The translations under genes and the position numbers were made by a program. The notes below the pieces were generated by a model. The model made no database searches. It was not told where the DNA came from and saw nothing but the letters and a program-made list of their open reading frames with translations. From positions 372,001-436,000 of the forward strand of contig NC_009051.1 in the NCBI RefSeq assembly GCF_000015825.1: a DNA stretch of 64,000 nucleotides, given 5' to 3'. Shown in pieces: positions 1-64,000 of the stretch (position 1 is its first letter; each line of letters starts with the position of its first letter). This DNA comes from Methanoculleus marisnigri JR1 (GTDB lineage: Archaea; Halobacteriota; Methanomicrobia; Methanomicrobiales; Methanoculleaceae).

Positions 1-194
1 CATAGGAGAGCACGGCATACGCGATGCAGCCGCTGTCGCGATCTATCGCGACATCGCTGATATCGCCGAGGTTCTCTCCTTCCGGGTTTCGCACCTTGAC
101 GTCCCGGATGTCGTGCGCACGCATCAGGTTCACCGTCTCTTCCCGTGCGGGCCGCCGGGTCTCCAGCACCGATCCCATCTGTTGTTCAGCCATC
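1..194 (-). CDS. PRC-barrel domain protein (partial, C-terminus outside window)
   Basis: Reading the minus strand from the ATG at 194 gives about 64 residues before the window edge. The start MAEQQMGS leads into RDVKVRNPEGENLGDISDV and then a C-I-A-Y-A-V strand. This is the pattern of a PRC-barrel repeat, in which 'V.n..GE.lG.I.D..iD...G.I.Y.V' alternates. A GGAGG ribosome-binding site lies about 10 bases before the ATG, which decides the start. PRC-barrel proteins are small beta-barrel adaptors; in methanogens their partners are mostly unknown, so no process is assigned. A second, unrelated PRC-like gene lies at 12587. Confidence 0.75.
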
Positions 195-344
195 GTATCT
201 CCCTCCAACTCGTTTTTCTCGAAGAGGTTACCCCCTCAAGGCGGGGGAGTAGATGTTCGAGGATACTTAAGGGTTTCCGGCCCGGGCAAACCGGGCGGTG
301 TCCGGCGGTAAAAAGAAGAAAGGGATAGGATGCCGGCCCGAACC

Positions 345-1652
345 TTACGCCCGGGCGTATCGGAGGATGAGTTCGGTCGCCGCCCTGATGTCCCGCCCCT
401 GCTTCCTTGCCTCGGCGAGGTAGGTGTTGTAGACCTCGTCGGTCACGAGCCGCAGTTGCGGGCGGAAGAGATCGGCGTGCATCATCAGGTCGAAACACCG
501 TGCCTCGCTCTCGGTGAGGCTGAGCGCCCGGTATTCCCCGGTATGCGGCACGAATGCCGGGTTTTTGTCGCGGGGCGTCCTGACCGCGAGGTCGGCGAGC
601 GGTGTCGCGGGGATGGGTTCGGCGCTGCTCACGAAGACGTCGTCGAGAGAGAGTGCGGCGATGAGATCCTTCGTCGCCTCGTAGTCCCGCTCCGTCTCCC
701 CGGGGTACCCGACGATGAAACTCCCCGCAACCCGAAGGCCGTGCTCCCGGCACCGTTCCACCGCCTCCTCGACCTGCCGGACGGTCGCGCCCTTGCCCAT
801 CAGCCGGAGCACCCGGTCGCTCCCCGACTCGATCCCGAAGAAGACCCACCCGATGGTGTACTGCCGGACAGCGCCCAGGATCTCGTCGCTGATGCAGTCG
901 ACGCGGATGTCGGGGGAGGAGACGTTTTTCGGCCCCATCACCTCCGCCATCGAACGGAGGAGGCCGATGAAGGCTTCCGGGTTCATCTCCCCACCGGTGG
1001 AGCCGTAGAGCGATCCGGTCCCCCCGGAGACCGAGAGCCTCGTCGCACCGTGCGCGGAAAAAGCCTTCACCTCCTCGACGATGCGATCAAGCGGCCGGCT
1101 CCGGATCGCTCTCCCGAAGAACCGGGGCACCTGGCAGAAGGTGCACCCCCCGATGCATCCCCGGTGGGTCTCGATGTAGGCGCTCGCCCCCCTGACGCTC
1201 TGGTTCCCGATGTCGTCCGGGATCAGGGGGAGCGGACGATCCATCGACGCCGGCGGAGCGGGCGGCGTCACGACCGGCCGCCCGGCGTCGAGGAACGCGA
1301 TCCCCGGGAGGGCGTCCGACACCCCCTCCTCGACGAGGCGGATCACCGTCTCCTCGCCCTCGCCGACGACCACCGCGTCGGGAGCGAGTTCCCCGAGCAC
1401 CATCTCCGGCGCGGCCGAGACCGGCCCCCCGACATAAACCAGCCCTCCGCGCTCGCGGTGAGTCCGGACCAGGTCCCGGATCGCGGGATCGAGGAGGTGC
1501 TGGGTCGAGAAGAGACTCATGAGCAGGACCGAATCGGCCGGCACGGCGGGCGTCCGGGTGAGGGTGACCCGATGACCCGCGTCGCGGAGGACGCCGCCGA
1601 TCAGCATGGCGCCGTAGGTGTAGATGCCGGGGGAGAGGATCGTGATCTCCAT
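345..1652 (-). CDS. B12-binding/radical SAM domain protein (MJ_0865-like)
   Basis: 435 residues. Residues 1-130 form a Rossmann-like region resembling a cobalamin-binding domain, with the acidic GEGEE motif near 97-101 typical of B12-dependent radical SAM proteins. The radical SAM core follows, with the cluster motif C166-x3-C170-x2-C173 (RGCIGGCTFCQ) and the glycine-rich SGGTGSLYGSTGGE stretch. A later FIVGYPGETERDYE segment is typical of this class. The arrangement and length fit the archaeal MJ_0865-like group, whose substrate is unknown to me. The ATG at 1652 is the natural start, because the protein opens directly on a beta strand (MEITILSPGIYTYG). The gene is followed by the short gap 195-344. 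Confidence 0.8.
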   Translation of the reverse strand: MEITILSPGIYTYGAMLIGGVLRDAGHRVTLTRTPAVPADSVLLMSLFSTQHLLDPAIRDLVRTHRERGGLVYVGGPVSAAPEMVLGELAPDAVVVGEGEETVIRLVEEGVSDALPGIAFLDAGRPVVTPPAPPASMDRPLPLIPDDIGNQSVRGASAYIETHRGCIGGCTFCQVPRFFGRAIRSRPLDRIVEEVKAFSAHGATRLSVSGGTGSLYGSTGGEMNPEAFIGLLRSMAEVMGPKNVSSPDIRVDCISDEILGAVRQYTIGWVFFGIESGSDRVLRLMGKGATVRQVEEAVERCREHGLRVAGSFIVGYPGETERDYEATKDLIAALSLDDVFVSSAEPIPATPLADLAVRTPRDKNPAFVPHTGEYRALSLTESEARCFDLMMHADLFRPQLRLVTDEVYNTYLAEARKQGRDIRAATELILRYARA

Positions 1653-1698
1653 GATACAGTATCGCCGGAACAGTATACAAAAGGTGGGGATCTGCCGG

Positions 1699-2376
1699 TC
1701 AGAGCGGCACGGGCTGCCTGAACCGCCGGGCCTCGGCGACGGTATGGGCGCCCCGGTCCGAGGCGGCGATCAACCGCGCCTGGAGCCGCATGATGTCGGC
1801 GATGATGGGCAGCGGGTTCTTCTCCAGCGTCTCCGCGACAACGGTGCGGGCCTCTCTGAACCTTCCCGCCCGGCGGAGCAGATCGGCGAGGACGGCTTCG
1901 TCCGTTCCCTCCAGGCCGGCCAGCCGCTCCCCCTTCTCCCACGCCCGCCGCAGGAGATCGGCGGCACGTTTCCGGCAGATCCGGGCGGGCACATCCTCCC
2001 CCTCGTCGTCGCAGACCCATGCGGCGTGGAGGGATGCCCACGCAGCCTGGGCCAAAAGACCGAGATCTTCCTGGATTATCGACCAGCAGAGGAAGGTGTT
2101 TGCGATATTCGGGAACTTCCGGGCGTCGAGTTGCCACCGATAGCGCGGGAGTTTCACCACGTCGGCCGCCCCCTCCGGGGCCTTGCCCGGGTCGGGTGCG
2201 CAGTAGCCACAGGACGGGCACCGTTTCACCCATGCATAGATGGTGGACCGCAGGGGTTCGGCGGGACGGGTATCGAGGTCGCGCGACCCGACGCAGCCTG
2301 CGGCCTCGGGAACGGTGAACCGGCAGGCCTCGCCGCAGACTGCGCAGGTGGTATTGAGGTGACGGAGGTGGGTCAT
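1699..2376 (-). CDS. Zinc-ribbon protein, DUF2225-like, with helical C-terminus
   Basis: 225 residues. Paired metal-binding knuckles lie near the N-terminus: C11-x2-C14 (plus C18) and C53-x2-C56-G-Y-C59. Two CxxC units about 40 residues apart, the second followed by GY, match the DUF2225 layout. The rest is Arg/Ala/Leu-rich and looks like a TPR-type helical array (residues 95-205, with regularly spaced LLRRA and AREARTVVAETL segments). No enzyme motif is visible. Function is unknown; a metal-stabilised scaffold is a guess. It is preceded by a TATA-like ATATATATT on the minus strand around 2401-2412, close to the ATG, consistent with a very short leader. Confidence 0.6.
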   Translation of the reverse strand: MTHLRHLNTTCAVCGEACRFTVPEAAGCVGSRDLDTRPAEPLRSTIYAWVKRCPSCGYCAPDPGKAPEGAADVVKLPRYRWQLDARKFPNIANTFLCWSIIQEDLGLLAQAAWASLHAAWVCDDEGEDVPARICRKRAADLLRRAWEKGERLAGLEGTDEAVLADLLRRAGRFREARTVVAETLEKNPLPIIADIMRLQARLIAASDRGAHTVAEARRFRQPVPL

Positions 2377-2465
2377 CGATGGGGCCGGATAGCATATCTA
2401 ATGATATATATTTTGCCCATAATGGAATGCGGTGAAATGGCGGCTCCACCCGAACCTCCTCCCCC

Positions 2466-3548
2466 TCACCGGGCTTGCGGGGCGGCCTCCCCGACCCGGC
2501 GGGCGTAGGCCGTTACGGTCCATCCGAGGAGCACCGTCGCGCCCGCGACCAGCGCGAGGATCAGCCAGTGGACGGGACCGGCGGTGTCCACCGCGAGCCT
2601 GACCATGAGGTTCAAGGGGTTGTATGGAACGGCCATGACGAGGAGGAAGACCACGACGAGCGCGGTCGAGAAGATGAACTGGGCGCTCGTCCGTTCGCGG
2701 TAGTGGAGCGCCACGAGAGCCCCGAGCAGGATGAGGAAGAGCCCGCCCACCGAGGCGTGGAGGAGGATCGCGGCGGCGTTATCGACCGCGATGCCGTTGA
2801 ACCCGAGAAGGAGGAGCCAGGCTCCGGCCTGAACCGGAACCAGGACCTCACAGGCGGCAACCTTCCCCCAGACCATCTCCGCGAACGTGACCGGCGTCGA
2901 CATGAGCGTCTCGAGCGTCTGGCGCTGGTACTCCTCGGTGATGAGATCGATGATCAGGGCGGCCGAAACGATCGCCGGGAGAAGGACGAGCAGCGGGATG
3001 AGAAGGCCGTAGACGAACTCGAAAAAGTTCTCGCCGCCGCCGGACTCGGGGAAGTTCAGCGAGACCGGGAAGGCGTTCATCCGGTCGGCCCGGATCTCTC
3101 TGAGTTCCTTCTCGTAGCCCTGGAGAACCTCTTTTACCTTGACGTTGATGACGCTCGACTGCAGGTCGTTCTGGATGAGGTAGAGCGTGACCGTGACCGG
3201 CCCCTCGGCGTCGGGCGGGGTGTCCGGGACGTAGACCACCGCCGAGACCTGCCGTTCGCGGAGCGCCGCAAGCGCCTGGCCGAGATCCATCCGGTGGAGG
3301 ATGAGGTCGTCTCTCTTCTCGAATTCGTCGATGAGCGGTGATTCCGCGCCGGCGTAGCCGACGCCGTAGGTGATCGTCGAGTAACCCTCGATCGCCTCCG
3401 GGTCGTACATGGCGGTGAGCCCCACCATCAGAAACGACGAGAACATCGCGACGAAGACCTGCAGGAGGATTGCAAAGACGATCGTCTTCTCCGACGAGAG
3501 CCCGAAGAGTTCTTTCTTCGCGATAAGGCCGATATTTCGTGTATTCAC
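2466..3548 (-). CDS. ABC-2 type transporter permease
   Basis: 360 residues from the GTG at 3548. The GTG overlaps the TGA of the upstream permease (GTGA at 3545-3548), so the two are translationally coupled. An ATG at 3599 exists but would overlap the upstream gene by more than 50 bases, so the GTG is preferred. The N-terminus NTRNIGLIAKKELFGL leads into TM1. A large extracytoplasmic loop (about residues 60-185) follows, then about five TM segments. The TPVTFAEMVWGKVAACEVLVP segment is the cytoplasmic coupling motif seen in NatB/YhaP-like permeases. It probably forms a heterodimer with the product at 3545-5350 and is powered by the ATPase at 5431. The exported substrate is unknown. Confidence 0.85.
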   Translation of the reverse strand: MNTRNIGLIAKKELFGLSSEKTIVFAILLQVFVAMFSSFLMVGLTAMYDPEAIEGYSTITYGVGYAGAESPLIDEFEKRDDLILHRMDLGQALAALRERQVSAVVYVPDTPPDAEGPVTVTLYLIQNDLQSSVINVKVKEVLQGYEKELREIRADRMNAFPVSLNFPESGGGENFFEFVYGLLIPLLVLLPAIVSAALIIDLITEEYQRQTLETLMSTPVTFAEMVWGKVAACEVLVPVQAGAWLLLLGFNGIAVDNAAAILLHASVGGLFLILLGALVALHYRERTSAQFIFSTALVVVFLLVMAVPYNPLNLMVRLAVDTAGPVHWLILALVAGATVLLGWTVTAYARRVGEAAPQAR

Positions 3549-5350
3549 AGGAGCGCCCCCATCAGGAAGTAGAGGTTGTAGAGGCTGTGCACCATACACG
3601 CCGCGATGAGCCCCGGCCCGTAACCCTGCCGTCCCCAGAGCAGGAGGAAGCCGCCGGTGACGAGCACTCCCGCGATGTGGAGGAGGAGCGGCATCCAGAG
3701 CACCTGGAGGGAGAGGAAGAGGACACTCCCGAAGATCGATTCGGTGATCTGGGCGAGCGTGGCAAGGAGGAGGAGTTTTTCTCCCGCGAGGAACCCGAAC
3801 CCGATCGCGACCGCACCGAGGAGCAGGTTCCTCGGCGTCAGGAACCCGGGCCGCTCCCGTGCCACCGCATACAGCCCGATCGACTTCGCGAACTCCTCGA
3901 TGAACGCCGCCGAGACGGTCAGGAGAACCAGGGAGAGCGGCATCGGGATGTTGAAGAAGAGGACGAGCGTCAGCATCTGGGCCATGAAGACGAACGGTAT
4001 CGTGAAGGCGGCGAGCAGGAAGAGTGAGAGGTGCGGGTGATCCCGGCTTATCCCGCCCGAGACGAAGTCCGCGAGCCTTGAAGCAAGCGGTTTCTCCGAG
4101 AAGAGCCGCTCCTCCCGGAAGTTCGTGATGCCGACGTAGAAGAGGATGACGCTCGTTGCAAAGAAGAGTACCGTCGAGTAGACATACTCCATGGCGGTGA
4201 ACCCGTCGCCCTGGATCTCGAGGACGACCAGGGTGAGGGGCGAGATGATGCTTATGACGTGGGTGTTCGCAAAGACCGTCGGGAAGAAGAGGTACGACGT
4301 GGCGAGGGCCGAGAAGAAGATCGAGACGAACGAGAGTTCTTTGAAACTCCGGGCGGCCATCCCGATGATCAGGGCGTTTGCGAGGAAAAAGAGAATGACC
4401 GGGATGAGCGGGAGGAGGATTGTCATCGGCGCCCCGGAAAAGAGGGTGATCGCGGCAGCGATGAGGATCATGATCGTGAAGTAGGGGAGCGCTTTACCGA
4501 CGACGATTGCGGTCGGCCTCGCGGGGGTGGAGAGGAGCGCCTCGCCGGCCCTTCCCACCCGCTCGTTCATCACGCTCATCATGAAGAACTGCGAGGTGAA
4601 GTAGAGCGGGAAGATGAAGACGAATACCAGAATGATTGCATCGAAGGGAAGCGGTGGGGAGAGCTCCGAGGGCGTCCTGAACTGCTCCATGGCGGAGCCG
4701 CCCGAGATGACGCCGGTGTAGCGCTCGAGGGGGTGTCCGCTCCCGGTGTCGGCGAGGTGCTCCCGGAGGGTCTCCTCGGAGACGGGCATTGCCGACGCCG
4801 GCGGTGTCACCGCTTCGACCGGGCCCGAGGGGACGGGAGGTCTCCGGGCGTCCGCCGGGGCGCCGACCTGCTGCCCGCTCTGGGTCGCCAGAAAGTCGAT
4901 CTCGCTCTTCACGTACTGGAGATCGATCCAGAGCGGGTAGGCGGCGAAGAGGTCGGGTTCTCCGGCGGCCACATGGGAGACGTAACCCTCGTAGTCGCGT
5001 TCGATCGTTTTCAGGGCCGCCCGCCCTTTATCCGTATCGGCGGCGTAGACTTCGCCGTTCAGGATGACGATGTCGTATGCGAACCGGTTCTCCCAGAGGG
5101 CCGCCCCATTGTCGAGGTAGGCGGTAAAACGGCTGTCGGGAGCGACGATCCGGGCGATCTCGGGGTCGTCGATACCGACGCGGTACATGCCGTCCTGCAT
5201 ATGGACGCCGCTCTGAGCGGCAAATGCCGTCACCAGCACCAGGAGGACGAGAAGCCCTGCCGCAAGCGGGAGGACGCTTCTCCCCATCGTGGTCATCGAC
5301 CGGTTCATCTCCCAGGCGGCAATCGTCCGGATGGAGGAGGCGAGACTCAT
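3545..5350 (-). CDS. ABC-2 permease fused to a PrsW-like intramembrane protease domain
   Basis: 601 residues. Residues 1-430 are an ABC-2 permease: TM1 near 25-46, a long outside loop to about 235, then a TM bundle containing the ALLSTPARPTAIVVGK coupling segment. Residues 440-601 form a second polytopic domain with the PrsW-type signature: E485-E486-x2-K489, F520-x3-E524, H558, and H588-x3-N592. PrsW proteases are membrane-embedded enzymes related to CPBP/Abi proteins and use these residues. The fusion suggests either proteolysis coupled to export or a maturation role, but this is inference. It is the first gene of a two-gene operon. The divergent ATPase starts 80 bases away at 5431. Confidence 0.8.
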   Translation of the reverse strand: MSLASSIRTIAAWEMNRSMTTMGRSVLPLAAGLLVLLVLVTAFAAQSGVHMQDGMYRVGIDDPEIARIVAPDSRFTAYLDNGAALWENRFAYDIVILNGEVYAADTDKGRAALKTIERDYEGYVSHVAAGEPDLFAAYPLWIDLQYVKSEIDFLATQSGQQVGAPADARRPPVPSGPVEAVTPPASAMPVSEETLREHLADTGSGHPLERYTGVISGGSAMEQFRTPSELSPPLPFDAIILVFVFIFPLYFTSQFFMMSVMNERVGRAGEALLSTPARPTAIVVGKALPYFTIMILIAAAITLFSGAPMTILLPLIPVILFFLANALIIGMAARSFKELSFVSIFFSALATSYLFFPTVFANTHVISIISPLTLVVLEIQGDGFTAMEYVYSTVLFFATSVILFYVGITNFREERLFSEKPLASRLADFVSGGISRDHPHLSLFLLAAFTIPFVFMAQMLTLVLFFNIPMPLSLVLLTVSAAFIEEFAKSIGLYAVARERPGFLTPRNLLLGAVAIGFGFLAGEKLLLLATLAQITESIFGSVLFLSLQVLWMPLLLHIAGVLVTGGFLLLWGRQGYGPGLIAACMVHSLYNLYFLMGALL

Positions 5351-5430
5351 GGTAATCCCTGAAGGCTTCGGAGAACCATATCTCTGTGCAGCAACCTATT
5401 AGTAGGCATCGGAGACATAAGGGATACCAG

Positions 5431-6318
5431 ATGATCACGGCCCGCTCTCTCGTCAAGCATTACGGCGACTTCCCGGCCCTCGACGACGTCACGTTCGACC
5501 TCGACGATGCACGGATACTCGGGGTGATCGGGCATAACGGCGCCGGCAAGACGACGCTCTTGAAGATCATGGCTGGTCTTATCGCGCCGACGGCAGGCAG
5601 TCTCGTCGTCGACGGGATCGACGTCACGAGAAGGCCGCTCGACCTGAAACGGAACCTGGGGTACCTCCCCGAAGAGTCGCGTCTCTACGAGACGATGACC
5701 ACGGATGCGTATCTCGCGTTCTTCGGCGAGATCTACGGCCTGTCGAAGCCGGTCATCCGCGAGCGGCGCGACGTGCTCCTCGATTCGCTCGCGCTCGAGG
5801 CGGACGGGAAAAAGATCGGGGAACTCTCGAAGGGGATGAAGCGGAAGGTCGCGATCGCGCGGTCGCTGATGCACGATCCCGATCTCCTCATCTACGACGA
5901 GCCCACCTCCGGCCTCGACCCCATGACCTCGCGGTCGGTGCTCGATTACGTCAAAAGTCTGCGCGAACGGGGCAAGACGGTGATCTTCTCCGCCCACAAC
6001 CTCTTCCAGGTGGAGGAAGCCTGCGACCTCGTCCTGATCCTGCGCCGGGGGAAGGTGGTGGCGAACGGCACCATGCCCGAACTCCGGGAGACCTTCGGTT
6101 CGCTCACCTACCAGGTCTTCTTCCGGATTCCCGATCCTGCGGCGTTCGCGACGTCGGTCGGCTACTCGGCCTCCGATGGCCGGTACCTTGCCGAGGCGCG
6201 TTCCGTCGAGGAACTGAACCGGACAACCGCGGCTCTTGCGGCCGACGGCGCGACGATCGAGCGGATCGAGTCGCATTACCCGACGCTCGAGGAGATGCTC
6301 CTGAAGATCGGGCGGTAA
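5431..6318 (+). CDS. ABC transporter ATP-binding protein
   Basis: 295 residues from the ATG at 5431 (MITARSLVKHYG). This start is preferred over an in-frame start at 5386 because it begins directly at the conserved first strand and has GGAGA/AAGGG upstream. Walker A is GHNGAGKTT (34-42). The signature is LSKGMKRK, the variant common in NatA/CcmA-like exporters in place of LSGGQ. Walker B is LLIYDEPTSGLDP, followed by an H-loop SAHN. The C-terminal 70 residues are the accessory region typical of ABC-2 ATPases. It is divergent from, and almost certainly energises, the two permeases at 2466-5350. The oligo-T run at 6359-6366 is a likely transcription stop. Confidence 0.9.
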   Translation: MITARSLVKHYGDFPALDDVTFDLDDARILGVIGHNGAGKTTLLKIMAGLIAPTAGSLVVDGIDVTRRPLDLKRNLGYLPEESRLYETMTTDAYLAFFGEIYGLSKPVIRERRDVLLDSLALEADGKKIGELSKGMKRKVAIARSLMHDPDLLIYDEPTSGLDPMTSRSVLDYVKSLRERGKTVIFSAHNLFQVEEACDLVLILRRGKVVANGTMPELRETFGSLTYQVFFRIPDPAAFATSVGYSASDGRYLAEARSVEELNRTTAALAADGATIERIESHYPTLEEMLLKIGR

Positions 6319-6358
6319 GCCCGGTCTCTTTTCTACAGGCACAGAGTATCGGGAATCC

Positions 6359-6368
6359 GCTTTTTTTT
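6359..6368 (+). terminator. Oligo-T terminator after the ABC ATPase gene
   Basis: A run of eight T residues about 40 bases after the stop codon, in the sense direction of the ATPase gene. Archaeal RNA polymerase commonly terminates at such U-tracts. No strong hairpin is needed, and none is seen directly before it. Confidence 0.5.
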
Positions 6369-6467
6369 GACCCTGCCGCCGTACCTGCGGGAGGGGGTGT
6401 GGAACGGGGAGTCTCCGGTTCTCCTCTCCCCGCGCAACGCTCTTGCGGGTTTTCTGCCGGGGCAGAA

Positions 6468-6475
6468 TTTATATA
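6468..6475 (+). promoter_or_regulatory. TATA box with BRE-like purines, no protein gene downstream
   Basis: TTTATATA, preceded by GCAGAA, is an excellent archaeal TATA/BRE pair reading rightwards. The expected start site is near 6495-6500. No convincing coding sequence begins there. It lies directly ahead of the foldable segment at 6497-6605 and is the main reason for treating that segment as an RNA gene. Confidence 0.55.
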
Positions 6476-6496
6476 GCAGCGGCATGTATGTGCCTT

Positions 6497-6605
6497 CACG
6501 ATCCCATTCCCATCGCAATAACCGGCCTCCCGTGAGAAACCCCGGCGCGGGCGGAGGCCGATGGGGGTTGGCCGGACGGCGGGGCGTCCCGTCCGCGATG
6601 GAGAA
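6497..6605 (+). ncRNA. Candidate structured non-coding RNA (three-way junction)
   Basis: The segment folds on paper into a closed structure. A 7-bp outer stem pairs 6510-6516 with 6595-6601 (CCATCGC/GCGATGG). Arm 1 is a perfect 8-bp stem pairing 6523-6530 with 6553-6560 (CGGCCTCC/GGAGGCCG), topped by a small CCCG/CGGG hairpin at 6541-6551. Arm 2 pairs 6574-6579 with 6589-6594 (GGACGG/CCGTCC). The single-stranded joint ATGGGGGTTGGC lies between the arms. A strong TATA box sits at the right distance upstream. I recognise no known RNA family. The 3' end is undefined, with no T-run before the convergent tRNA-Lys. High GC makes chance pairing easier, so confidence is moderate. Confidence 0.4.
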
Positions 6606-6693
6606 ATCGCTCTGCGGATGAAGGATCGCGCGAACCGAACGTAACCGAAGAATCGCTGTCGGGTGCAAAGGATGAAGAAAATCGGGTGTTCGA

Positions 6694-6766
6694 CGGGCCT
6701 GAAGGGATTTGAACCCTTGGCCTACGGATTAAGAGTCCGTCGCTCTGCCAACTAAGCTACAGGCCC
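6694..6766 (-). tRNA. tRNA-Lys (CTT anticodon)
   Basis: The minus strand folds into a standard cloverleaf. The acceptor GGGCCTG (6766-6760) pairs with CAGGCCC (6701-6695). The D arm contains TAGCTTAGTTGGCAGAGC. The anticodon arm has loop CTCTTAA, giving CTT for Lys AAG codons. The T arm is GGTTCAAATCC. No intron and no encoded CCA. A TTTATACC box about 34 bases upstream (near 6800) is the likely promoter, in the gap shared with the divergent gene at 6856. Confidence 0.95.
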
Positions 6767-6855
6767 ATGCGTCTGACCTAACAGTGTTGCATGGTAAACG
6801 GTATAAACTTTATGGAACCCCCCAAAAAATCGCCGAAATGGAATCCCTTAATACC

Positions 6856-8340
6856 ATGAGAAGTTACACCATTGTACGCATGCCTGAGGCGGTCCAGAAC
6901 GTTTCGAAAGAACGTATCAAATACATCATTCTTGGCTGCGGGAGCACCGGCTACAATGTCGCCGAGGAGCTCGAGCAGGAGAACGAAGATCTCATCATCG
7001 TCGATAAGGACGAGAAGCGGGTGGAAGATCTCCGCGATCAGAAGTACGAAGCGCTCGTTCGCGACCTCCGGGACCCGAACTTCATGGAAGGGCTGCCCGT
7101 GCCGGAGGTCGCGTTCATCCTCGCGAACGACCGGGAGGCCAATCTGACCGCGCTCCAGACCGTCAAGAACCGGTACCCGGCGACATACGTCATCGCACGC
7201 GCCACCGACCCGGTCAGCGTCGACCTTCTCCAGCAGGAAGGCGCCGATATCGTCCTCTACCCGCAGGAGGTGGTTGCGAGAACCGCCATCCACCACATCA
7301 GGAAGCTCCAATCATCGAGGCTCGCCCTGCGGCTCTACGATATGCTCGCCTCCTGGGAGGGGACGCTCTGCATCGTCACCCACCTGAATCCCGACCCCGA
7401 CTCGATATCGAGCGCGATGGCGCTCTCGATGATTGCGCGGCACGCGAGCCGCAACAAGCTCAACTGCCGCATCGTCTACGAAGGGGATATCGGGCACCAG
7501 GAGAACCGGGCGTTCATCAATCTCCTCGATATCAAGCTGGAGCGGCTCACCCCCCAGATCCTCGAAGAGTGCGACTACATCGCTCTGGTCGACTCGTCGG
7601 GGCCCGGCGTGAACAACGAGCTTCCCAGGTCGACCCGGGTCAACATCATCATCGACCACCACAAGAACGGCGAGCACCCGTCTACCGTCGCCGACTTCAT
7701 CGACATCAGGCCGGGGGTCGGCGCCACGGCAAGCATCATGACCCAGTACCTGATGGAACTCGATATCCCGGTGAACAAGTCGGTGGCCACCGCGCTCCTT
7801 TACGGTATCAGGGCAGACACCCGTGACTTCAAGCGGAACGTCACCCCCCAGGACCTCAACTACGCGGCGTTCCTCCTTCCCCTGACCGACTCGGATCTCC
7901 TCGATAAGATCACCTCCCCTTCCATGTCGCTCGAGACCGTGGAGATCATCGGGAACGCCATCCGGAACCGCCGGATCAAGAGCGGTTACCTCTTCTCGAA
8001 CGTCGGCTACATCAGGAACCGCGACGCTCTCCCGCAGGCGGCCGACATGCTGATCCACCTCGAGGGCGTGAATACGGCACTGGTCTACGGCATCAGCGAC
8101 CAGAACATCGTCATCTCGGCAAGAAACAAGGATATCAGGCTCCATCTCGGCAACGTGATGGCCGAAGCGTTCGGGCCTATCGGCGAGGCCGGCGGGCACG
8201 CCACGATGGCGGCCGCCCTGATTCCGCTCAACTACTTCTCCATGGCGAAGGAGAAGGAGGGTCTGCTCGAGCTGATCATCGATCCGATCCTGAAGAGGTT
8301 CTCGAGCATCGTCGGCCTGGACGACGAGGATAAACAATGA
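6856..8340 (+). CDS. RCK/TrkA-N plus DHH-DHHA1 phosphoesterase protein
   Basis: 494 residues from the ATG at 6856 (MRSYTIVRMPEA). In-frame ATGs at 6838 and 6880 are possible alternatives. The N-terminal ~125 residues are a TrkA-N/RCK Rossmann domain (GCGSTG at 27-32; D-K-D-E-K-R after strand 2). The rest is a DHH phosphoesterase (HLNPDPDSISS near 175, IIIDHHK near 264-270) with a C-terminal DHHA1 region (GEAGGHATMAAA). This RCK-DHH architecture occurs in archaea and resembles cyclic-dinucleotide or nanoRNA phosphodiesterases. The nucleotide-binding domain could sense NAD(H), c-di-AMP or ATP. The exact substrate is unknown. It overlaps mptE by ATGA. Confidence 0.85.
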   Translation: MRSYTIVRMPEAVQNVSKERIKYIILGCGSTGYNVAEELEQENEDLIIVDKDEKRVEDLRDQKYEALVRDLRDPNFMEGLPVPEVAFILANDREANLTALQTVKNRYPATYVIARATDPVSVDLLQQEGADIVLYPQEVVARTAIHHIRKLQSSRLALRLYDMLASWEGTLCIVTHLNPDPDSISSAMALSMIARHASRNKLNCRIVYEGDIGHQENRAFINLLDIKLERLTPQILEECDYIALVDSSGPGVNNELPRSTRVNIIIDHHKNGEHPSTVADFIDIRPGVGATASIMTQYLMELDIPVNKSVATALLYGIRADTRDFKRNVTPQDLNYAAFLLPLTDSDLLDKITSPSMSLETVEIIGNAIRNRRIKSGYLFSNVGYIRNRDALPQAADMLIHLEGVNTALVYGISDQNIVISARNKDIRLHLGNVMAEAFGPIGEAGGHATMAAALIPLNYFSMAKEKEGLLELIIDPILKRFSSIVGLDDEDKQ

Positions 8341-8960
8341 GGTTTTCAGACTGGGAGCCTCACTACACTGCAATTTTAGCGTATTTCGGATTCGAGCGCG
8401 AGGCGGACGAGGTGGCCGCCCGGCTGCTCGCGGATCTTGCTGATCGCGACGATCTCGGGTTGCTCGAAGCGCTCATCCGGGGGAGAGAGGTGACTGTCTG
8501 CGGGAATGCGCCCTCTCTCCCGGAGGAGCTCGACCGGATCGAGGGGACGGTGCTTGCTGCCGATGCGGCGGCGGAGGTGCTCGCGGATCACGGGATCCGG
8601 CCGGACGCGGTCTTCACCGACCTCGACGGGGCGACGGACGTCTTCATCGACCTCTCGGAGCAGGGGACGGTGATGGTCGTGCACGCCCACGGCGACAACG
8701 TCCCGCTCCTCCGCCACTGGGTTCCGCGTATCCCCGGTCCGCTGGTCGCGACCACCCAGGCGGCACCGCTCGCGCACGTCCACAACTTCGGCGGGTTCAC
8801 CGACGGCGACCGGGCGGTCTTTGCCGCCGACGAACTCGGGGCGGCGCGCGTCCGGATCGTCGGGTTCGATCTTGCCGACAAAAACGTCGACCCGCTCAAG
8901 CGGGGAAAACTCTACTGGGCGGGGGAACTCCTCCATCTGATCGGGTATGATCTCCAGTAA
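8337..8960 (+). CDS. mptE: 6-hydroxymethyl-7,8-dihydropterin pyrophosphokinase, archaeal MptE type
   Basis: 207 residues. It belongs to the DUF115/MptE family, which transfers pyrophosphate from ATP to 6-hydroxymethyl-dihydropterin. In methanogens this makes the pterin part of tetrahydromethanopterin (or sarcinapterin). Supporting motifs are VTVCGNAPSL (51-60), the acidic PDAVFTDLDG (87-96), VVHAHGDN, TQAAPL, FGGFTDGDRAVF and IVGFDLADK. Its ATG overlaps the stop of the RCK-DHH gene (ATGA at 8337-8340), so the two are one operon. Coupling with a phosphodiesterase-like protein is noteworthy but unexplained. Confidence 0.85.
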   Translation: MRFSDWEPHYTAILAYFGFEREADEVAARLLADLADRDDLGLLEALIRGREVTVCGNAPSLPEELDRIEGTVLAADAAAEVLADHGIRPDAVFTDLDGATDVFIDLSEQGTVMVVHAHGDNVPLLRHWVPRIPGPLVATTQAAPLAHVHNFGGFTDGDRAVFAADELGAARVRIVGFDLADKNVDPLKRGKLYWAGELLHLIGYDLQ

Positions 8961-8984
8961 ACCATTGCATCTAACATTTGCATC

Positions 8985-9172
8985 GTTGCCTCACGCGAAG
9001 CCGCGAAGAGCGCGAAGGGGAGGTACAGGGGCTATCAATCACATGGTCTTCGCGGCTTCGCGCTCTCGAAGAACTTCGTTCTTCTCATGCTCCGTTCGCA
9101 CCTTGCGGTGCTCATGCTCCGGCCCTTCGGCCCGTCGCATTCCCCTGGAACGTCGCACTTCGCGTGAGCCTA
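8985..9172. repeat. Dispersed palindromic element, copy C
   Basis: GC-rich non-coding block between mptE and the COG1031 gene. Its ends carry CTCACGCGAAG and its complement CTTCGCGTGAG. Inside are GCACCTTGCGGTGC and GGCCCTTCGGCC hairpins. The stretch 9100-9140 matches, as reverse complement with a few changes, 34830-34870 in copy B. The 21 bases at 9148-9168 recur exactly, inverted, at 16872-16892. Nothing coding is convincing here. Confidence 0.6.
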
Positions 9173-9192
9173 TAAGGGGGATGAGGTAGTAA

Positions 9193-10845
9193 ATGCCAGA
9201 GTCAACGAACGCCCTCATCATCGACGGCTACGTCGACGAGCCCGCTTGCCTCGGCGTCGCGCCCTATATCTCCCCCTACATCCGCGAGGTCGCCGGCGTC
9301 CTCGCCGGGCACGGCTACACTCCCCGTTACGTCACCATCGACCAGGTCCGGGCCGACCCCTCCCTCGTCGCCGGGTGCGGCCGCGGCGATCTCGTGGTGA
9401 TGATCGCCGGCCTGACCGTGCCGGGGGCATACATCGGGGGGAAGCCCGCGACCCTGACGGAGATCCAGCAGCTCGGGATCCTGCTCCGGCAGCCGACCAC
9501 CGCGATCGGCGGGCCGATTGCCTTCGGCTACGCTCCCGGAGGCGGCAGAAAGGCTATCCGGCAGGCGATCGCCGGGTTCGACGTCACGCTCTCGGGGTCG
9601 CCGGCGGTCGCGCTGGATTCCTGGCTCTCGGGCGGCGAACCCGCCGGGGCGGGCGACTACGCCCTGACCTATCCCTGGTCGGTGGCGGGCGCAGGGATCG
9701 TGGCGCAGCACCCGGCGTTCCCCTACGTGATGTGCGAGCTCGAGACCGCGACCGGGTGCTCGCGGGCGACGGTCGGGGGGTGCTCGTTCTGCACCGAGCC
9801 CTTCTACGGGCTCCCGCGCTACCGGAGCATCGAGGGGATCGCGGAGGAGGTGGCGGCGCTCCATGCGGCGGGCGCCCGCCACTTCAGGCTCGGCCGGCAG
9901 CCGGATCTCCTCGCCTACAAAAGCAGCGGCGGCGGGGAGTTCCCGGTCCCGCGCCCTGAGGTGCTAAAAGAACTCTTCTCGGCCGTCCGGGAGAGCGCCC
10001 CTGACCTCAAGACCCTGCACATCGACAACATCAACCCGGGCACCATCGCCCGGCACGAGGATGCGGCACGGGCGGCGCTCGAGGCGATCGTCGCCGGCCA
10101 CACCCCCGGCGACACCGCGGCTTTCGGGATGGAGACCGCCGATCCGGCGGTTGTCACGGCAAACAATCTCAAAGCCATGCCGGACGACGTCTTCCGCGCG
10201 ATCGAGGTCGTGAACGATGTCGGGGCGAAGCGGACGGGGGGCGTCCCCGAACTCCTCCCGGGCCTGAACTTCATCATCGGTCTTGCAGGGGAGACGCCGG
10301 CGACGTTCGACGCAAACGAGGCGTTCCTCCAGCGGGTGCTCGATGCCGGTCTTCTCGTGCGGCGGGTGAACATCCGGCAGGTGATGCCGTTCGAGGGAAC
10401 AAAGGCCTACGAGGGGAACACCCTCGGGAAGCACGATGCCCGGTTCCGCTCCTTTAAGGAGTGGGCCCGGACGCACTTTGACGAACCGATGCTCCGCCGG
10501 GTCTTCCCCGTCGGCACCGTTCTTCCGGAGGTCGTCGTCGAGGTTCCCGGCAAACCGTCGTTCGGGCGGCAGATGGGCTCGTATCCCATCCTCGTCGGGA
10601 TCCCCCTCGAACTCCCGGCAAGGACGGTGCTCGACGCCGTCGTGGTCGACTGGGGGATGCGGTCGGTGACGGCCTTCCCCTGCCCGGTGGAGATCAACAC
10701 CCTGCCGGTCGCGGCCCTCCGGTGGATTCCGGGGGTGGGCAAGAAGAGGGCCGCGACCATCGCCGCCCGCCGGCCTTTTAGCAGCCTCGAAGAGTTCCGG
10801 GAGGTCGCCGGGGAGACGGGTATCGAGGGTGTGATGAGGTTTTAG
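9193..10845 (+). CDS. Radical SAM protein with C-terminal helix-hairpin-helix (COG1031 type)
   Basis: 550 residues. An N-terminal Rossmann-like region (1-170) precedes a radical SAM core with an unusual cysteine spacing, C189-x7-C197-x2-C200 (TGCSRATVGGCSFC), instead of the common CxxxCxxC. NFIIGLAGETPATF is the usual mid-core motif. Residues about 510-545 form a helix-hairpin-helix (WIPGVGKKRAATIAARRPF), a DNA- or RNA-binding fold, preceded by a strand-rich region resembling a TRAM-like segment. This is the layout of the archaeal COG1031 family, whose substrate I do not know; a nucleic-acid target is a reasonable inference. The start ATG at 9193 follows GGGGGATGAGG. Confidence 0.8.
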   Translation: MPESTNALIIDGYVDEPACLGVAPYISPYIREVAGVLAGHGYTPRYVTIDQVRADPSLVAGCGRGDLVVMIAGLTVPGAYIGGKPATLTEIQQLGILLRQPTTAIGGPIAFGYAPGGGRKAIRQAIAGFDVTLSGSPAVALDSWLSGGEPAGAGDYALTYPWSVAGAGIVAQHPAFPYVMCELETATGCSRATVGGCSFCTEPFYGLPRYRSIEGIAEEVAALHAAGARHFRLGRQPDLLAYKSSGGGEFPVPRPEVLKELFSAVRESAPDLKTLHIDNINPGTIARHEDAARAALEAIVAGHTPGDTAAFGMETADPAVVTANNLKAMPDDVFRAIEVVNDVGAKRTGGVPELLPGLNFIIGLAGETPATFDANEAFLQRVLDAGLLVRRVNIRQVMPFEGTKAYEGNTLGKHDARFRSFKEWARTHFDEPMLRRVFPVGTVLPEVVVEVPGKPSFGRQMGSYPILVGIPLELPARTVLDAVVVDWGMRSVTAFPCPVEINTLPVAALRWIPGVGKKRAATIAARRPFSSLEEFREVAGETGIEGVMRF

Positions 10846-10976
10846 GGGGGATGGCGAGGAACACTTTCCGTCACACTGGCACTCACACCTGTTTGGATTT
10901 CAGCTGCTAAATGTCCTGCTTGTCGCGTTTTGGTACATTGTCCTCTCGGTGTGTGAACGCTGTCCTTCCGAGCATT

Positions 10977-11268
10977 GCATGACTTTACACGGCTTTCCAC
11001 CGGATATCGCCACACACTGCCCGCCCCCGAAGGGGGCGGAACGACTTCCCCGCAGGGGAAGGAGTTTGAGCACCGTCAGGTGCGAATGAGGAGCGCGAAG
11101 CGCGGGCGGTGGGGGGCTATTTGAGGAGAGGCATCTGGTGTGAGATGACAGGGGAGGGGGGATGCTCCCCCCTCCCCGTCAGCCCCTCGCACCTAACGGT
11201 GCTCGTGCTCCTGCCCTTCAGCCAGTCGCACTCCCCCAATGGCGATATCCCCTCGAAATCCGTGCATG
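10977..11268. repeat. Dispersed palindromic element, copy A, with terminal inverted repeats
   Basis: Fills most of the 552-base gap between convergent genes (10846-11397). The left end, 10985-11011, carries ACACGGCTTTCC followed by GGATATCGCC. The right end, 11241-11268, is its approximate inverse (GGCGATATCC then AAATCCGTGCATG). Between them are GAGCACC/GGTGC hairpins, the AGGAGCGCGAAGCGCGGG module, a perfect palindrome at 11151-11177 and the GCACC-GGTGCTC-GCCC module. The same modules occur in copy B at 34727-34990. No transposase is encoded, so it looks MITE- or REP-like. The remaining flanks of the gap show nothing coding. Confidence 0.6.
11147..11186. repeat. 40-bp segment with perfect 12-bp hairpin, copy 1
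   Basis: GGGGAGGGGGGA, loop TGC, then TCCCCCCTCCCC, bordered by GACA and GTCA, which extend the pairing across one bulge. The 40 bases are identical to 34930-34969. Confidence 0.75.
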
Positions 11269-11397
11269 GGGTTATGCGATGTTCCAACGGAACGACTTTC
11301 CGTAGGATGCAATGGCCCGCTGGGCAGGAATTCGAGGAGTTTGGGCGCATCTCAAACCCCTGCCGTTCTGTCCGTTGCACCTTCCAGAATCGCCTGA

Positions 11398-12534
11398 CTA
11401 CTCCTCCTCCCGCAGTTCCATCACCCGCAGAACGTCCGTCCGGGTCACGATCCCGACCAGGGTGTCGTCCTCGACGACGGGAATCCTCCCGATCTCCTGG
11501 CCGGTTATGATCCGGAGCGCGTCGATGAGCGGTGCCGACGGCGGGAGAACGGTCGGATCCCGGGTCATGACGTCCCGGACCTGCATCGCCTCCCGGTCGA
11601 TCGGCGAGATCTTGTGGACGTCGGCGAGAGCGACGATCCCCGCGAGCGATCCCCTATCCACCACCGGAAAGCCGAGGTGCTTCGTCTCGTACATCATGTC
11701 CACCACACGGGGTAGCGGCAGCGTCGGCTCCACGGTGACGACGGGGCTGCTCATCGCGTCCGCCACCGTGACGTCCTGCAGCAGGATGTTGTAGCGGAGG
11801 AACGTGGCCTCCTGGTTCGCCCCGATGTAGATGAAGAAGGCAATGATGATCAGGATGGGGTTCAGGAGCAGGAGCCCGACGATCCCGAAGAGGACGGCGA
11901 ACCCTTTCCCGACGTCGGCGGCGATCCGGGTCGCCCGGGAGAGCGGCATCCGCCGGGCGAGCCATGCCCGCAGCACGCGCCCCCCGTCCATGGGAAACGC
12001 CGGGAGGAGGTTGAATCCGAAGAGCAGGACGTTCAGGAGCCCGAGGTAGCCGAAGGTGAAGATCAGGACACCGGCGACACCCGGATCCATATCGATCGCC
12101 GCAACGACATAGACGAGGGCGGCGGAGATGATGCCGACCGCGAGGCTCGTCAGCGGCCCCGCGAGCGCCATGGGCAGTTCGATCTTCGGGTCCGGCATCG
12201 TCTCCTCCATCTGGGAGACCCCTCCGAGGATGAGGAGCGTGATGCTGTGGATCTCGATCCCCTTCGCTTTCGCGATGAGCGAGTGGGCCATCTCGTGGAT
12301 GAAGACACCGAAGAAGAGGCCGAGCGCGACGACGATCCCGAGGATGTAGGGGTTGAACCCCTCCGTAATCAGCGTCGGGTCGATTGGAACGCCGAAGAGA
12401 GCCTCGATCAATCCGGTCGTGAGCTGGATCTGGCTTCCGATGATCCATGCAAAGAGGGGGATCACCAGGAGGAAACTCCAGTGCAGTTTGACCGGAATCC
12501 CGGCCAGGGTTCCGATCTGTAGCGACGCTTCCAT
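11398..12534 (-). CDS. Site-2 protease family (M50) metalloprotease with two CBS domains
   Basis: 378 residues. It is an integral membrane zinc protease. The zinc motif H80-E81-x2-H84 (FIHEMAHS) lies in one TM helix, and the second motif NLLPAFPMDGGR (175-186) supplies the third ligand, Asp183. About six TM segments span residues 15-235. Two CBS modules (about 245-378, ending TLVGIVTRTDVLRVMELREEE) would sense adenine nucleotides in the cytoplasm. It belongs to the S2P group III/SpoIVFB-like clade common in archaea; the substrate is unknown. The TATA element at 12557-12564 is shared with the divergent PRC-barrel gene and implies a leaderless or near-leaderless mRNA. Confidence 0.9.
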   Translation of the reverse strand: MEASLQIGTLAGIPVKLHWSFLLVIPLFAWIIGSQIQLTTGLIEALFGVPIDPTLITEGFNPYILGIVVALGLFFGVFIHEMAHSLIAKAKGIEIHSITLLILGGVSQMEETMPDPKIELPMALAGPLTSLAVGIISAALVYVVAAIDMDPGVAGVLIFTFGYLGLLNVLLFGFNLLPAFPMDGGRVLRAWLARRMPLSRATRIAADVGKGFAVLFGIVGLLLLNPILIIIAFFIYIGANQEATFLRYNILLQDVTVADAMSSPVVTVEPTLPLPRVVDMMYETKHLGFPVVDRGSLAGIVALADVHKISPIDREAMQVRDVMTRDPTVLPPSAPLIDALRIITGQEIGRIPVVEDDTLVGIVTRTDVLRVMELREEE

Positions 12535-12556
12535 GAAAAGGAGTATCTTTTTATCA

Positions 12557-12570
12557 TTTATAGTAATATA
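12557..12570. promoter_or_regulatory. Shared bidirectional TATA region
   Basis: TTTATAGTAATATA sits midway in the 52-base divergent gap. It is about 25-30 bases from the start codon of each flanking gene (12534 minus and 12587 plus), so both mRNAs should have very short or no leaders. Confidence 0.5.
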
Positions 12571-12586
12571 CCTTCAGAGGATACCG

Positions 12587-12850
12587 ATGAGAACACAGAT
12601 CACAGAGATGTTCGGATTACGCGTCTATACCGACAGAGCTGTCTTTATCGGGAACGTTGACGATGTCGTGCTTGATGTGGACCAGAAAAAGGTCGACGCC
12701 CTTGCGGTCGGCGAGCTCAACCCCGAGATCGGAGAAGTGAAAGGCTACAACGGGCTGCAGATCCCCTTCCGCATCGTAAAGAGCGTCGGAGATATCATCA
12801 TCGTCCGCCACATCCCCGGGCTCTTTAAATCCCCGGCAAAAGAAGACTGA
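12587..12850 (+). CDS. PRC-barrel domain protein
   Basis: 87 residues from the ATG at 12587 (MRTQITEMFGLRVYTDRA). The ORF is open further upstream, but that part lies antisense to the M50 gene. The GAGG seven bases before this ATG and the TATA box at 12557 fix the start. The sequence reads as one PRC-barrel: vFIGNVDDVVLDVD...VDALAVGELNPE...IPFRIVKSVGDIIIVRHIPG. Members of this size are frequent in methanogens, and some are proposed to act with RNA or division proteins; the role here is unknown. Confidence 0.8.
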   Translation: MRTQITEMFGLRVYTDRAVFIGNVDDVVLDVDQKKVDALAVGELNPEIGEVKGYNGLQIPFRIVKSVGDIIIVRHIPGLFKSPAKED

Positions 12851-12891
12851 GTGCGATGCCCGCTCTGTCCGGGGCTCCCTGGCGATAGAAT

Positions 12892-13626
12892 ATGGATACG
12901 AAAGACCGTGAGATATTCTCGACCCTCACGATATTCCCCCCTGTTTTTGTCCGGCTCGACGGCCGTGCCTTTCACCGCCTGGCGCGTGCGCGTAATCTCA
13001 AAAAGCCGTTCGATCCAGCCTTCAACGAGAGCATGCGGGCGGTCTGCCGCTACCTCCTCACCGGGAGCGGTCTCTCTCCCGCGTTTGCCTACACCTTCTC
13101 CGACGAGATCAGCCTCTACTTCAACGCACTGCCGTTCTCCGGGCGGGTGGAGAAGCTCGACTCCGTGACCGCCGCGGTTGCGGCGAGCAAGCTCACGATC
13201 GAACTCGGGTGCACGGAGCCCCTTGCGTTCGACGCCCGGACTATCCCCGCGGCGGGAGAGTTTGCGGTCGAGTATCTCGTCTCGCGCCAGAACGAGGCGT
13301 GGCGGAACCACATCAACGCCTACTGCCAGAACGCGCTCGTCGAGGAGGGGATGACCGCCCGGGAGGCCGCCGCGATGCTCCGGGGGATGCAGTCTGAAGC
13401 CATGCACGAGATGATGTTCGAGCGGGGCGTCAACCTGGCGGCGACGCCGGCCTGGCAGCGGCGGGGAACGCTCCTCTACCGGGACGAGTGCATAAAAGAG
13501 GGGTATAACCCCCTGACGGGGGAGACCGTCGAGGCCGTGCGAACCTGCATCAGGGAGCCGGAAGAGACGCCTCTCTTCTCAACCCCGGAAGGTGAGGCGC
13601 TGATCCGGTCACTCACCGGCGCGTGA
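12892..13626 (+). CDS. tRNA(His) guanylyltransferase-like protein (Thg1/TLP)
   Basis: 244 residues. The Thg1 family adds nucleotides in the 3'-to-5' direction to tRNA 5' ends. Archaeal members (Thg1-like proteins) can perform templated 5'-end repair as well as modifying tRNA-His. Metal-binding motif 1 is RLDGRAFHRL (D23 at the metal site). Motif 2 is YTFSDEISLYF (D71, E72), matching the catalytic Asp and Glu of the family. Length is typical. The last 18 bases (13609-13626) overlap the end of ileS on the other strand, a tail-to-tail arrangement. Confidence 0.9.
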   Translation: MDTKDREIFSTLTIFPPVFVRLDGRAFHRLARARNLKKPFDPAFNESMRAVCRYLLTGSGLSPAFAYTFSDEISLYFNALPFSGRVEKLDSVTAAVAASKLTIELGCTEPLAFDARTIPAAGEFAVEYLVSRQNEAWRNHINAYCQNALVEEGMTAREAAAMLRGMQSEAMHEMMFERGVNLAATPAWQRRGTLLYRDECIKEGYNPLTGETVEAVRTCIREPEETPLFSTPEGEALIRSLTGA

Positions 13627-16600
13627 GATGCCGATCTGCATCTGCACGCCTTCAACGTCCCAGTCCTTCTCGAGGGCAAAGGTCTCCGTGGGCCGCTCTC
13701 CGTCGGTGCGGCGGACGGTGAGGGCTGCCGCCCGCACCTCCCCGGCAATCTCCTTCTGCCATTCCTCTTCTGCGATGAGCGAGGCCACCCGATCGTCGGC
13801 GACGTCCACGGCCGCGACGATGAAGTCGTCGACGTTCAGGTCGAGCTGGCGGCGCATCTCCTGGATCCGCCGGATCACCTCGCGTGCGTATCCCTCGGCC
13901 TCCAGCGCCGGCGTGAGGGTGACGTCGACGTAGACCGTCGCGTCCTTCATGGGCGCGGCAAAGACGCCCTCGGGGAGGGCTTCTGCGAAGGTGACGTGGC
14001 GTTCGGCGATCTCGTAGCCGCCGAGTTCGGCCTTCCCGTCCCGCTCGATGGCGGCCTTCAGGGCGGTGCCGTCCGCGCCCTCTATCAGCGCCTTGACCTT
14101 CGGGCCCTCCTTGCCGAACTCCGGGCCGATCGCCCGCATCACCGGCTCGGCCTGCCAGAGGATCCGGTCCCATCTTCCGGTAACGACCCTGACCGTCCGG
14201 GAGTTCGCCCGGTTCAGGGCGAGGTCGTTTAAGTCCTCGAGAGCCGTCTTCACCCCGTCGCTCCCGGTGACCACGACGGTTTCCGCAACCGGCCAGCGGA
14301 GTTTCCGCCTCCCGTTCTGCCGGGCGGTGGCGACCGCGTCGTCGAACGACCGGACAACCTCCATGGCGCTCTCGAGGTCCGGCGCAATCAGCAGGTCGTC
14401 CGCTTCCGGCCAGTCGAGCATGTGGACGCTCTCCGGGTCGCCCGCAAGGCGCAGGTTGCCGTAAATCTCCTCGGCGATATGGGGGGTGAACGGCGCAAGG
14501 AGCGCGACCAGGCGGCGCATGACGTAGTATACCGTCTCGTAGGCGTACCGCTTCTCCGGCGAATCCTCCTCGAGCCACATCCTCGGCCGGACGAGCTGCA
14601 CGTACCAGCGGGAGAGGTCCTCGAGGATGAAGGCGGCGAGCGCCCGCGTCACCCTATGAAGATGGTATTCCTGCATGTCCCCGGCCGTAGTCCGGGCGAG
14701 TGAGTTTACCCGGGAGATGATCCACCGATCCTCCTCCGGCATATCGTTGATATTGCCCCGGACAAACGATCCGTCCCAGAGGCCGCCGTCGCCTGCGGCG
14801 GGCTCGAACGAGTCGAGAACCATGTACGGGAGCGGGAACCGGTAGACGTTCCAGAGGATGTTGAGCGTCCGGTGGATGGTCTTGACGCTGTCCCAGTTGA
14901 ACTTCAGGTCGTCCCAGGGTGCGTTCGCCCAGAGGACGTAGAACCGCAGGACATCCACGCCGAACTGGTTCATCACCTCTTCAGGCGTCACCACGTTGCC
15001 GAAACTCTTGCTCATCTTGCGCCCGTCGGCGTCGAGAGCGAACCCATGCATCAGGACGCTCTTGTAGGGGGCGCGGCCGAACGCCACGGTGCTCGCCCCG
15101 AGCTGGGAGTAGAACCAGCCCCGGGTCTGATCCTGGCCTTCGGTGATGAAGTCCGCCGGCCAGAGGCGGTCGAAGGCCTCGCGCTCCCGCGGGAACCCGA
15201 GGGTTGCCCACGATGCGACCGCCGAGTCGAACCAGACGTCGAAGATGTCGGCGACCCGGTGCATCTCCCCGCCGCAGGAGCACGGGATGACGACCTCGTC
15301 CACGTAGGGGCGGTGCGGGTCGGGAACCCTCGCACCCGATCGCTCCTCGAGTTCGGCGATGGTGCCGATGACGGTTCGCTCGCCGCACTGCTCGCACTGC
15401 CAGATAGGGATGGGGATGCCCCAGTAGCGCTGCCGGGAGATGCACCAGTCGCGGGAGTCCCTGACGAAGTCGTGGAACCGGGCGCTCCCCGCCCACTCGG
15501 GGTACCACTTCACCTTCGCGATCTCCTGTAGCATCGGTTCGCGGATCTCGGTGGCCTTCAGGAACCACTGTGCGGTCGCGCGGTAGATGATGGAGGTCTT
15601 GCACCGCCAGCAGTGGCCGTAGCGGTGGGTGATTGTCCGCCGGGCGAGGAGGTAATCGCCGAGCGCGTCGATGACGAGATCGTTTGCGTCCCGGACGTAC
15701 ATGTCCGCAAACGCCCCGGCCTCCCGGGTGAAGCACCCGCCGGCGTCGACCGGGCAGAACGCCTCGAGCCCCTCCTGGATGCCGATCAGGTAGTCGTCCC
15801 ACCCGTGCCCGGGAGCGATGTGGACGAGACCGGTGTTCTCGAGCGCCACGTAGTCGGCCGCGACGACCCGGTGCCGGATCTCCGCCTGGTGGGGGACCTG
15901 GCCGGCGAGCGGTGATTCGTACTCCGTTCCGACGAGGTCGCTGCCGTTGACTCTCTCGAGGACGGTGTAGTCCTGGTAGCGGCCCATCTTCAGGACGGAC
16001 TCGACGAGTTCGTCGGCGATCCAGAGAATCTCCTCGCTGCCGTCCTTCTTCGCCGCCACCCGCGCGTAGGTGAATGCGGGGCTGACCGCCACCGCGACGT
16101 TCGCAGGAAGCGTCCAGGGCGTGGTCGTCCAGATCACCAGGTACTCGTTCTCGCGCCCGGTGACCGGGAATTTGACGAAGATGGAAGGATCGGTCTCGTC
16201 CCAGTACTCCACCTCCGAGTCGGCGATCGCCGTCTCGCACCGGGGGCACCAGTTCACGACACGGTGGCCGCGTTCGAGGAGCCCGCGCTCTTCGGCCCGC
16301 TGGACCGCCCACCACGCGGACTCGATGTACTCCGCCTTGATCGTCTGGTAGGGGTCGTCGAAGTCGAGCCAGATGCCGAGCTGCCGGAACTGCTCGCTCA
16401 TAATCTCCATGTGCGTCACGGCGAACGTCCGGCACTGCTCGATGAATGCGGCGATTCCGTAATCCTCGATATCCTTCTTGGAGGTGAACCCGAGCTGGTG
16501 CTCCACCTTCACCTCGATAGGGAGGCCGTGCATATCGTAGCCGGCCCGCTCGATGATGTTCCTGCCCCCCATCCGGTGGTAGCGGAGGATGGTGTCTTTT

Positions 16601-16788
16601 ATGATCTTGTTCCAGGCGGTGCCGAGATGGATGTGGCCGGTGGTGTACGGCGGCCCGTCTACGAAAAAGAACGCTTTCCCATCCTTTCGCACCTCCTGAA
16701 CGCGTGCATAGGTGTTCTCCCGTTTCCAGGTATCCTGGACCCCCGCCTCAAGTTCGCGCGGGTTATAACTGCCGGTGACCTCTTTCAC
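13609..16788 (-). CDS. ileS: Isoleucine--tRNA ligase
   Basis: 1059 residues, the usual length. It charges tRNA-Ile with isoleucine in the cytoplasm. The class I HIGH signature is HIHLG (52-56) after DGPPYTTG. The KMSKS loop is exact (GRKMSKSFGN, near residue 591). An editing CP1 domain lies between them (TTTPWTLPANVAVAVSP). A zinc-type cysteine region is seen in the IPIWQCEQCGE segment. The anticodon-binding domain and a DUF5915-like C-terminus follow. The start is a GTG at 16788 with GAGGG upstream. The gene sits alone, with its end overlapping the Thg1-like gene. Confidence 0.97.
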   Translation of the reverse strand: MKEVTGSYNPRELEAGVQDTWKRENTYARVQEVRKDGKAFFFVDGPPYTTGHIHLGTAWNKIIKDTILRYHRMGGRNIIERAGYDMHGLPIEVKVEHQLGFTSKKDIEDYGIAAFIEQCRTFAVTHMEIMSEQFRQLGIWLDFDDPYQTIKAEYIESAWWAVQRAEERGLLERGHRVVNWCPRCETAIADSEVEYWDETDPSIFVKFPVTGRENEYLVIWTTTPWTLPANVAVAVSPAFTYARVAAKKDGSEEILWIADELVESVLKMGRYQDYTVLERVNGSDLVGTEYESPLAGQVPHQAEIRHRVVAADYVALENTGLVHIAPGHGWDDYLIGIQEGLEAFCPVDAGGCFTREAGAFADMYVRDANDLVIDALGDYLLARRTITHRYGHCWRCKTSIIYRATAQWFLKATEIREPMLQEIAKVKWYPEWAGSARFHDFVRDSRDWCISRQRYWGIPIPIWQCEQCGERTVIGTIAELEERSGARVPDPHRPYVDEVVIPCSCGGEMHRVADIFDVWFDSAVASWATLGFPREREAFDRLWPADFITEGQDQTRGWFYSQLGASTVAFGRAPYKSVLMHGFALDADGRKMSKSFGNVVTPEEVMNQFGVDVLRFYVLWANAPWDDLKFNWDSVKTIHRTLNILWNVYRFPLPYMVLDSFEPAAGDGGLWDGSFVRGNINDMPEEDRWIISRVNSLARTTAGDMQEYHLHRVTRALAAFILEDLSRWYVQLVRPRMWLEEDSPEKRYAYETVYYVMRRLVALLAPFTPHIAEEIYGNLRLAGDPESVHMLDWPEADDLLIAPDLESAMEVVRSFDDAVATARQNGRRKLRWPVAETVVVTGSDGVKTALEDLNDLALNRANSRTVRVVTGRWDRILWQAEPVMRAIGPEFGKEGPKVKALIEGADGTALKAAIERDGKAELGGYEIAERHVTFAEALPEGVFAAPMKDATVYVDVTLTPALEAEGYAREVIRRIQEMRRQLDLNVDDFIVAAVDVADDRVASLIAEEEWQKEIAGEVRAAALTVRRTDGERPTETFALEKDWDVEGVQMQIGISRAGE

Positions 16789-16871
16789 CTCATATCCCTC
16801 ATATTCAGCACTCTGGTGTACCGTTTGTTGTTGGGAGACAAAGCGTTTTGTACTATAGGGAGTGGTGCAGA

Positions 16872-16892
16872 CTCACGCGAAGTGCGACGTTC
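16872..16892 (+). repeat. 21-bp dispersed repeat (inverse of 9148-9168)
   Basis: CTCACGCGAAGTGCGACGTTC lies in the divergent promoter gap between ileS and the TIGR00725 gene. It is an exact reverse complement of the right end of the element at 9148-9168. Confidence 0.7.
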
Positions 16893-16946
16893 ATTGCACC
16901 TTAACCCACCCCTTCTTTTATCTCCCAACCCCCCGACATCTCCCCC

Positions 16947-17429
16947 ATGCAGATTGCAGTCATCGGGCGGGGGGACTGTTCCGTTGAGGAGTACGAAGCG
17001 GCGGAGACCATCGGCTACCTCATCGCCGGGAACCGCGAGACCGTCTGCTGCGGCGGACTCGGCGGGGTGATGGAGGCCGCCTGCAGGGGTGCAAAAGAGG
17101 CCGGCGGGACGACCATGGGCATCCTCCCGGACACCGGGGAAGGGAACGCCTTTCTCGATATCGTCATCCGTACCGGGCTGGGCCACGCGAGGAACGTCGT
17201 CCTGGTCAACTCGGCCGACGCGGTGATCGCCGTCGGGGGAGGCTACGGCACGCTCTCGGAGATTGCCGTTGCGCTCAAGACGGGAAAGCCGGTCTTCGGC
17301 CTTCTGACCTGGAAGATAGAGGGGGTGTTTGTCTGCGCCACGCCCGAGGAGGCGGTCATTCTCGCAGTTCGCGCAGGACGCCTGTCCCGGCCGTCTCGTA
17401 GCCCCCGAGGTCCCGGAGAATCTTCCTGA
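16947..17429 (+). CDS. TIGR00725-family protein (LOG-like Rossmann fold)
   Basis: 160 residues. It is related to the SLOG/LOG superfamily: MQIAVIGRG start, CCGGLGGVMEAACRGAKEAGG (the GG motif region), then VIAVGGGYGTLSEIAVALKTGKPVFGL. The latter corresponds to the PGGxGTxxE phosphate-binding motif of lysine decarboxylase-like/LOG proteins. Nucleotide binding is likely; the reaction is unknown. The last 74 bases overlap the end of the moeA-like gene on the opposite strand. The Ser/Arg/Pro tail (RLSRPSRSPRGPGESS) lies beyond the domain and is shaped by that overlap. Confidence 0.75.
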   Translation: MQIAVIGRGDCSVEEYEAAETIGYLIAGNRETVCCGGLGGVMEAACRGAKEAGGTTMGILPDTGEGNAFLDIVIRTGLGHARNVVLVNSADAVIAVGGGYGTLSEIAVALKTGKPVFGLLTWKIEGVFVCATPEEAVILAVRAGRLSRPSRSPRGPGESS

Positions 17430-19266
17430 ACGCCTCCGAGGAGACGGTCTCGATGAGAGCCGCGATCCGCGGGTCGTCGAGCATCTCGCGGTGCATCGCG
17501 AGCTCGTAGCGCTCCGTAGCCACCGGGACGAACGCGAGGTCGAGCGCTTTCGCGGCGCTGTAGACCCCCATCCCCGCGTCGACCTCCCCGGTCCGAACCG
17601 CAAGCGCCACTGCAAGGTGCGTCGTCACCTCGCGCTCGTAGCCGGGGATGAGGCCTGGGTCGATGCCGTGCTCCGCGAGGTGGTGGTCGAGGAGCATCCT
17701 GGTCCCCGACCCCCTCTGCCGGTTGACGAACGTCCGGCCGGGCAGTTCCTCAAATCCGAGGCCGTCGCGCGAGATGATGCCCTGCTGGCGCTCCGCGACA
17801 CAGAGGAGGACGAGGTCGGCGCCCGGCATGTAGCGCTCCAGGTAATGGATGTTGTAGGTGCCGTCGGGGGCGAGGAGGTGCATCGGGGCTGCGTGGCACT
17901 CCTGCTTTTTTAACGCGATCACTCCCCCCATGCTCCCGACGTGGGTGGAGTGGATGTCTACCCCGCGCGGCCGCACCAGGTCGGCCAGGTAGTCGAGGGC
18001 AGGGTCGTGGCTGCCGGTGACGAGCACCGCCTCCTCCGCCTCTGCGTGGGGGACGGTGAGCCGGACGTCCACGGCCTCCCCCGCCTCGGCCCCCTCCTTC
18101 TGCGATGGTATCTGCATGTAGCCGTTCGCCCGCACTGCGCTCATCTGGACGCCTGCGCCCCGTGATTGCGGGACCGCCACCCAGCGGCCGCCAATCCTTC
18201 CTGTCGAGAGGAGGACGAACTCGTCGGTCCCGATATCGGAGTGGAGGCTCGTCGTCAGCCGGGCCTCGACGTGATCGGGGTCGCGGACGGGCATGCCGTA
18301 GCGGGCGACGAGCGGCATCACGATCTCGCGGAGCACCGTCGCCGCGGCAAGAGGGTAGCCCGGGAGCCCGATAACCGGCTTTCCCTCGATCCTGCCGATG
18401 ATCACCGGCTTTCCGGGTTTGATGGCGACCCCGTGCGCCAGCACCTCGCCGAGATCTGCGATGACATCGGCGGTGTAGTCCCGGGTCCCGGCGGACGACC
18501 CCGCCGAGACGAACAGGATATCGTTCTCCGCGACGCCGCGCCGGATGGCGTCCCGGATCATCCCGTAGTCGTCCGGGACGATCCCGTAGCGGTGCGCCTC
18601 CACGCCCGCCTCCGCGAGGACCGCCGCGGCCATCAGGGTGTTGCTCTCCACCACCTTCCCGGGCGGGGGCATCTCGCCCGCCGGCACGAGTTCGCTCCCG
18701 GTAGGGATCAGGCCGGCGCGGAGGTTCATGACCGCAACCTCCGTGACGCCGTAGTTTGCAAGCGCCCCCAGATCGTGCGGCCGGATCCGGTGCCCCCTCG
18801 GGAGGATCATCTCCGACTCCCCGATGTCCTCGCCGACCGGGCGGATGTGCTGCCAGGGGCTGACCGGCTTTCGGACGGTATAGGTCTCGCCGTCGCGACG
18901 TTCCACGGGAGCGGAGCCGGAGACGTCGTCAGACTTCGACCCGACCCAGACGTCCTCGATCATCACCACCGCGTCGTAGCCGGGCGGGACGATGTTCCCC
19001 GTATTGACCCGCGCCGCGTCCGGGAGAGTCACCGGCCGCTGCTCGCTCGCGCCGACGGTATCGGCACTCCTGACCGCGATCCCGTCCATCGCCGAGAGGT
19101 GGATGGCGGGAACCGAGAACCGGGCGAATATGGACTCCGCGGTGATCTTCCCAACCGCCCCGGGATTCACCGGGATGCGGACGATCCCCGGAACCGCCGA
19201 AAAAGCGGTCTCAACAAGCGCCCGCGCCTCCGCGAGCGATATCACCGAGAGGTAGCGCTTCACCAC
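17356..19266 (-). CDS. Molybdopterin biosynthesis protein MoeA fused to a periplasmic-binding-like domain
   Basis: 636 residues. The first ~400 are a full MoeA (molybdopterin molybdotransferase) with SAMDGIAV, NTGNIVPPGYDAVVMIED, LIPTGSELVP, SAGSSAGTRDY and IKPGKPVIIG. The C-terminal ~220 residues form a PBP-like (PF12727-type) domain: VTGSHDPALDYLADL, GSMGGVIALKKQECHAAPMHL, VNRQRGSGTRMLLD, DAGMGVYSAA. This fusion is known in archaea. The PBP domain may bind molybdate, tungstate or a pterin ligand. The start is a GTG just inside the end of the upstream moeA (19260-19266), giving a coupled pair. Two MoeA paralogues suit a methanogen needing both Mo and W cofactors (inference). Confidence 0.9.
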   Translation of the reverse strand: MVKRYLSVISLAEARALVETAFSAVPGIVRIPVNPGAVGKITAESIFARFSVPAIHLSAMDGIAVRSADTVGASEQRPVTLPDAARVNTGNIVPPGYDAVVMIEDVWVGSKSDDVSGSAPVERRDGETYTVRKPVSPWQHIRPVGEDIGESEMILPRGHRIRPHDLGALANYGVTEVAVMNLRAGLIPTGSELVPAGEMPPPGKVVESNTLMAAAVLAEAGVEAHRYGIVPDDYGMIRDAIRRGVAENDILFVSAGSSAGTRDYTADVIADLGEVLAHGVAIKPGKPVIIGRIEGKPVIGLPGYPLAAATVLREIVMPLVARYGMPVRDPDHVEARLTTSLHSDIGTDEFVLLSTGRIGGRWVAVPQSRGAGVQMSAVRANGYMQIPSQKEGAEAGEAVDVRLTVPHAEAEEAVLVTGSHDPALDYLADLVRPRGVDIHSTHVGSMGGVIALKKQECHAAPMHLLAPDGTYNIHYLERYMPGADLVLLCVAERQQGIISRDGLGFEELPGRTFVNRQRGSGTRMLLDHHLAEHGIDPGLIPGYEREVTTHLAVALAVRTGEVDAGMGVYSAAKALDLAFVPVATERYELAMHREMLDDPRIAALIETVSSEAFRKILRDLGGYETAGTGVLRELRE

Positions 19267-20462
19267 AGGATCACCTCGACCTCTTCGCCGACCTCGAACC
19301 CCTCGCTCGATGCCGGGATCCGCACCACCCCTTCGCTCTGCACCAGGGTGTTGAGGAGTCCCGACTTGCCGAAGACCGGTGTCGCCTCCCCGCCGCTCGT
19401 GCTGACCCGGACATAGTCCTCCCGCCCGCGGGTGGAGGGAATGTTCTGGGTCAGCCGTGCGCGGACGGTTCGCCGGGAGACGGCGGTCTGCCGCATCGTC
19501 GCGAGTAGGTGATCGACGACGGCGACGAGCACGACGAAGGCCGAGGCCGGGTGTCCGGGGAGCCCGATGACCGGTTTACCCCGTGCAGTCCCGATGATGG
19601 TGGGTTTTCCGGGGGCGATGGCGATCCCGTGCACCAGCACCTTGCCGAGTTCCGCGAGGACCGCCGCGGTGTTGTCCCGCTCGTCTTTCGACGAGCCTCC
19701 CGAGACCAGGACCGCGTCGCACCGGTCAAGCGCCGAAGAGACCGCCCGCTTCAGCACCGGCCGTTCGTCCCTGACGATCCCGAAGTAGACCGGGTGGCAG
19801 CCCCGTTCCGTCACGAAAGCGCCCGCAAGATAGGAGTTCGCGTCCCGCACCTCGCCCGCACCGGGGGTCTCGGCGACGGGGACGAGTTCGTTTCCCGTGG
19901 ATATGATCCCGATCCGGGGCATCTTCACCACGCTGACCCGGTCGGCGCCGACCGCCGCGGCAACGCCGATCTCGCGGGGCGAGAGTACGCGCCCCCGTTC
20001 CAGAACCACCTTCCCCGCCCCGAAATCCTCGCCGCGAAAGACCACGTTCTCGCCGGGGGCTACCGGGCGGTGCACCAGGATGTCGTCTCCTATCTGCTCG
20101 GCGTGCTCGATCATCACCACCGCGTCCGCGCCCGTGGGGAGAGCGCCGCCGGTGGGGACGTACCGGCACGATCCGGGAGAGATGCTCCCGGCGTCCGCGC
20201 TTCCCATCCCGATCCTGCCCCGGCACTGGAGCATCGCCGGGATGGCCTCGGACGCCCCGGTGGTCTCGGCCGCGGCGACCGCGTAGCCGTCGACCGTCGA
20301 ACGGTCGAACCCCGGGATGTCGATATCGGCGAGGACGTCCTTCGCGAGAACCCGGTACAGGGCGTCTTCCAGCGGGACGTCCTCGCACCCGGGCGGCGGG
20401 GCGATCTTTTGCACCGCCTTTACGGCCTCGACGACGGATACGACCTCGAGGAACAGGCTCAT
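19260..20462 (-). CDS. moeA: Molybdopterin molybdenumtransferase MoeA
   Basis: 400 residues, the normal MoeA length. It inserts molybdate (or tungstate) into adenylylated molybdopterin. Motifs are FDRSTVDGYAV (substrate loop with Asp), GGALPTGADAVVMIEHAE, IISTGNELVPV, DAVLVSGGSSKDERDNT, IAPGKPTIIG and IGLPGHPASAF, with a beta-barrel domain IV at the end (EGFEVGEEVEVILW). It overlaps the small gene upstream by ATGA (20459-20462) and the MoeA-PBP gene downstream by 7 bases, so the three form one operon. Confidence 0.93.
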   Translation of the reverse strand: MSLFLEVVSVVEAVKAVQKIAPPPGCEDVPLEDALYRVLAKDVLADIDIPGFDRSTVDGYAVAAAETTGASEAIPAMLQCRGRIGMGSADAGSISPGSCRYVPTGGALPTGADAVVMIEHAEQIGDDILVHRPVAPGENVVFRGEDFGAGKVVLERGRVLSPREIGVAAAVGADRVSVVKMPRIGIISTGNELVPVAETPGAGEVRDANSYLAGAFVTERGCHPVYFGIVRDERPVLKRAVSSALDRCDAVLVSGGSSKDERDNTAAVLAELGKVLVHGIAIAPGKPTIIGTARGKPVIGLPGHPASAFVVLVAVVDHLLATMRQTAVSRRTVRARLTQNIPSTRGREDYVRVSTSGGEATPVFGKSGLLNTLVQSEGVVRIPASSEGFEVGEEVEVILW

Positions 20463-20641
20463 CTGAAGCAGCCCAGCTGACAGCCGCGGATCTTTATTCT
20501 CGGTTCGCGCTGGTTGCAGTACCGGGCGATATCCATCTTCGGGATGCTGTACTTCTCCGATATCTCGAAGGCCTGCGGGCAGGTAATCTCGTCTTCTATG
20601 CCGGATGCCTCGAAGGCTTTTCGTATCTTATCCTCGTCCAT
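20459..20641 (-). CDS. Small Cys-containing protein at the head of the moeA operon
   Basis: 60 residues from the ATG at 20641 (MDEDKIRKAFEASG). A longer in-frame start at 20695 lies in the promoter gap and is not favoured. The middle (CPQAFEISEKYSIPKMDIARYCNQ) has the shape of a helix-turn-helix. The end, KIRGCQLGCFR, has a C-x3-C pair. It is translationally coupled to moeA. I do not recognise a named family. Possible roles are a metal or redox sensor for the molybdopterin operon, or a small sulfur or metal carrier. Both are inference from context. Confidence 0.65.
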   Translation of the reverse strand: MDEDKIRKAFEASGIEDEITCPQAFEISEKYSIPKMDIARYCNQREPRIKIRGCQLGCFR

Positions 20642-20735
20642 AGTACCCACATGGTCTGCCTGAAGGGAGATAGGATTTACTATCGCGCCGGTCAAGCACT
20701 ACCATTTAGCAGCCCCGCGACCCATGTTGTACCCG

Positions 20736-22049
20736 ATGCGGATCGCGCTGATCAATTCACAACAGGACGTTGGAGGAGTAAACATCAAAAACCACCTCCA
20801 GACCCTGCTCGCGGCGGGCGGGCGGTGGCCGCTTGCGGAACAGCACGAACTGACGTTCTATGAGGTCGCAGGAAGGCTGATCCACCAGGACCGGATCGAC
20901 GAGGAGGTCGATGCCGATCTCATTCTTTTCATATCCCGGCACGCGAGCGTGCACCCGACGCCCGCCCTGACCGTACACGTCACCGGCAACTACGAGGGCG
21001 CCGACCTCGGCGGGGAGCCGGGAAGACTCGCTCCGGCAGCCCCTGCCTGGATGCACGCAATCCTCGGCAACCTCGCCGCCCGCGCCCCGGAGGGCTACCG
21101 GGTCTCCTACGAGGTGACGCATCACGGGCCGACGGCGCTCTCGACGCCCTCGCTCTTCGTCGAGATCGGGTCGACCGCGACCGAATGGGCCGATCCGGCC
21201 GCCGGAAGGGCGGTGGCGGAGAGCATCCTCGCCGCGGAGCCGCAGGAGACGATCGACCTCCTCGGCTTCGGCGGCACCCATTACGCCGTGCGGCAGACCG
21301 AGATCGCCCTCTCCTCCCGGGGCGCCTTCGGGCACATGGTCCCGACGCGGCAGATCGGTGCCGTAGATCCCGTTCTCCTCCGGACGATGCAGGAGGCGAG
21401 CGGCGCCGTGGCGGGCTACATCGACCGAAAATCCCTCACTAAAGATGACGCCGGGCGGATCGAGCGGATGCTCGGCGACGCCGCCCTCCCCCTCCTCTCC
21501 GAGTCGGAGATCCAGGAGGCGTCCGGCCTTGCGTGGGCGGCCTATCTCCGGGTCAGGGAACTTGCCGAGGAGATCGCTCCCGGGTCACGCGTCCGCATCC
21601 ACGATCTCAGGGGAGAAGGCACTCCCGCCGTGGTGCGGATAGGCCCCGGGTTGATTGAAGAAACGATAAAATCGGATAGATCGGGTTTTCTCAAGGGTCT
21701 CGATGAATTGCCGGTCGCTCATCTCTCGAAAGGCTCGAATGAAGTGTTATCGACGTTCATCTGCTTCGAAAACGAATCGTCCCGACTCGCAAGTGATATA
21801 ACTACCCTGTGTGTAAAACTCTTACTTATCTGTGAAAATGCTGTTATCGACGGTGATCACCTTGTCCTCCGGAAGGTGCGGTTCGACCCCGAAAAGGCGC
21901 GCAGACACGGGATCCCCAAAGGGCCGCTCTTTGCCATGCTTGCCGGCGGAAAGGCGGTCGAGATCGAGGGGAGGATGGTCACACCCGATGCAGTGCAGAC
22001 AACCAGCGTGAAGCGGATACATATCCCGGGATTGGAGAGATACATATGA
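20736..22049 (+). CDS. dtdA: Archaeal D-aminoacyl-tRNA deacylase (DTD2 type)
   Basis: 437 residues from the ATG at 20736 ([14 protein letters not shown]); an ATG 12 bases earlier is also in frame. DTD2 hydrolyses D-amino acids (e.g. D-Tyr, D-Asp) mischarged on tRNA. Recognisable motifs are [40 protein letters not shown] and [30 protein letters not shown]. About 150 extra residues follow the deacylase core of ~280, as in the longer members of this family; their role is unknown. Its stop overlaps the ftsZ start (ATGA at 22046-22049). Confidence 0.88.
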
Positions 22050-23143
22050 AATCCATCGTAGAAGAGGCACTTTCACGGGCGCGAGAGGAGCAGCGTTTTG
22101 CTGAGCCCACGGAGGTCGACAAGGATCTTGAAGATCTCCTCATGGAACTCCGGACTGAGATCGCAGTCGTCGGGTGCGGGGGCGGCGGTTCGAACACGGT
22201 GACCCGGATGGCGGATGAAGGCATCAACGGGGCGCGGCTGATCGCTCTCAACACCGACGCGCAGCACCTCGTCAGAACCCGTTCGGATACCCGGATCCTC
22301 ATCGGAAGGCAGAGGACCCGCGGTCTTGGTGCGGGCTCGATCCCTCAGGTCGGCGAAGAAGCGGCCCTCGAGAACGAGGACGACATCAAGCTGGCCGTTC
22401 AGGGATGCGACATGGTCTTCATCACCACCGGGCTCGGTGGCGGCACCGGCACCGGCTCCGCACCCGTGGTCGCGAAGGCAGCGAGGGAGGAGGGCGCACT
22501 GACCATTGCGGTGGTCACCCTGCCGTTCACGGTGGAAGGCGCTATCCGGGGGCAGAACGCGGAGGCCGGCCTCGAGCGGCTCCGCGAGGTGGCGGATACC
22601 GTCATCGTCGTCCCCAACGACCGTCTGCTTGAGGTCGTGCCCCGGCTTCCGCTCCACGCCGCGTTCAAGGTCTCGGACGAGGTGCTGATGCGGGCGGTCA
22701 AGGGCATCACCGAACTCATCACGATGCCCGGTCTCGTCAACCTCGACTTCGCCGATGTCCGAACCGTCATGGAGCGGGGAGGCGTCGCGATGATCGGTAT
22801 GGGCGAGAGCGACAGTGAGGACAAAGCCGCCGACTCGGTCAAGAAGGCGCTGCGCTCCCCGCTGCTCGATGTCGATATCTCCGGTGCGACCGCGGCGCTC
22901 GTCAACGTGGTCGGCGGACCCGACATGACGATGTCCGAGGCCGAAGGCGTCATCCAGGAGGTCTACGACCGCATCGATCCCGATGCCCGCATCATCTGGG
23001 GTGCTCAGGTCGATCCCGATATGCAGGGCAAGATGCGTACGCTGCTCGTGGTCACCGGCGTCCGGTCACCACAAATATATGGGAGAAACGAGAAGAGTAT
23101 GCCGCGCATGATGAAACAGTTTGAGATCGACTTCCTGAAGTGA
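22046..23143 (+). CDS. ftsZ: Cell division protein FtsZ
   Basis: 365 residues. It is the tubulin-like GTPase that forms the division ring. The nucleotide-binding glycine loop [13 protein letters not shown] is near residue 130, preceded by [14 protein letters not shown] and NTDAQHL. The synergy-loop region ([23 protein letters not shown]) contains the catalytic Asp. The N-terminal ~35 residues are charged and the C-terminal tail ([19 protein letters not shown]) is short, as in archaeal FtsZ1. The order ftsZ-secE-spt5 is a common euryarchaeal arrangement. Confidence 0.97.
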
Positions 23144-23149
23144 GCCGGT

Positions 23150-23359
23150 ATGATGGATTATAAAGAGACGTTGGAGGAAGTAAAGTCGTTCAAGATCGAG
23201 GAGGAACTCTTCAAGAAGTACTGGCGCGTGCTGAAACTGGCACGGACGCCGACCCGCGACGAGTTCTCCAAGATCGCCATCGTGGCTGCGGCCGGAATCA
23301 TGCTTATCGGCCTTGTCGGCTTTATCATATACGAGATCATGCTGGTACTGCCCAAATGA
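23150..23359 (+). CDS. secE: Protein translocase subunit SecE (Sec61 gamma)
   Basis: 69 residues with one TM helix near 42-64 (IAIVAAAGIMLIGLVGFIIY). The amphipathic N-terminal helix ends with the conserved LKLARTPTRDEFSKIA stretch, typical of Sec61-gamma. It clamps SecY in the membrane. It overlaps spt5 by four bases (ATGA at 23356). Confidence 0.93.
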   Translation: MMDYKETLEEVKSFKIEEELFKKYWRVLKLARTPTRDEFSKIAIVAAAGIMLIGLVGFIIYEIMLVLPK

Positions 23360-23838
23360 TGGATATGGTTGAGAGCCCAAACAGGATATACGCGATAAAG
23401 ACGACCGCAAAGCAGGAGCGGACGGTAGCCGATAACATCGAGAAGGTGAGCCGCGAGCAGAAAGACATCCACGTGATGGCCGTCATGGTTCCCGAGGAAC
23501 TGAAAGGCTACGTCCTCGTGGAGAGCCCGGACTCCATCGCCCGCATAGAGCAGTTGGTGGAGCTGATCCCTCATGCGCGCGCGGTGGTGCAGGGCTCGAC
23601 GGCTCTCTCCGAGGTGGAGCATTTCCTGGTGCCGAAACCGGTGGTCAGCGGCATCACCGAGGGCACCATCGTCGAGATCATCGCCGGCCCGTTCAAGGGT
23701 GAGAAAGCGGTTGTCAAGCGTATCGATACCGGAAAGGAAGAGATTACGGTCGAACTCTACGAGAGTATGGTTCCGATCCCGATCACGGTCCGCGGCGACT
23801 CTGTTCGCGTCGTGGAGCGCTCGGAAGACGCTTCCTGA
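23356..23838 (+). CDS. spt5: Transcription elongation factor Spt5 (NusG homologue)
   Basis: 160 residues. NGN domain about 8-95 (IYAIKTTAKQERTVADNIEK...MAVMVPEELKGYVLVES) and a KOW domain near 105-135 (IAGPFKGEKAVVKRID). Spt5, with Spt4, binds the RNA polymerase clamp and raises processivity. The start overlaps secE. A second ATG at 23359 and a third at 23365 are possible. A T-run follows the gene at 23861-23867. Confidence 0.95.
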   Translation: MMDMVESPNRIYAIKTTAKQERTVADNIEKVSREQKDIHVMAVMVPEELKGYVLVESPDSIARIEQLVELIPHARAVVQGSTALSEVEHFLVPKPVVSGITEGTIVEIIAGPFKGEKAVVKRIDTGKEEITVELYESMVPIPITVRGDSVRVVERSEDAS

Positions 23839-23857
23839 AGAATACAACGCTAATTTC

Positions 23858-23868
23858 TTTTTTGTCCT
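23858..23868 (+). terminator. Oligo-T terminator after spt5
   Basis: ATTTCTTTTTTG about 25 bases after the spt5 stop codon. It separates the dtdA-ftsZ-secE-spt5 unit from the ribosomal stalk operon, which has its own TATA-like box. Confidence 0.45.
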
Positions 23869-23957
23869 GCCGCGTCCTGCTATACCGACGGCGATACGGT
23901 TCCCGACTGCCGGGCATGCAGTTCATGCACAGCTCGCATGCCGCGCGGGTACTGTAC

Positions 23958-23965
23958 TTTAAATC
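23958..23965 (+). promoter_or_regulatory. TATA box of the L11-L1-L10-L12 operon
   Basis: TTTAAATC with the expected start site near 23985-23990. This gives a leader of about 45 bases containing a small TTCC/GGAA inverted repeat near 24000-24013. Confidence 0.45.
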
Positions 23966-24032
23966 CTCTCACGTTGACCTTAGATAACCCAGGCAACTAT
24001 TCCCCTGAGGAATAATAAGCTGGTGAACTTGT

Positions 24033-24509
24033 ATGGCAGAAACGGTCGAGGTATTGGTACCCGGTGGCAAGGCAACAGCAGGCCCGCCTCTGGGGCCCGC
24101 GCTCGGACCTCTTGGTATCAACGTGAAGGCTGTCGTCGACGACATCAACAAGAAAACAGCCGAATTCAACGGCATGCAGGTGCCGGTGACGGTAACGGTC
24201 GACGATAAGAAGAACTTCACGATTGAGGTGGGCATTCCGCCCACGACGGCGCTCGTCATGAAAGAGGCCGGCATCACGAAGGGGTCTACAGAGCCGGGCG
24301 CTTTGGTGGCAGGAGATCTGCCGCTGGAGGCCGCCGTTCGTATTGCCCGTATGAAGTTTGATGGCATGCTCTCGTACGATCTGAAGTCCGCGGTCAAAGA
24401 GGTCCTCGGAACGTGCGTGAGCGTCGGTGTCACCGTCGAGGGGAAGAAGCCCCGCGAGATGATCCAGGCCGTCAACAACGGGGAGTACGACGGCGTACTC
24501 GTCGCATAG
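24033..24509 (+). CDS. rpl11: Large ribosomal subunit protein uL11
   Basis: 158 residues, with the diagnostic [23 protein letters not shown] near the N-terminus and the C-terminal RNA-binding half ([13 protein letters not shown]...[36 protein letters not shown]). It binds the GTPase-associated centre of 23S rRNA. It is first in the stalk operon and 51 bases from rpl1. Confidence 0.97.
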
Positions 24510-24560
24510 ATGTCAGACAACCATAGAAGATCGTGAGGTCGTGTACTATGGAGGCAAAGG

Positions 24561-25202
24561 ATGGTTGATAAAACCAGTATACAGGAAGCCGTGAAGACGG
24601 CCCTCTCAAAGGCTCCGGAACGGAAGTTCAAGGAGAGCGTGGATATCACCGTCAACCTCAGGAATATCGATATGTCCCAGCCCAAGAATCGTATTGATGA
24701 GACGATTCATCTCCCGAACGGTTTTGACAACGTCAAGATCGCAGTTCTCGGGAAGGGCGACATTGTCACCCAGGCAAAAGAGGTGAATGTGGACCTCATC
24801 ATCGGACCTGAGGAGATCGAGCGGCTCGGGGGAGAGCCCCGCGAAGCGCGCAAGGTGGCGGGTGAGTACCGGTTCTTCCTTGCCGAGACGGCAATGATGC
24901 CTCTCGTCGGGCGTTATCTCGGTGTCAGGCTCGGTCCGCGCGGACGGATGCCGATGCCGGTTCCGCAGGGAATGGATATCCGGCCCATCGTTCAGCGTCT
25001 GAGGAGCTCCGTGAAGATCCGGACGAAGGACAAGAAGGTCTTCCACACGAAGGTCGGAACCTCCGGCATGGAGCCCGAGCAGATCGCCGAGAACATCGAC
25101 GCCGTCCTTCACAGGGTCGAGTCCGTCCTGGAGAGCGGAACGATGAACATCCACTCGGTGTACGTGAAGACGACCATGGGGCCGGCAGTGAGGGTGATCT
25201 GA
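24561..25202 (+). CDS. rpl1: Large ribosomal subunit protein uL1
   Basis: 213 residues. Motifs RKFKESVDITVNLRNID, GRYLGVRLGPRGRMPMPVP and VGTSGMEPEQIAENIDAVL are characteristic. It forms the L1 stalk and, in methanogens, is known to repress its own mRNA. The leader between rpl11 and rpl1 (24510-24560) contains a GATCGTGAGGTCGTG segment that could be the binding site (inference). The stop and the rpl10 start overlap as TGATG at 25200. Confidence 0.97.
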   Translation: MVDKTSIQEAVKTALSKAPERKFKESVDITVNLRNIDMSQPKNRIDETIHLPNGFDNVKIAVLGKGDIVTQAKEVNVDLIIGPEEIERLGGEPREARKVAGEYRFFLAETAMMPLVGRYLGVRLGPRGRMPMPVPQGMDIRPIVQRLRSSVKIRTKDKKVFHTKVGTSGMEPEQIAENIDAVLHRVESVLESGTMNIHSVYVKTTMGPAVRVI

Positions 25203-26242
25203 TGGCACTCTATACGCACCACCTGCCCCGGTGGAAGAAGGACGAAGTAGAGGAGATCAAGCGCGGTATCGAGGAGCACACGCTCGTCGGCGTCGTGGAC
25301 ATGTACGGCATTCCCGCCTCGCAGGTCCAGCAGATCCGGCGGAACCTCCGCGGCACGGCGAGGGTGAAGATGGCCCGCAACACGCTGATCGAGCACGCCT
25401 TAAACGAGCTCGGCGGCAGCGTCGCGACCTTGAACGACCACGCCGAAGGCCAGAGCGCCCTGATCTTCACGAACGAGAATCCTTTCAAGCTCTTCAAGCT
25501 GCTCGAGAAGACCAAGACGAAGATGGCGGCGAAGCCCGGCGAGACCGCTCCCGAGGATATCGTCATCCCGAAGGGTCCGACCAGCTTCAAGCCCGGCCCG
25601 ATCGTGGGCGAGCTCCAGCAGGTGGGCATTCCTGCAGCCATTGAGGGCGGAAAGGTCAAGATTCGCGAGACGAAGACGGTCGTGAAGAAGGGCGAGGTCA
25701 TCAACAAGAAGGTTGCCGAAGCTCTCGTGAAACTCGGCGTCAAGCCGATGGATGTCGGCCTCATCCTGCAGGCCGCATACTATCGCGAGACCATCTTCAC
25801 GCCGGACCTGCTCGCTATCGATGAGGAAGTCTACGCGAACAACATCGTGCTCGCGGCTCAGCAGGCGTTCAACCTCTCGGTCAACGCCGTCATTCCGACC
25901 AGACTTACCGTCGCGGCCATCATCGGCAAGGCGGTGAGCGAGGCCCGGAACGTGGGCGTCGAAGCGAGCATCTACGAGAAGGATATCGTCGATCTGATCA
26001 TCGGGCGGGCACAGCGCGAGATGCTGGCCGTCGCGCTCGCGGCGCAGGGCCGTGGGTTCGAGCTCGATGAGGCGACCCTGAAAGCCGCATCGGCTGCGAC
26101 CGCTGCGGCACCCGCGGCAGCAGCCCCGGCGGCAGCCGAGGATAAGGCCGAGGATAAGGCCGAGGAAGAAGAGACGGAAGAGGAGAAGAAGGAAGAGGAT
26201 GAAGAGGGCGGCATGGCCGGTCTCGGCGCCCTCTTCGGCTAA
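25202..26242 (+). CDS. rpl10: Large ribosomal subunit protein uL10 (P0)
   Basis: 346 residues: an rRNA-binding domain (1-105), the archaeal insertion domain (about 110-180), helical spines for L12 dimers (220-290), an Ala-rich hinge and an acidic tail ending [11 protein letters not shown]. The tail is almost identical to the end of L12, as expected for archaeal P-stalk proteins that recruit elongation factors. Confidence 0.97.
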   Translation: MALYTHHLPRWKKDEVEEIKRGIEEHTLVGVVDMYGIPASQVQQIRRNLRGTARVKMARNTLIEHALNELGGSVATLNDHAEGQSALIFTNENPFKLFKLLEKTKTKMAAKPGETAPEDIVIPKGPTSFKPGPIVGELQQVGIPAAIEGGKVKIRETKTVVKKGEVINKKVAEALVKLGVKPMDVGLILQAAYYRETIFTPDLLAIDEEVYANNIVLAAQQAFNLSVNAVIPTRLTVAAIIGKAVSEARNVGVEASIYEKDIVDLIIGRAQREMLAVALAAQGRGFELDEATLKAASAATAAAPAAAAPAAAEDKAEDKAEEEETEEEKKEEDEEGGMAGLGALFG

Positions 26243-26270
26243 TATCATTTCAAAAAGAGGTGAATGAACT

Positions 26271-26588
26271 ATGGAGTATATCTACGCTGCACTGCTCCTG
26301 CACAACGCAGGCAAAGATGTAACTGAAGAGAATGTGACTGCTGTCCTGAACGCGGCCGGTGTCGAGGTCCAGGACGCCCGCGTGAAGGCGCTCGTCGCCG
26401 CACTCGAGGACGTGAACATCGAGGAGGCCATCAGCAAGGCCGCCGTCGCGCCCGTCGCCGCTGCACCCGCCGCAGCCGCTGCACCTGCAGCCGCCGCGCC
26501 CGCAGCCGAGGAAGAGGCCGAGGAAGAGGGCAAGAAGGAAGAGGAAGAAGAGAGCGGCATGGCCGGTCTCGGCGCCCTCTTCGGCTAA
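26271..26588 (+). CDS. rpl12: Large ribosomal subunit protein P1 (archaeal L12)
   Basis: 105 residues. N-terminal dimerisation domain ([22 protein letters not shown]), an Ala/Pro hinge and a charged tail ending [11 protein letters not shown]. It is the flexible stalk protein that binds translational GTPases. Last gene of the operon; a T-rich stop follows at once. Confidence 0.97.
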
Positions 26589-26993
26589 ACCTTTTTTCTT
26601 TCGCCGGTAGTTGGCCGGTGTTTTATCGAACTTTGTTTCACTGTAGTCACTCGTTGAGCGGTATCTCCTTTAGCAGATTACCCGGTAATCGCAGGCTACA
26701 GGGGATGGCTCGTTTAGGCGGCCTGTTCCGAAAATGAGTTGGGAAAGAGGTTTATACGGGTGATATTGGTTGAGATGTCGGGCTGATTTTTCCTGCATTG
26801 ATCGTTGCACCTTCGTCCGGGCAGCCCCTCAGAAATGCCGATCCAAGATTTTATTTCGGTCAGAGGCTACTTATTGGTATTCACCAACCTTGCCGGGATG
26901 AATTGCGGATAAGAGCGTTAATGAGAAATTATCGACTGAACAGAACCTCCTTACCGAATATATCCCTGACAACCCACAACGCAGGTTGGAACT
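26589..26993. other. 405-base intergenic region before the AlbA_2 gene
   Basis: AT-richer than the ribosomal operon. A GGTTTATACGGG box near 26751 is a possible promoter, but it is far (about 270 bases) from the next start codon. Short open frames exist (e.g. 26798-27004) without codon bias or recognisable similarity. The segment may be a decayed upstream gene or a long leader; I cannot tell which. Confidence 0.35.
26591..26602 (+). terminator. T-rich terminator of the stalk operon
   Basis: CTTTTTTCTTTC starts three bases after the rpl12 stop codon, in sense orientation. Confidence 0.55.
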
Positions 26994-27026
26994 TTGCAGC
27001 GTAACGTGATCGACGAGATAGGGGCA

Positions 27027-28709
27027 ATGTCTGGAGATATGGATGTTCAATTGCGGGAGATAATGCGTCTTCCGGCCGAGACCGAGTGGATCGAGTTCAA
27101 GGAAGCAAAAAATAACTATGATTTCGATAAAATTGGAAAATATTTCTCAGCATTGAGCAATGAAGCCAACCTGAACGAAAAGCCTGCAGGCTGGCTTATC
27201 TTTGGTGTCACCGACAAACTGCCCAGAGAGATTATCGGCTCAAACTATCGGCTCACTCCGCCTGGCCTTGACCGCCTCAAAGAGGAGATTGCGCGGCATA
27301 CGAACCACGAAATGACATTTGCTGGCATTCATGAACTCATGATCGATGGAAAGCGAGTGATTATGTTTGAAACCCCTCCGGCCGCACGCGGCATCCCGAC
27401 AACATGGAAAAGTGTTGCATATGGTCGTATCCATGAGTCACTCGGACCTCTTGGTCTCCATGAGATTGAAGTGATACGCAGGCAGGCTCCTCTGGATGAC
27501 TGGTCGGCAAAGGTGTGTGTGGGAGCCACACTTGCGGATCTCGATCCTGAGGCAATTGCCTTTGCGCGGGAAAAATACAAAGAGAAGCATCAGGTATTTG
27601 CAAGCGAAGTGGATGAGTGGGACGACGTTTCGTTCCTTGCTAGGGCGCATGTCTGTCGTCAGGGTCGGATTACGAATGCTGCAATCGTTCTCCTGGGAAA
27701 GAGTGAGGCCGCACATCTTCTTTCACCTGCAATTGCGCACATTACTTGGGTTCTCAGGGATAAGGACGAGGTGGAGATTGACTACGCCCATTTCGGGCTG
27801 CCACTGATACTCGCCGTCGATAAGATTTTTAGCAAGATCAGAAACCTTACTGTCCGCCATATTTCGGGGGAGACGCTGTTCCCACTTGAGGTAACACAGT
27901 ACGATCCCTGGGTCGTCCGTGAGGCGCTACACAATTGTATCGCCCATCAGGATTACCAACAATCTGCCCGCATTACCGTGACTGAGAGGCCGGATTCCCT
28001 GGTGTTCACGAATCGTGGCGATTTTATTCCGGGAACTGTCCAGAGCGTAATCGAGCGTGATGTGCCGCCGGACCAGTATCGGAATCCCTTTCTTGCTGGC
28101 GCGATGGTAGAGTTGAAGATGATCGACACCATCGGCAGTGGGATCAAAAGGATGTTCCGGATACAGCGGGATCGTAATTTTCCGATGCCTGATTATGACC
28201 TTGGTGAAGCAGGGGTGGTGAAGGTCACGATTCCCGGCCGGGTGATTGATGAGAGATACACGCGGATGCTCATCAAACGGAAGGATCTGACGCTGATGGA
28301 TGTGATTACTCTCGATAAAATACAGAAGGGCTACTCCATCACGCCTGAAGAAAGAACCATTCTCCGGACGAAGAAACTCATTGAAGGGCGGCATCCGAAT
28401 CTCTATGTTTCGGAGAGTGTTGCGGCCGAAACCGACACACGCGCCGATTATATCAGGAAGCGGTCGTTTGACAGGGCGCATTTCAAGAGTCTGGTGGTTG
28501 CGTACCTGAAGGCCTACCATGAGGCAAACAGAGCGGAGATTGAAGACCTGCTGCTGGACAAGGTCTCAGATGCGCTGAACGAGGAACAGAAACATCATTT
28601 CATCAGGGATCTACTTCAGGAGATGCGCAAAGATGGGACAATAATGCCTATTGGGAGGACTAAAGCTGCAAAGTGGGTTCTTGTCCCTGATCAGGTGCAT
28701 GATGCATGA
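27027..28709 (+). CDS. AlbA_2/Schlafen-type putative DNA-binding, RecG-like regulator
   Basis: 560 residues from the ATG at 27027; TTG at 26994 and ATG at 27039 are alternatives. An AlbA_2 (Schlafen-like) domain covers residues about 10-135, with E-T-E-W-I-E-F-K-E-A and GWLIFGVTD. A HATPase_c_4-like region follows near 290-370 (VREALHNCIAHQDYQQ; IGSGIKRMFR). The C-terminal third is helical and charged, suggesting winged-helix or coiled segments. Such proteins are often annotated as 'ATP-dependent DNA helicase RecG-related' but lack helicase motifs. Many are found beside toxin-antitoxin or defence genes. Codon use and AT content differ from the ribosomal operon just upstream, suggesting horizontal acquisition. 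Confidence 0.75.
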   Translation: MSGDMDVQLREIMRLPAETEWIEFKEAKNNYDFDKIGKYFSALSNEANLNEKPAGWLIFGVTDKLPREIIGSNYRLTPPGLDRLKEEIARHTNHEMTFAGIHELMIDGKRVIMFETPPAARGIPTTWKSVAYGRIHESLGPLGLHEIEVIRRQAPLDDWSAKVCVGATLADLDPEAIAFAREKYKEKHQVFASEVDEWDDVSFLARAHVCRQGRITNAAIVLLGKSEAAHLLSPAIAHITWVLRDKDEVEIDYAHFGLPLILAVDKIFSKIRNLTVRHISGETLFPLEVTQYDPWVVREALHNCIAHQDYQQSARITVTERPDSLVFTNRGDFIPGTVQSVIERDVPPDQYRNPFLAGAMVELKMIDTIGSGIKRMFRIQRDRNFPMPDYDLGEAGVVKVTIPGRVIDERYTRMLIKRKDLTLMDVITLDKIQKGYSITPEERTILRTKKLIEGRHPNLYVSESVAAETDTRADYIRKRSFDRAHFKSLVVAYLKAYHEANRAEIEDLLLDKVSDALNEEQKHHFIRDLLQEMRKDGTIMPIGRTKAAKWVLVPDQVHDA

Positions 28710-28810
28710 TTGTTGAATGGATTGTAGATGATTGTAGAAATGATCTCAGATGTCCTGCCATTTTTTGTTAGATTGAGGCTGGATCTTGTGTTATTTTTAA
28801 CTGCGGTTGC

Positions 28811-28860
28811 ATCAGATTGTATCAAATTGCATCAAATTATATCAAATTACATCTGATTAC
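28811..28860 (+). repeat. Five 10-bp tandem repeats, helically phased
   Basis: Five consecutive units starting at 28811, 28821, 28831, 28841 and 28851, consensus ATCAAATTRY (first ATCAGATTGT, last ATCTGATTAC). They lie in the AT-rich 320-base gap (28710-29029) between the convergent AlbA_2 and hypF genes. The rest of the gap shows only short AT-rich runs and no coding sequence. Confidence 0.85.
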
Positions 28861-29029
28861 GCACATTGCACCAGACGGCAAAGTGACAAAAAATTGCACC
28901 AGAATTACTCCTAACCGAAAGATGTGGACAAAGGGAGTGTTAAATTTCTGCAAAATCAGTGACGCTCAGGGCCTTCATCCTATCCATCTCAGTCCGTATC
29001 CATCCTTCAGGCATCCCCGGATTCCCCCT

Positions 29030-31237
29030 TCACTTCTCCGTGCTCCCCCCGTAGACAACCTGCCCGAAGCTGATGCACCCGTCGCCGAGCGGATAGTCCT
29101 TATTCATGATGAACTCGAGCCCAGCGGCGAGTACCTCAGTCCGGATCGTCTCGCGGATCGCCCGGTTGTAGGCCACCCCGCCCGAGAGCGCCACCCGGGG
29201 GATCCCCCGCTCTTCGGCCGCCCGGACGGCCATCGCGGCGACGCCCCGGGCGAGGTTGTACTGGATCGATGCGGCGATGTCGTTTGCCCGTTCTCCGGCG
29301 GCGGACCGCCGGTGGGCCTCCGCGAGGAGCGACCGGGTCGAGAGAACCTCGCAGCCGCCGTCCCGCTGGTATTCGTTCTCCCAGGCCGAGGGCTTCCCGG
29401 CGTGCGCCGCCGTCTCGAGTTTCATCGCCGGCTCCCCGTCGTAGGTACGCTCCCGGCAGATCCCGAGGAGGGCCGCGCCGGCGTCCAGCACCCTGCCGGT
29501 GCTCGATGTCGCGGCGACGTTCAGGCCCCGCTCCACCTGCCTGACGAGGACGGCGAGTTCGATATCGCTCCAGCCCCGTGACGCGAGCATGTCCCGGACT
29601 TCGGAGGTGGGGAGGATGCCGTAGAGCATCCGCTCCGGGAACCGGGTGGCGAGATCGCCGCCCGGCATCGGGACGACCTCGAGGTGAGCGACCCGGTCGA
29701 GGTGGGGGACCTCTCCCGCAAACACCTCGCCGCCCCAGATTGTTCCGTCGTCGCCGTAGCCCACGCCGTCGATCGCGATCCCGACGCACTCCTCCCGGGT
29801 CGTGGCGGCGATGTGCGCCCGGTGGTGCTGGACGGCGAGGAGCTCCGCCCCGACCGCTTCGGCAACCTCCCTCGCGTAGCGGGTCGAGAGGAACTGCGGG
29901 TGGAGGTCGTGAACGATCCGGTCGTACCGGGCGCCGGTGAGCCCGCCGAGCCGTTCAGCCGTCTCCTGCAGGTAAGCGAGGGTCTGGGGGTTCCTGACAT
30001 TCCCGACGTGGGGGGAGGTGATGCAGAAACCGCTCTTGTAGATGGAGATGTTCGCGTTCAACTCCGGGCCGACGCCGAGGATGGATCCCCCACCGAGGTC
30101 GATCGCCTTCCGCTTCGGGGCGAGGCCGCGGGAGAGCCGGATGATGTAGCCGTCCCGGACGACGGAGTCGTCGCACCGGTTGACGATCCGGCGGTCGTGG
30201 GTGAGGATGTAGTCAACCTGCCCCGGGAGCCGTTCAAGCGCGGTATCGAGATCGGTGATCATCGGGTAACCCGGCAGGTTCGCGCTCGTCATGACGAGGA
30301 GCGGGTGGGCGAGGTTCGCGAAGAGGAGGTGGTGCAGCCCGGTGTAGGGGAGCATGCACCCGATGGTGTGGAGGCTCGAGATCGTCGGGTGGGACGCGGG
30401 ATCGCGTTTTTCGAGCACCGCGATCGGCCGTTCCCGGGAGTGGAGGATCCGCCGTTCCTCGTCCGAGACGATCGCGATCCGTTCTACCTCCTCTGCGGTT
30501 GCCATCACCGCGAGCGGCTGCTCTGTCCGTCCGAGGCGGCGTTTCAGAACCCCTGCCGCCTCCTCGGTGCAGGCGATATGGAACCCCCCGATTCCCCGGA
30601 TGGCGACGATCGAGCCAGCGTCCAGGAGGGCCGCCGTTTCCCGGATGGGGTCGCCCGCCGCCGGCGTTCCGTCGGCCCGGAGGAGAGCGAGGTGCGGTCC
30701 GCAGGCCGCACAGGCGATCGTCTGGGCGTGGTGGCGGCGGCACGACGGGTTGGTGTACTCGCCCTCGCAGGCGGGGCAGACGGGGAACTCCGCCATCGAC
30801 GTCCGCTCCCGGTCGTAGGGGATGGTACTGATGATGCTGTACCGGGGCCCACAGTTGACGCAGGAGGTGGCCCAGTAACCTTCGTATCGCCCGTCCCGCG
30901 TAAAAATATCGGCGATGCAGTCGTCGCAGGTGGCGACGTCGGTCGGGATGAACCCCGAGAGGCTCCCGGAATTACTCTCGAGGATGGTAAACCCTTCGGT
31001 CGGGCTACCGCGCAAATTCTGGACATCTACGGAATCTATTTGAGATAATGGCGTCCCTCTGGAAACGGCCTCAAAAAATTCCTCGAAGCGGTCGCCGGAT
31101 GCATGGATCTCGACCTCGCTCCCGAGGTTTTTGACGGTCCCCGTGATCCCGAATTCCCGGGCTTTTGCGTAGACAAAGGGACGAAACCCGACTCCCTGGA
31201 CGATGCCCCGTATGATTATTGTGCCACTGGTACGCAT
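29030..31237 (-). CDS. hypF: Carbamoyltransferase HypF
   Basis: 735 residues, normal length. It makes the carbamoyl precursor of the cyanide ligands of [NiFe] hydrogenases by forming carbamoyl-AMP and passing it to HypE. Domains in order: acylphosphatase (1-90; GIVQGVGFRPFVY), two zinc fingers (CDDC/CVNCG and CPAC/CAACGP with RRHHAQ between), YrdC-like carbamoyl-AMP domain (about 190-370) and Kae1-like transferase domain (VQHHRAHIAA). It stands alone here with no other hyp genes near. A GTTATATGG element in the divergent gap (31264-31276) is the likely promoter. Confidence 0.95.
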   Translation of the reverse strand: MRTSGTIIIRGIVQGVGFRPFVYAKAREFGITGTVKNLGSEVEIHASGDRFEEFFEAVSRGTPLSQIDSVDVQNLRGSPTEGFTILESNSGSLSGFIPTDVATCDDCIADIFTRDGRYEGYWATSCVNCGPRYSIISTIPYDRERTSMAEFPVCPACEGEYTNPSCRRHHAQTIACAACGPHLALLRADGTPAAGDPIRETAALLDAGSIVAIRGIGGFHIACTEEAAGVLKRRLGRTEQPLAVMATAEEVERIAIVSDEERRILHSRERPIAVLEKRDPASHPTISSLHTIGCMLPYTGLHHLLFANLAHPLLVMTSANLPGYPMITDLDTALERLPGQVDYILTHDRRIVNRCDDSVVRDGYIIRLSRGLAPKRKAIDLGGGSILGVGPELNANISIYKSGFCITSPHVGNVRNPQTLAYLQETAERLGGLTGARYDRIVHDLHPQFLSTRYAREVAEAVGAELLAVQHHRAHIAATTREECVGIAIDGVGYGDDGTIWGGEVFAGEVPHLDRVAHLEVVPMPGGDLATRFPERMLYGILPTSEVRDMLASRGWSDIELAVLVRQVERGLNVAATSSTGRVLDAGAALLGICRERTYDGEPAMKLETAAHAGKPSAWENEYQRDGGCEVLSTRSLLAEAHRRSAAGERANDIAASIQYNLARGVAAMAVRAAEERGIPRVALSGGVAYNRAIRETIRTEVLAAGLEFIMNKDYPLGDGCISFGQVVYGGSTEK

Positions 31238-31294
31238 TGAGATTTCAGCAAAAATTTATGGAGTTATACCACCATATAACAATAGGGTATCGCA

Positions 31295-31807
31295 GTGACG
31301 GGACATATTAAAATTCTTAACGATCCGGTTGAACTGGTTCCTCTTCTCATAACGTTCAATAATGCCGATTATAAAAAGATCTACGAACTCCTGAACAAGG
31401 CCTGGCTGACCGAGGAGGATCTGGCGACGTACGCCGGCTCCTCGACGGTGACCGAGTGCCTCTCTATCCTCAAGAAGGGAAACCTAATCGAAGAGCAGTG
31501 GCGGATGCCGAAGCCCGGAGAGAAGCCGACGAAGGAGTACCGGGCGACATACAGCAAGTTCCGGGCAAGTTTCCAGTGTTCCATGGGCGATATCGGAGAT
31601 CTGCTGCACATCGCCGTCTCGAACGACGAGGGTCTCCGCACGATTGTGGACTCGGTCGAGCAGGAGATCGTGGCCGGGACCACCTCTATCGGCGATATAT
31701 CCCGAAAATACGGGGTCAGCCCCACCTTCATCAAGGGGCTGGCGAAGAGGATCCCCGGTCTCGACGTGAAAGGGCAGGGAATGGTGCTGCTTGACCGACT
31801 TCACTGA
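31295..31807 (+). CDS. Winged-helix transcriptional regulator (ArsR-like)
   Basis: 170 residues starting with GTG at 31295. The N-terminal half is a winged helix (FNNADYKKIYELLNKAWLTEEDLATYAG...ECLSILKKGNLIEEQWR). A second HTH-like part (SIGDISRKYGVSPTFIKGLAKRI) lies at the C-terminus, giving two DNA-contact regions. A CATATAAC TATA-like box about 25 bases upstream suggests a leaderless mRNA. It overlaps the next regulator by 17 bases, so both are made together. The target is unknown; divergence from hypF makes hydrogenase maturation one possibility, by context only. Confidence 0.7.
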   Translation: MTGHIKILNDPVELVPLLITFNNADYKKIYELLNKAWLTEEDLATYAGSSTVTECLSILKKGNLIEEQWRMPKPGEKPTKEYRATYSKFRASFQCSMGDIGDLLHIAVSNDEGLRTIVDSVEQEIVAGTTSIGDISRKYGVSPTFIKGLAKRIPGLDVKGQGMVLLDRLH

Positions 31808-32600
31808 CGATCCTCTTTACGTCATCCTGCGCAGCAAACGGGAGGCCACCCGGTTCCAGATTCTCGTAGAGATCGCCGAACACCAGCCGGCCGTCCGCCA
31901 GCAGGAGATCGCCGCGAAACTCGGCGTGACGCCTCAGGCCGTCTCCGAGTACATCCGGGAGCTGGTGGACGAAGGGCTGGTCACCGCTCACGGCCGGGGC
32001 CGCTACGAGGTGACAAAGAGCGGGATCGAGTGGGTCCTGCGTCACGCCGAGGCGCTCGAGGCTTATGCCCGCCATATCAACCGGGATGTCATCCAGCAGG
32101 TGGCGGTCTGGACGGCTATCGCCCGGGACGATATCCGCAAGGGAGATACGGTCGGTGTCTTCATGCGGGACGGGTGGCTCTATGCGACGGGAGAAGAACA
32201 GAGCGCCACCGGCCTCGCGACCATGGACGCGGCACCGGGAGAAGACCTCGGCGTCGCCCAGCTGAACGGCATCATCCAGCACGAAGAAGGGCTTATTCAC
32301 GTCTGCAAGGTGCCGAGAGTGGAGCGGGGCGGGTCCCGGCAGGTCAGCCCGGATCTTCTCCGGGAGGCCGTCCGGGACGCCGAGATGGTGGGTGCCGTCG
32401 GCCTCGAGTCCTACGTGGCCCTCAGGAAGGCGGGCATCGAGCCGGATATGTTCTTCGGTGCGCGGGAAGGGGTCGTCGAAGCGGCGTTCCACGGTCGGGA
32501 GTGCGCAATTCTTATCGTCGATGAGGAGTTTACCGATTTCCTCAAGCGTCTGGAGACGGTGGGGCTCGCCTACACGATCCACGACCTGATCCCGTCATGA
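31791..32600 (+). CDS. HTH regulator with C-terminal ligand-binding-like domain
   Basis: 269 residues, TTG start at 31791 inside the preceding gene. Residues 15-75 are a MarR/LexA-like winged helix (QQEIAAKLGVTPQAVSEYIRELVDEGLV). Residues 100-170 contain a strand-rich domain (GDTVGVFMRDGWLYA). The last 90 residues form an alpha/beta unit (DAEMVGAVGLESYVALRKAGIEPDMFFGAREGVVEAAFHGRECAILIV) that could bind a small ligand. Methanogen relatives exist as conserved regulators of unknown target. Its stop overlaps the helicase start by four bases (32597-32600), linking all three in one operon. Confidence 0.7.
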   Translation: MTDFTDDPLYVILRSKREATRFQILVEIAEHQPAVRQQEIAAKLGVTPQAVSEYIRELVDEGLVTAHGRGRYEVTKSGIEWVLRHAEALEAYARHINRDVIQQVAVWTAIARDDIRKGDTVGVFMRDGWLYATGEEQSATGLATMDAAPGEDLGVAQLNGIIQHEEGLIHVCKVPRVERGGSRQVSPDLLREAVRDAEMVGAVGLESYVALRKAGIEPDMFFGAREGVVEAAFHGRECAILIVDEEFTDFLKRLETVGLAYTIHDLIPS

Positions 32601-34606
32601 AAGTCATCGTCCAGCCCCAGAAGGGCACGTATAAACTGTTGTTCGTTGAAGGCGGCCGTGTCGAAGGTTCGGGGTTCGTCGACCTGGCTGCGACCCCGAA
32701 GGGCCGGCGGCCGAAGAACTTCAAGATGCGCCGGCGCGGCAAACAGCTCAAGCCAACCCCGACCCGGGACCTGATCACGCTGTTGCGCCGGTCATCTGTT
32801 CTCCTTGCGGCGAAGAGCCCTGAGTTCGAGTCGTTCCTTGCCGATCTTCAGATCCCGTCATCGAGGATCGACATCTGCCGGTTCTGCCAGCTCGAGGACC
32901 GGTTCGCGCCGGTCGACAAGGCGACCGGCGTCCGGTACGGCGGGGAGTGGATCTGCATGGAGTGCGCAAAGCGCGAGATGCGCCGCGAGCTCGGTTACCT
33001 GGGGAAGTTCGGCGGCTCGGTGCTTGTTCATCTTGAGAAACTCCTCGCCCAGATCCGGGACCTCGACCGGGTGCTGGCGTCGGTGGGGCCCGATCACCCC
33101 GACCGGAAGCGAACGCTCTTTGACCGGCTCGAGGCGCACGAGGTTCAGAAAACCGCCCATATCACCGATCTTCCGCTCCCTCCCGCGTTTGCAAAGGCAG
33201 CCGGGGTCGAGTACCTGATGCCCGTCCAGCAGCTCGCCGTTCAGAACGGCCTCCTCGAGGGGCAGCACCTCCTGGTCGTCTCGGCGACCGCGAGCGGCAA
33301 GACCTTCATCGGGGAGATGGCCGGGATGAAGAATTTCCTCGAAGGCCGGGGGAGGACGCTCTTCCTGGTTCCGCTGGTCGCGCTCGCGAACCAGAAGTAC
33401 CAGCGGTTCCGCGACCGCTACGGTCACCTGGTCCGGGTCACCCTGCAGACCGGGGTGAGCCGTCTCAACCTCCCCGAGACCCGTCCGGCGGGCGACCGGG
33501 ACGTCAACGCTCCCGTGGTGGTGGGGACTTACGAGGGGATCGACCACGCTCTCCGGACCGGGCGATCCGTAAAAGACATCGGCACCGTCGTCATCGACGA
33601 GGTGCAGATGCTCGAGGATCCGGAACGCGGCCACCGTCTCGACGGGCTGATCGCCCGGCTCAAGCACATCGCGCCCGAGGCGCAGTTCCTCTACCTCTCG
33701 GCCACGATCGGGGCTCCGGGACTGCTCGCGGAGAAACTCCGGGCAAACCTTGTCCGCTACGCGGACCGGCCGGTTCCGCTCGAACGCCACCTCATCTTCA
33801 TCGAGCGAAACAAGAAGATCGGGTTCATCAAGCAGATGGCCGCCGAGGAATACAAAGTACGGTCGTCGAAGGGCTACCGGGGCCAGACGATCGTCTTCAC
33901 GAACTCCCGGGCCCGCTGTCATGTCATTGCCGACGCCCTTGGAACCAAGGCCGCTCCCTATCACGCGGGGCTGACCTCCCAGGAACGCCGGGACGTGGAG
34001 CGGCGGTTCACGAACGGGGAGATCTCTGCTGTCGTGACCACGGCGGCGCTTGCCGCAGGCGTCGATTTCCCGGCGTCCCAGGTGATCTTCGATGCGCTTG
34101 CGATGGGCATTCAGTGGCTCACCGTCCAGGAGTTCCACCAGATGATGGGCCGGGCGGGGCGGCCGGATTTCCACGACCTCGGCCGGGTGGTCATCCTGGC
34201 GGAGCCCGGCGGATCCTATTCCCGGACGTCCGGCAAGACCGAGGAAGAGGTCGCCGTCGGCCTCCTGCGAGGCGAGATGGAGGAGGTCGCGCCCGAGTAC
34301 GACATGGAGCAGAGTACGGAGGAGTTCGTCGCGAACGCCGTGGTCTCGAACGGCGACGAGCAGCAGGTCATCAAGATGAACCGGACGATGGTCGGGACGC
34401 TGGAGCCCGCCCTCCCCACGCTCCTCGACTACGGGCTGGTCCGGCGGCGGGGTGGGCGTATCGAACTCACCGATATGGCCCGGGTGATGGCCGAACATTT
34501 CATCGGCGCCGAGCGGTTGATGGAGATCATGGATCTCGTCCGACGCATGGACGATGCGGCCGAAGTCGTCGCGGAACTCGAGTGCGCCGAGGAGAAGACG
34601 CCGTAG
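32597..34606 (+). CDS. Archaeal SF2 DEAD/DEAH-box helicase (Ski2-like) with zinc-binding N-terminus
   Basis: 669 residues. An N-terminal basic strand-rich domain (1-90) precedes a CxxC...CxxC zinc element (CRFCQLEDRF; WICMEC). The helicase core has Walker A SATASGKT, Walker B variant DEVQ, motif III SAT, motif V (AALAAGVDFPASQVI) and motif VI QMMGRAGRPD. The GRAGRP signature and C-terminal winged helix (LLDYGLVRRRGGRIELTDMARVM) place it near the Hel308/Ski2 group, in the archaeal family with a DUF5814-like N-terminus. The nucleic acid acted on is unknown. It is co-transcribed with two DNA-binding regulators. Confidence 0.85.
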   Translation: MKVIVQPQKGTYKLLFVEGGRVEGSGFVDLAATPKGRRPKNFKMRRRGKQLKPTPTRDLITLLRRSSVLLAAKSPEFESFLADLQIPSSRIDICRFCQLEDRFAPVDKATGVRYGGEWICMECAKREMRRELGYLGKFGGSVLVHLEKLLAQIRDLDRVLASVGPDHPDRKRTLFDRLEAHEVQKTAHITDLPLPPAFAKAAGVEYLMPVQQLAVQNGLLEGQHLLVVSATASGKTFIGEMAGMKNFLEGRGRTLFLVPLVALANQKYQRFRDRYGHLVRVTLQTGVSRLNLPETRPAGDRDVNAPVVVGTYEGIDHALRTGRSVKDIGTVVIDEVQMLEDPERGHRLDGLIARLKHIAPEAQFLYLSATIGAPGLLAEKLRANLVRYADRPVPLERHLIFIERNKKIGFIKQMAAEEYKVRSSKGYRGQTIVFTNSRARCHVIADALGTKAAPYHAGLTSQERRDVERRFTNGEISAVVTTAALAAGVDFPASQVIFDALAMGIQWLTVQEFHQMMGRAGRPDFHDLGRVVILAEPGGSYSRTSGKTEEEVAVGLLRGEMEEVAPEYDMEQSTEEFVANAVVSNGDEQQVIKMNRTMVGTLEPALPTLLDYGLVRRRGGRIELTDMARVMAEHFIGAERLMEIMDLVRRMDDAAEVVAELECAEEKTP

Positions 34607-34616
34607 GGTTTTTTTC
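34606..34616 (+). terminator. Oligo-T terminator after the helicase
   Basis: GGGTTTTTTTC lies directly at the stop codon in sense orientation. Confidence 0.5.
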
Positions 34617-34726
34617 TCAGGGTTTCCGGGGAACCCGCCTGGAAACCCCCCTCCAAAAAACCACATTTATTTGTGTTCTTCAAGAGTCCTTGTCCCCTGG
34701 TTTCACGTTTCGTGACATCGCAAAGC

Positions 34727-34990
34727 CCATGTACGGATTTCCACCGGACATCGCACCTTCGGTGCTCCAGCTCCGTTCCTGCCGGAACGTCGCTTATCGC
34801 CACGCACTGCCCCCGCCCCCGGGGCGGGGTGCGACGGGCTGTAGGGCCGGAGCATGAGCACCGAAGGTGCGGAGGAGGAGCGCGAAGCGCGGGTGGGGTG
34901 GGGGTTACAGACATTCATTCCGACGTGGAGACAGGGGAGGGGGGATGCTCCCCCCTCCCCGTCAGCCCCACCCCCACGTGGCGATAGCCA
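34727..34990. repeat. Dispersed palindromic element, copy B
   Basis: Occupies most of the 519-base gap between convergent genes (34607-35125). The left end, CCATGTACGGATTTCC at 34727, matches the inverse of the right end of copy A (11241-11268). It contains GCACC(TTC)GGTGC hairpins at about 34753 and 34860, the GAGCACC...AGGAGCGCGAAGCGCGGG module (34855-34895) and the 40-bp palindromic block. An insertion of about 47 bases near 34753-34800 duplicates the GCACC-GGTGCTC-GCTCC module. No protein is encoded. Beyond 34990 the gap shows nothing recognisable. Confidence 0.6.
34930..34969. repeat. 40-bp segment with perfect 12-bp hairpin, copy 2
   Basis: Identical over 40 bases to 11147-11186: a 12-bp G-rich stem, TGC loop and matching C-rich arm, flanked by GACA/GTCA. 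Confidence 0.75.
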
Positions 34991-35125
34991 CCACGGTCCA
35001 CTGTATTGGGACTCTCTTGTCTCAACAGGTCTATTGGCGATCAACAGCACTGCAGTATTCTCAACCATCACTGTAGGTTCACTGGCTCCTCAAACCCCGG
35101 CCGGGTACAGCCCAAAACCCTCTCC

Positions 35126-36199
35126 CTACCGGTACCGCTCCAGGTACTCCCGCACCTTCTCCGACTCCACCCATCCTTCGTCGAGCTGCCTGAGGATTGC
35201 CTTGATCTGCCTGACCTGCTCCCGGATCTTCTCCGCTCGCGGATCATCGATGAGGTCGGCCATCCCCTGGACGACCTGGAGAGGGTTTCGGATGTGGTCG
35301 GTCAGGACGGCGAACTGCTCGATGTTCCTCTCGATCTGCCGGTATGCCTCCATTCTTTCCCGCTCGATCCTCTCCCGCTCTCTCATCTCGCGTTTGAGGC
35401 TCTCGTTTGCCGCCCGGAGTTCTTCTGTCCGTTGCGTCACCAGTTCCTCGAGCCGATAGCGGTAGTCCATCAGTTCCTTCTCGGCCCGCCGCCTCTCCGT
35501 CACGTCCCGGGCGATGATGAGGATGGCCGGCGTGCCCCCGAGGGTGATGCGGTGGATGCTTGCCTCGACCGGGATCCGTTCGCCTTCCCGGGGGATCAGG
35601 TCGGCGGAATGGAGACGTTGGCCGCCCTTCTTGAAGTCGCTCCGGACGAGGATGACCGATCCGGGAGTGAGGGCGAAGAGTTCATCCCGGGTGTACCCGA
35701 GGCACCGGCAGGCGAGCGCGTTCGCATCCAGTATCCGGTAGGGCGTTCCTTCCCTCCCGACGGCGCATACCAGCAGAAAATCGTTCCCGCTCTCGAAGAG
35801 GAGACGGTAGCGGTCCCTGCTCTCCTGGAGATCCCGCCGGGAGCGCTCCAGCTCCACGAGCACCAGGTTGACCTCTTCGACAAACCGCGAGATCGGATCG
35901 CCCCCGGCTGCAGGGAGGCGGGGCGGGATACTGCCTGTTGTCCTGATACCTTCGATGCTTGCATCCATGCCGGCGATGCGGGTGGCCACTTCCCGCTCCT
36001 TGAGCCAGATGCCGAGCAGCCCGAAGGCGATGCATACGAGGAGGAGCTCGATGAGCAGAACGGCGGGAGAGGTCAGGAACTCCCTGGAAAAGCCGAACGG
36101 GAGAACGAGCGTGAGGGGTGCCTGGTTGGGGGCCCGGGAGATACAGTGAGCCGCAGGGGGAAAAGCCGGGAACGGAGGTTGATCGTTGCGGGAGGCCAT
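35126..36199 (-). CDS. PAS-domain membrane sensor protein lacking a histidine-kinase ATPase domain
   Basis: 357 residues. One TM helix near 45-63 (VLLIELLLVCIAFGLLGIWL), a short HAMP-like linker, a PAS domain (about 125-240: RYRLLFESGNDFLLVCAVG...RDVTERRRAEKEL), a coiled coil (245-290), then a dimerisation segment with an H-box-like DHIRNPLQVVQGMADLI near 305. The protein ends about 40 residues later, with no N, G1 or G2 boxes, so it cannot be a complete kinase. Only a fragment of the extracytoplasmic sensor precedes the TM. A strong TATA box (36349-36364, TATAAATA type) points to an ATG at 36341 in another frame, suggesting N-terminal decay by frameshift. Confidence 0.65.
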   Translation of the reverse strand: MASRNDQPPFPAFPPAAHCISRAPNQAPLTLVLPFGFSREFLTSPAVLLIELLLVCIAFGLLGIWLKEREVATRIAGMDASIEGIRTTGSIPPRLPAAGGDPISRFVEEVNLVLVELERSRRDLQESRDRYRLLFESGNDFLLVCAVGREGTPYRILDANALACRCLGYTRDELFALTPGSVILVRSDFKKGGQRLHSADLIPREGERIPVEASIHRITLGGTPAILIIARDVTERRRAEKELMDYRYRLEELVTQRTEELRAANESLKREMRERERIERERMEAYRQIERNIEQFAVLTDHIRNPLQVVQGMADLIDDPRAEKIREQVRQIKAILRQLDEGWVESEKVREYLERYR

Positions 36200-36479
36200 G
36201 ACGTTGTACCGAGTCGCATACGCCGGGCAGGTTCATGCCCGTGGCCTGCGGGGCGGACCCGGGAGGTCGTCCGGTCGCCCTGCAGGTATCTACCTTGGCG
36301 GTTCCGGCGCGTTTTCTAATCCGCGCGTCGTCGTATCCCATGATGGTGAGTCTATTATATAAATATTCCCTATGCGGGGGAGAAGTTTACAGCGTAAATT
36401 CCATTTTTTATCCCGGCTGAGTGGGCATTGCGCGACATCAGGAGACGTATGTCGGTCTTTTGTCTGACGACGCCGGGAC

Positions 36480-37673
36480 CTATCCGGACCCGGGAATATC
36501 TTTCCTATCGGCTGCGCGGGCATTCCTCTGCATCATCACCGCAAAGATCCCGGTTCCGAGGAGGCTTATCGCGCCGCCCACGTAGAAGACGGCGTCGATG
36601 CCGATATAGTCCATGAAGACGCCCCCCATCAGCGGTGCGATGATCATGCCGATCCCGAAGACCGTGTTGTAGGCACCCATCGAAGTTCCCATTCCTATTG
36701 TCCGGCCAGCATCGACCGTCAGGGCCATGATGGCCGGCTGCTGGATGGCGCCCCCGATGCCGACGAGGGAGGTGATCGCGAGCAGGGGCCCGAACGACCC
36801 CGAGAAAGGAATCGCACCGATCGCCAACGCTGTTATTGCCGACCCCGCGACGATCAGGACGACCTTGTTGCCGGTGTCGGTTATCCTCCCCATCGGCACC
36901 TGGAGGAGCGCCATCAGGAAGGTGTTCGCGGAGAGGACGATGCCCACCTCGGTGGGACTGATCGCGATCAACGGGCCGAAGACCGGGATGAAGACCATCA
37001 TGCCTCCGCGCCCGAGGGCGCTGATGAAGGCGAAGACCATGACTCCCCGCATGACCGGGAGCGTGAGGATCTTCCGCATCGGGACAGGGTTCCCTTCCTG
37101 AACCGTAAACGTGCCACGTTTTGCCTCCGGGAGGGAGATGCCGACGAGGATCGTGGCGAACGCCGAGAGACCGGCCATGACGTAGAAGACTGAGTCCAAT
37201 CCGAATGCATCGTTCAGGAACCCTCCGAGCAGCGGCCCCATCCCCATGCCGAGGAACATCGAGATGGAGAAGTTCCCCATATGGCTCCCCTCTCTTCCCT
37301 TCTCCGAGAGGTCGGCGACGTAGGCCATGGCTATCGGGACGACCATGGCCGATGCGAGGCCGTGGGCGAAGCGGACTGCCGTGAGCGAGTAAACGCTGTC
37401 GACGATGATGTACGCAAGCGACAGGACCGCGTACGCGAACATGCCGATGAGGATGATCCATTTCCTCCCCCGGCGATCCGATATCCGTCCGATGACGGGC
37501 ATGAAGACCGACCGGGAGAGCGCGAAGGCTGAGAAGATGATGCCGAGCCAGATGCCGGTCGCGCCAAGGTTCTCCGCGTAGATGGGCAGCAGCGGGCTGA
37601 CGATGCCGAGCCCGAGCATGGTGGCGAAGACGGAGATGAATAAGACATTATAGATGCGTTTGGCGGTATTCAT
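36480..37673 (-). CDS. Major facilitator superfamily transporter
   Basis: 397 residues, 12 predicted TM helices, with the MFS loop 2-3 motif as GRISDRRGRKW (residues about 62-72) and a matching GRITDTGNK in the second half. The start MNTAKRIYNVLFISVFATMLGLGIVSPLLPIYAENLGATG is typical of drug:H+ antiporters (DHA1-like). Substrate unknown. A GCATATATATTGG element at 37761-37773, about 90 bases upstream, may be its promoter. Confidence 0.9.
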   Translation of the reverse strand: MNTAKRIYNVLFISVFATMLGLGIVSPLLPIYAENLGATGIWLGIIFSAFALSRSVFMPVIGRISDRRGRKWIILIGMFAYAVLSLAYIIVDSVYSLTAVRFAHGLASAMVVPIAMAYVADLSEKGREGSHMGNFSISMFLGMGMGPLLGGFLNDAFGLDSVFYVMAGLSAFATILVGISLPEAKRGTFTVQEGNPVPMRKILTLPVMRGVMVFAFISALGRGGMMVFIPVFGPLIAISPTEVGIVLSANTFLMALLQVPMGRITDTGNKVVLIVAGSAITALAIGAIPFSGSFGPLLAITSLVGIGGAIQQPAIMALTVDAGRTIGMGTSMGAYNTVFGIGMIIAPLMGGVFMDYIGIDAVFYVGGAISLLGTGIFAVMMQRNARAADRKDIPGSG

Positions 37674-37790
37674 GCAGGTTACACTCGAATAAGGATCAGG
37701 CCCATGAATCGGGTCTGTGGGGGTTGTTCTACGGTTGCGAAGAAAAGAGTTGGTGGTACTGCGGCATATATATTGGGTCGCAGGCTGGAA

Positions 37791-38627
37791 TCATGCCCGC
37801 CGCGCGACGCAGCACCACCGGTCGTAGAGCGGATCGCGCCGGTTCTCGAAGATCTCGGTCTCCCGGCCCTGTCCGGCGCACCATTCCTGCACTCTCGCCG
37901 CCTCCTCCTCCGTGCCGACGGTGATCAGCGCTTCATCGGTGAGGGCGAGGAGGTTCGCGACGATCGATCTCCAGAGGGCCGTGTTGTAGGAGTAGATCTC
38001 CCCGACCATGAAGGCCGCACCGAGGGGCACCGGTGCGATGTAGCGGGGCGCCTTCTGCGCGTCGATGCACATGGTGTCGGAGGGCACGAGACGGCCCTTC
38101 GAGAGGCCGAGCGCGAGGAGCGCCGGGTCGTTGTCGTAGGCGAGCGCCCGCACCCCTCCCGCCCGGAGAGCCGCGGTGCCGACCCCTGACCCGCAGCAGC
38201 AGTCGAGGCAGGGGGTTCCCGTACGGTCGCCCCAGACCTCGTCGAGGAGGTCGCGGATCTTCCCCTCCCGGTCGGGCCGCAGGTCTTCGAGGGCGGGGAA
38301 CGTGGTCTCCAGCAGTTCCGCGCTGTAATACTCACGGATCGCCGAGAGCCATGCCTCCCGGCTCTCCTGGTAGATGTCGCCGCCGACCGCCTCGAAGCAC
38401 TCGATGGCGGCGAGCGTCGGCTCCCGGAAGAGGAACGAGGCGGCATGCCATCCCTCGTCGTCGTGGAGGGCGAGCGCGATCGGCTCCTCCTTCTCGTCGA
38501 CCAGGAGACGGGCCTCGTCCGGCACGGTCCGGAGCAGCAGGTCCGTGTACGGATCTACCGTCAGGTCCGCGAACGACGGTTCGACCAGCCGGCACCCATC
38601 GATCTCAAGGATCTCCGCAACCTTCAC
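37791..38627 (-). CDS. SAM-dependent methyltransferase-like protein
   Basis: 278 residues from the GTG at 38627. The GTG overlaps the TGA of the upstream bactofilin-like gene (GTGA at 38624-38627). The open frame runs further back, but that part is antisense to nothing and lacks sense, so the coupled GTG is preferred. Motif I is LDCCCGSGVGTAALRAGG (after GTPC), with an acidic motif II near ALAYDNDPALLALG. The N-terminal ~130 residues form an unknown alpha/beta domain. It resembles rRNA/protein methyltransferase-like archaeal proteins of unknown substrate. It lacks the NPPY motif of N6-adenine/glutamine methylases. Confidence 0.7.
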   Translation of the reverse strand: MKVAEILEIDGCRLVEPSFADLTVDPYTDLLLRTVPDEARLLVDEKEEPIALALHDDEGWHAASFLFREPTLAAIECFEAVGGDIYQESREAWLSAIREYYSAELLETTFPALEDLRPDREGKIRDLLDEVWGDRTGTPCLDCCCGSGVGTAALRAGGVRALAYDNDPALLALGLSKGRLVPSDTMCIDAQKAPRYIAPVPLGAAFMVGEIYSYNTALWRSIVANLLALTDEALITVGTEEEAARVQEWCAGQGRETEIFENRRDPLYDRWCCVARRA

Positions 38628-39478
38628 GCAGTCCGCCTCTCGATCTTCATGCCGCCCGGCGCGCGGATGACCCCGTCCACGCGTGCGTCCTCGTGCAGGG
38701 TGAGGCGCTTGCAGGAGACGTTCCCGAGGATATGTACATCCTGCTCGATCATCACGTCGCCGTCGCTCTGGACGTCGCCGTGAATGGCCGTACCTCTGGC
38801 GACGCTTGCATCTTCGCGCGCATGGAGGCTCCCGAAGATCGTCGTCTCCTCCCGGACGGCGATCGAGCCGGCACGGATGTTTCCGTGCAGCCGGCACCCT
38901 GACCCGACGGCCATCTTCTCCGGGACGGAGAACGTCTGCATGTTGAGGACGGCGCCGCCCGGGATCATCAGCGGCGTGGCACTGGGGGTGGTTTCGTCGT
39001 CGTCGCCGAAGATCTTTTCGAGGACGGAGCTCAGGTCTTCCTCCTTCTCGATCCCGAGGACGGCCACGAGGTACATCATGATGTAGATGATGACCGGCAT
39101 CGGGTTCCTTATGGAGATCCAGCCCTTCGCTTCGAACCCGCGCTCGATCTGGACGTTGTCCCCGATATCGAGGTCGCCCTTGACGACCAGCTTGCCCTGG
39201 ATCTTCACCCCTTCGCCGAGATAGGCGTCCTCCTCGACGACGACGTCCCCGTTGATCTCGCACCAGTTGTCTATTCTGGCGTCGCCGCTCGCAACGATGT
39301 TGCCGTTGATCTTGCTGAATTCACAGACCACGACGTCGTTGCCGAAGAGGCCGTAATCGATCCGGCACCGCTCGCCGATGACGATGTCCTGATCGGTCTT
39401 GAGCGTCCTCTCCTGGAGCTCGGTATGGTCCGGGAGGGCGCAGCTCCTGATCCAGTCGTGGTCGCCTGTCGTTTCCAT
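38624..39478 (-). CDS. Polymer-forming (bactofilin-like) beta-helix protein with one TM segment
   Basis: 284 residues. Two left- or right-handed beta-helix blocks are built of short repeats of the type 'G..v..d..I.G.v.v.ed..i': residues 30-115 and 175-280. They are separated by a hydrophobic stretch (about 127-143, PVIIYIMMYLVAVLGI) and an acidic linker. Repeats such as VVEEDAYLGEGVKIQGKLVVKGDLDIGDNVQI are typical of bactofilins (DUF583), which self-assemble into filaments or scaffold envelope enzymes. The TM segment between the blocks is unusual. It is coupled to a methyltransferase-like gene, a partner I have not seen described. Confidence 0.75.
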   Translation of the reverse strand: METTGDHDWIRSCALPDHTELQERTLKTDQDIVIGERCRIDYGLFGNDVVVCEFSKINGNIVASGDARIDNWCEINGDVVVEEDAYLGEGVKIQGKLVVKGDLDIGDNVQIERGFEAKGWISIRNPMPVIIYIMMYLVAVLGIEKEEDLSSVLEKIFGDDDETTPSATPLMIPGGAVLNMQTFSVPEKMAVGSGCRLHGNIRAGSIAVREETTIFGSLHAREDASVARGTAIHGDVQSDGDVMIEQDVHILGNVSCKRLTLHEDARVDGVIRAPGGMKIERRTA

Positions 39479-39494
39479 TTACCTGATATAATCT

Positions 39495-40730
39495 TCATGC
39501 GCCATACTTATGACTCTTATTAATTAGATCCAGGATAATCGGCATGAGATCGCGACCGCGGATACGGTGGAGCCCGCCCTCCGCGCACGAGACCTCGTCG
39601 AACCGGTTCGTCCGGTCGATCCGGACACCCGGGCCCCTGATGACGACCGGAACCGGGTCGGCGCTGTGATCTTTGACCGAGCAGGGCGTGCTGTGGTCGG
39701 CGCAGACGAGGATCAGGGTGTTCTTGAGATCGAGCAGCGGCGCGAGCGCCTTGTCGATCACTTCGATGAAGTCGCGTTTCTGGATGCTTTTGCCGTCGTG
39801 GCCGGCCTCGTCCGCACCCTTGATGTTCATCAGCACGAAGTCTTTCCGGCCGAGTTCCCCTATCGCCGCCCTCACCTTGGCGTCGAGATCGGAGTCGACC
39901 GAACCGGTCGTTCCCGGCACCGGGATGTGCTCGAGCCCCACGACCATCCCGATCCCGGAGATGAGGGTGGCCGCCGAGATGACGCTCCCGGAGAGCCCGT
40001 ACCGCTCGGGGAACTGCGGGAGCGCGCCCATCTTCCCGGCGCCCCGGATCAGGAGGAGATTTCCTGGCGGGAGCCCCTCTTCCATCCGCCGGACGTTCAC
40101 CGGGTGGCCGTCGAGGATCTCTCTGGACTGGCGGATGAACTCGTTGCAGGCGCGGGCGGTCTTTGCGTCCGCCGGATCGTCGGATCCGGGCCGGATCGTG
40201 AGCGGCTGTACTCCCTCTTTCTTTGGGTCGTTCGAGGAGACCTTATCGCCGAGTCCTTCCCCGATTAGGGCGAGGGCCGCCCGGTGACCGGCGCCCGCCT
40301 CGAACCGGAACTCAAGACCGAGCCCCGAGAGGTCGACACCCTCCCGGATGGCTTCTGCAAGTGGTTCCGTCCCGGAGATCCGGCCGGCCCGGCGATCGGT
40401 GACGAGGCCGTCCGCGTCCACGGTGGCGAAATTGCACCGAAACCCGATCATCCCGGCGGTCATGTGGATGCCGGTCCCTTCGGCCTCGAGCGGGCCCCGG
40501 CCGGTGTAGAACTCCTGCGGCGGGTAGCCGAGCAGGGCGAGGTGGGAGGTGTCGGACCCGGGCCGTATCCCGGGCGCGACGGAGTCCATGATCCCGCATA
40601 CGCCCTCGGCGGCGAGCCTGTCGAGAACCGGGGTCCGTGCGGCGGCGAGCGGGGTCAATCCGTCCAGCGCTTCGCAGGGGCGGTCGGAGATCCCGTCCAG
40701 TACCAGGAAGAGAACCTTCTCAGCAATCAT
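39495..40730 (-). CDS. apgM: 2,3-bisphosphoglycerate-independent phosphoglycerate mutase, archaeal type
   Basis: 411 residues. Interconverts 3- and 2-phosphoglycerate in glycolysis/gluconeogenesis. It belongs to the alkaline-phosphatase fold: N-terminal LFLVLDGISDRP (metal Asp), SDTSHLALLGYPP (catalytic Ser region), NIKGADEAGHDGKSIQKRDFIEVID and VCADHSTPCSVKDHSADPVPV, which supply the metal-binding Asp and His residues. Length matches the ~410-residue archaeal form. Confidence 0.95.
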   Translation of the reverse strand: MIAEKVLFLVLDGISDRPCEALDGLTPLAAARTPVLDRLAAEGVCGIMDSVAPGIRPGSDTSHLALLGYPPQEFYTGRGPLEAEGTGIHMTAGMIGFRCNFATVDADGLVTDRRAGRISGTEPLAEAIREGVDLSGLGLEFRFEAGAGHRAALALIGEGLGDKVSSNDPKKEGVQPLTIRPGSDDPADAKTARACNEFIRQSREILDGHPVNVRRMEEGLPPGNLLLIRGAGKMGALPQFPERYGLSGSVISAATLISGIGMVVGLEHIPVPGTTGSVDSDLDAKVRAAIGELGRKDFVLMNIKGADEAGHDGKSIQKRDFIEVIDKALAPLLDLKNTLILVCADHSTPCSVKDHSADPVPVVIRGPGVRIDRTNRFDEVSCAEGGLHRIRGRDLMPIILDLINKSHKYGA

Positions 40731-40757
40731 CGAGAACAGGTGAGATCCAGAACGTCA

Positions 40758-41267
40758 TTACTCTTCCCGGTGGGCGGCGGAGATCCAGGTCGGCGGGCAG
40801 CCCTTTCCCTTCTGGACGAGTGCCAGGCAATGCTCGATCCGGAGAAGGGCCTCTTTCGCGAGGGTTTCGCTCTCCTCGCGGCACTCCTCCCCGCACCCGA
40901 GCATGATGAGGATGTTGGTCGTCATGATTACGTCGGCCGAGAGACACCGGAGTTCTCCGGCGAGTTCCTCGCCGAGGACTGTTCGCATGTCGCACGCGCT
41001 GTTGTAGATCTGGTGCGAGTACCGATCGAGCATCATGTTCAAGGCGAGGACCCGGGCGCTACCGCTCTCCCTCTCCCGGAGTTCGTCCCACTCCCGGTGG
41101 AACTGGATGAGCATCCTCCTGATGATCCCCCGGGCCATCGTCTGCCGTTCGTCGAGGCCCCGATGATTGAGCACGACCCGGGTTGTCCGCCGGCCCTTTG
41201 TATGTTGCCCTTCGACCATCACCGCCGTCACCTCCCTCTCGTATTCCGGCGGGGTATATCCCGTCAT
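40758..41267 (-). CDS. Conserved hypothetical protein
   Basis: 169 residues, mainly helical. A basic N-terminal third (KGRRTTRVVLNHRGLDERQTMARGIIRRMLIQFHREWDELRERES) is followed by a helical half with several Cys (CDMRTV, RCLSADVIM, GCGEECREES). No TM segments or enzyme motifs. I do not recognise the family. It lies between apgM and the S3Ae operon and could be co-transcribed with the latter across an 87-base gap, although a T-run (41333-41340 on the complementary side) argues for termination between them. Confidence 0.6.
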   Translation of the reverse strand: MTGYTPPEYEREVTAVMVEGQHTKGRRTTRVVLNHRGLDERQTMARGIIRRMLIQFHREWDELRERESGSARVLALNMMLDRYSHQIYNSACDMRTVLGEELAGELRCLSADVIMTTNILIMLGCGEECREESETLAKEALLRIEHCLALVQKGKGCPPTWISAAHREE

Positions 41268-41329
41268 AGGGCATATACCCTTCGTGCCGTTCCCGTCGGG
41301 TACGCGATGGGATGCGAAGGCACGGGGAT

Positions 41330-41342
41330 TGTAAAAAAAAGT
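41330..41342 (-). terminator. Oligo-T terminator after rps3ae
   Basis: Reading the minus strand, TTTTTTTTACAAT follows the rps3ae stop codon within 15-25 bases. Confidence 0.5.
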
Positions 41343-41354
41343 GAGCGGCGGGCC

Positions 41355-41948
41355 TTATACGGCCGCAACCTGCTCGAGTTTGGACTTGGTGATCTCGACC
41401 CGGCGGATCGGGTAGATCGTCTTGACGGCCTTGAAGATGTCCCGTGCCATGTCGCCGGAGACGATATCCTTGACCAGGGTTTCGAAGTCGCTCTCGGCCG
41501 CCCTGGCGGAGAGGGCCTGCGAGATTGCCTGCCGTACGGCGTGGACCTGGCTCTGGTCTGCCCGCGAGAGGGTGAGACAGACGACCGTCACCCGCAGGAG
41601 TTTCTTGTCCTTGCTGACGACCGGGTGGATGGTGTCGATGCGGGATGCCCGCCGCTTGACCATCGACCGGAGGTAGTCCCGGGTCACTTCGTGCCCGACG
41701 AACTCGGTGTATGCGGCGTCGCCTGCCACGTTGTTGATCTTGAACCTCATCTTGATGTGGGACTTGGAGTAGTCCTGCACAACTTCGCCGAGCGTCGCGG
41801 TCATGATGCGGCCGACCATATTCTCGGGATCGGCCGAGATGGCGTCGCCGATCTCGGCTTTGCCGAAGGCGTCGGGTACGTAGACACGGTACCACTTCTT
41901 GGCCTTCCAGCCTTCCAACCTTCTTCCAACCTGTTTCTTCCTTGCCAT
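41355..41948 (-). CDS. rps3ae: Small ribosomal subunit protein eS1 (S3Ae)
   Basis: 197 residues. Start MARKKQVGRRLEGWKAKKWYRVYVPDAFGKAEIGD and the block RIMTATLGEVVQDYSKSHIKMRFKI are diagnostic of archaeal S3Ae. It is last in the operon rps15-recJ-like-pcc1-rps3ae, an order conserved in many euryarchaea. Confidence 0.95.
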   Translation of the reverse strand: MARKKQVGRRLEGWKAKKWYRVYVPDAFGKAEIGDAISADPENMVGRIMTATLGEVVQDYSKSHIKMRFKINNVAGDAAYTEFVGHEVTRDYLRSMVKRRASRIDTIHPVVSKDKKLLRVTVVCLTLSRADQSQVHAVRQAISQALSARAAESDFETLVKDIVSGDMARDIFKAVKTIYPIRRVEITKSKLEQVAAV

Positions 41949-41952
41949 AGTA

Positions 41953-42255
41953 TCACTTCTCTCTGTTATTATGGATTTTCAGCCCATTTGATCCTGATTC
42001 CACTCCGGAACTCTCTGAGCCGCCCTGCCGCCGCTTTGATGCGGCGGTGCATACGTCCTCCGCTATCGCCAGGTTCATGAGGTAGTCGTCCACCGAGGCG
42101 GTGATCGACCGAAGTCTGGTTCCGTCGATCTCGGCCCGCACCCCACCCTCGATCGGGAATGTCCTGATCAGGGTGAGGTTGTCGGGTTCGAGTGCCGCGG
42201 CCACGCAGCCGGGGTGGCTGTGCGGCGTCTCGATGGCGCCCTCGATCCGGATCAT
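41953..42255 (-). CDS. KEOPS complex subunit Pcc1-like protein
   Basis: 100 residues from the ATG at 42255, with GGAGGCGATC upstream. The core MIRIEGAIETPHSHPGCVAAALEPDN...VRAEIDGTRLRSITASVDDYLMNLAIAEDV fits Pcc1, the small dimerising KEOPS subunit that helps Kae1 make t6A37 on ANN-decoding tRNAs. The N-terminus overlaps the DHH gene by ATGA (42252-42255). The ~20-residue Ser/Gly-rich C-terminal tail (SKRRQGGSESSGVESG...) is extra. The order S15-RecJ-Pcc1-S3Ae supports the call. TsaC for the same pathway is encoded at 49781. Confidence 0.85.
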   Translation of the reverse strand: MIRIEGAIETPHSHPGCVAAALEPDNLTLIRTFPIEGGVRAEIDGTRLRSITASVDDYLMNLAIAEDVCTAASKRRQGGSESSGVESGSNGLKIHNNREK

Positions 42256-43469
42256 GCGGGGATCGCCTCCAGGAGTTCGTGCCTGAACTGGTCCGCCTGG
42301 TCGGCGGCAATCCGGGCTCCGGCCCTCAGGCGGTGTCCGCCGCCCTGGCCGCCGCATGCCTCCGCGATCGTTCGCATCACCGCTTCGAGGTCGAGGTCGA
42401 TCCCCGGAGGACAGCGTGCCGAGACGGAGCAGTGGTCGCCGATCCTGCCGATGACGAAGACCGGGCCGCTCCGGACGAAGTCGTTTGCGAGCGCGTCTGC
42501 GACGTCGCTTGCGACCGACCCGTCGTCCACTGCAAAGAGGGCGACGCGCTCGTCGAGGCGGCGCGCCCCGTGGATGCCGGTGACGACCGCCTGCCGGTAG
42601 CGGGCGGTGATCTCCCAGGCTTCCTGGATCGCGTGGCTCGAGCGGAGACAGAGCGATGCGCCGATGTCCCCGTTCCCTGCCTTGCCGCAGGCGTCGACGA
42701 CGGCAGCGAGATTCAGGGCCTCATCGATCACCTCCCGGCCGAGGCTGTAGGTGGTGCCCCAGATCCCGCAGAGTGCGGAGACCGAGGCGTTCGGGGCGGC
42801 TGCGAGGACGATCCGGGTGAGGAGCGACTCGATGTCCATGTCGTCCTCGTCGGTGACCTCTGCAACGAGCGTCCTCGCTCTGTCGGGAACGCCGGAGAAC
42901 CCGGGAAGGTAGGGGTCGACGGCAAGCGCGAGCTGCTCGACAAGCCCTCTTCCCGGGAGACGGAGGCCGCGGCGGGGTGCTATGAACCCGTTTGCGATGC
43001 CTTCGTTCACGATCTCCCTGTTCGGACCGTCGAGTGCCTGGTCGTCCCCGATGATCCCGAGGAGCGCGAGCCCCGCGAGATCACGGTTGTCGCCCATGCG
43101 CTGGGCGACGAGGTAGGCCGCGCCGGCCGCCGAGATGTCCCGGTCGCCGTCGATCCCGGCGAGGTGCGGGTTGACGTGATAGTCCCCCTCGAAACGGGGC
43201 AGGTGGTGATCCACCACCATGACGTCGCCGGGGAGGTCCGTGAGTGCCGATCCGAAGTCGCAGAGAAGCACGCTGCCGTCGCCGGGGAGGTCGGCCGTGG
43301 AGATGCCCGGGCGGATCCTCAGCCGGAACCGTCCGCCCTCGCGGAACATGGCGTGGCAGAGGATGGATGCGGCGGCTATACCGTCGGCATCGTGGTGCGC
43401 CAGCACCTCCACGAACTCCTGCTCGAGCAGGTGGTCGGCCAGGCTTGCAGCAGCGGCGTCAAGCGACAT
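42252..43469 (-). CDS. DHH-family phosphoesterase, archaeal RecJ-like
   Basis: 405 residues. Motif I is VEVLAHHDADGIAAASI (about 19-35), motif II VLLCDFGS, motif III VVDHHLPRF and a further GDRDISAAGAAYLVA. The C-terminal DHHA1 motif is GGQGGGHRLRAGARI. These are the catalytic Asp/His motifs of RecJ-like enzymes (GAN/RecJ1 group), which process single-stranded DNA or RNA ends; in some archaea a paralogue joins GINS. Which subgroup this is cannot be told by eye. It is coupled to pcc1 downstream and lies 6 bases after rps15. Confidence 0.9.
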   Translation of the reverse strand: MSLDAAAASLADHLLEQEFVEVLAHHDADGIAAASILCHAMFREGGRFRLRIRPGISTADLPGDGSVLLCDFGSALTDLPGDVMVVDHHLPRFEGDYHVNPHLAGIDGDRDISAAGAAYLVAQRMGDNRDLAGLALLGIIGDDQALDGPNREIVNEGIANGFIAPRRGLRLPGRGLVEQLALAVDPYLPGFSGVPDRARTLVAEVTDEDDMDIESLLTRIVLAAAPNASVSALCGIWGTTYSLGREVIDEALNLAAVVDACGKAGNGDIGASLCLRSSHAIQEAWEITARYRQAVVTGIHGARRLDERVALFAVDDGSVASDVADALANDFVRSGPVFVIGRIGDHCSVSARCPPGIDLDLEAVMRTIAEACGGQGGGHRLRAGARIAADQADQFRHELLEAIPA

Positions 43470-43475
43470 GGATCA

Positions 43476-43934
43476 TCAGCGGGTGAGCAGGATCTCTGCG
43501 GTCTCCGGTTTGTAGGTCCAGCCTTTCGGCATCCGTCCGGACCTGACGTAGTACTTGACCAGCCTGCGCACCTTGGACTCGGCGATCTGCAGCTGCCGCT
43601 TGTTGTGAACGTCTTTGTTGTTCTCCGCAAGGTGTTTCCTGATCCCGAGCGCTTTCTCCATCAGGTTCCGGAGATCTTCGGGGATCTCGGATTCAAGCCC
43701 CTTCTCGCGGAGGATCTCGCCTATGCGCTTGCCGGTGGCGAGCTTGACGTCGGGGACGGCGTACCTGTCACGTAGCACAAGGCCGATCTGGCTGGTCGAC
43801 ATGCCGTCTTTGCGAAGATCGACGACGATCTTCTCGATCTCTGTTGCGTCCGTATTGGACCACTCGGGTGCCTCCTTTCGGTAGGGTCGGACGGAACTGC
43901 TGGTTCCGCGACGCCGAGCGTACATTCTTGCCAT
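43476..43934 (-). CDS. rps15: Small ribosomal subunit protein uS15
   Basis: 152 residues, the archaeal long form. N-terminal MARMYARRRGTSSSVRPYR and the RLVKYYVRSGRMPKGWTY block are diagnostic. A CGGAGGTGC ribosome-binding site precedes the ATG. First gene of the S15-RecJ-Pcc1-S3Ae operon. Confidence 0.96.
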   Translation of the reverse strand: MARMYARRRGTSSSVRPYRKEAPEWSNTDATEIEKIVVDLRKDGMSTSQIGLVLRDRYAVPDVKLATGKRIGEILREKGLESEIPEDLRNLMEKALGIRKHLAENNKDVHNKRQLQIAESKVRRLVKYYVRSGRMPKGWTYKPETAEILLTR

Positions 43935-44009
43935 TCATGCACCTCCGATAGATATACTATGTTAAGTCCAGAAAAGAGTCCTTTAACTGACTAATCTCTG
44001 TAATCCCGA

Positions 44010-44073
44010 GCCCTTGCGGGCAGTGCTTCCGGGAGCACGTCGGACTTACCACAGTCAGCACGTGATCGTGCTG
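44010..44073 (-). other. Cluster of three hairpins upstream of rps15
   Basis: In the 346-base gap 43935-44280. Reading the minus strand in order: CAGCACG-ATCA-CGTGCTG (44073-44056), GTGCT-CCCGGA-AGCAC (44038-44023) and GCCC-GCAA-GGGC (44021-44010), the last with a GNRA tetraloop. The tetraloop is only formed on the minus strand, pointing to transcription in the rps15 direction. It could be a long rps15 leader or a separate small RNA. No clear TATA box was found. The rest of the gap shows nothing coding that I trust. Confidence 0.35.
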
Positions 44074-44280
44074 CAACATATTCTCCGGGAGGAATCTTAA
44101 GGGTATCGGACAGGCGCGCGTACCGGGGAGCGAAATACGTTGTACGGAGGTTTCCGTGATCTGTAGCGGCGCCCCCCGGGTGAAGGAAGGTCGGCTGGAG
44201 GGGGGGCTGCGCTCCCTTCCGGCGGCGGGAGATGAGCCGAATGTTTATGTTCTCCCGGGCCAACATGTACTGGTACCGGT

Positions 44281-44351
44281 GCGATAGTAGTCTAATGGTA
44301 GGACAGGGGCTTCCCAAGCCTCTAGTCCGGGTTCGATCCCCGGCTATCGCA
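44281..44351 (+). tRNA. tRNA-Gly (CCC anticodon)
   Basis: Acceptor GCGATAG (44281-44287) pairs with CTATCGC (44344-44350), with A as discriminator. The D arm contains TAGTCTAATGGTAGGAC. The anticodon loop is TTCCCAA, giving CCC. The T arm is CCGGGTTCGATCCCCGG. A TTTATG box about 40 bases upstream and a T-rich stretch (44355-44372) downstream frame the gene. No intron. Confidence 0.95.
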
Positions 44352-44377
44352 TGGCGTTTTCTCTCGTTTTTTGCGTG

Positions 44378-45196
44378 TTATTCCGGGGTCCGACACTCCT
44401 CTCTTCCGCCGCCTTCCACGGCGATCTCGAACCGGCAGTGATCGAACCCCATTGAGTAGCACCGGGTCTCGACCGCCTCCGCCGGCCGCCCGTAGTGGCG
44501 GGAGAAGAGCGCCCGGAGGATGCCTGAGTCGAACGCGCACGCGGGCTTCCCGGTGACCGGGAGATCGACGCACTCGAAGCAGTCGTAGATGAGGAGGACG
44601 AGCGGTTCCGTCTCCGCGACCTCGATCCGACCGAGGCGGTGCTCCTCCCAGAACCGGGCGATGTTCGCGCAGAATGCTCCGGTCTCCGGGGCGGCCACCG
44701 CCGGGTAGAGTTCTTCGCCCAGCCATTCCCCGGCCCGGGTGAGGAGCGGGTCGAGGAGGACTCCCTCCTGCATGAGCGAGACCCGGATCGTCCGGAACGC
44801 GAGCCGGTAGAATGCGAAGGGGTCACCTGACCCGGGTCGATACATCCCTGCATAGGCGGCGAGGTCATCGGCCACCCGCGTCTCAGGTAAGACGCTTGCG
44901 ACGAGATCGCCGGTGAGGAAGAAGATCTTTCTCCGGGAGTCCTCCGGGTCGGGCCGCGACCCGATCACGCCCGCCGCCGCGAGGTCCTGGAGGTGCACCG
45001 AGACCGTCGACTTCGCCCGGCCCGCGAGAGAGACGATCTCCTCGAACGTACACTCGCGCTCCCGGAGGGCCGCGAGGATCGTGCGCCGCACCGGATTCTC
45101 GACCGCCCGCGCACCCGCAGGAGTCGAGTAGAGGTCTATCTCCAGGTTCGCCTTCGGCCTCCCGGGTCTCCCCCGGCTGTTCGTCCCCTGCTCCAT
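44378..45196 (-). CDS. msvR: MsvR-like redox regulator (ArsR-type HTH plus V4R domain)
   Basis: 272 residues from the ATG at 45196 (MEQGTNSRGRPGRPKANL). The open frame continues upstream, but that part is antisense to the flavodiiron gene. Residues about 25-95 form an ArsR-like winged helix (NPVRRTILAALRERECTFEEIVSLAGRAKSTVSVHLQDL). The C-terminal domain is V4R with several Cys (YDCFECVDL, KPACAFDSG, TRCYSMGFDHCRFEI). Methanogen-specific V4R regulators (MsvR) are known to sense redox state through such cysteines and to control themselves and a divergent F420H2 oxidase gene. That is exactly the arrangement here. Confidence 0.85.
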   Translation of the reverse strand: MEQGTNSRGRPGRPKANLEIDLYSTPAGARAVENPVRRTILAALRERECTFEEIVSLAGRAKSTVSVHLQDLAAAGVIGSRPDPEDSRRKIFFLTGDLVASVLPETRVADDLAAYAGMYRPGSGDPFAFYRLAFRTIRVSLMQEGVLLDPLLTRAGEWLGEELYPAVAAPETGAFCANIARFWEEHRLGRIEVAETEPLVLLIYDCFECVDLPVTGKPACAFDSGILRALFSRHYGRPAEAVETRCYSMGFDHCRFEIAVEGGGREECRTPE

Positions 45197-45214
45197 AGAG
45201 TAAAATCGAAAGGG

Positions 45215-45224
45215 TGATATATCA
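45215..45224. promoter_or_regulatory. Palindromic TATA element shared by msvR and the flavodiiron gene
   Basis: TGATATATCA is a perfect 10-base palindrome. It lies 19 bases from the msvR ATG on one side, implying a leaderless msvR transcript. On the other side it lies about 25 bases before the TGTTCG operator half-site, where the flavodiiron transcript should start. Confidence 0.5.
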
Positions 45225-45244
45225 ATTGTTCGGATATGCTGGAA

Positions 45245-45264
45245 TGTTCGTAATGTATCGAACA
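45245..45264. promoter_or_regulatory. Probable MsvR operator (inverted repeat)
   Basis: TGTTCG-8 bases-CGAACA is a perfect inverted repeat. A further TGTTCG-like half (TTGTTCGG) lies at about 45226-45233, in direct orientation. From memory, published MsvR sites are TTCG/CGAA-type inverted repeats; this one fits that general form. It sits over the predicted start site of the flavodiiron mRNA, a position suited to repression. Confidence 0.6.
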
Positions 45265-45277
45265 AAATGTGATGACA

Positions 45278-46492
45278 ATGATGCCTACGAAACTTGCCCC
45301 CGGCGTCCACTGGGTCGGGGCGATCGACTGGAACCTGAGGGAGTACCACGGCTACACCCTCCCGGGAACGACATACAACGCCTATCTCGTCCAGGGTGAG
45401 AAGACAGCGCTGATCGACGGCGCTTACGCCGGATTCGAGGGTGAAGTCCTCGGCCGTATCGGATCCGTCTGCGACCCGGGCGCGATCGATTACATCGTCG
45501 TGAACCACATCGAGATGGACCATTCCGGCACGCTGCCCGCGTTCGTGCGGCGGATGCCCGCCGTCCCGATCTACTGTACGGAGCGGGCTCGCGCCGGGCT
45601 TGCCCGCCACTACGACACGACGGGCTGGAACATCCGGGTCGTCAAGTCCGGCGACACCCTCGACCTCGGGGGGAAGACGCTCGTCTTCCTCGAGGCGCCG
45701 ATGCTCCACTGGCCCGACTCGATGTTCACCTACCTCGCCGAGGACGCCATCCTCTTCCCGAACGACGCCTTCGGGCAGCACGTCGCGAGTGCCGCCCGGT
45801 TCGACGACGAACTCGGGCGCGACGCGGCAATGACCCACGCGCAGAAGTTCTTCGCGAACCTGATCATACCGCTGGCGCCGAAGGTCTTGAAGAAACTCAA
45901 CGAGGTTGGGGGCCTCGGCATCGATATCAGGATGATCGCGCCGAGTCACGGTGTCATCTGGCGGTCGCACGCCGGCGATATCCTCGAGGCCTACACCGAC
46001 TGGAGCCGGGGCGTCGCGAAAGACAAGGTCACGATCGTCTACGACACCATGCACGGCTCGACCACGATGCTGGCGAAGGCGATCGCCGAGGGCGTCATGG
46101 CCGAAGGCGCCGACGTCCGGGTCTGCCTGCTCCGGGACGGGCGCTACGAGGGAACGCACCGGAGCGACATCGTCACGGAGGTGCTCGACTCGAAGGCGGT
46201 TCTCGTCGGGTCGCCGACGCTCCAGGACGAGGTCCTCCCCACGGTGGCCGGGTTCCTCAGTTACCTCCGCGGGTTACGGCCGGGCCGCCTTACCGCAAAG
46301 AAGATCGGGTGCGCGTTCGGGTCCCACGGCGGTATGGGGGGCGCGGTTGCTCAGGCGGAGGCGGCCCTGAAGGCGGCCGGGATCGAGGTGATCGACGGCG
46401 GGTTCCACGTGAACTACCGCCCGGACGGTGACGAGATTGCCCGGGCTTACGAACTCGGGCGGAGGGTGGCGCGGGAGATCCGCGCCCGGTAG
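45278..46492 (+). CDS. fprA: Flavodiiron protein, F420H2 oxidase type (FprA)
   Basis: 404 residues; ATGs at 45272, 45278 and 45281 and a GTG at 45269 are close alternatives. The N-terminal metallo-beta-lactamase-like domain carries the diiron ligands: VVNHIEMDHSG (H-x-E-x-D), ML-H-W-PDSMF, NDAFGQH and APSHG. The C-terminal flavodoxin domain has the FMN loop YDTMHGSTTMLA and the LVGSPTLQDEVLP segment. In methanogens this enzyme reduces O2 to water with F420H2, a defence against oxygen. It is divergent from msvR across a 72-base gap holding a shared promoter and operator. Confidence 0.93.
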   Translation: MMPTKLAPGVHWVGAIDWNLREYHGYTLPGTTYNAYLVQGEKTALIDGAYAGFEGEVLGRIGSVCDPGAIDYIVVNHIEMDHSGTLPAFVRRMPAVPIYCTERARAGLARHYDTTGWNIRVVKSGDTLDLGGKTLVFLEAPMLHWPDSMFTYLAEDAILFPNDAFGQHVASAARFDDELGRDAAMTHAQKFFANLIIPLAPKVLKKLNEVGGLGIDIRMIAPSHGVIWRSHAGDILEAYTDWSRGVAKDKVTIVYDTMHGSTTMLAKAIAEGVMAEGADVRVCLLRDGRYEGTHRSDIVTEVLDSKAVLVGSPTLQDEVLPTVAGFLSYLRGLRPGRLTAKKIGCAFGSHGGMGGAVAQAEAALKAAGIEVIDGGFHVNYRPDGDEIARAYELGRRVAREIRAR

Positions 46493-46559
46493 TGCCAGGG
46501 TTCGCGCGCCATCCCCCAGCAACATTATGCCGGACAGATCGTCCCGCTACCTCCTTTTT

Positions 46560-47729
46560 TCAGCTCGCCGGTGCGGCAGACCCGCGTCTCATCCAGGCGA
46601 ATGCTGCGAGCGCCCCGATCTGCATCACGACCAGGAACCCGACGACGAGCGGGACGGCGACTGTGTAGGCCCACCCGATGACGGCGCTCCCGGCAAACCA
46701 GGCAGCCCCGTAGACGGTGTTGAATATCCCGTATGCCGTCCCGCGCTTGCTGATATGGGTGTAGTCGGCGACGGCGGCCCTGAGGATCGTCTCCTGCGCA
46801 CCCATCGCCGCGCCCCAGAGCACCACGGCGGCGAGCGCGAGGGCGTAACTCGTCCCGAAGGCGAGGAAGGGGATGCCGATGGCAAGGAGCGGCACGGAGA
46901 GGAGGGTGACAAGCCCGAACCGGTCGTATGCCCGCCCGATTGTGAGGGCTGCGATGGCATCGACGCCCATGGCGACGGCGTAGAAGAGCGGGATCTCTGC
47001 TTCTGAGACCGTGCCGGTGACGGCGAAGTGGTAGGCGATGATCGGGAACGCCGCAAATCCGGCCATGGTGAGCGCGGTGAAGACGCCGTAGGGGAGCAGG
47101 GGCCCCGGGAGGCTGGTCCCACGGGAATCGGAGCCGCCAGCCTCAAGCGAAACCGGTTCAGGCGCCCGACGCCGGGCGAAGAGGAGGGCGAGGATCATCA
47201 GCACGAACGGGACGGCGAGAAGGGCAAACCCGCTCCGGTAGTCTCCCTGCGCAAGGAAGATGGCGGTAAAGATCAGGGGCCCAATGACCGCCCCGACCTG
47301 ATCGAGGGCCTCATGCACGGCAAATCCCCAACCCCGGCCGACCGTCGTCGTGGCATTCGCAAGGATGGCGTCCCGTGCCGGCACCCTGATACCCTTCCCC
47401 GCCCGTTCGAGGATGAGAAGAAGCGCGGCGGCCTCCCAGGACCCGGCAAGCGCGAGGAGCGGGACCGCGGCGAGCATCCCGTAGCCAATGAACGTGATCG
47501 CCCAGTAGTGCCGCGTGGTATCGGCCAGGTACCCGGAGGCCAGGCGCAGGGCGTAGCCAAGGAACTCACCGAGCCCCGCGACCACCCCGACGGCGAGAGC
47601 GCTGGCACCGAGGATGTAGAGGTAGGGGCCGGAGACGCTCCGTGCCCCTTCGTAGATGATATCCCCAAAGAGGCTTACGATGCCGAAGAGGACGATCACG
47701 GTGTAGGCTGCACGGTGTTTGCCGTCCAT
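46560..47729 (-). CDS. Major facilitator superfamily transporter
   Basis: 389 residues, about 12 TM helices. The loop 2-3 MFS motif is degenerate (SGYLADTTRHYW). A second conserved segment, LERAGKGIRVPARDAILANATTTVGRGWGFAVHEALDQVGAVIGPL, is typical of a prokaryotic MFS group related to YajR/DHA-like carriers. It is unrelated in detail to the MFS gene at 36480. It starts at the ATG at 47729; the 199-base gap upstream is shared with the divergent flippase-like gene. Substrate unknown. Confidence 0.88.
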   Translation of the reverse strand: MDGKHRAAYTVIVLFGIVSLFGDIIYEGARSVSGPYLYILGASALAVGVVAGLGEFLGYALRLASGYLADTTRHYWAITFIGYGMLAAVPLLALAGSWEAAALLLILERAGKGIRVPARDAILANATTTVGRGWGFAVHEALDQVGAVIGPLIFTAIFLAQGDYRSGFALLAVPFVLMILALLFARRRAPEPVSLEAGGSDSRGTSLPGPLLPYGVFTALTMAGFAAFPIIAYHFAVTGTVSEAEIPLFYAVAMGVDAIAALTIGRAYDRFGLVTLLSVPLLAIGIPFLAFGTSYALALAAVVLWGAAMGAQETILRAAVADYTHISKRGTAYGIFNTVYGAAWFAGSAVIGWAYTVAVPLVVGFLVVMQIGALAAFAWMRRGSAAPAS

Positions 47730-47928
47730 TGATGGTAATCTGTCGTTTATCGCCCATAAACCCTCTCTGACGGCCTGAGGTGTCCTCCTCTCGCCCCCGA
47801 CTGTTACCGGCCCGGAGGAGGAGCTGCCGGATCCAATACCCCGGGGGAACCATAATCACGGCCTCCCGCCACCTACCCTCTCTTGTGGTGCACCACTGGA
47901 TAAGGAGCCGCCGGGGAGGGGGACCGGC

Positions 47929-49002
47929 ATGAAGAACTTGCGCTGGATCGCGCTCTCGCTCCTCCTCAGCGGCGCGGCCCTCATCGGGCTGCTCGCGGCG
48001 ACCTTCACCCCGGCAACACGGGCCTACCTCGGGGAGGTCGGCGTCGCCGCCCTCCTCCTCGCCTTCGCGCTCCGGGCCGGATCGATCCTCTGCCGGGTGG
48101 TTCGGATCGGGGTCATCTGCCGCGGCCTCGGCTATACCGTGCCGTTATCGAGCCTCGCGATCACCCAGAGCCTCTCGCTCTTCGCCGGCTCGATCACCCC
48201 CGGCCAGGTGGGCGGCGAACCCGTCCGGATTCACCGGCTCTCGCGTTCCGGGCTCGCCGTCGGGGACGCCGTCACCGTCGTCGTCGCGGAGCGGGTGCTC
48301 GACCTCGCGGTTTTTGCCTCCCTCACCGTTGCGGCCCTTCTCGCCGTCCAGCATCTCTGGGACTACCTCGCCGCGACCGTCCTCTATCCGGTGGCGGCCT
48401 TCCTCGTCCTCGTCCTCTCCCTCCTGCTCGCGCTCGTCCTCCTGGTCCGCCGCCCGTCTCTCGCGAACCGGGTTATCGGCGGCGCTGCCGTCCGGGTGCT
48501 CGACCGGTGCGGCCGGAGCCGGCGCTGGCTCCGGTTCTGTCCGGGCTCGGATGGTGCGGAGGGGCTCGCGGAGCGGATTGCCCGCGAGACCGAGATCTTT
48601 GCCGCGAGTTCTTCCCGGTTTGTGAGGGCCGATCCCCGGGCGCTCGGCGGCGCGATCCTGATCAGCATCCTCGACTGGGTCTTGCTCTTTTCCACGGCGT
48701 CGGCGCTGCTCGTTGCTCTCGATCTCCCGCCGTCCTTTCCCGAGTCGTTCCTCTTCCAGGGCATCCTCCAGATGATCGCGGCCGTCCCGCTCATCCCCGG
48801 CGCGGCGGGGATCGCGGAGATCGGCGCCGCCACGCTGTATAGCCGGATCGTGCCCACCTACCTCCTCGGCCTCTTCGTCGTTCTCTGGCGGCTGATCCTC
48901 TACTTCCTCAACATCCCGCTCGGCCTCCTCGCGGCGGCTCTTGCGGCGAGGGAGAGGAGCGGCGGTGAGGGGGCGGATCGCCTGGGCACCGAAAACCTAT
49001 AA
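47929..49002 (+). CDS. Lysylphosphatidylglycerol synthase TM-region/UPF0104-family membrane protein
   Basis: 357 residues with about eight TM helices. The central block SITPGQVGGEPVRIHRLSRSGLAVGDAVTVVVAERVLDL and a late PLIPGAAGIAEIGAATLY segment are the hallmarks of this family (AglD C-terminal/MprF N-terminal flippase-like domain). Members are thought to move or modify lipid-linked substrates in the envelope. No glycosyltransferase domain is attached. Substrate unknown. Confidence 0.85.
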   Translation: MKNLRWIALSLLLSGAALIGLLAATFTPATRAYLGEVGVAALLLAFALRAGSILCRVVRIGVICRGLGYTVPLSSLAITQSLSLFAGSITPGQVGGEPVRIHRLSRSGLAVGDAVTVVVAERVLDLAVFASLTVAALLAVQHLWDYLAATVLYPVAAFLVLVLSLLLALVLLVRRPSLANRVIGGAAVRVLDRCGRSRRWLRFCPGSDGAEGLAERIARETEIFAASSSRFVRADPRALGGAILISILDWVLLFSTASALLVALDLPPSFPESFLFQGILQMIAAVPLIPGAAGIAEIGAATLYSRIVPTYLLGLFVVLWRLILYFLNIPLGLLAAALAARERSGGEGADRLGTENL

Positions 49003-49103
49003 CCCCTATGAGACCCAAATCTATCTTTTAACGCGGATATGACGAGAAATACCCTGTTCGTGAATCGATCGGAGGACGTTTCGATCTCCTGCCGGAGAGG
49101 GTC

Positions 49104-49781
49104 ATGACCACCGATACTGAAATGTACGCCCTCTCGATCATCACCGAGAACCGGGCCGGCGTGCTGCGCGACGTGGCCACGGTGATGGCGGATTACCTGG
49201 CGAACATCCAGATGATCCAGCAGTCGATCATCGCCTCCGGCCCGAACACCGGGAAGGCTTACCTCTACTTCGAGTTCGAGGAGTGCGGGAATCATGGCGA
49301 ACTCATCGCCGACCTGGCACGGGTGCCGTCCGTCGTCGACGTCACCATCTACCCGCCGTTCTCCCGGATATTCGGGTCACGGGTGATCATCATCGGCGGC
49401 GGTGCGCAGGTGGCGCAGGTGGCGCTCGGCGCCGTGAACGAGGCGGACCGCCACAACATCCGCGGCGAGCGGATATCGGTGGACACGATCCCTCTCGTCG
49501 GCGAGCAGGATCTGGCGCTCGCCGTGGACGCGGTGGCGCGGCTCCCCCGGGCGTCGATCCTGGTGCTCGCCGGGTCGCTGATGGGAGGTGAGGTCTCGCG
49601 GGCGGTGGAACGTGTCCGGGCGGCGGGCATCCCGGTGATCGCCCTCAAGATGGCCGGCAGCGTTCCTTCGCACGCCGACCTGGTGGTGACCGATCCGATC
49701 CAGGCGGGGGTCTTTGCCGTGATGCACGTCAGCGGCAAGGCGGTCTTCGATATCAATCGCGTGCGGGGGCGTGAGTTCTGA
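49104..49781 (+). CDS. ACT-domain protein (DUF5612-like)
   Basis: 225 residues. An N-terminal ACT domain (5-85: MYALSIITENRAGVLRDVATVMADYLANIQMIQQS) is followed by a Rossmann-like domain with VIIIGGGAQVAQVALGAVNEADRHN, ISVDTIPLVGEQDL and ILVLAGSLMGGEV. ACT domains bind amino acids, so a small-molecule sensor or enzyme is likely. The archaeal DUF5612 group has no assigned reaction that I know. The stop overlaps the tsaC start by one base, and GGAGAGGG precedes the ATG. Confidence 0.8.
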   Translation: MTTDTEMYALSIITENRAGVLRDVATVMADYLANIQMIQQSIIASGPNTGKAYLYFEFEECGNHGELIADLARVPSVVDVTIYPPFSRIFGSRVIIIGGGAQVAQVALGAVNEADRHNIRGERISVDTIPLVGEQDLALAVDAVARLPRASILVLAGSLMGGEVSRAVERVRAAGIPVIALKMAGSVPSHADLVVTDPIQAGVFAVMHVSGKAVFDINRVRGREF

Positions 49782-50356
49782 TGGACCCGATCGATATGGC
49801 CGTCCGGGTGCTCTCGCGTGACGGGCTCGTCGTCTACCCTACCGAGACGGTCTACGGCCTCGGTGCGGACGCACTCTCCGAGGATGCCGTGATGCGGGTG
49901 TACGAGGCCAAAAACCGGCCGCTGGGTAAACCGATATCGATCGCGGTCTCGGATATGGAGATGCTTGCCGCCGTCGCGGTGGTGGACGATGCTGCGCGGG
50001 CGTTCATCGAGCGGTTCCTGCCCGGCCCGGTGACGGTGCTCCTCCCGGCGAAGTCCTGCCTTCCGGCGGTGCTGACGGGCGGGACAGGTCTCATCGGGGT
50101 CAGGTGGCCCGACCACGAGATCGCCGCCGCGATCATCGCCCGGCTCGATGCGCCGATCACGTCCACCAGCGCGAACATCTCGGACGATATCCCGCCGACC
50201 CGTCCCGACGAGGTCTCCGTTCCCCACGATTACCTGGTCGACGGGGGGGAACTCCCCGGGACGCCGAGCACGGTGGTGGATCTCCCCGCCCGGCGCGTCC
50301 TGCGCAAGGGCGCGGGATGGGAAGCGGTGGAGGCGTTCCTGGAGAGCTTGAAATGA
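49781..50356 (+). CDS. Threonylcarbamoyl-AMP synthase (Sua5/YrdC/TsaC family)
   Basis: 191 residues, the single-domain YrdC form. It makes threonylcarbamoyl-AMP from threonine, bicarbonate and ATP for tRNA t6A37. Motifs: VYPTETVYGLGADAL, KNRPLGKPISIAVSDM (K-R-P-K/G-P region), LPGPVTVLLPAK, GVRWPDHEIA and ITSTSANISDD. Its partner complex KEOPS is represented by pcc1 at 41953. It overlaps the next gene by ATGA. Confidence 0.93.
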   Translation: MDPIDMAVRVLSRDGLVVYPTETVYGLGADALSEDAVMRVYEAKNRPLGKPISIAVSDMEMLAAVAVVDDAARAFIERFLPGPVTVLLPAKSCLPAVLTGGTGLIGVRWPDHEIAAAIIARLDAPITSTSANISDDIPPTRPDEVSVPHDYLVDGGELPGTPSTVVDLPARRVLRKGAGWEAVEAFLESLK

Positions 50357-51279
50357 GTTCGATACGGCTCCGTGACTTCATCGAGGATCGCGAGGGCTGC
50401 CTCTATGCGGTCTCGAACTACGACAACGCCGAACGGATCGGGTGCATCCTCCGCTACGTCCCCGATCCGGACGGGGAGCGGACGAACCTCGCCGGTCGGC
50501 GATACCATAAATACGATTTTGCCGAGTCTTTCGACTGGATCAGGGCGCACAAGCCGGAGTACCTGGACAGCGTCCACCGGGTGCCCTACTGCGATGTGGC
50601 CCGGGTCTACAAGCCCGAGGAGGAGATCGCCGGCGTGGCGGCCCGGAACAGGCGGGTGGCAAGGCTCCTCGCTCACCTGGATCTCCCGGCGGGCTCGTTC
50701 GGGTGCACGGGTTCGCTCCTCTGCGGCCTCGAGAACGGCGCTTCCGACATCGACCTGGTGGTCTACGGCGACGCCTGGTTCGTCGCGCAGCGCCGGCTTC
50801 GCGACCTCGTGGAGAGGGGGGCGATCCCGGGGATGAGCACCGCGATGTGGCGGAAGGTCTACGACAAGCGGGTGCCCGAGATATCCTTCGACGCCTTCGT
50901 CCTGCATGAGCAGCGGAAGTGGAACCGGGGGGAGTTCGAGGGAACCTACTTCGATCTCCTCTACACCCGGGACTACGGGAATCTGGACGCGATCCCGGCC
51001 GGCGCGGGGAGGGTTCTCGGCCGGGCGACGATCGAGGCGACGGTCACCGGCGCGTCGCTCTCCTTCGACAGCCCGGCGGTCTACGCGGTGGATCACGATG
51101 AGATCTCCCGGATCCTCTCTTTTACCCACACCTACTCGGGCCAGGCGCTCGCGGGGGAGGTCATCGAGGCGAAGGGCGTCGTGGAGGAGCACGGCGACGA
51201 GCGGTGGCTGATCGTCGGGACGACCCGCGAGGCGAAGGGCGAGTACATCGTCTCGAAGACGCTGCTCGAGAGCGTTTAG
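50353..51279 (+). CDS. Archaeal nucleotidyltransferase-domain protein (COG1665-like)
   Basis: 308 residues from the ATG at 50353, coupled to tsaC (ATGA). The frame is open further upstream, but that part overlaps tsaC. A pol-beta-type nucleotidyltransferase motif is at about residues 116-138 (FGCTGSLLCGLENGASDIDLVVYG: GS...DxD), preceded by a 110-residue N-terminal domain (RYHKYDFAESFDWIRAHKPEYLDS) and followed by a strand-rich C-terminal domain. The third acidic residue may be D in ISFDAFVL. Such archaeal proteins are uncharacterised; the target could be RNA or protein. The last bases overlap the Cas4-like gene tail to tail. Confidence 0.8.
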   Translation: MSSIRLRDFIEDREGCLYAVSNYDNAERIGCILRYVPDPDGERTNLAGRRYHKYDFAESFDWIRAHKPEYLDSVHRVPYCDVARVYKPEEEIAGVAARNRRVARLLAHLDLPAGSFGCTGSLLCGLENGASDIDLVVYGDAWFVAQRRLRDLVERGAIPGMSTAMWRKVYDKRVPEISFDAFVLHEQRKWNRGEFEGTYFDLLYTRDYGNLDAIPAGAGRVLGRATIEATVTGASLSFDSPAVYAVDHDEISRILSFTHTYSGQALAGEVIEAKGVVEEHGDERWLIVGTTREAKGEYIVSKTLLESV

Positions 51280-51938
51280 AAGAGGTCGGAGAGCCGGCGG
51301 GGGCCGGCGGTGCACCGTTCGAGGTGCGGGCAGCCCTCGCAGGGCGCCCGGAGGGGCCGGGGCGGGAGTTCGCCCGCGACGACCCGTTTTGCCGCCCGGA
51401 TCGCTTTGATCATCTCCCGCCGGTCGCGGGGCTGCGGCTCGACGTAGCGGCAGACGCCGCTTGCGACGTACTCGACGTAGCCGCCGGCGACGGGGCGGCC
51501 GAGGGTCTCCTTGAGGCAGGCAACGTAGCAGGCGATCCGGAGCCGGTCGGTGTTGTAGACCCCGGCCTTCGGCGCGGCGCTCGACCGGGTGACGGCGAAC
51601 GTGCCGTCCTCGAAGATTTTATCGACTCTTCCGCGGATGCCGAGGGTGTCGGACTCGACGGCGAGGTCGACCTGGACGGGCCGCTCCCATTTGGTCTCGC
51701 TGCAGGCGGCGACGCATTCATCGAAGAGTTCCCGGACGTCTTCCGCTGCTTCGGGGAGGACGCAGAGGATCTCCTGCCAGATCTGCTCCGCCTCGAGGAG
51801 TTCGCCGAGGTGCGTCGAGACCTGTTTGCAGACGGTGTAGCGCGGAGACTCCGGGTGCTCTTCCGAGCGCTCGAAGTAGTAGCGCCGGGGACAGATGTGG
51901 CAGGCGACGACGCCGGATACCGGGATGTAGTCTGTCAT
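51276..51938 (-). CDS. Cas4-like PD-(D/E)XK-family protein, no CRISPR locus nearby
   Basis: 220 residues from the ATG at 51938 (MTDYIPVSGVVACHICPRRYYF). The layout is that of Cas4/DUF83: N-terminal Cys (C13/C16) and a C-terminal triplet C200, C203, C209, which together would hold an Fe-S cluster. The nuclease core reads LGIRGRVDKIFEDGTFAVTRSS (100-120), giving an Asp but no clear E/Q-x-K; T-R occupies the usual place, so catalysis may be lost or altered. QxxxY-like motif: DRLRIACYVACL. It is a stand-alone Cas4-like protein, probably in DNA repair rather than spacer acquisition (inference). Confidence 0.8.
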   Translation of the reverse strand: MTDYIPVSGVVACHICPRRYYFERSEEHPESPRYTVCKQVSTHLGELLEAEQIWQEILCVLPEAAEDVRELFDECVAACSETKWERPVQVDLAVESDTLGIRGRVDKIFEDGTFAVTRSSAAPKAGVYNTDRLRIACYVACLKETLGRPVAGGYVEYVASGVCRYVEPQPRDRREMIKAIRAAKRVVAGELPPRPLRAPCEGCPHLERCTAGPRRLSDLF

Positions 51939-52060
51939 GGATAGCGGGTTCCCGTTTGATGGGAGGTATGTCCTCCCGCTATTTAGCGCCTTACGCTCCG
52001 CACCGACGGCGAGCCGGCCAAGACCAACTCTTATGCCGGAGCGGGTCACAGAAGATGGGT

Positions 52061-52357
52061 ATGGCAAACCGCGAGATATCGGTCAACATCCCCGGCAATC
52101 TCGACCCGGTCTACTCGAACCGCATCCAGATCGCCTACAAGGAGGACGAGTTCACGTTCCTCTTCCTGCACGAGATCCCCGGCATGAACCAGGCGCGGGG
52201 GAAGGCAATCGTCTCGATCAGCCCCCGGCACGCGAAGAACCTGGTGGAGGTGCTGGCGAAGAGCGTCGCCGACTACGAGCAGAAGTTCGGCAAGATAACC
52301 GCCCCGGAGGCCGCCGCGCAGCAGGAGAGCAACGTCACCATCCGGGGGTACTCCTGA
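52061..52357 (+). CDS. DUF3467 family protein
   Basis: 98 residues from the ATG at 52061 (MANREISVNIPG); an ATG six bases earlier is possible. The core NRIQIAYKEDEFTFLFLHEIPGMNQARGKAIVSISPRHAKNLVEVLAKSVADYEQKFG is typical of DUF3467, small proteins found in bacteria and archaea with no assigned role. A CTTATG element near 52029 suggests a short-leader transcript. It sits just before tRNA-Thr. Confidence 0.85.
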   Translation: MANREISVNIPGNLDPVYSNRIQIAYKEDEFTFLFLHEIPGMNQARGKAIVSISPRHAKNLVEVLAKSVADYEQKFGKITAPEAAAQQESNVTIRGYS

Positions 52358-52430
52358 ACGGGACCGGACCGACGGGCTCCCGGCAGGTGATACCTTTTTA
52401 ATTCCGGACGTGTAATATTCTAGGGCAGTT

Positions 52431-52502
52431 GCCGCTGTGGCTTAGCGGTATAGCGGCTGATTCGTAATCAGCAGGTCGGGGGTTCGATTCCCCCCAGCGG
52501 CT
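52431..52502 (+). tRNA. tRNA-Thr (CGT anticodon)
   Basis: Acceptor GCCGCTG (52431-52437) pairs with CAGCGGC (52495-52501), with T as discriminator. D arm GGCTTAGCGGTATAGC. Anticodon stem GCTGA/TCAGC with loop TTCGTAA, giving CGT for Thr ACG codons. T arm GGGGGTTCGATTCCCCC. A TTTTTAATT box lies about 33 bases upstream, and CTTTGTTTTTATTG follows as a terminator. The AT-rich island begins directly after it. Confidence 0.95.
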
Positions 52503-52708
52503 TTGTTTTTATTGAAGGTTTAAATCCCCTGGACAACGGTTATTCTTATTCTGTGACCTTTCAATCTCAAGGACAACTCGCGAGTCCGTCCAAGCCGCTT
52601 GGGGTTTCATTGTGTCAAGCTTGCCTATGCAGAGCGCTCGATTCAAACCCCCTTTCGGGCAGAATACGATGCATGCTTATGTAATTCACAGTTGGAAAAG
52701 AATTGACT

Positions 52709-53947
52709 TCACTTGAATGGTTCTAAAAGCATTATGTGTCCTTCTTTTCGCACGCAATATCCCTTCTCAACCAGCGCGTCTACAGATATTTCAACATCTT
52801 CCGGATCCATGGCCATTACTTCTACTGCTTCAATTACTGGAATCCAATAGTCCGCTCCGAAGATATCGTAAAGTTTGTAATAGACTTTGCGTGCATCCCC
52901 TGTTATCAGGAACAAATCTGAGATTTTCGCGGGATTGGAAGTAATCTTTTCAGCCTTCCTAAACATTGAAAACCAAAGATCTGTAGCGTACTTTACATCT
53001 GGGGGTTCAATGTCCGGGCTTGCTCGTAATCGAGCATACGAAGAGGCTAGTTTCGGTAAGGCATCTCCAACGTTTTGGTGATATGGCCTCTGACCTGATG
53101 AGTAATATTCCTCACGCAGTTCATAGATTGCATCGTGCATCATAGCCTCAACTTTACCAGTATATTGGGGTTTTAGAAGCAAAGAATCGAGTATATAAGC
53201 AGTAATAACTCCAGATTCTTGGTCTAACAAGGAATAGTAGTCTTTTGAGTGTTTTCGTTCCTTCACGCCTTCAAAATAAATGGGTATGTCCGATACGAGT
53301 TTCTCTGGTTGTAAAATCGCTAAATTGACCTCCCCTTCCGTTTTACTCAAATTTCGTTCTAATTTTGAAATATAATAGTAATAGTCCGATGATGTCTTTC
53401 TGAAATCATCTGGAATCACTTTCAAAGGCTTTCGGAATAGATCCCATTGATAGTTTTTACCGAAGATGGCTGATTTAATGCCTCCAGTGTCATCTTCAAT
53501 CGGAGGAGAAGAGAATGCAAAGAGGGATGAACAGCCCGCAATTTCCTCTACAACCTCATCTTCTCCGGTCAATGGATATGCGAAGTACTCGACAATCTCT
53601 TCAAAATCAAGGATCTTCCTTCTTTGCGCCAGAGGGGTCGGGTCAAATAACTTCCACGAGTCGACTTCCTTTACGTTGATACTTTTCCTGACAGTTCGAG
53701 GTAAGATCACGGTCTTCTCATCTATGACATTGGCTTCAATGAATTGATTTTCAGGAGGTGGATGCCCAGATACGTGGTATATTTCATTTTTGGACGTCTT
53801 TAAGAAGGGCGATGGATTGAGGAAAAAATACTCTCCGTCTTTAGTATCGTATTTTACGAAACCCACGTTTGCGTACTTGTCATTGAAAATGAGTTCTCTC
53901 TCAACAACCGATAGTTCAGAGCCGATGTACCGGTCGGTTAGCGGCAT
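52709..53947 (-). CDS. Protein with MCM-like C-terminal half but no Walker A (island)
   Basis: 412 residues. I see no P-loop. Residues about 245-335 (ITAYILDSLLLKPQYTG...HDAIYELREEYYSS...ALPKLASSYARLRAS...EPPDVKYATDLW) follow the pattern of the MCM helicase AAA lid, where 'YI.YAR....P.L...A...I...Y...R' leads to 'R.LE.LiRL..A.ArLrl...V...D...A..L'. Residues 345-412 look like the MCM winged helix (VIEAVEVMAMDPEDVEISVDALVEKGYCVRKEG). The first 240 residues include TGEDEVVEEIAG, which could be the degenerate start of an AAA core. It may be a mobile-element replication factor derived from MCM, or an accessory partner. Similarity was judged by eye only. Confidence 0.5.
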   Translation of the reverse strand: MPLTDRYIGSELSVVERELIFNDKYANVGFVKYDTKDGEYFFLNPSPFLKTSKNEIYHVSGHPPPENQFIEANVIDEKTVILPRTVRKSINVKEVDSWKLFDPTPLAQRRKILDFEEIVEYFAYPLTGEDEVVEEIAGCSSLFAFSSPPIEDDTGGIKSAIFGKNYQWDLFRKPLKVIPDDFRKTSSDYYYYISKLERNLSKTEGEVNLAILQPEKLVSDIPIYFEGVKERKHSKDYYSLLDQESGVITAYILDSLLLKPQYTGKVEAMMHDAIYELREEYYSSGQRPYHQNVGDALPKLASSYARLRASPDIEPPDVKYATDLWFSMFRKAEKITSNPAKISDLFLITGDARKVYYKLYDIFGADYWIPVIEAVEVMAMDPEDVEISVDALVEKGYCVRKEGHIMLLEPFK

Positions 53948-54097
53948 TAGAAGGTGGATATATCTTGTCTTCTTATAAAGGGGTTCGGATCTGTTTCAAT
54001 GCATTCATGTAGTCGGCAGATAGGTATGGTTGCAATTTTGTTCCAGTATTATCACTATCTCCTGAAGTTTCCTACACTGATCGTTTGATATAATCTG

Positions 54098-54814
54098 TTA
54101 TGTACGGGATGACCCAAGTTCTCTCTTTATATCTGGCTCTTCCAGAAAGAGCGGCATTGCCTTGATCACCGCATCAAGACCCCCCTTTATGTACAGTAAT
54201 CCGAAGACTGCCTCGACCAGCGTCGATCTATCGTGGTTTTCCTTGTCAATATTCGATCGAGGTTTGTGATCGAAGCCGATGGTGTTCTCGTAAAGCATCC
54301 ATTTTCTTTCAAGCTGGGCCTGATATTTCTTGTCTTTGAAAGGTTGGCCCTTCTGGTCCAGCATAGCCTTTGAGGGGGTGGTGTCGGATGCCCATAGATG
54401 GTGCACTGCAGCCAGAAGTAGGGCGGCATTTCCAAGATAAGCAAGGGATTCAACTTTTCCGGGCAACTTGGAAAATTCATATATTGATTTTCTCAGCTCT
54501 GGATGCCGTGTTTCTGGAAATTCTTTTAGCATATCAGAAAACATGTCTTTCGCGGTTCCATCGACCATTACCCGGAGGATCAGATTGGAATCCTCGAAGT
54601 CGAACTGTAGATCTCTGCGCACCTGAGGAATGATGTGTTGCTGTATGTGGGCAGCTTTTGTTTGAAGTTCTGTAATACCCAAAACCCAGCCATCCAGTTT
54701 TTTCCGCACATTGCGTTCTTCGGGCAGAGCCCTTGCCCTCTCTTCAACTGCTGTTTTTATTTCATCGAGGGTTTCCTCGATGGCTATTGGATGTAAGAAG
54801 AACTCATCCTCCAT
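54098..54814 (-). CDS. Divergent RNase III-like protein (island)
   Basis: 238 residues. Two stretches match the RNase III fold signatures. One is E122-S-L-A-Y-L-G-N-A-A-L (compare E-R-L-E-F-L-G-D-x-x-L), followed by helix LLAAVHHLW. The other is T198-L-V-E201-A-V-F-G-L-L-Y-I-K-G-G-L-D-A (compare D-x-x-E-A-x-x-G-A-x-Y-x-D-G-G). Of the acidic residues that hold the metals in canonical enzymes, the first Glu and last Glu are kept, but the others are A125, N129 and T198. It may therefore bind dsRNA without cutting it, or use altered chemistry. The N-terminal 85 residues are a helical extension. No dsRBD is present. Confidence 0.6.
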   Translation of the reverse strand: MEDEFFLHPIAIEETLDEIKTAVEERARALPEERNVRKKLDGWVLGITELQTKAAHIQQHIIPQVRRDLQFDFEDSNLILRVMVDGTAKDMFSDMLKEFPETRHPELRKSIYEFSKLPGKVESLAYLGNAALLLAAVHHLWASDTTPSKAMLDQKGQPFKDKKYQAQLERKWMLYENTIGFDHKPRSNIDKENHDRSTLVEAVFGLLYIKGGLDAVIKAMPLFLEEPDIKRELGSSRT

Positions 54815-54982
54815 AATTTACACTGGGGATAGTAGAAGATAATGTTTGCATTGCTTTCTCTCCATTGGTAGGTTTCCTGATTTGCGATTGCGAAGAAGGA
54901 GGCCTTGTGCCCGCAGAACCCCTCATAATTGGCACCCTGCCCGCCGTGGCGAAAAGAGATGATTGTGCTGCAACTGCCTCAA

Positions 54983-55591
54983 TCAAAAAAGCCAGTTCCA
55001 GATTCTCATCCTGTAATGCTTACTTATGCTGATATTGGGATCGCCGTCGAGCATCTTGCTCACCCTCACCTTCATCTTATAGCCCTTTTTGATTTTTAAG
55101 AACGTTTTGCTGAATAACGTGTTGGGGGACATCACCTGGTTGAGGTAGCCGTACTGCTCCTTTATCGATTCCAGTTTCATGGCGGCCGTAATCTCGTCGC
55201 AATCTCTTGCTCCCGTATCCGTGAACGTATGGCAATCCCGTATGAAGTCCGTAAGGATCTTCACTCCCTGCTCGTTCCTATTCAACGTCTCGGTCAGGTT
55301 CAGGATCCTGTCGGAGAATGAGATGACAAATATCAGGAAACCCAGAAATGCAATCACGTTCCTCGTGTCCTGCTGAGCGTGAAAGGGAAGCGACAATGAT
55401 TGCAGGATTGTGGGGTCTGCAATACTCAAAAACGCAATCGATGCCGAGAAGAAGAGAATGGAGAGCGATAGGCCGCTGGAGATCCATTTGTATTTCCTGC
55501 ACTGGTATGAGCAGATCTCCCTGATCAGCCCGGCCTTGTCCGCTAACCTGTTAATCTCGTAAACACAGTCCTCTACAGTTTTCACACCCAT
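54983..55591 (-). CDS. SLATT-like two-TM protein (putative membrane effector)
   Basis: 202 residues. A charged N-terminal helix (1-35) is followed by two TM helices, about 36-57 (WISSGLSLSILFFSASIAFL) and 79-97 (VIAFLGFLIFVISFS), then a long cytoplasmic helical region (98-202; LNLTETLNRNEQGVKILTDFIRD). This size and topology match SLATT domains, two-TM effectors found in nucleotide-signalling defence loci, where they are thought to damage the membrane on activation. No cGAS/DncV-like or SLOG sensor gene is present in the window. It lies 23 bases after a QueC-like fragment on the same strand. Confidence 0.55.
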   Translation of the reverse strand: MGVKTVEDCVYEINRLADKAGLIREICSYQCRKYKWISSGLSLSILFFSASIAFLSIADPTILQSLSLPFHAQQDTRNVIAFLGFLIFVISFSDRILNLTETLNRNEQGVKILTDFIRDCHTFTDTGARDCDEITAAMKLESIKEQYGYLNQVMSPNTLFSKTFLKIKKGYKMKVRVSKMLDGDPNISISKHYRMRIWNWLF

Positions 55592-55614
55592 TGGAGTTCC
55601 TCACAAGTAACAAT

Positions 55615-55764
55615 TCACGAAATACGTTCCAGTTCGTTTTTGAGTTCACTCTGTCCTGGATCGACGTAAAGGGGCGTAACGGCAAAGCCTGCCGACAAAA
55701 GATGGTGCAAACAAGCAGTGGAAGCAATACCTCCGCTGTAGAGAAGCAGGCACCGTGTTGACAT
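55615..55764 (-). pseudogene. QueC-like (7-cyano-7-deazaguanine synthase) N-terminal fragment
   Basis: 49 residues from the ATG at 55764 (MSTRCLLLYSGGIAST). The PP-loop SGGIAS and the following ACLHHLLSAGFAVTPLYVDPGQSELKNELERIS match the first ~45 residues of QueC-like enzymes (SGGxDS, then a Y-x-D-x-GQ motif). It then ends at a TGA. Complete QueC proteins are about 220 residues, so this is a truncated gene or a very short derivative. SG-G-I-A-S lacks the usual Asp (SGGLDS). QueC homologues also occur in some anti-phage systems. An ATATATCC box lies about 30 bases upstream. Confidence 0.55.
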
Positions 55765-55860
55765 TGTTGAACCATTTAAAGAAATTAATTGATTGGATAT
55801 ATTCGTTTCGAAACTTCTTTCGTTCCAGATCGTCCCGAAAGTGATTATCTGTTGCATCAG

Positions 55861-56157
55861 GTCAGAAAGAGTTCATCCTCAACCAACAGGCAATCCAAAA
55901 AACGAATAACCCCACCATCGCCCCTCTCTTCCGAAACCATGGCAAGCGACAACTGGCATCCCGGGAATCACCATCTCCCTCCCCGGCATCGTGTTCGTCC
56001 TGCACTTCCCGGCAGCACCCTACTACCTGGCTCCCCGCCGACGGGGCCCGGCACCGGCCCCCGGCCTGCTCCCCTGCGTCGTCGGGGGCTTCTCGCCGGG
56101 TTTGCGGCCGCGAAGCAGGAGTGATACCTGTTAGAGAAGGGGGGGCAGTGCCCCCGG
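55861..56157. other. Intergenic region between the island and the HdeD-like gene
   Basis: Composition changes from AT-rich to GC-rich around 55950. The only structure I see is the GGGGGC-AGT-GCCCCC hairpin near 56143-56156, a likely stop for the HdeD-like gene on the minus strand. No coding sequence is supported. Confidence 0.4.
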
Positions 56158-56712
56158 TCACCCCGGCATCCGCAGAGCAAGGATGACGGCCGCGATTCCG
56201 CCGATGATGGCAAGCACCGCAATGAGCAGCACGAAGGCCAGCGCCGCGATGAGCGGGTGCGCGATCAGGATCAGCCCGAAGATGATGCTTAAGATGCCGA
56301 GGACCGCCGTCCCCCAGCCCTCGCCGGAGAACCCCTGCACCAGGTAGATTGCCCCGATGACGAGACCCTCCACCCCGATGATGATGGCGTAGATCGTCGG
56401 GACGAGGACGGCACTGTAGAGTGGATAGATGAGCACGATCACTCCCGCGAGGATGCCGAGGATGCCGACCAGCATCTTCCAGCCCCATCCGGTTTTATGG
56501 CGGGAGAGGCTGAGGAGCACGACGACGCCGTTCGCCAGCCAGTAGATGCCGAGGATGGTGGCGAGGAGCGTCAGTGTCGGGATGGGGTAGACGAAGAAGA
56601 GGACGCCGAAGAGGATCGCGATGATCCCGAGGAACAGCACGAACCAGCGTGCCGAGCCAGCAGCGCCGCCCGTATCCAGGGAGCCGGCGCCGGATTCAAT
56701 ATCGTTGGCCAT
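56158..56712 (-). CDS. HdeD-family (DUF308) membrane protein
   Basis: 184 residues with six TM helices arranged as three hairpins. The repeated motifs ILFGVLFFVYPIPTLTLLATILGIYWLANGVV, ILAGVIVLIYPLYSAVLVPTIYAIIIGVEGLVIGAIYLV and IIFGLILIAHPLIAALAFVLLIAVLAIIGGI are the 'G...l..P..s...l......i..G' repeats of DUF308/HdeD. The N-terminal 20 residues are polar and cytoplasmic. HdeD was linked to acid resistance in E. coli; the archaeal role is unknown. TTTATATACC at 56741-56750 is its TATA box, about 34 bases before the ATG. Confidence 0.9.
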   Translation of the reverse strand: MANDIESGAGSLDTGGAAGSARWFVLFLGIIAILFGVLFFVYPIPTLTLLATILGIYWLANGVVVLLSLSRHKTGWGWKMLVGILGILAGVIVLIYPLYSAVLVPTIYAIIIGVEGLVIGAIYLVQGFSGEGWGTAVLGILSIIFGLILIAHPLIAALAFVLLIAVLAIIGGIAAVILALRMPG

Positions 56713-56740
56713 AAGAGCACCATGCGTCGGGTGCGCCGGC

Positions 56741-56750
56741 GGTATATAAA
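56741..56750 (-). promoter_or_regulatory. TATA box of the HdeD-like gene
   Basis: TTTATATACC reading the minus strand, 29-38 bases before the ATG at 56712. The remaining part of the 433-base gap to 57145 shows no gene or clear structure. Confidence 0.6.
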
Positions 56751-57145
56751 CGTATACGCTTCATGCCGGGAGACCCCGGCCTGCGTCTTACCCCCCGCGG
56801 CCTCCCGGAGCGTGAACAGAAACGCCGCTCCCTCCTCTGGACGGCCCGATACCTGCATGAAGTTCAAACCGAGAGCAGGTAGAATGAAGCACGGGAGCCG
56901 AAAATGGAACTTCGAATCCTGAACGCCATCGTCCTCGCGGGGATTGACGGGCAGCGCACTGCATGAAGATGCACGTGAGCGGTTCAAAGGGGCGTGTCCA
57001 TTGCTTTATCCCAACGTTACCGGTATACGTTTGCCCATTGATACGACAATCGCACCACCCGCACCATACAGACACTCTTCACAGCATATTTCTCTCATGA
57101 ACACAGAGTTGCTATCTGAATATCCTGCATCCCGGAGAGATACCC

Positions 57146-57592
57146 ATGGGAGATCCGATCAGACTGGGAATCATCATCTGCGACCGCTACCGGACCTGTG
57201 CCGGGGGCAAGTGCCTGCGGGCACTGCGCGACCGCGAAGGCGCTTTTGAGCGCTACAAAGGAAAAGACGTTGAGCTTGTCGGGTTTGCAACCTGCAACGG
57301 CTGTCCCGGCGGGAACATCGAGTACGTCCCGCAGGAGATGAAGAACAACGGTGCCGAGGTCGTGCACCTCGCCACCGGCATGGTTGTCGGGTATCCCCCC
57401 TGTCCGCGGATCTCGTACTTTTCCCGGTTCATCAGGGAAAAATACGACATGGACGTGGTCGTGGGGACCCACCCTATCCCGGAGAAGTACTTCACCACGC
57501 ACACGAATCTCGGCTCCTGGGACTCGGCACTCTGGAAAGACCTGATCGCCCCCACCCTCACCGATGAAAAAACCCGGTTATCCTACGATTAA
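57146..57592 (+). CDS. CGGC domain-containing protein
   Basis: 148 residues. Cysteine motifs characterise this family: GIIICDRYRTCAGGKCLRAL (C-x5-C-x4-C) and ATCNGCPGGNIEYVP (C-x2-C), followed by HLATGMVVGYPPCPR. These are putative metal-binding proteins of unknown reaction, frequent in methanogens and other anaerobes. CGGAGAGATACCC precedes the ATG and fixes the start. No partner gene adjoins it. Confidence 0.85.
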   Translation: MGDPIRLGIIICDRYRTCAGGKCLRALRDREGAFERYKGKDVELVGFATCNGCPGGNIEYVPQEMKNNGAEVVHLATGMVVGYPPCPRISYFSRFIREKYDMDVVVGTHPIPEKYFTTHTNLGSWDSALWKDLIAPTLTDEKTRLSYD

Positions 57593-57771
57593 ACCCCGGC
57601 TCGGTGGTGCATCGGTAGAGGCCACGGTAGTCTTTTCCCGTGCCCGCACGGGCTCATTCAGGTACGTTCCGTATGACATGGTTGGTTCGCGGGCCGGAGC
57701 CGGGATTGTTACCGGACGGAAAGACCTGGTGCGCAGAGAAGAGGGGTATTCGGTCTCTCTGAACTATCCTC

Positions 57772-58437
57772 TCATTTCTTCACCGCGTAGACGAGGTGCA
57801 CCGTCCCCTGCTCCAGCGGTACGGCCTTCCGGAGTTCGAGCGCCGTCCGCCCCCCGGCCCGGCCGAAGAGTTTCTTCTCCCCCTCGCCGACGACGACCGG
57901 ATGGACGATCAGGCTGATCGTATCCGCGATCCCCTCCCGGATCAGGACGTCGTTCAAGTCCGGGCCGGTATCGGAGACCACCCGCGAGATCCCGAACCGC
58001 TCCCCGAGTTCCCGTATGGCGCCCTTGAGGTCAACCCGGTCCTTGCCGCGCCGGATGAACGGGTACTCCCGCTCGCGGAGGTAGTCGAGGTAGTCTTCCG
58101 GCGTCGCCTCCGAGACGAGGACAATGACGTCTTTCGTGTGCTCCATGTTCCGGTAGAAGTGGAGCAGATCTTTTAGTATGCCCTTGCTGTCGACGATGAC
58201 GCAGACGGGGCGCGGATCGTCCGGCCGGACTTCGGGCCGGTGCCGGTCCGCCTCCGTTTCAGTCTCGTTGACGTCCGTGAAGAGTTCGATCCCGGACCTT
58301 GCGGTGGCCGAACCCGCGAGCACCGCCCCCGGTTCGAGGGCCAGGAGCGCGCCGTAGTGCAGCCCGAGATCGATCTCGAAGCCCCGTACCGCGTGGTCGA
58401 GGCTCACGGTGTTGTGGATGATGACTTCAGGATACAT
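57772..58437 (-). CDS. RibD C-terminal/dihydrofolate-reductase-like reductase
   Basis: 221 residues from the ATG at 58437 (MYPEVIIHNTVSLDHAVRGF). The open frame upstream of it runs through a tandem repeat and antisense to the HD gene, so it is not included. The fold is seen in VIIHNTVSLD, GALLALEPGAVLAGSATARSG, RPVCVIVDSKG, DVIVLVSEATP, RVVSDTGPDLNDVLIREGIADTISLIVHPVVVGEGEKKLF. This resembles archaeal 2,5-diamino-6-ribosylaminopyrimidinone reductase, an NADPH-dependent riboflavin/F420 pathway enzyme, though a general RibD-like reductase is also possible. A TATATCC box at 58459-58465 suggests a leaderless mRNA. Confidence 0.8.
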   Translation of the reverse strand: MYPEVIIHNTVSLDHAVRGFEIDLGLHYGALLALEPGAVLAGSATARSGIELFTDVNETETEADRHRPEVRPDDPRPVCVIVDSKGILKDLLHFYRNMEHTKDVIVLVSEATPEDYLDYLREREYPFIRRGKDRVDLKGAIRELGERFGISRVVSDTGPDLNDVLIREGIADTISLIVHPVVVGEGEKKLFGRAGGRTALELRKAVPLEQGTVHLVYAVKK

Positions 58438-58483
58438 GCGGGGAGATACGTCTGCTCGGGATATAGCCCACACGAATCCTTCC

Positions 58484-58581
58484 CGTCGGCCCTGGCCTGC
58501 CCGGTTCTCCGTCGGCCCTGGCCTGACCGGGTTCCGTCGGCCATGCCCTGACCGGTTCTCCGGCGGCCCTGCCCTGACCGG
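58484..58581. repeat. Four tandem ~26-bp repeats in a divergent promoter gap
   Basis: Units at 58484-58509, 58510-58534, 58535-58560 and 58561-58581 (last one shortened). The consensus begins CGTCGGCCCTGGCCTGACCGG, then TTCTC. Each carries GGCC cores that could pair. They lie between the RibD-like gene (minus) and the HD gene (plus). Confidence 0.75.
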
Positions 58582-58635
58582 AAGAGAAAACCCTATCCCT
58601 CTCCCGGCCGAGAACTCCTTGCCGGAGGGCGCCCG

Positions 58636-59841
58636 ATGGAGATCCCGCAGAGTATCTTTGACCGCATGGAACGGAGCATGGCCGATCGCGAATCGCTCCT
58701 CTCGCGCCGGGCGACCCGGAACGCCGATTACCTCAGGCGGTCCGGCTGCAAACCCGAGGACCCGGTCATCCGGCCGCCGTTCTTCCGGGACGCCGACCGG
58801 ATCGTCCACTCGAAGGCCTACTCGCGCTACATCGACAAGACCCAGGCCTTCTACCTGGTCGAGAACGACCACATCACCCACCGCGTCCTTCACGTCCAGC
58901 TCGTCTCGAAGATTGCACGGACGATCGGAAGAGCTCTTTGCCTGAACGAGGACCTGATCGAGGCGATCGCCCTCGGCCACGACATCGGCCACGTGCCCTA
59001 CGGCCACCTCGGCGAGAAGTTCCTCGACGAGCTCTGCACCGAGCACGGGCTCGGGGGGTTCCGGCACAACGTCCAGAGCGTCCGGTTCCTCGACGTCGTC
59101 GAGGACTGCGACCTCACGCTGCAGGTGCTGGACGGGATCCTCTGCCACAACGGCGAAGTCCACGCCCAGAGCCTCACGGTCGAGGGCGAGGCCCGCTGGG
59201 ACTCGTTTGCGGAGAAACTGGCGCGGATCGAGGCCGGTGCCGACGCCCTCCCGCTCACCACCGAGGGATGCGTCGTCCGGTGCGCCGACAGCGTCTCCTA
59301 CCTCGGTCGCGACCTTGCGGACGCCCTCGAGGTCGAAGTCATCGATGAACGGGATCTCGATGACTTCCCGGAGAACTGCATGAACTTCTTCGGTATCGCC
59401 GGGCGAAAGAAGGAAGATTTCTCGGAAGTTAACCGAAGAGTGCTCGACGTCCTGATCCGCGACATCATCGCCGGGAGTTACGATGCCGACTGCATCGCCT
59501 TCTCCGCCGAAGCGTCGGCGTGCGTCGCGGCCTTCAAAGAGTTCAACATGCAGCACATCTACGATAACCCAAGGCTCCTCGCGAACCAGAAGAAGATCCG
59601 GTTCATGTTCCGGTACCTCTTCGACCGCACCCTCGAGGATATCGCAGAAGAGCGCGAGGCTTCACCGGTCTATGAGGATCTCATCAACGCACCGTGGGCA
59701 TCTCCGCGGTACATCGCCACCGCAGCGCCGGAGGAACTCGCGAGGGATTTCATCGCCGGGATGACCGATCGCTACTTCGAATGGGCCTTCCAGCGGAGCA
59801 TCCTCCCCGAAAGAGTCCGGTCGAGGTACCGGGGGTGGTGA
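58636..59841 (+). CDS. HD-domain dNTP triphosphohydrolase (dGTPase-like)
   Basis: 401 residues. The HD metal site is built from R-V-L-H (THRVLHVQLVSKIAR, His about 87), H-D in IALGHDIGHVPYGHLGE (about 114-125) and a later D in VVRCADSVSYLGRDLADAL. This matches dGTPase/SAMHD1-like enzymes that split dNTPs into nucleoside and triphosphate, helping to set nucleotide pools; some act against phage. The N-terminus RRATRNADYLRRSG...DADRIVHSKAYSRYIDKTQAF (R-I-x-x-S-K-A-F-R-R-L type) is the conserved entry motif of this family. A single gene, with a repeat-rich region upstream. Confidence 0.88.
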   Translation: MEIPQSIFDRMERSMADRESLLSRRATRNADYLRRSGCKPEDPVIRPPFFRDADRIVHSKAYSRYIDKTQAFYLVENDHITHRVLHVQLVSKIARTIGRALCLNEDLIEAIALGHDIGHVPYGHLGEKFLDELCTEHGLGGFRHNVQSVRFLDVVEDCDLTLQVLDGILCHNGEVHAQSLTVEGEARWDSFAEKLARIEAGADALPLTTEGCVVRCADSVSYLGRDLADALEVEVIDERDLDDFPENCMNFFGIAGRKKEDFSEVNRRVLDVLIRDIIAGSYDADCIAFSAEASACVAAFKEFNMQHIYDNPRLLANQKKIRFMFRYLFDRTLEDIAEEREASPVYEDLINAPWASPRYIATAAPEELARDFIAGMTDRYFEWAFQRSILPERVRSRYRGW

Positions 59842-59977
59842 ACCCCCGTGGCCGGCGGTTGAAGTGGGGTTTCATCTGCCCATTATCGCTGTATTTGCCC
59901 GAAAATTCTGTTTAGAACCCGTGGATATAACCCGATGGTTCCTACGTATTTTTATATCGCGCTGAGCAACGCATACC

Positions 59978-60319
59978 ATGAATAAGCGAATCCTTATTCT
60001 CGGTCTGGCTGCGGCGCTCGTCCTGACAGCCGGTTGCATGGGGCTTGGCGGCCCGAGCCCCAGGGTCGTGGAGGACTCCATGGTCACGGATATCAGCCTA
60101 TCCAAAGGGCTCGGATATAACGTGAACGCGGTGATACAGAACGACGGGGGCGACGGCGACGTCACCGTGACGATGAAACTGATCGACGAGGAGAAGGGTT
60201 TTGTCCGTGACGAGGTCTCGACGGTGGTCTCCATCACCTCAGGGGAGACAAAGAAGGTCAGCCTCACGCTGGACGGGGACCTCGGCAGGACGTACCGGTA
60301 CAGTGTTGAGGTGAGTTAG
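59978..60319 (+). CDS. Small secreted lipoprotein
   Basis: 113 residues. A signal sequence (KRILILGLAAALVLTAGC) ends in the lipobox L-T-A-G-C, with Cys20 as the likely lipid anchor. The mature part (MGLGGPSPRVVEDSM...) is strand-rich and has a CARDB-like or Ig-like look: YNVNAVIQNDGGDGDVTVTMKLIDEE, TSGETKKVSLTLDG. It is probably anchored outside the cell membrane; function unknown. The TTTTTATAT box near 59949-59958 is a good promoter. Confidence 0.8.
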   Translation: MNKRILILGLAAALVLTAGCMGLGGPSPRVVEDSMVTDISLSKGLGYNVNAVIQNDGGDGDVTVTMKLIDEEKGFVRDEVSTVVSITSGETKKVSLTLDGDLGRTYRYSVEVS

Positions 60320-60445
60320 ACGGAGGGCGTTTCTGGATCGGGCTTCCAGCCCTGATTGCGGGGGTTCAGGCCCCCTCTCCGACCCGATACGATGAGGCCG
60401 AAACATAACAGAGTCATTTTTTTACCCCTCCCCCAAATGGGATGT

Positions 60446-63400
60446 ATGGAACCGTCCCCGGGGATCTACGAGCAGGTCATCAGCGAATACCTTGCATCGA
60501 AACTCTCCGGTCCGGAAAAAGAAGGGAGAGTCTTTAAAGACCCTCTTGCGCGTTTCGATCCCCAGACAGTCCTCTCGCGATATCTCGCGAAGATCCTCAG
60601 AACGGCCCTCCAGTCTGCCGATGAGGCAGGAGCCTCGCTTGAAGAGCAGATTCTGATCTGCAACCGCCTCATCGAACACCTCGGTACCGAACTACGGGAT
60701 AAGACTCTTGAACAGTGTAAGATCACGCCCGAAGCAGAGGTCTTGCTCGCCCTTGTGGAGCGCAATCCCCTCTCTGCGCTTAATATTACTGCACCCACCC
60801 GCCCCGAGACTTCTATCGCGCAGAGTAGCCTCTTCACCGGGTCTCCCGGAGAGCCCGGGCTCGTGGATGAACTCAGGAAGGAGATCCGGACCGCCGATCG
60901 TGTCGACCTCCTCGTATCGTTCATCAAGTGGAGCGGGCTCCGCCTGATTCTCGACGATTTAAAAGAATTTGTCAGGCATGGCAATCTTCGGGTGATCACG
61001 ACCTCGTACACCGGGGCAACCGATATCAAGGCGGTCGAGGCCCTTGCAGCCCTTCGGAACACCACTGTCCGGATATCCTACGATACCGACAGAACCCGGC
61101 TTCACGCGAAGACCTACACATTCCACAGGAACAACGGCTTCTCCACATCCTATATCGGGTCATCTAACCTCTCGAACCCCGCGATAACGAGCGGCCTTGA
61201 GTGGAATGTGAAGGTCACCGAGCAGGACTCATATGATATCATCCAGAGGATCGAGAAGACGTTTGAGACCTACTGGAAAGACCCGGAGTTCATCGAATAC
61301 ACGCCGGAGAGCCGGGAGCGGTTGCAGCGTGCCCTCTCAAAGGAGAGGCGGAGCGAGATTGATCTCCGCCCGATCTTCGATATCAGGCCCTACTATTACC
61401 AGAAAGAGATCCTCGAGCGGCTGAAGGCGGAGCGGGAACTGCACAACAACTACAAGAATCTCATAGTCGCCGCCACCGGGACGGGGAAGACAGTTATATC
61501 TGCGTTTGATTACAAAAGCCTCTTTCAGAGGCCGGGGGAATATCCCCGTCTGCTCTTCGTTGCTCACCGTGAGGAGATCCTGAAACAGAGCATCCAGGTC
61601 TTCCGGGGGGTTCTCAAAGACCAGAACTTCGGGGATCTCCTCGTCGGAGGGAGCGAACCTGCGCAGATCGAGCATCTCTTCACCTCAATCCAGAGTCTGA
61701 ACAGCAGAAACCTCCCGGAGATCACGCCTCCGGACTATTACGACATGGTCATCGTCGACGAGTTCCATCACGCCGCTGCGCCCTCGTACCAGAGGCTGCT
61801 CTCTTACTACACCCCGGGAGTCCTCCTCGGACTCACCGCAACACCGGAACGCACGGACAATCTTGACATCCTCGAGTATTTCAACGAAAAGATCTCTGCT
61901 GAGATCCGGCTTCCTGAGGCAATCAACCGAAAACTGCTCGCCCCATTTCATTACTTCGGTGTCACCGATGTCGTCGACCTCGATACCGTGCCCTGGAAGC
62001 GAGGAACCTATGATCCCGCTGAGATCTCCAGGCTCTACACCGGGAACCAGCAGCGGGCAGACCTGATCATCAGGGCTGTGCAGGACTACACGACCGATCT
62101 CCACGAGATCATCGGGCTCGGGTTCTGCGTCTCTGTTGAGCACGCTGAATACATGGCTGCAGCGTTCCGGGCGGCGGGTGTCCCTGCGGCCTGTCTTCAC
62201 GCCGGAAGTTCACGGGAAGAACGTTCCACCATCCAGAAGCGGCTGGTCGATCGGAAGATCCACTTCATCTTCGTCGTCGACCTCTACAACGAAGGCGTTG
62301 ATATCCCCGAGGTGAACACCATCCTCTTCCTCCGTCCCACCGAGAGCCTCACAGTTTTTATCCAACAATTTGGACGAGGGCTCCGCCTCTCGGACGGGAA
62401 AGAGTGCCTGACGGTCCTTGACTTTGTTGGCAATCACAACAAAAACTTCCCGTTCGGTGAGAGGATTGCAGCGCTTCTCTCTCCTGGCGGGAAAACCCTG
62501 GTAGAACAGGTCTCTCGTGACTCTTATTCGCTTCCGAAGGGCTGTTATATCCACTTCGAGGAGAAGGCCCGGGAGAGGGTTCTTGCAAACATCAGGGCAA
62601 ACATAACGAATCGGGCCACGCTCATCCGCAAGATCCGTTCGTTTGAAGATGAGACCGGCGAACCTCTCACTTTCAAGAAATTCCTCCAGCGTTACAGCCT
62701 GCAGCCTCTTGATATTTACCGGAGGGGCACGTTCTGTTCGTTGGCTGCAGAGGCGAGCGTATACCCTGAAGTTTACGAGGATGAACGCCTCTTCCCCAGG
62801 GCGGCTGCACTCAGGCTGGCGACACTGAATTCCCCGGAAGCAATCCGCTTCATCAGGGCCGTGCTCTCCGACCCTCGCCATCACTCGCCGGCGGCCCTCT
62901 CGGACCGCGAGAAGAACATGCTGGCGCTCTTCTACTACTCGCTCAACGATGGATTTCTTCGTGACGAGAATATGGGTATTGAAGAGATCTTCTCCGATCT
63001 CTTCGCATATGATGAGATCCGGCGTGAGATCTGCGACCTCCTTGAGTATAACGGGGCACATATCGAGTTCCTCCCAAAACCTGTCGATCTTGGTTTCGAG
63101 AACGCCCTCGAACTCCACTCTACGTACACCCGGGCCCAGGCTTTTGCAGCACTCGGCCACTATACCCTGACCCGGAAACCGGCGGGGGGCAGCCGGGAGG
63201 GGGTTGTGTACCTGGAGGATAAGAAGGCCGACGTGTTCCTGGTCACCCTGAATAAGACCGAGGAGCACTACTCGCCCACAACGATGTACAAGGACTACGC
63301 GGTCAACGAGGACCTCTTCCACTGGCAGTCCCAGAGCACCACTTCGGCATCTTCACCAACCGGCCGGCGCTATATCGAGCATGAACGGCGGGGGAGCAGG

Positions 63401-63580
63401 GTCCTTCTCTTCGTCCGCGAGTACAACAGGGTCGACGGCGTCACGCAACCGTATCTCTTCCTCGGCACCGCCCGGTACGTCTCCCACGAGGGGAGCCGGC
63501 CGATGAGCATTACCTGGGAACTCGATGACCCGATGCCGCCGGGCTTCTTCCTGAAAGCGAATAAGATGGTGGTTGGATAA
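60446..63580 (+). CDS. PLD-like nuclease, SF2 helicase and DUF3427 fusion protein
   Basis: 1044 residues from the ATG at 60446 (MEPSPGIYEQVISEYL). A TTTTTTTA element about 28 bases upstream suggests a short-leader start, so the longer frame from 60356 is not used. A phospholipase-D-like domain (about 130-270) has R-L-H-A-K-T-Y and GSSNLS. The helicase core has Walker A AATGTGKT (about 340), DEFHHA (DEAH-like, about 436), LTATPER and QQFGRGLRLSDG (motif VI). The C-terminal ~400 residues match the DUF3427 region. Such proteins are seen near restriction and defence genes and may cut or remodel foreign DNA (inference). Confidence 0.85.
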   Translation: MEPSPGIYEQVISEYLASKLSGPEKEGRVFKDPLARFDPQTVLSRYLAKILRTALQSADEAGASLEEQILICNRLIEHLGTELRDKTLEQCKITPEAEVLLALVERNPLSALNITAPTRPETSIAQSSLFTGSPGEPGLVDELRKEIRTADRVDLLVSFIKWSGLRLILDDLKEFVRHGNLRVITTSYTGATDIKAVEALAALRNTTVRISYDTDRTRLHAKTYTFHRNNGFSTSYIGSSNLSNPAITSGLEWNVKVTEQDSYDIIQRIEKTFETYWKDPEFIEYTPESRERLQRALSKERRSEIDLRPIFDIRPYYYQKEILERLKAERELHNNYKNLIVAATGTGKTVISAFDYKSLFQRPGEYPRLLFVAHREEILKQSIQVFRGVLKDQNFGDLLVGGSEPAQIEHLFTSIQSLNSRNLPEITPPDYYDMVIVDEFHHAAAPSYQRLLSYYTPGVLLGLTATPERTDNLDILEYFNEKISAEIRLPEAINRKLLAPFHYFGVTDVVDLDTVPWKRGTYDPAEISRLYTGNQQRADLIIRAVQDYTTDLHEIIGLGFCVSVEHAEYMAAAFRAAGVPAACLHAGSSREERSTIQKRLVDRKIHFIFVVDLYNEGVDIPEVNTILFLRPTESLTVFIQQFGRGLRLSDGKECLTVLDFVGNHNKNFPFGERIAALLSPGGKTLVEQVSRDSYSLPKGCYIHFEEKARERVLANIRANITNRATLIRKIRSFEDETGEPLTFKKFLQRYSLQPLDIYRRGTFCSLAAEASVYPEVYEDERLFPRAAALRLATLNSPEAIRFIRAVLSDPRHHSPAALSDREKNMLALFYYSLNDGFLRDENMGIEEIFSDLFAYDEIRREICDLLEYNGAHIEFLPKPVDLGFENALELHSTYTRAQAFAALGHYTLTRKPAGGSREGVVYLEDKKADVFLVTLNKTEEHYSPTTMYKDYAVNEDLFHWQSQSTTSASSPTGRRYIEHERRGSRVLLFVREYNRVDGVTQPYLFLGTARYVSHEGSRPMSITWELDDPMPPGFFLKANKMVVG

Positions 63581-63667
63581 CGGCCCGCCGAAACCTACAT
63601 CGCGGCCGGCGTCGGATCATGAATGAATGAACCCCTGCTTGCCCGGAGGAGACGTGGTAGCATCCCG

Positions 63668-64000
63668 ATGAACCACCGGTGCCCGGCCGTCCTGGTCCAC
63701 GGCTGGCGGAGCCACCCCGGCATCTGGAACCGCCTTGCTCCCGCGCTCTCGGACGCCGCGGTGCCCTTCTGGAACTTCGATCACACCGCGATGCAGGGCG
63801 CCGGGACGGAGACGATCGCCCTCGCTCTCCGGGACTACATCCACGCAAAAAGGAAGGAGACCGGGTACGGCGGCCCGGTCGACATCGTCTGCCACTCGAT
63901 GGGGACGTGCATCGCCCGCTACCTCCTCGAAGTCCTCGACGGCGATGCACAGGAGGAGGACGTCCGGCAGCTCGTCGGGATCGGCCCCCCGAACAACGGT
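63668..64000 (+). CDS. Alpha/beta hydrolase (partial, continues past window)
   Basis: Reading from the ATG at 63668 gives 111 residues to the edge: MNHRCPAVLVHGWRSHPGIW, then DIVCHSMGTCIARYLLE and GIGPPNNG. VHGW (oxyanion-hole strand) and C-H-S-M-G (nucleophile elbow with Ser, G-x-S-x-G with Cys in the first place) mark a lipase/esterase. Another in-frame ATG at 63623 exists. Substrate unknown. Confidence 0.75.
   Translation, partial: MNHRCPAVLVHGWRSHPGIWNRLAPALSDAAVPFWNFDHTAMQGAGTETIALALRDYIHAKRKETGYGGPVDIVCHSMGTCIARYLLEVLDGDAQEEDVRQLVGIGPPNNG

Follow-up and report, generated by a model that had tools for sequence, protein, structure and literature searches.

Methanoculleus marisnigri JR1 carries a gene whose product resembles RNase III and lacks several of the acids of the RNase III metal site. 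The question raised by this locus is whether such a protein still cleaves RNA and, if it does not, what it is kept for. The DNA analysed is a stretch of 64,000 nucleotides, called the window here (contig NC_009051.1, positions 372,001 to 436,000 of the forward strand), and the features below are numbered from its first letter. The evidence favours a folded RNase III-domain protein that has probably given up cleavage and is maintained for some other, non-catalytic function.

54098–54814 (− strand): probable pseudo-RNase III gene, whole, 238 amino acids; open reading frame with an ATG start
54608–54781 (− strand): N-terminal helical extension, residues 12–69, two long helices (residues 12–29 and 34–69 in the AlphaFold secondary structure), replacing a C-terminal dsRBD
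54143–54631 (− strand): RNase III domain, residues ~62–224 (PF00636 at 122–212, profile alignment from ~62, Foldseek)
54425–54451 (− strand): signature helix 1, residues 122–130 (ESLAYLGNA), with E122, A125 and N129
54428–54430 (− strand): codon of N129 (AAT), where Asn replaces the Asp of E. coli D45 and B. subtilis Mini-III D23
54176–54235 (− strand): signature helix 2, residues 194–213, with T198 and the retained acid E201

Domain layout and fold

A sequence-only reading of this gene had recognised both signature helices of RNase III, and these are confirmed by the PF00636 match and by alignment. The helices read VESLAYLGNAAL (residues 121–132) and STLVEAVFGLLYIKGG (residues 197–212). PF00636 matches residues 122–212 with an E-value of 1.2e-5 and 26.4 bits by hmmscan (Pfam cut-off 27) and scores 28.3 bits, above the cut-off, in a genome search; taken alone, the window protein is borderline at the Pfam cut-off. 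The same domain is matched by 18 of 22 family members, with a best E-value of 7e-13. A profile of the family compared with the PDB retrieves RNase III, Drosha, and Mini-III chains, and the RNase III alignment begins at about residue 62.

The AlphaFold model of the window protein, based on a 51-sequence alignment, is all helical with a pLDDT of 89.3 and a pTM of 0.86. Foldseek matches this model to many RNase III domains with a probability of 1.00 and E-values of about 0.008–0.03. The top PDB matches are the RNase III proteins from C. jejuni and A. aeolicus, plant RTL4, and Drosha; mitoribosomal chains are also found, and the Mini-III chain 6tnn_H ranks 38th. An intact paralogue with A/D/T/E at the catalytic positions is encoded in the same genome (L006; G000:C1:1710960–1711637), and its model (pLDDT 92.1) matches the same set of folds. 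The window protein thus belongs to the RNase III domain superfamily (PF00636) by profile, by both signature helices, and by its all-helical fold. The PF00636 E-values, the AlphaFold and Foldseek results, an ortholog with 81% identity, and over 55 sequences in the family place this match above chance. The refuting outcomes named in the sequence-only reading did not materialise for either the fold or the loss of acids. A resemblance of residues 12–124 to DRT5 (E-values 0.002–0.004) was seen in 1 of 22 family members and was taken as chance.

Pfam scans found no dsRBD in the window protein, and its C-terminus lies ~14 residues past the RNase III domain. With a pI of 6.6 vs 8.8 for B. subtilis Mini-III, its RNase III core falls in the neutral to acidic range.

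Catalytic positions in the archaeal subfamily

Alignment pairs E. coli E38, E41, D45, D114, and E117 with E122, A125, N129, T198, and E201 of the window protein. The four-acid metal site of E. coli (E41, D45, D114, and E117) is therefore represented by A125, N129, T198, and E201, which confirms the three replacements that had been read from the sequence. The meaning of each replacement depends on the family, and residues were tabulated for 59 family members plus members from Methanoperedens, Methanosarcinales, Lokiarchaeota, and Thorarchaeota. Position 125 is Ala in nearly all family members and position 198 is Thr or, rarely, Ser in all members of the intact group. Position 129 is Asp in every family member but the window protein and its 81% identical ortholog, and position 201 is Glu in every member outside a side clade of the Methanoculleus group. 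The string x/A/D/T(or S)/E holds throughout Methanofollis, Methanoculleus clade A, other Methanomicrobiales, and Methanosarcinales, and it also occurs in the Methanoperedens, Lokiarchaeota, and Thorarchaeota members. B. subtilis Mini-III features the same Ala and Thr (LAYIGD, STAFEA). Judged by these residues, the intact archaeal family keeps a predicted two-acid site, D129 and E201, as in Mini-III.

Since Ala125 and Thr198 are the normal state of both the archaeal family and the active Mini-III, they are ancestral, compatible with activity, and alone no argument for inactivity. What sets the window protein apart from the family is N129 alone, which it shares with the 81% identical ortholog in a second genome (G012). 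The earlier proposal that the substituted acids imply a non-catalytic protein therefore holds in part: N129 makes a loss of cleavage probable, but A125 and T198 by themselves do not argue for it. The comparison with homologues that had been proposed for N129 and T198 shows T198 to be conserved but not N129, and the two residues are not a matched set because only N129 departs from the family norm.

The window protein has the traits of the subfamily, which are the N-terminal hairpin and the motifs LA-x-[IL]-G-[DN] and [ST]-x-x-E. This archaeal branch of RNase III with its two-acid site is little described, and it spans methanogens, Methanoperedens, and Asgard archaea.

Comparison with known RNase III proteins

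Mini-III (MrnC, class 4; B. subtilis 4OUN and 6TNN) resembles the window protein in the lack of a dsRBD and in having Ala at the E41 position and Thr at the D114 position. The intact archaeal family additionally shares its Asp and Glu site, with LA[WL]IGD..KGT[LI]VEA compared to LAYIGD..STAFEA. However, where Mini-III has its two acids, Asp23 and Glu106, the window protein has N129 and E201 and the intact archaeal family has Asp and Glu. Mini-III consists of the RNase III domain only, whereas the window protein adds a ~60-residue N-terminal helical hairpin, and its core is neutral to acidic. In overall sequence and fold, Mini-III is not a nearer relative than other RNase III proteins (HHalign 77.7% vs 96.9% for the small archaeal RNase III; 6tnn at rank 38 in Foldseek). 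Membership in class 4 was rejected on the basis of the N-terminal extension, the absence of an Asp/Glu pair in the window protein, and the lack of preferential similarity.

The canonical class 1 RNase III proteins (C. jejuni, A. aeolicus, E. coli) share the domain fold (3o2r, TM 0.69 by target length), the pair of signature helices, and the first and last Glu of the site; in contrast to these, the window protein features no C-terminal dsRBD and three of its four metal ligands are replaced. The closest protein by profile comparison is a small archaeal RNase III that stands alone in these genomes (for example G000:C1:1492444). It retains the Asp and Glu but is 154 amino acids long, lacks the N-terminal hairpin, and carries Glu, not Thr, where E. 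coli has D114 (IAETLEAIIG). The kinetoplastid proteins KREPB4-10 and the mitoribosomal proteins mL44 and mL57 also combine an RNase III fold with lost catalytic acids and serve structural or partner roles; however, they are fused to other domains, act in known complexes, and are likened to the window protein by fold and not by sequence kinship.

Effect of the Asn substitution

The Mini-III chain bound to the 50S subunit (6TNN) differs from the wild type by D23N, which is the position and the change of N129. The Mini-III crystal chain (4OUN) differs from the wild type by E106Q, a substitution that abolishes BsMini-III activity completely (PMC5141509). In E. coli RNase III, D45E/N leaves weak activity in vitro and low binding, and E117K/A/Q leaves no activity with binding retained, as compiled in a review (PMC8708148, Table 1). 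The window protein already has Ala and Thr at two ligand positions, and with Asn at a third a single acidic ligand, E201, is left. Loss of cleavage is consequently the best inference, and the prediction from residues that the window protein does not cut is well supported.

The main reservation comes from another RNase III of the genus, which bears a dsRBD:

G000:C1:346553–347330 (L099 6554–7330; − strand): dsRBD-bearing RNase III with Asn at the D45 position; the other sequences are L137–L148 and L156

This protein has Asn at D45 in 13 of 13 Methanoculleus sequences examined, with the other four acids intact, and its Methanofollis orthologs have Asp. A related pair (L105, L106) has Asn at D114 as well as at D45. 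Asn at the D45 position is, given this conserved protein and as far as residues can tell, no proof of inactivity. It lends some weight, together with the weak in vitro activity of E. coli D45N (PMC8708148), to the idea that N129, E201, and E122 of the window protein still support slow or Mn-dependent cleavage. Both comparison cases keep three acids, however, whereas three of the four ligands of the window protein are non-acidic, and exactly D23N is carried by the Mini-III chain of 6TNN. Weak or altered chemistry is therefore quite unlikely, and a non-cleaving protein is preferred.

Sister clade, selection and distribution

The ortholog in G012 has the same N129 codon, and the open reading frame is intact in both genomes. 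The N129 form is known from these two sequences only. In phylogenetic trees the sister group of the pair is clade B, with 28 sequences drawn from Methanoculleus and close genera. The node that joins them has support values of 97/88 in a tree with outgroups and 99/95 in a thinned tree, although both branches are long and the grouping may reflect long-branch attraction. Clade B keeps D129, its E201 is replaced by R, G, V, W, M, L, Q, or S, and most of its members are without the stretch between the two motifs. The Glu to Gln substitution in L010 is the same change as in the Mini-III structure 4OUN. With N129 in the window pair and E201 missing from clade B, two sister lineages have each dropped a different one of the two remaining acids.

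The window gene and the ortholog L009 give a dN/dS of 0.25 for the whole gene and 0.22 for the RNase III domain (Fisher p = 3e-10); the values for clades A and B are 0.28 and 0.41. The window gene is under purifying selection, and clade B is maintained but relaxed.

A first single-sequence scan of the genome contigs with the window protein found no match, and a profile scan found 37 family loci. The profile search places the family in 32 of the 35 genomes of the genus, the majority of which have a clade B copy, and the N129 form is patchy (2 of 35). No family members were found in the phage records, plasmid records, and viral contigs searched, and mobile or viral carriage of the family was rejected on this basis. 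RNase III had been thought rare in archaea, which does not apply to this lineage: PF00636 is present in 60 of 61 near relatives and in 68 of 197 genomes drawn from the phylum, and the window genome has six RNase III-domain genes.

The window gene has a G+C content of 46.7% vs 62.1% for the window, and its flanks are a DUF3467 gene, which is conserved, and a pair of RibD-like/HD genes. In 19 other Methanoculleus genomes this slot contains no RNase III-like gene, whereas in G012 it holds the ortholog. The patchiness, the AT-rich composition, and this variable slot would fit a recently acquired gene that has no remaining function and is on its way to loss. A relic is nevertheless very unlikely, given the intact reading frames, the shared Asn codon, and a dN/dS significantly below 1.

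Genomic neighbourhood

The gene next to the window gene encodes a SLATT 2TM effector (54983–55591, − strand), and upstream of it lies an 80-residue QueC-like stub (55615–55857, − strand); together they look like the remnant of a larger, CBASS-like operon. At the same slot G032 has QueC-like, TGT-like, CD-NTase-like, HhH/OGG-like, and SLATT genes in a row (L203 4406–8202), which read as type IV CBASS-like. A CD-NTase occurs in only 2 of the 35 genomes of the genus. SLATT persists without it in the window and 9 other genomes with a dN/dS of 0.06–0.19, and is apparently a selected orphan effector.

The window also encodes a 412-residue protein with 41.6% G+C (52709–53947, − strand) that gives a weak MCM AAA-lid match without an ATPase core; it is possibly a truncated or degenerate MCM-like protein, and its gene is missing from the ortholog locus. 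A stand-alone Cas4-like PD-(D/E)XK nuclease (51276–52067, − strand; PF01930, 1.3e-6) is syntenic across Methanoculleus. At a distance of 5.5 kb, a 1074-residue protein with PLD, ResIII helicase, and DUF3427 domains (60356–63580, + strand) matches the PADLOC model for a type IV methyl-directed restriction enzyme at 1.6e-226. In G012, a gene adjoining the ortholog (L038 10788–11918) has a weak AbiEii nucleotidyltransferase match, which would be consistent with a defence or toxin-antitoxin hotspot. In another family of the phylum (G443, L101 4575–8401), a bpMoxR AAA gene and a VWA gene are followed directly, on the same strand, by an intact family member, an arrangement resembling MoxR-vWA ternary conflict systems.

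This setting invites the view that the window gene serves defence, as an accessory gene whose product targets the RNA of phages or plasmids jointly with the adjacent SLATT gene. The SLATT gene and CBASS-like remnant beside it, the restriction-like gene nearby, the AbiEii-like gene at the ortholog, and the bpMoxR-vWA pair before an intact member all point this way. However, SLATT occupies the slot in 10 of the 19 genomes that have no RNase III gene there, and in G012 the ortholog has no SLATT beside it, so the two do not form a unit; no neighbourhood shared across the family clades was found. A role in defence is therefore unlikely, and a SLATT-RNase III operon was ruled out by the ortholog without SLATT and by SLATT alone at the slot elsewhere. 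The ortholog without SLATT and the variation at the slot make the window gene a patchy accessory gene outside any fixed operon. The neighbours of the other clades were taken as synteny (names by reading): in Methanoculleus, clade B is bordered by a DUF1294-like gene/DtxR-like regulator on one side and a UbiA-like gene on the other, and the genes on either side of clade A are geranylgeranyl-reductase-like and ATP-cone genes.

Possible role of the window protein

RNase III domains work as dimers in which the metal site of each subunit cleaves one of the two strands. The subfamily combines an N-terminal helical hairpin with an RNase III domain, no dsRBD, and, in intact members, a reduced Asp and Glu site. 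With Asn in place of Asp the window copy would no longer hold the catalytic metal; dimer formation could persist and, given a preserved RNA face, so could the holding of a helix. The protein is most likely a dimer that engages structured RNA, or that pairs with another RNase III-domain protein, and leaves the RNA uncut. The putative RNA-holding step by itself is doubtful, with the balance slightly against it. The neutral to acidic core does not favour RNA binding, which makes that step uncertain and a role with a protein partner a serious rival. The sequence-only reading had suggested a dsRNA binder or decoy; with this core and no dsRBD, such a function is putative.

Such a partner could be a subunit of RNase III that is still active, perhaps the intact paralogue L006, in which case the dead copy would restrict cutting to one strand or regulate it, by analogy with KREPB and KREN1-3. 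The dimeric action of RNase III domains and the presence of that paralogue in the window genome are in keeping with this, and kinetoplastid editing endonucleases use dead RNase III partners, possibly limiting cuts to one strand and stabilising the active subunit (PMC12936278). The window gene and the paralogue are unlinked, however, and G012, the only other N129 genome, has no intact subfamily paralogue and contains clade B and other RNase III types only. This heterodimer is accordingly improbable, and a non-cleaving RNase III-domain protein with a non-catalytic role is still the preferred reading.

It is a long shot that the two sister lineages of putative pseudoenzymes in the Methanoculleus group regulate or strand-restrict active RNase III proteins, by dimerising with them or by shielding structured RNA; if true, they would be the prokaryotic equivalent of the pseudo-RNase III subunits of kinetoplastids. 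Within one methanogen order the RNase III domain occurs in nearly every member, in several of them in many copies, and sister clades that lack different acids and are yet under selection offer a natural experiment on the function of an RNase III domain without cutting.
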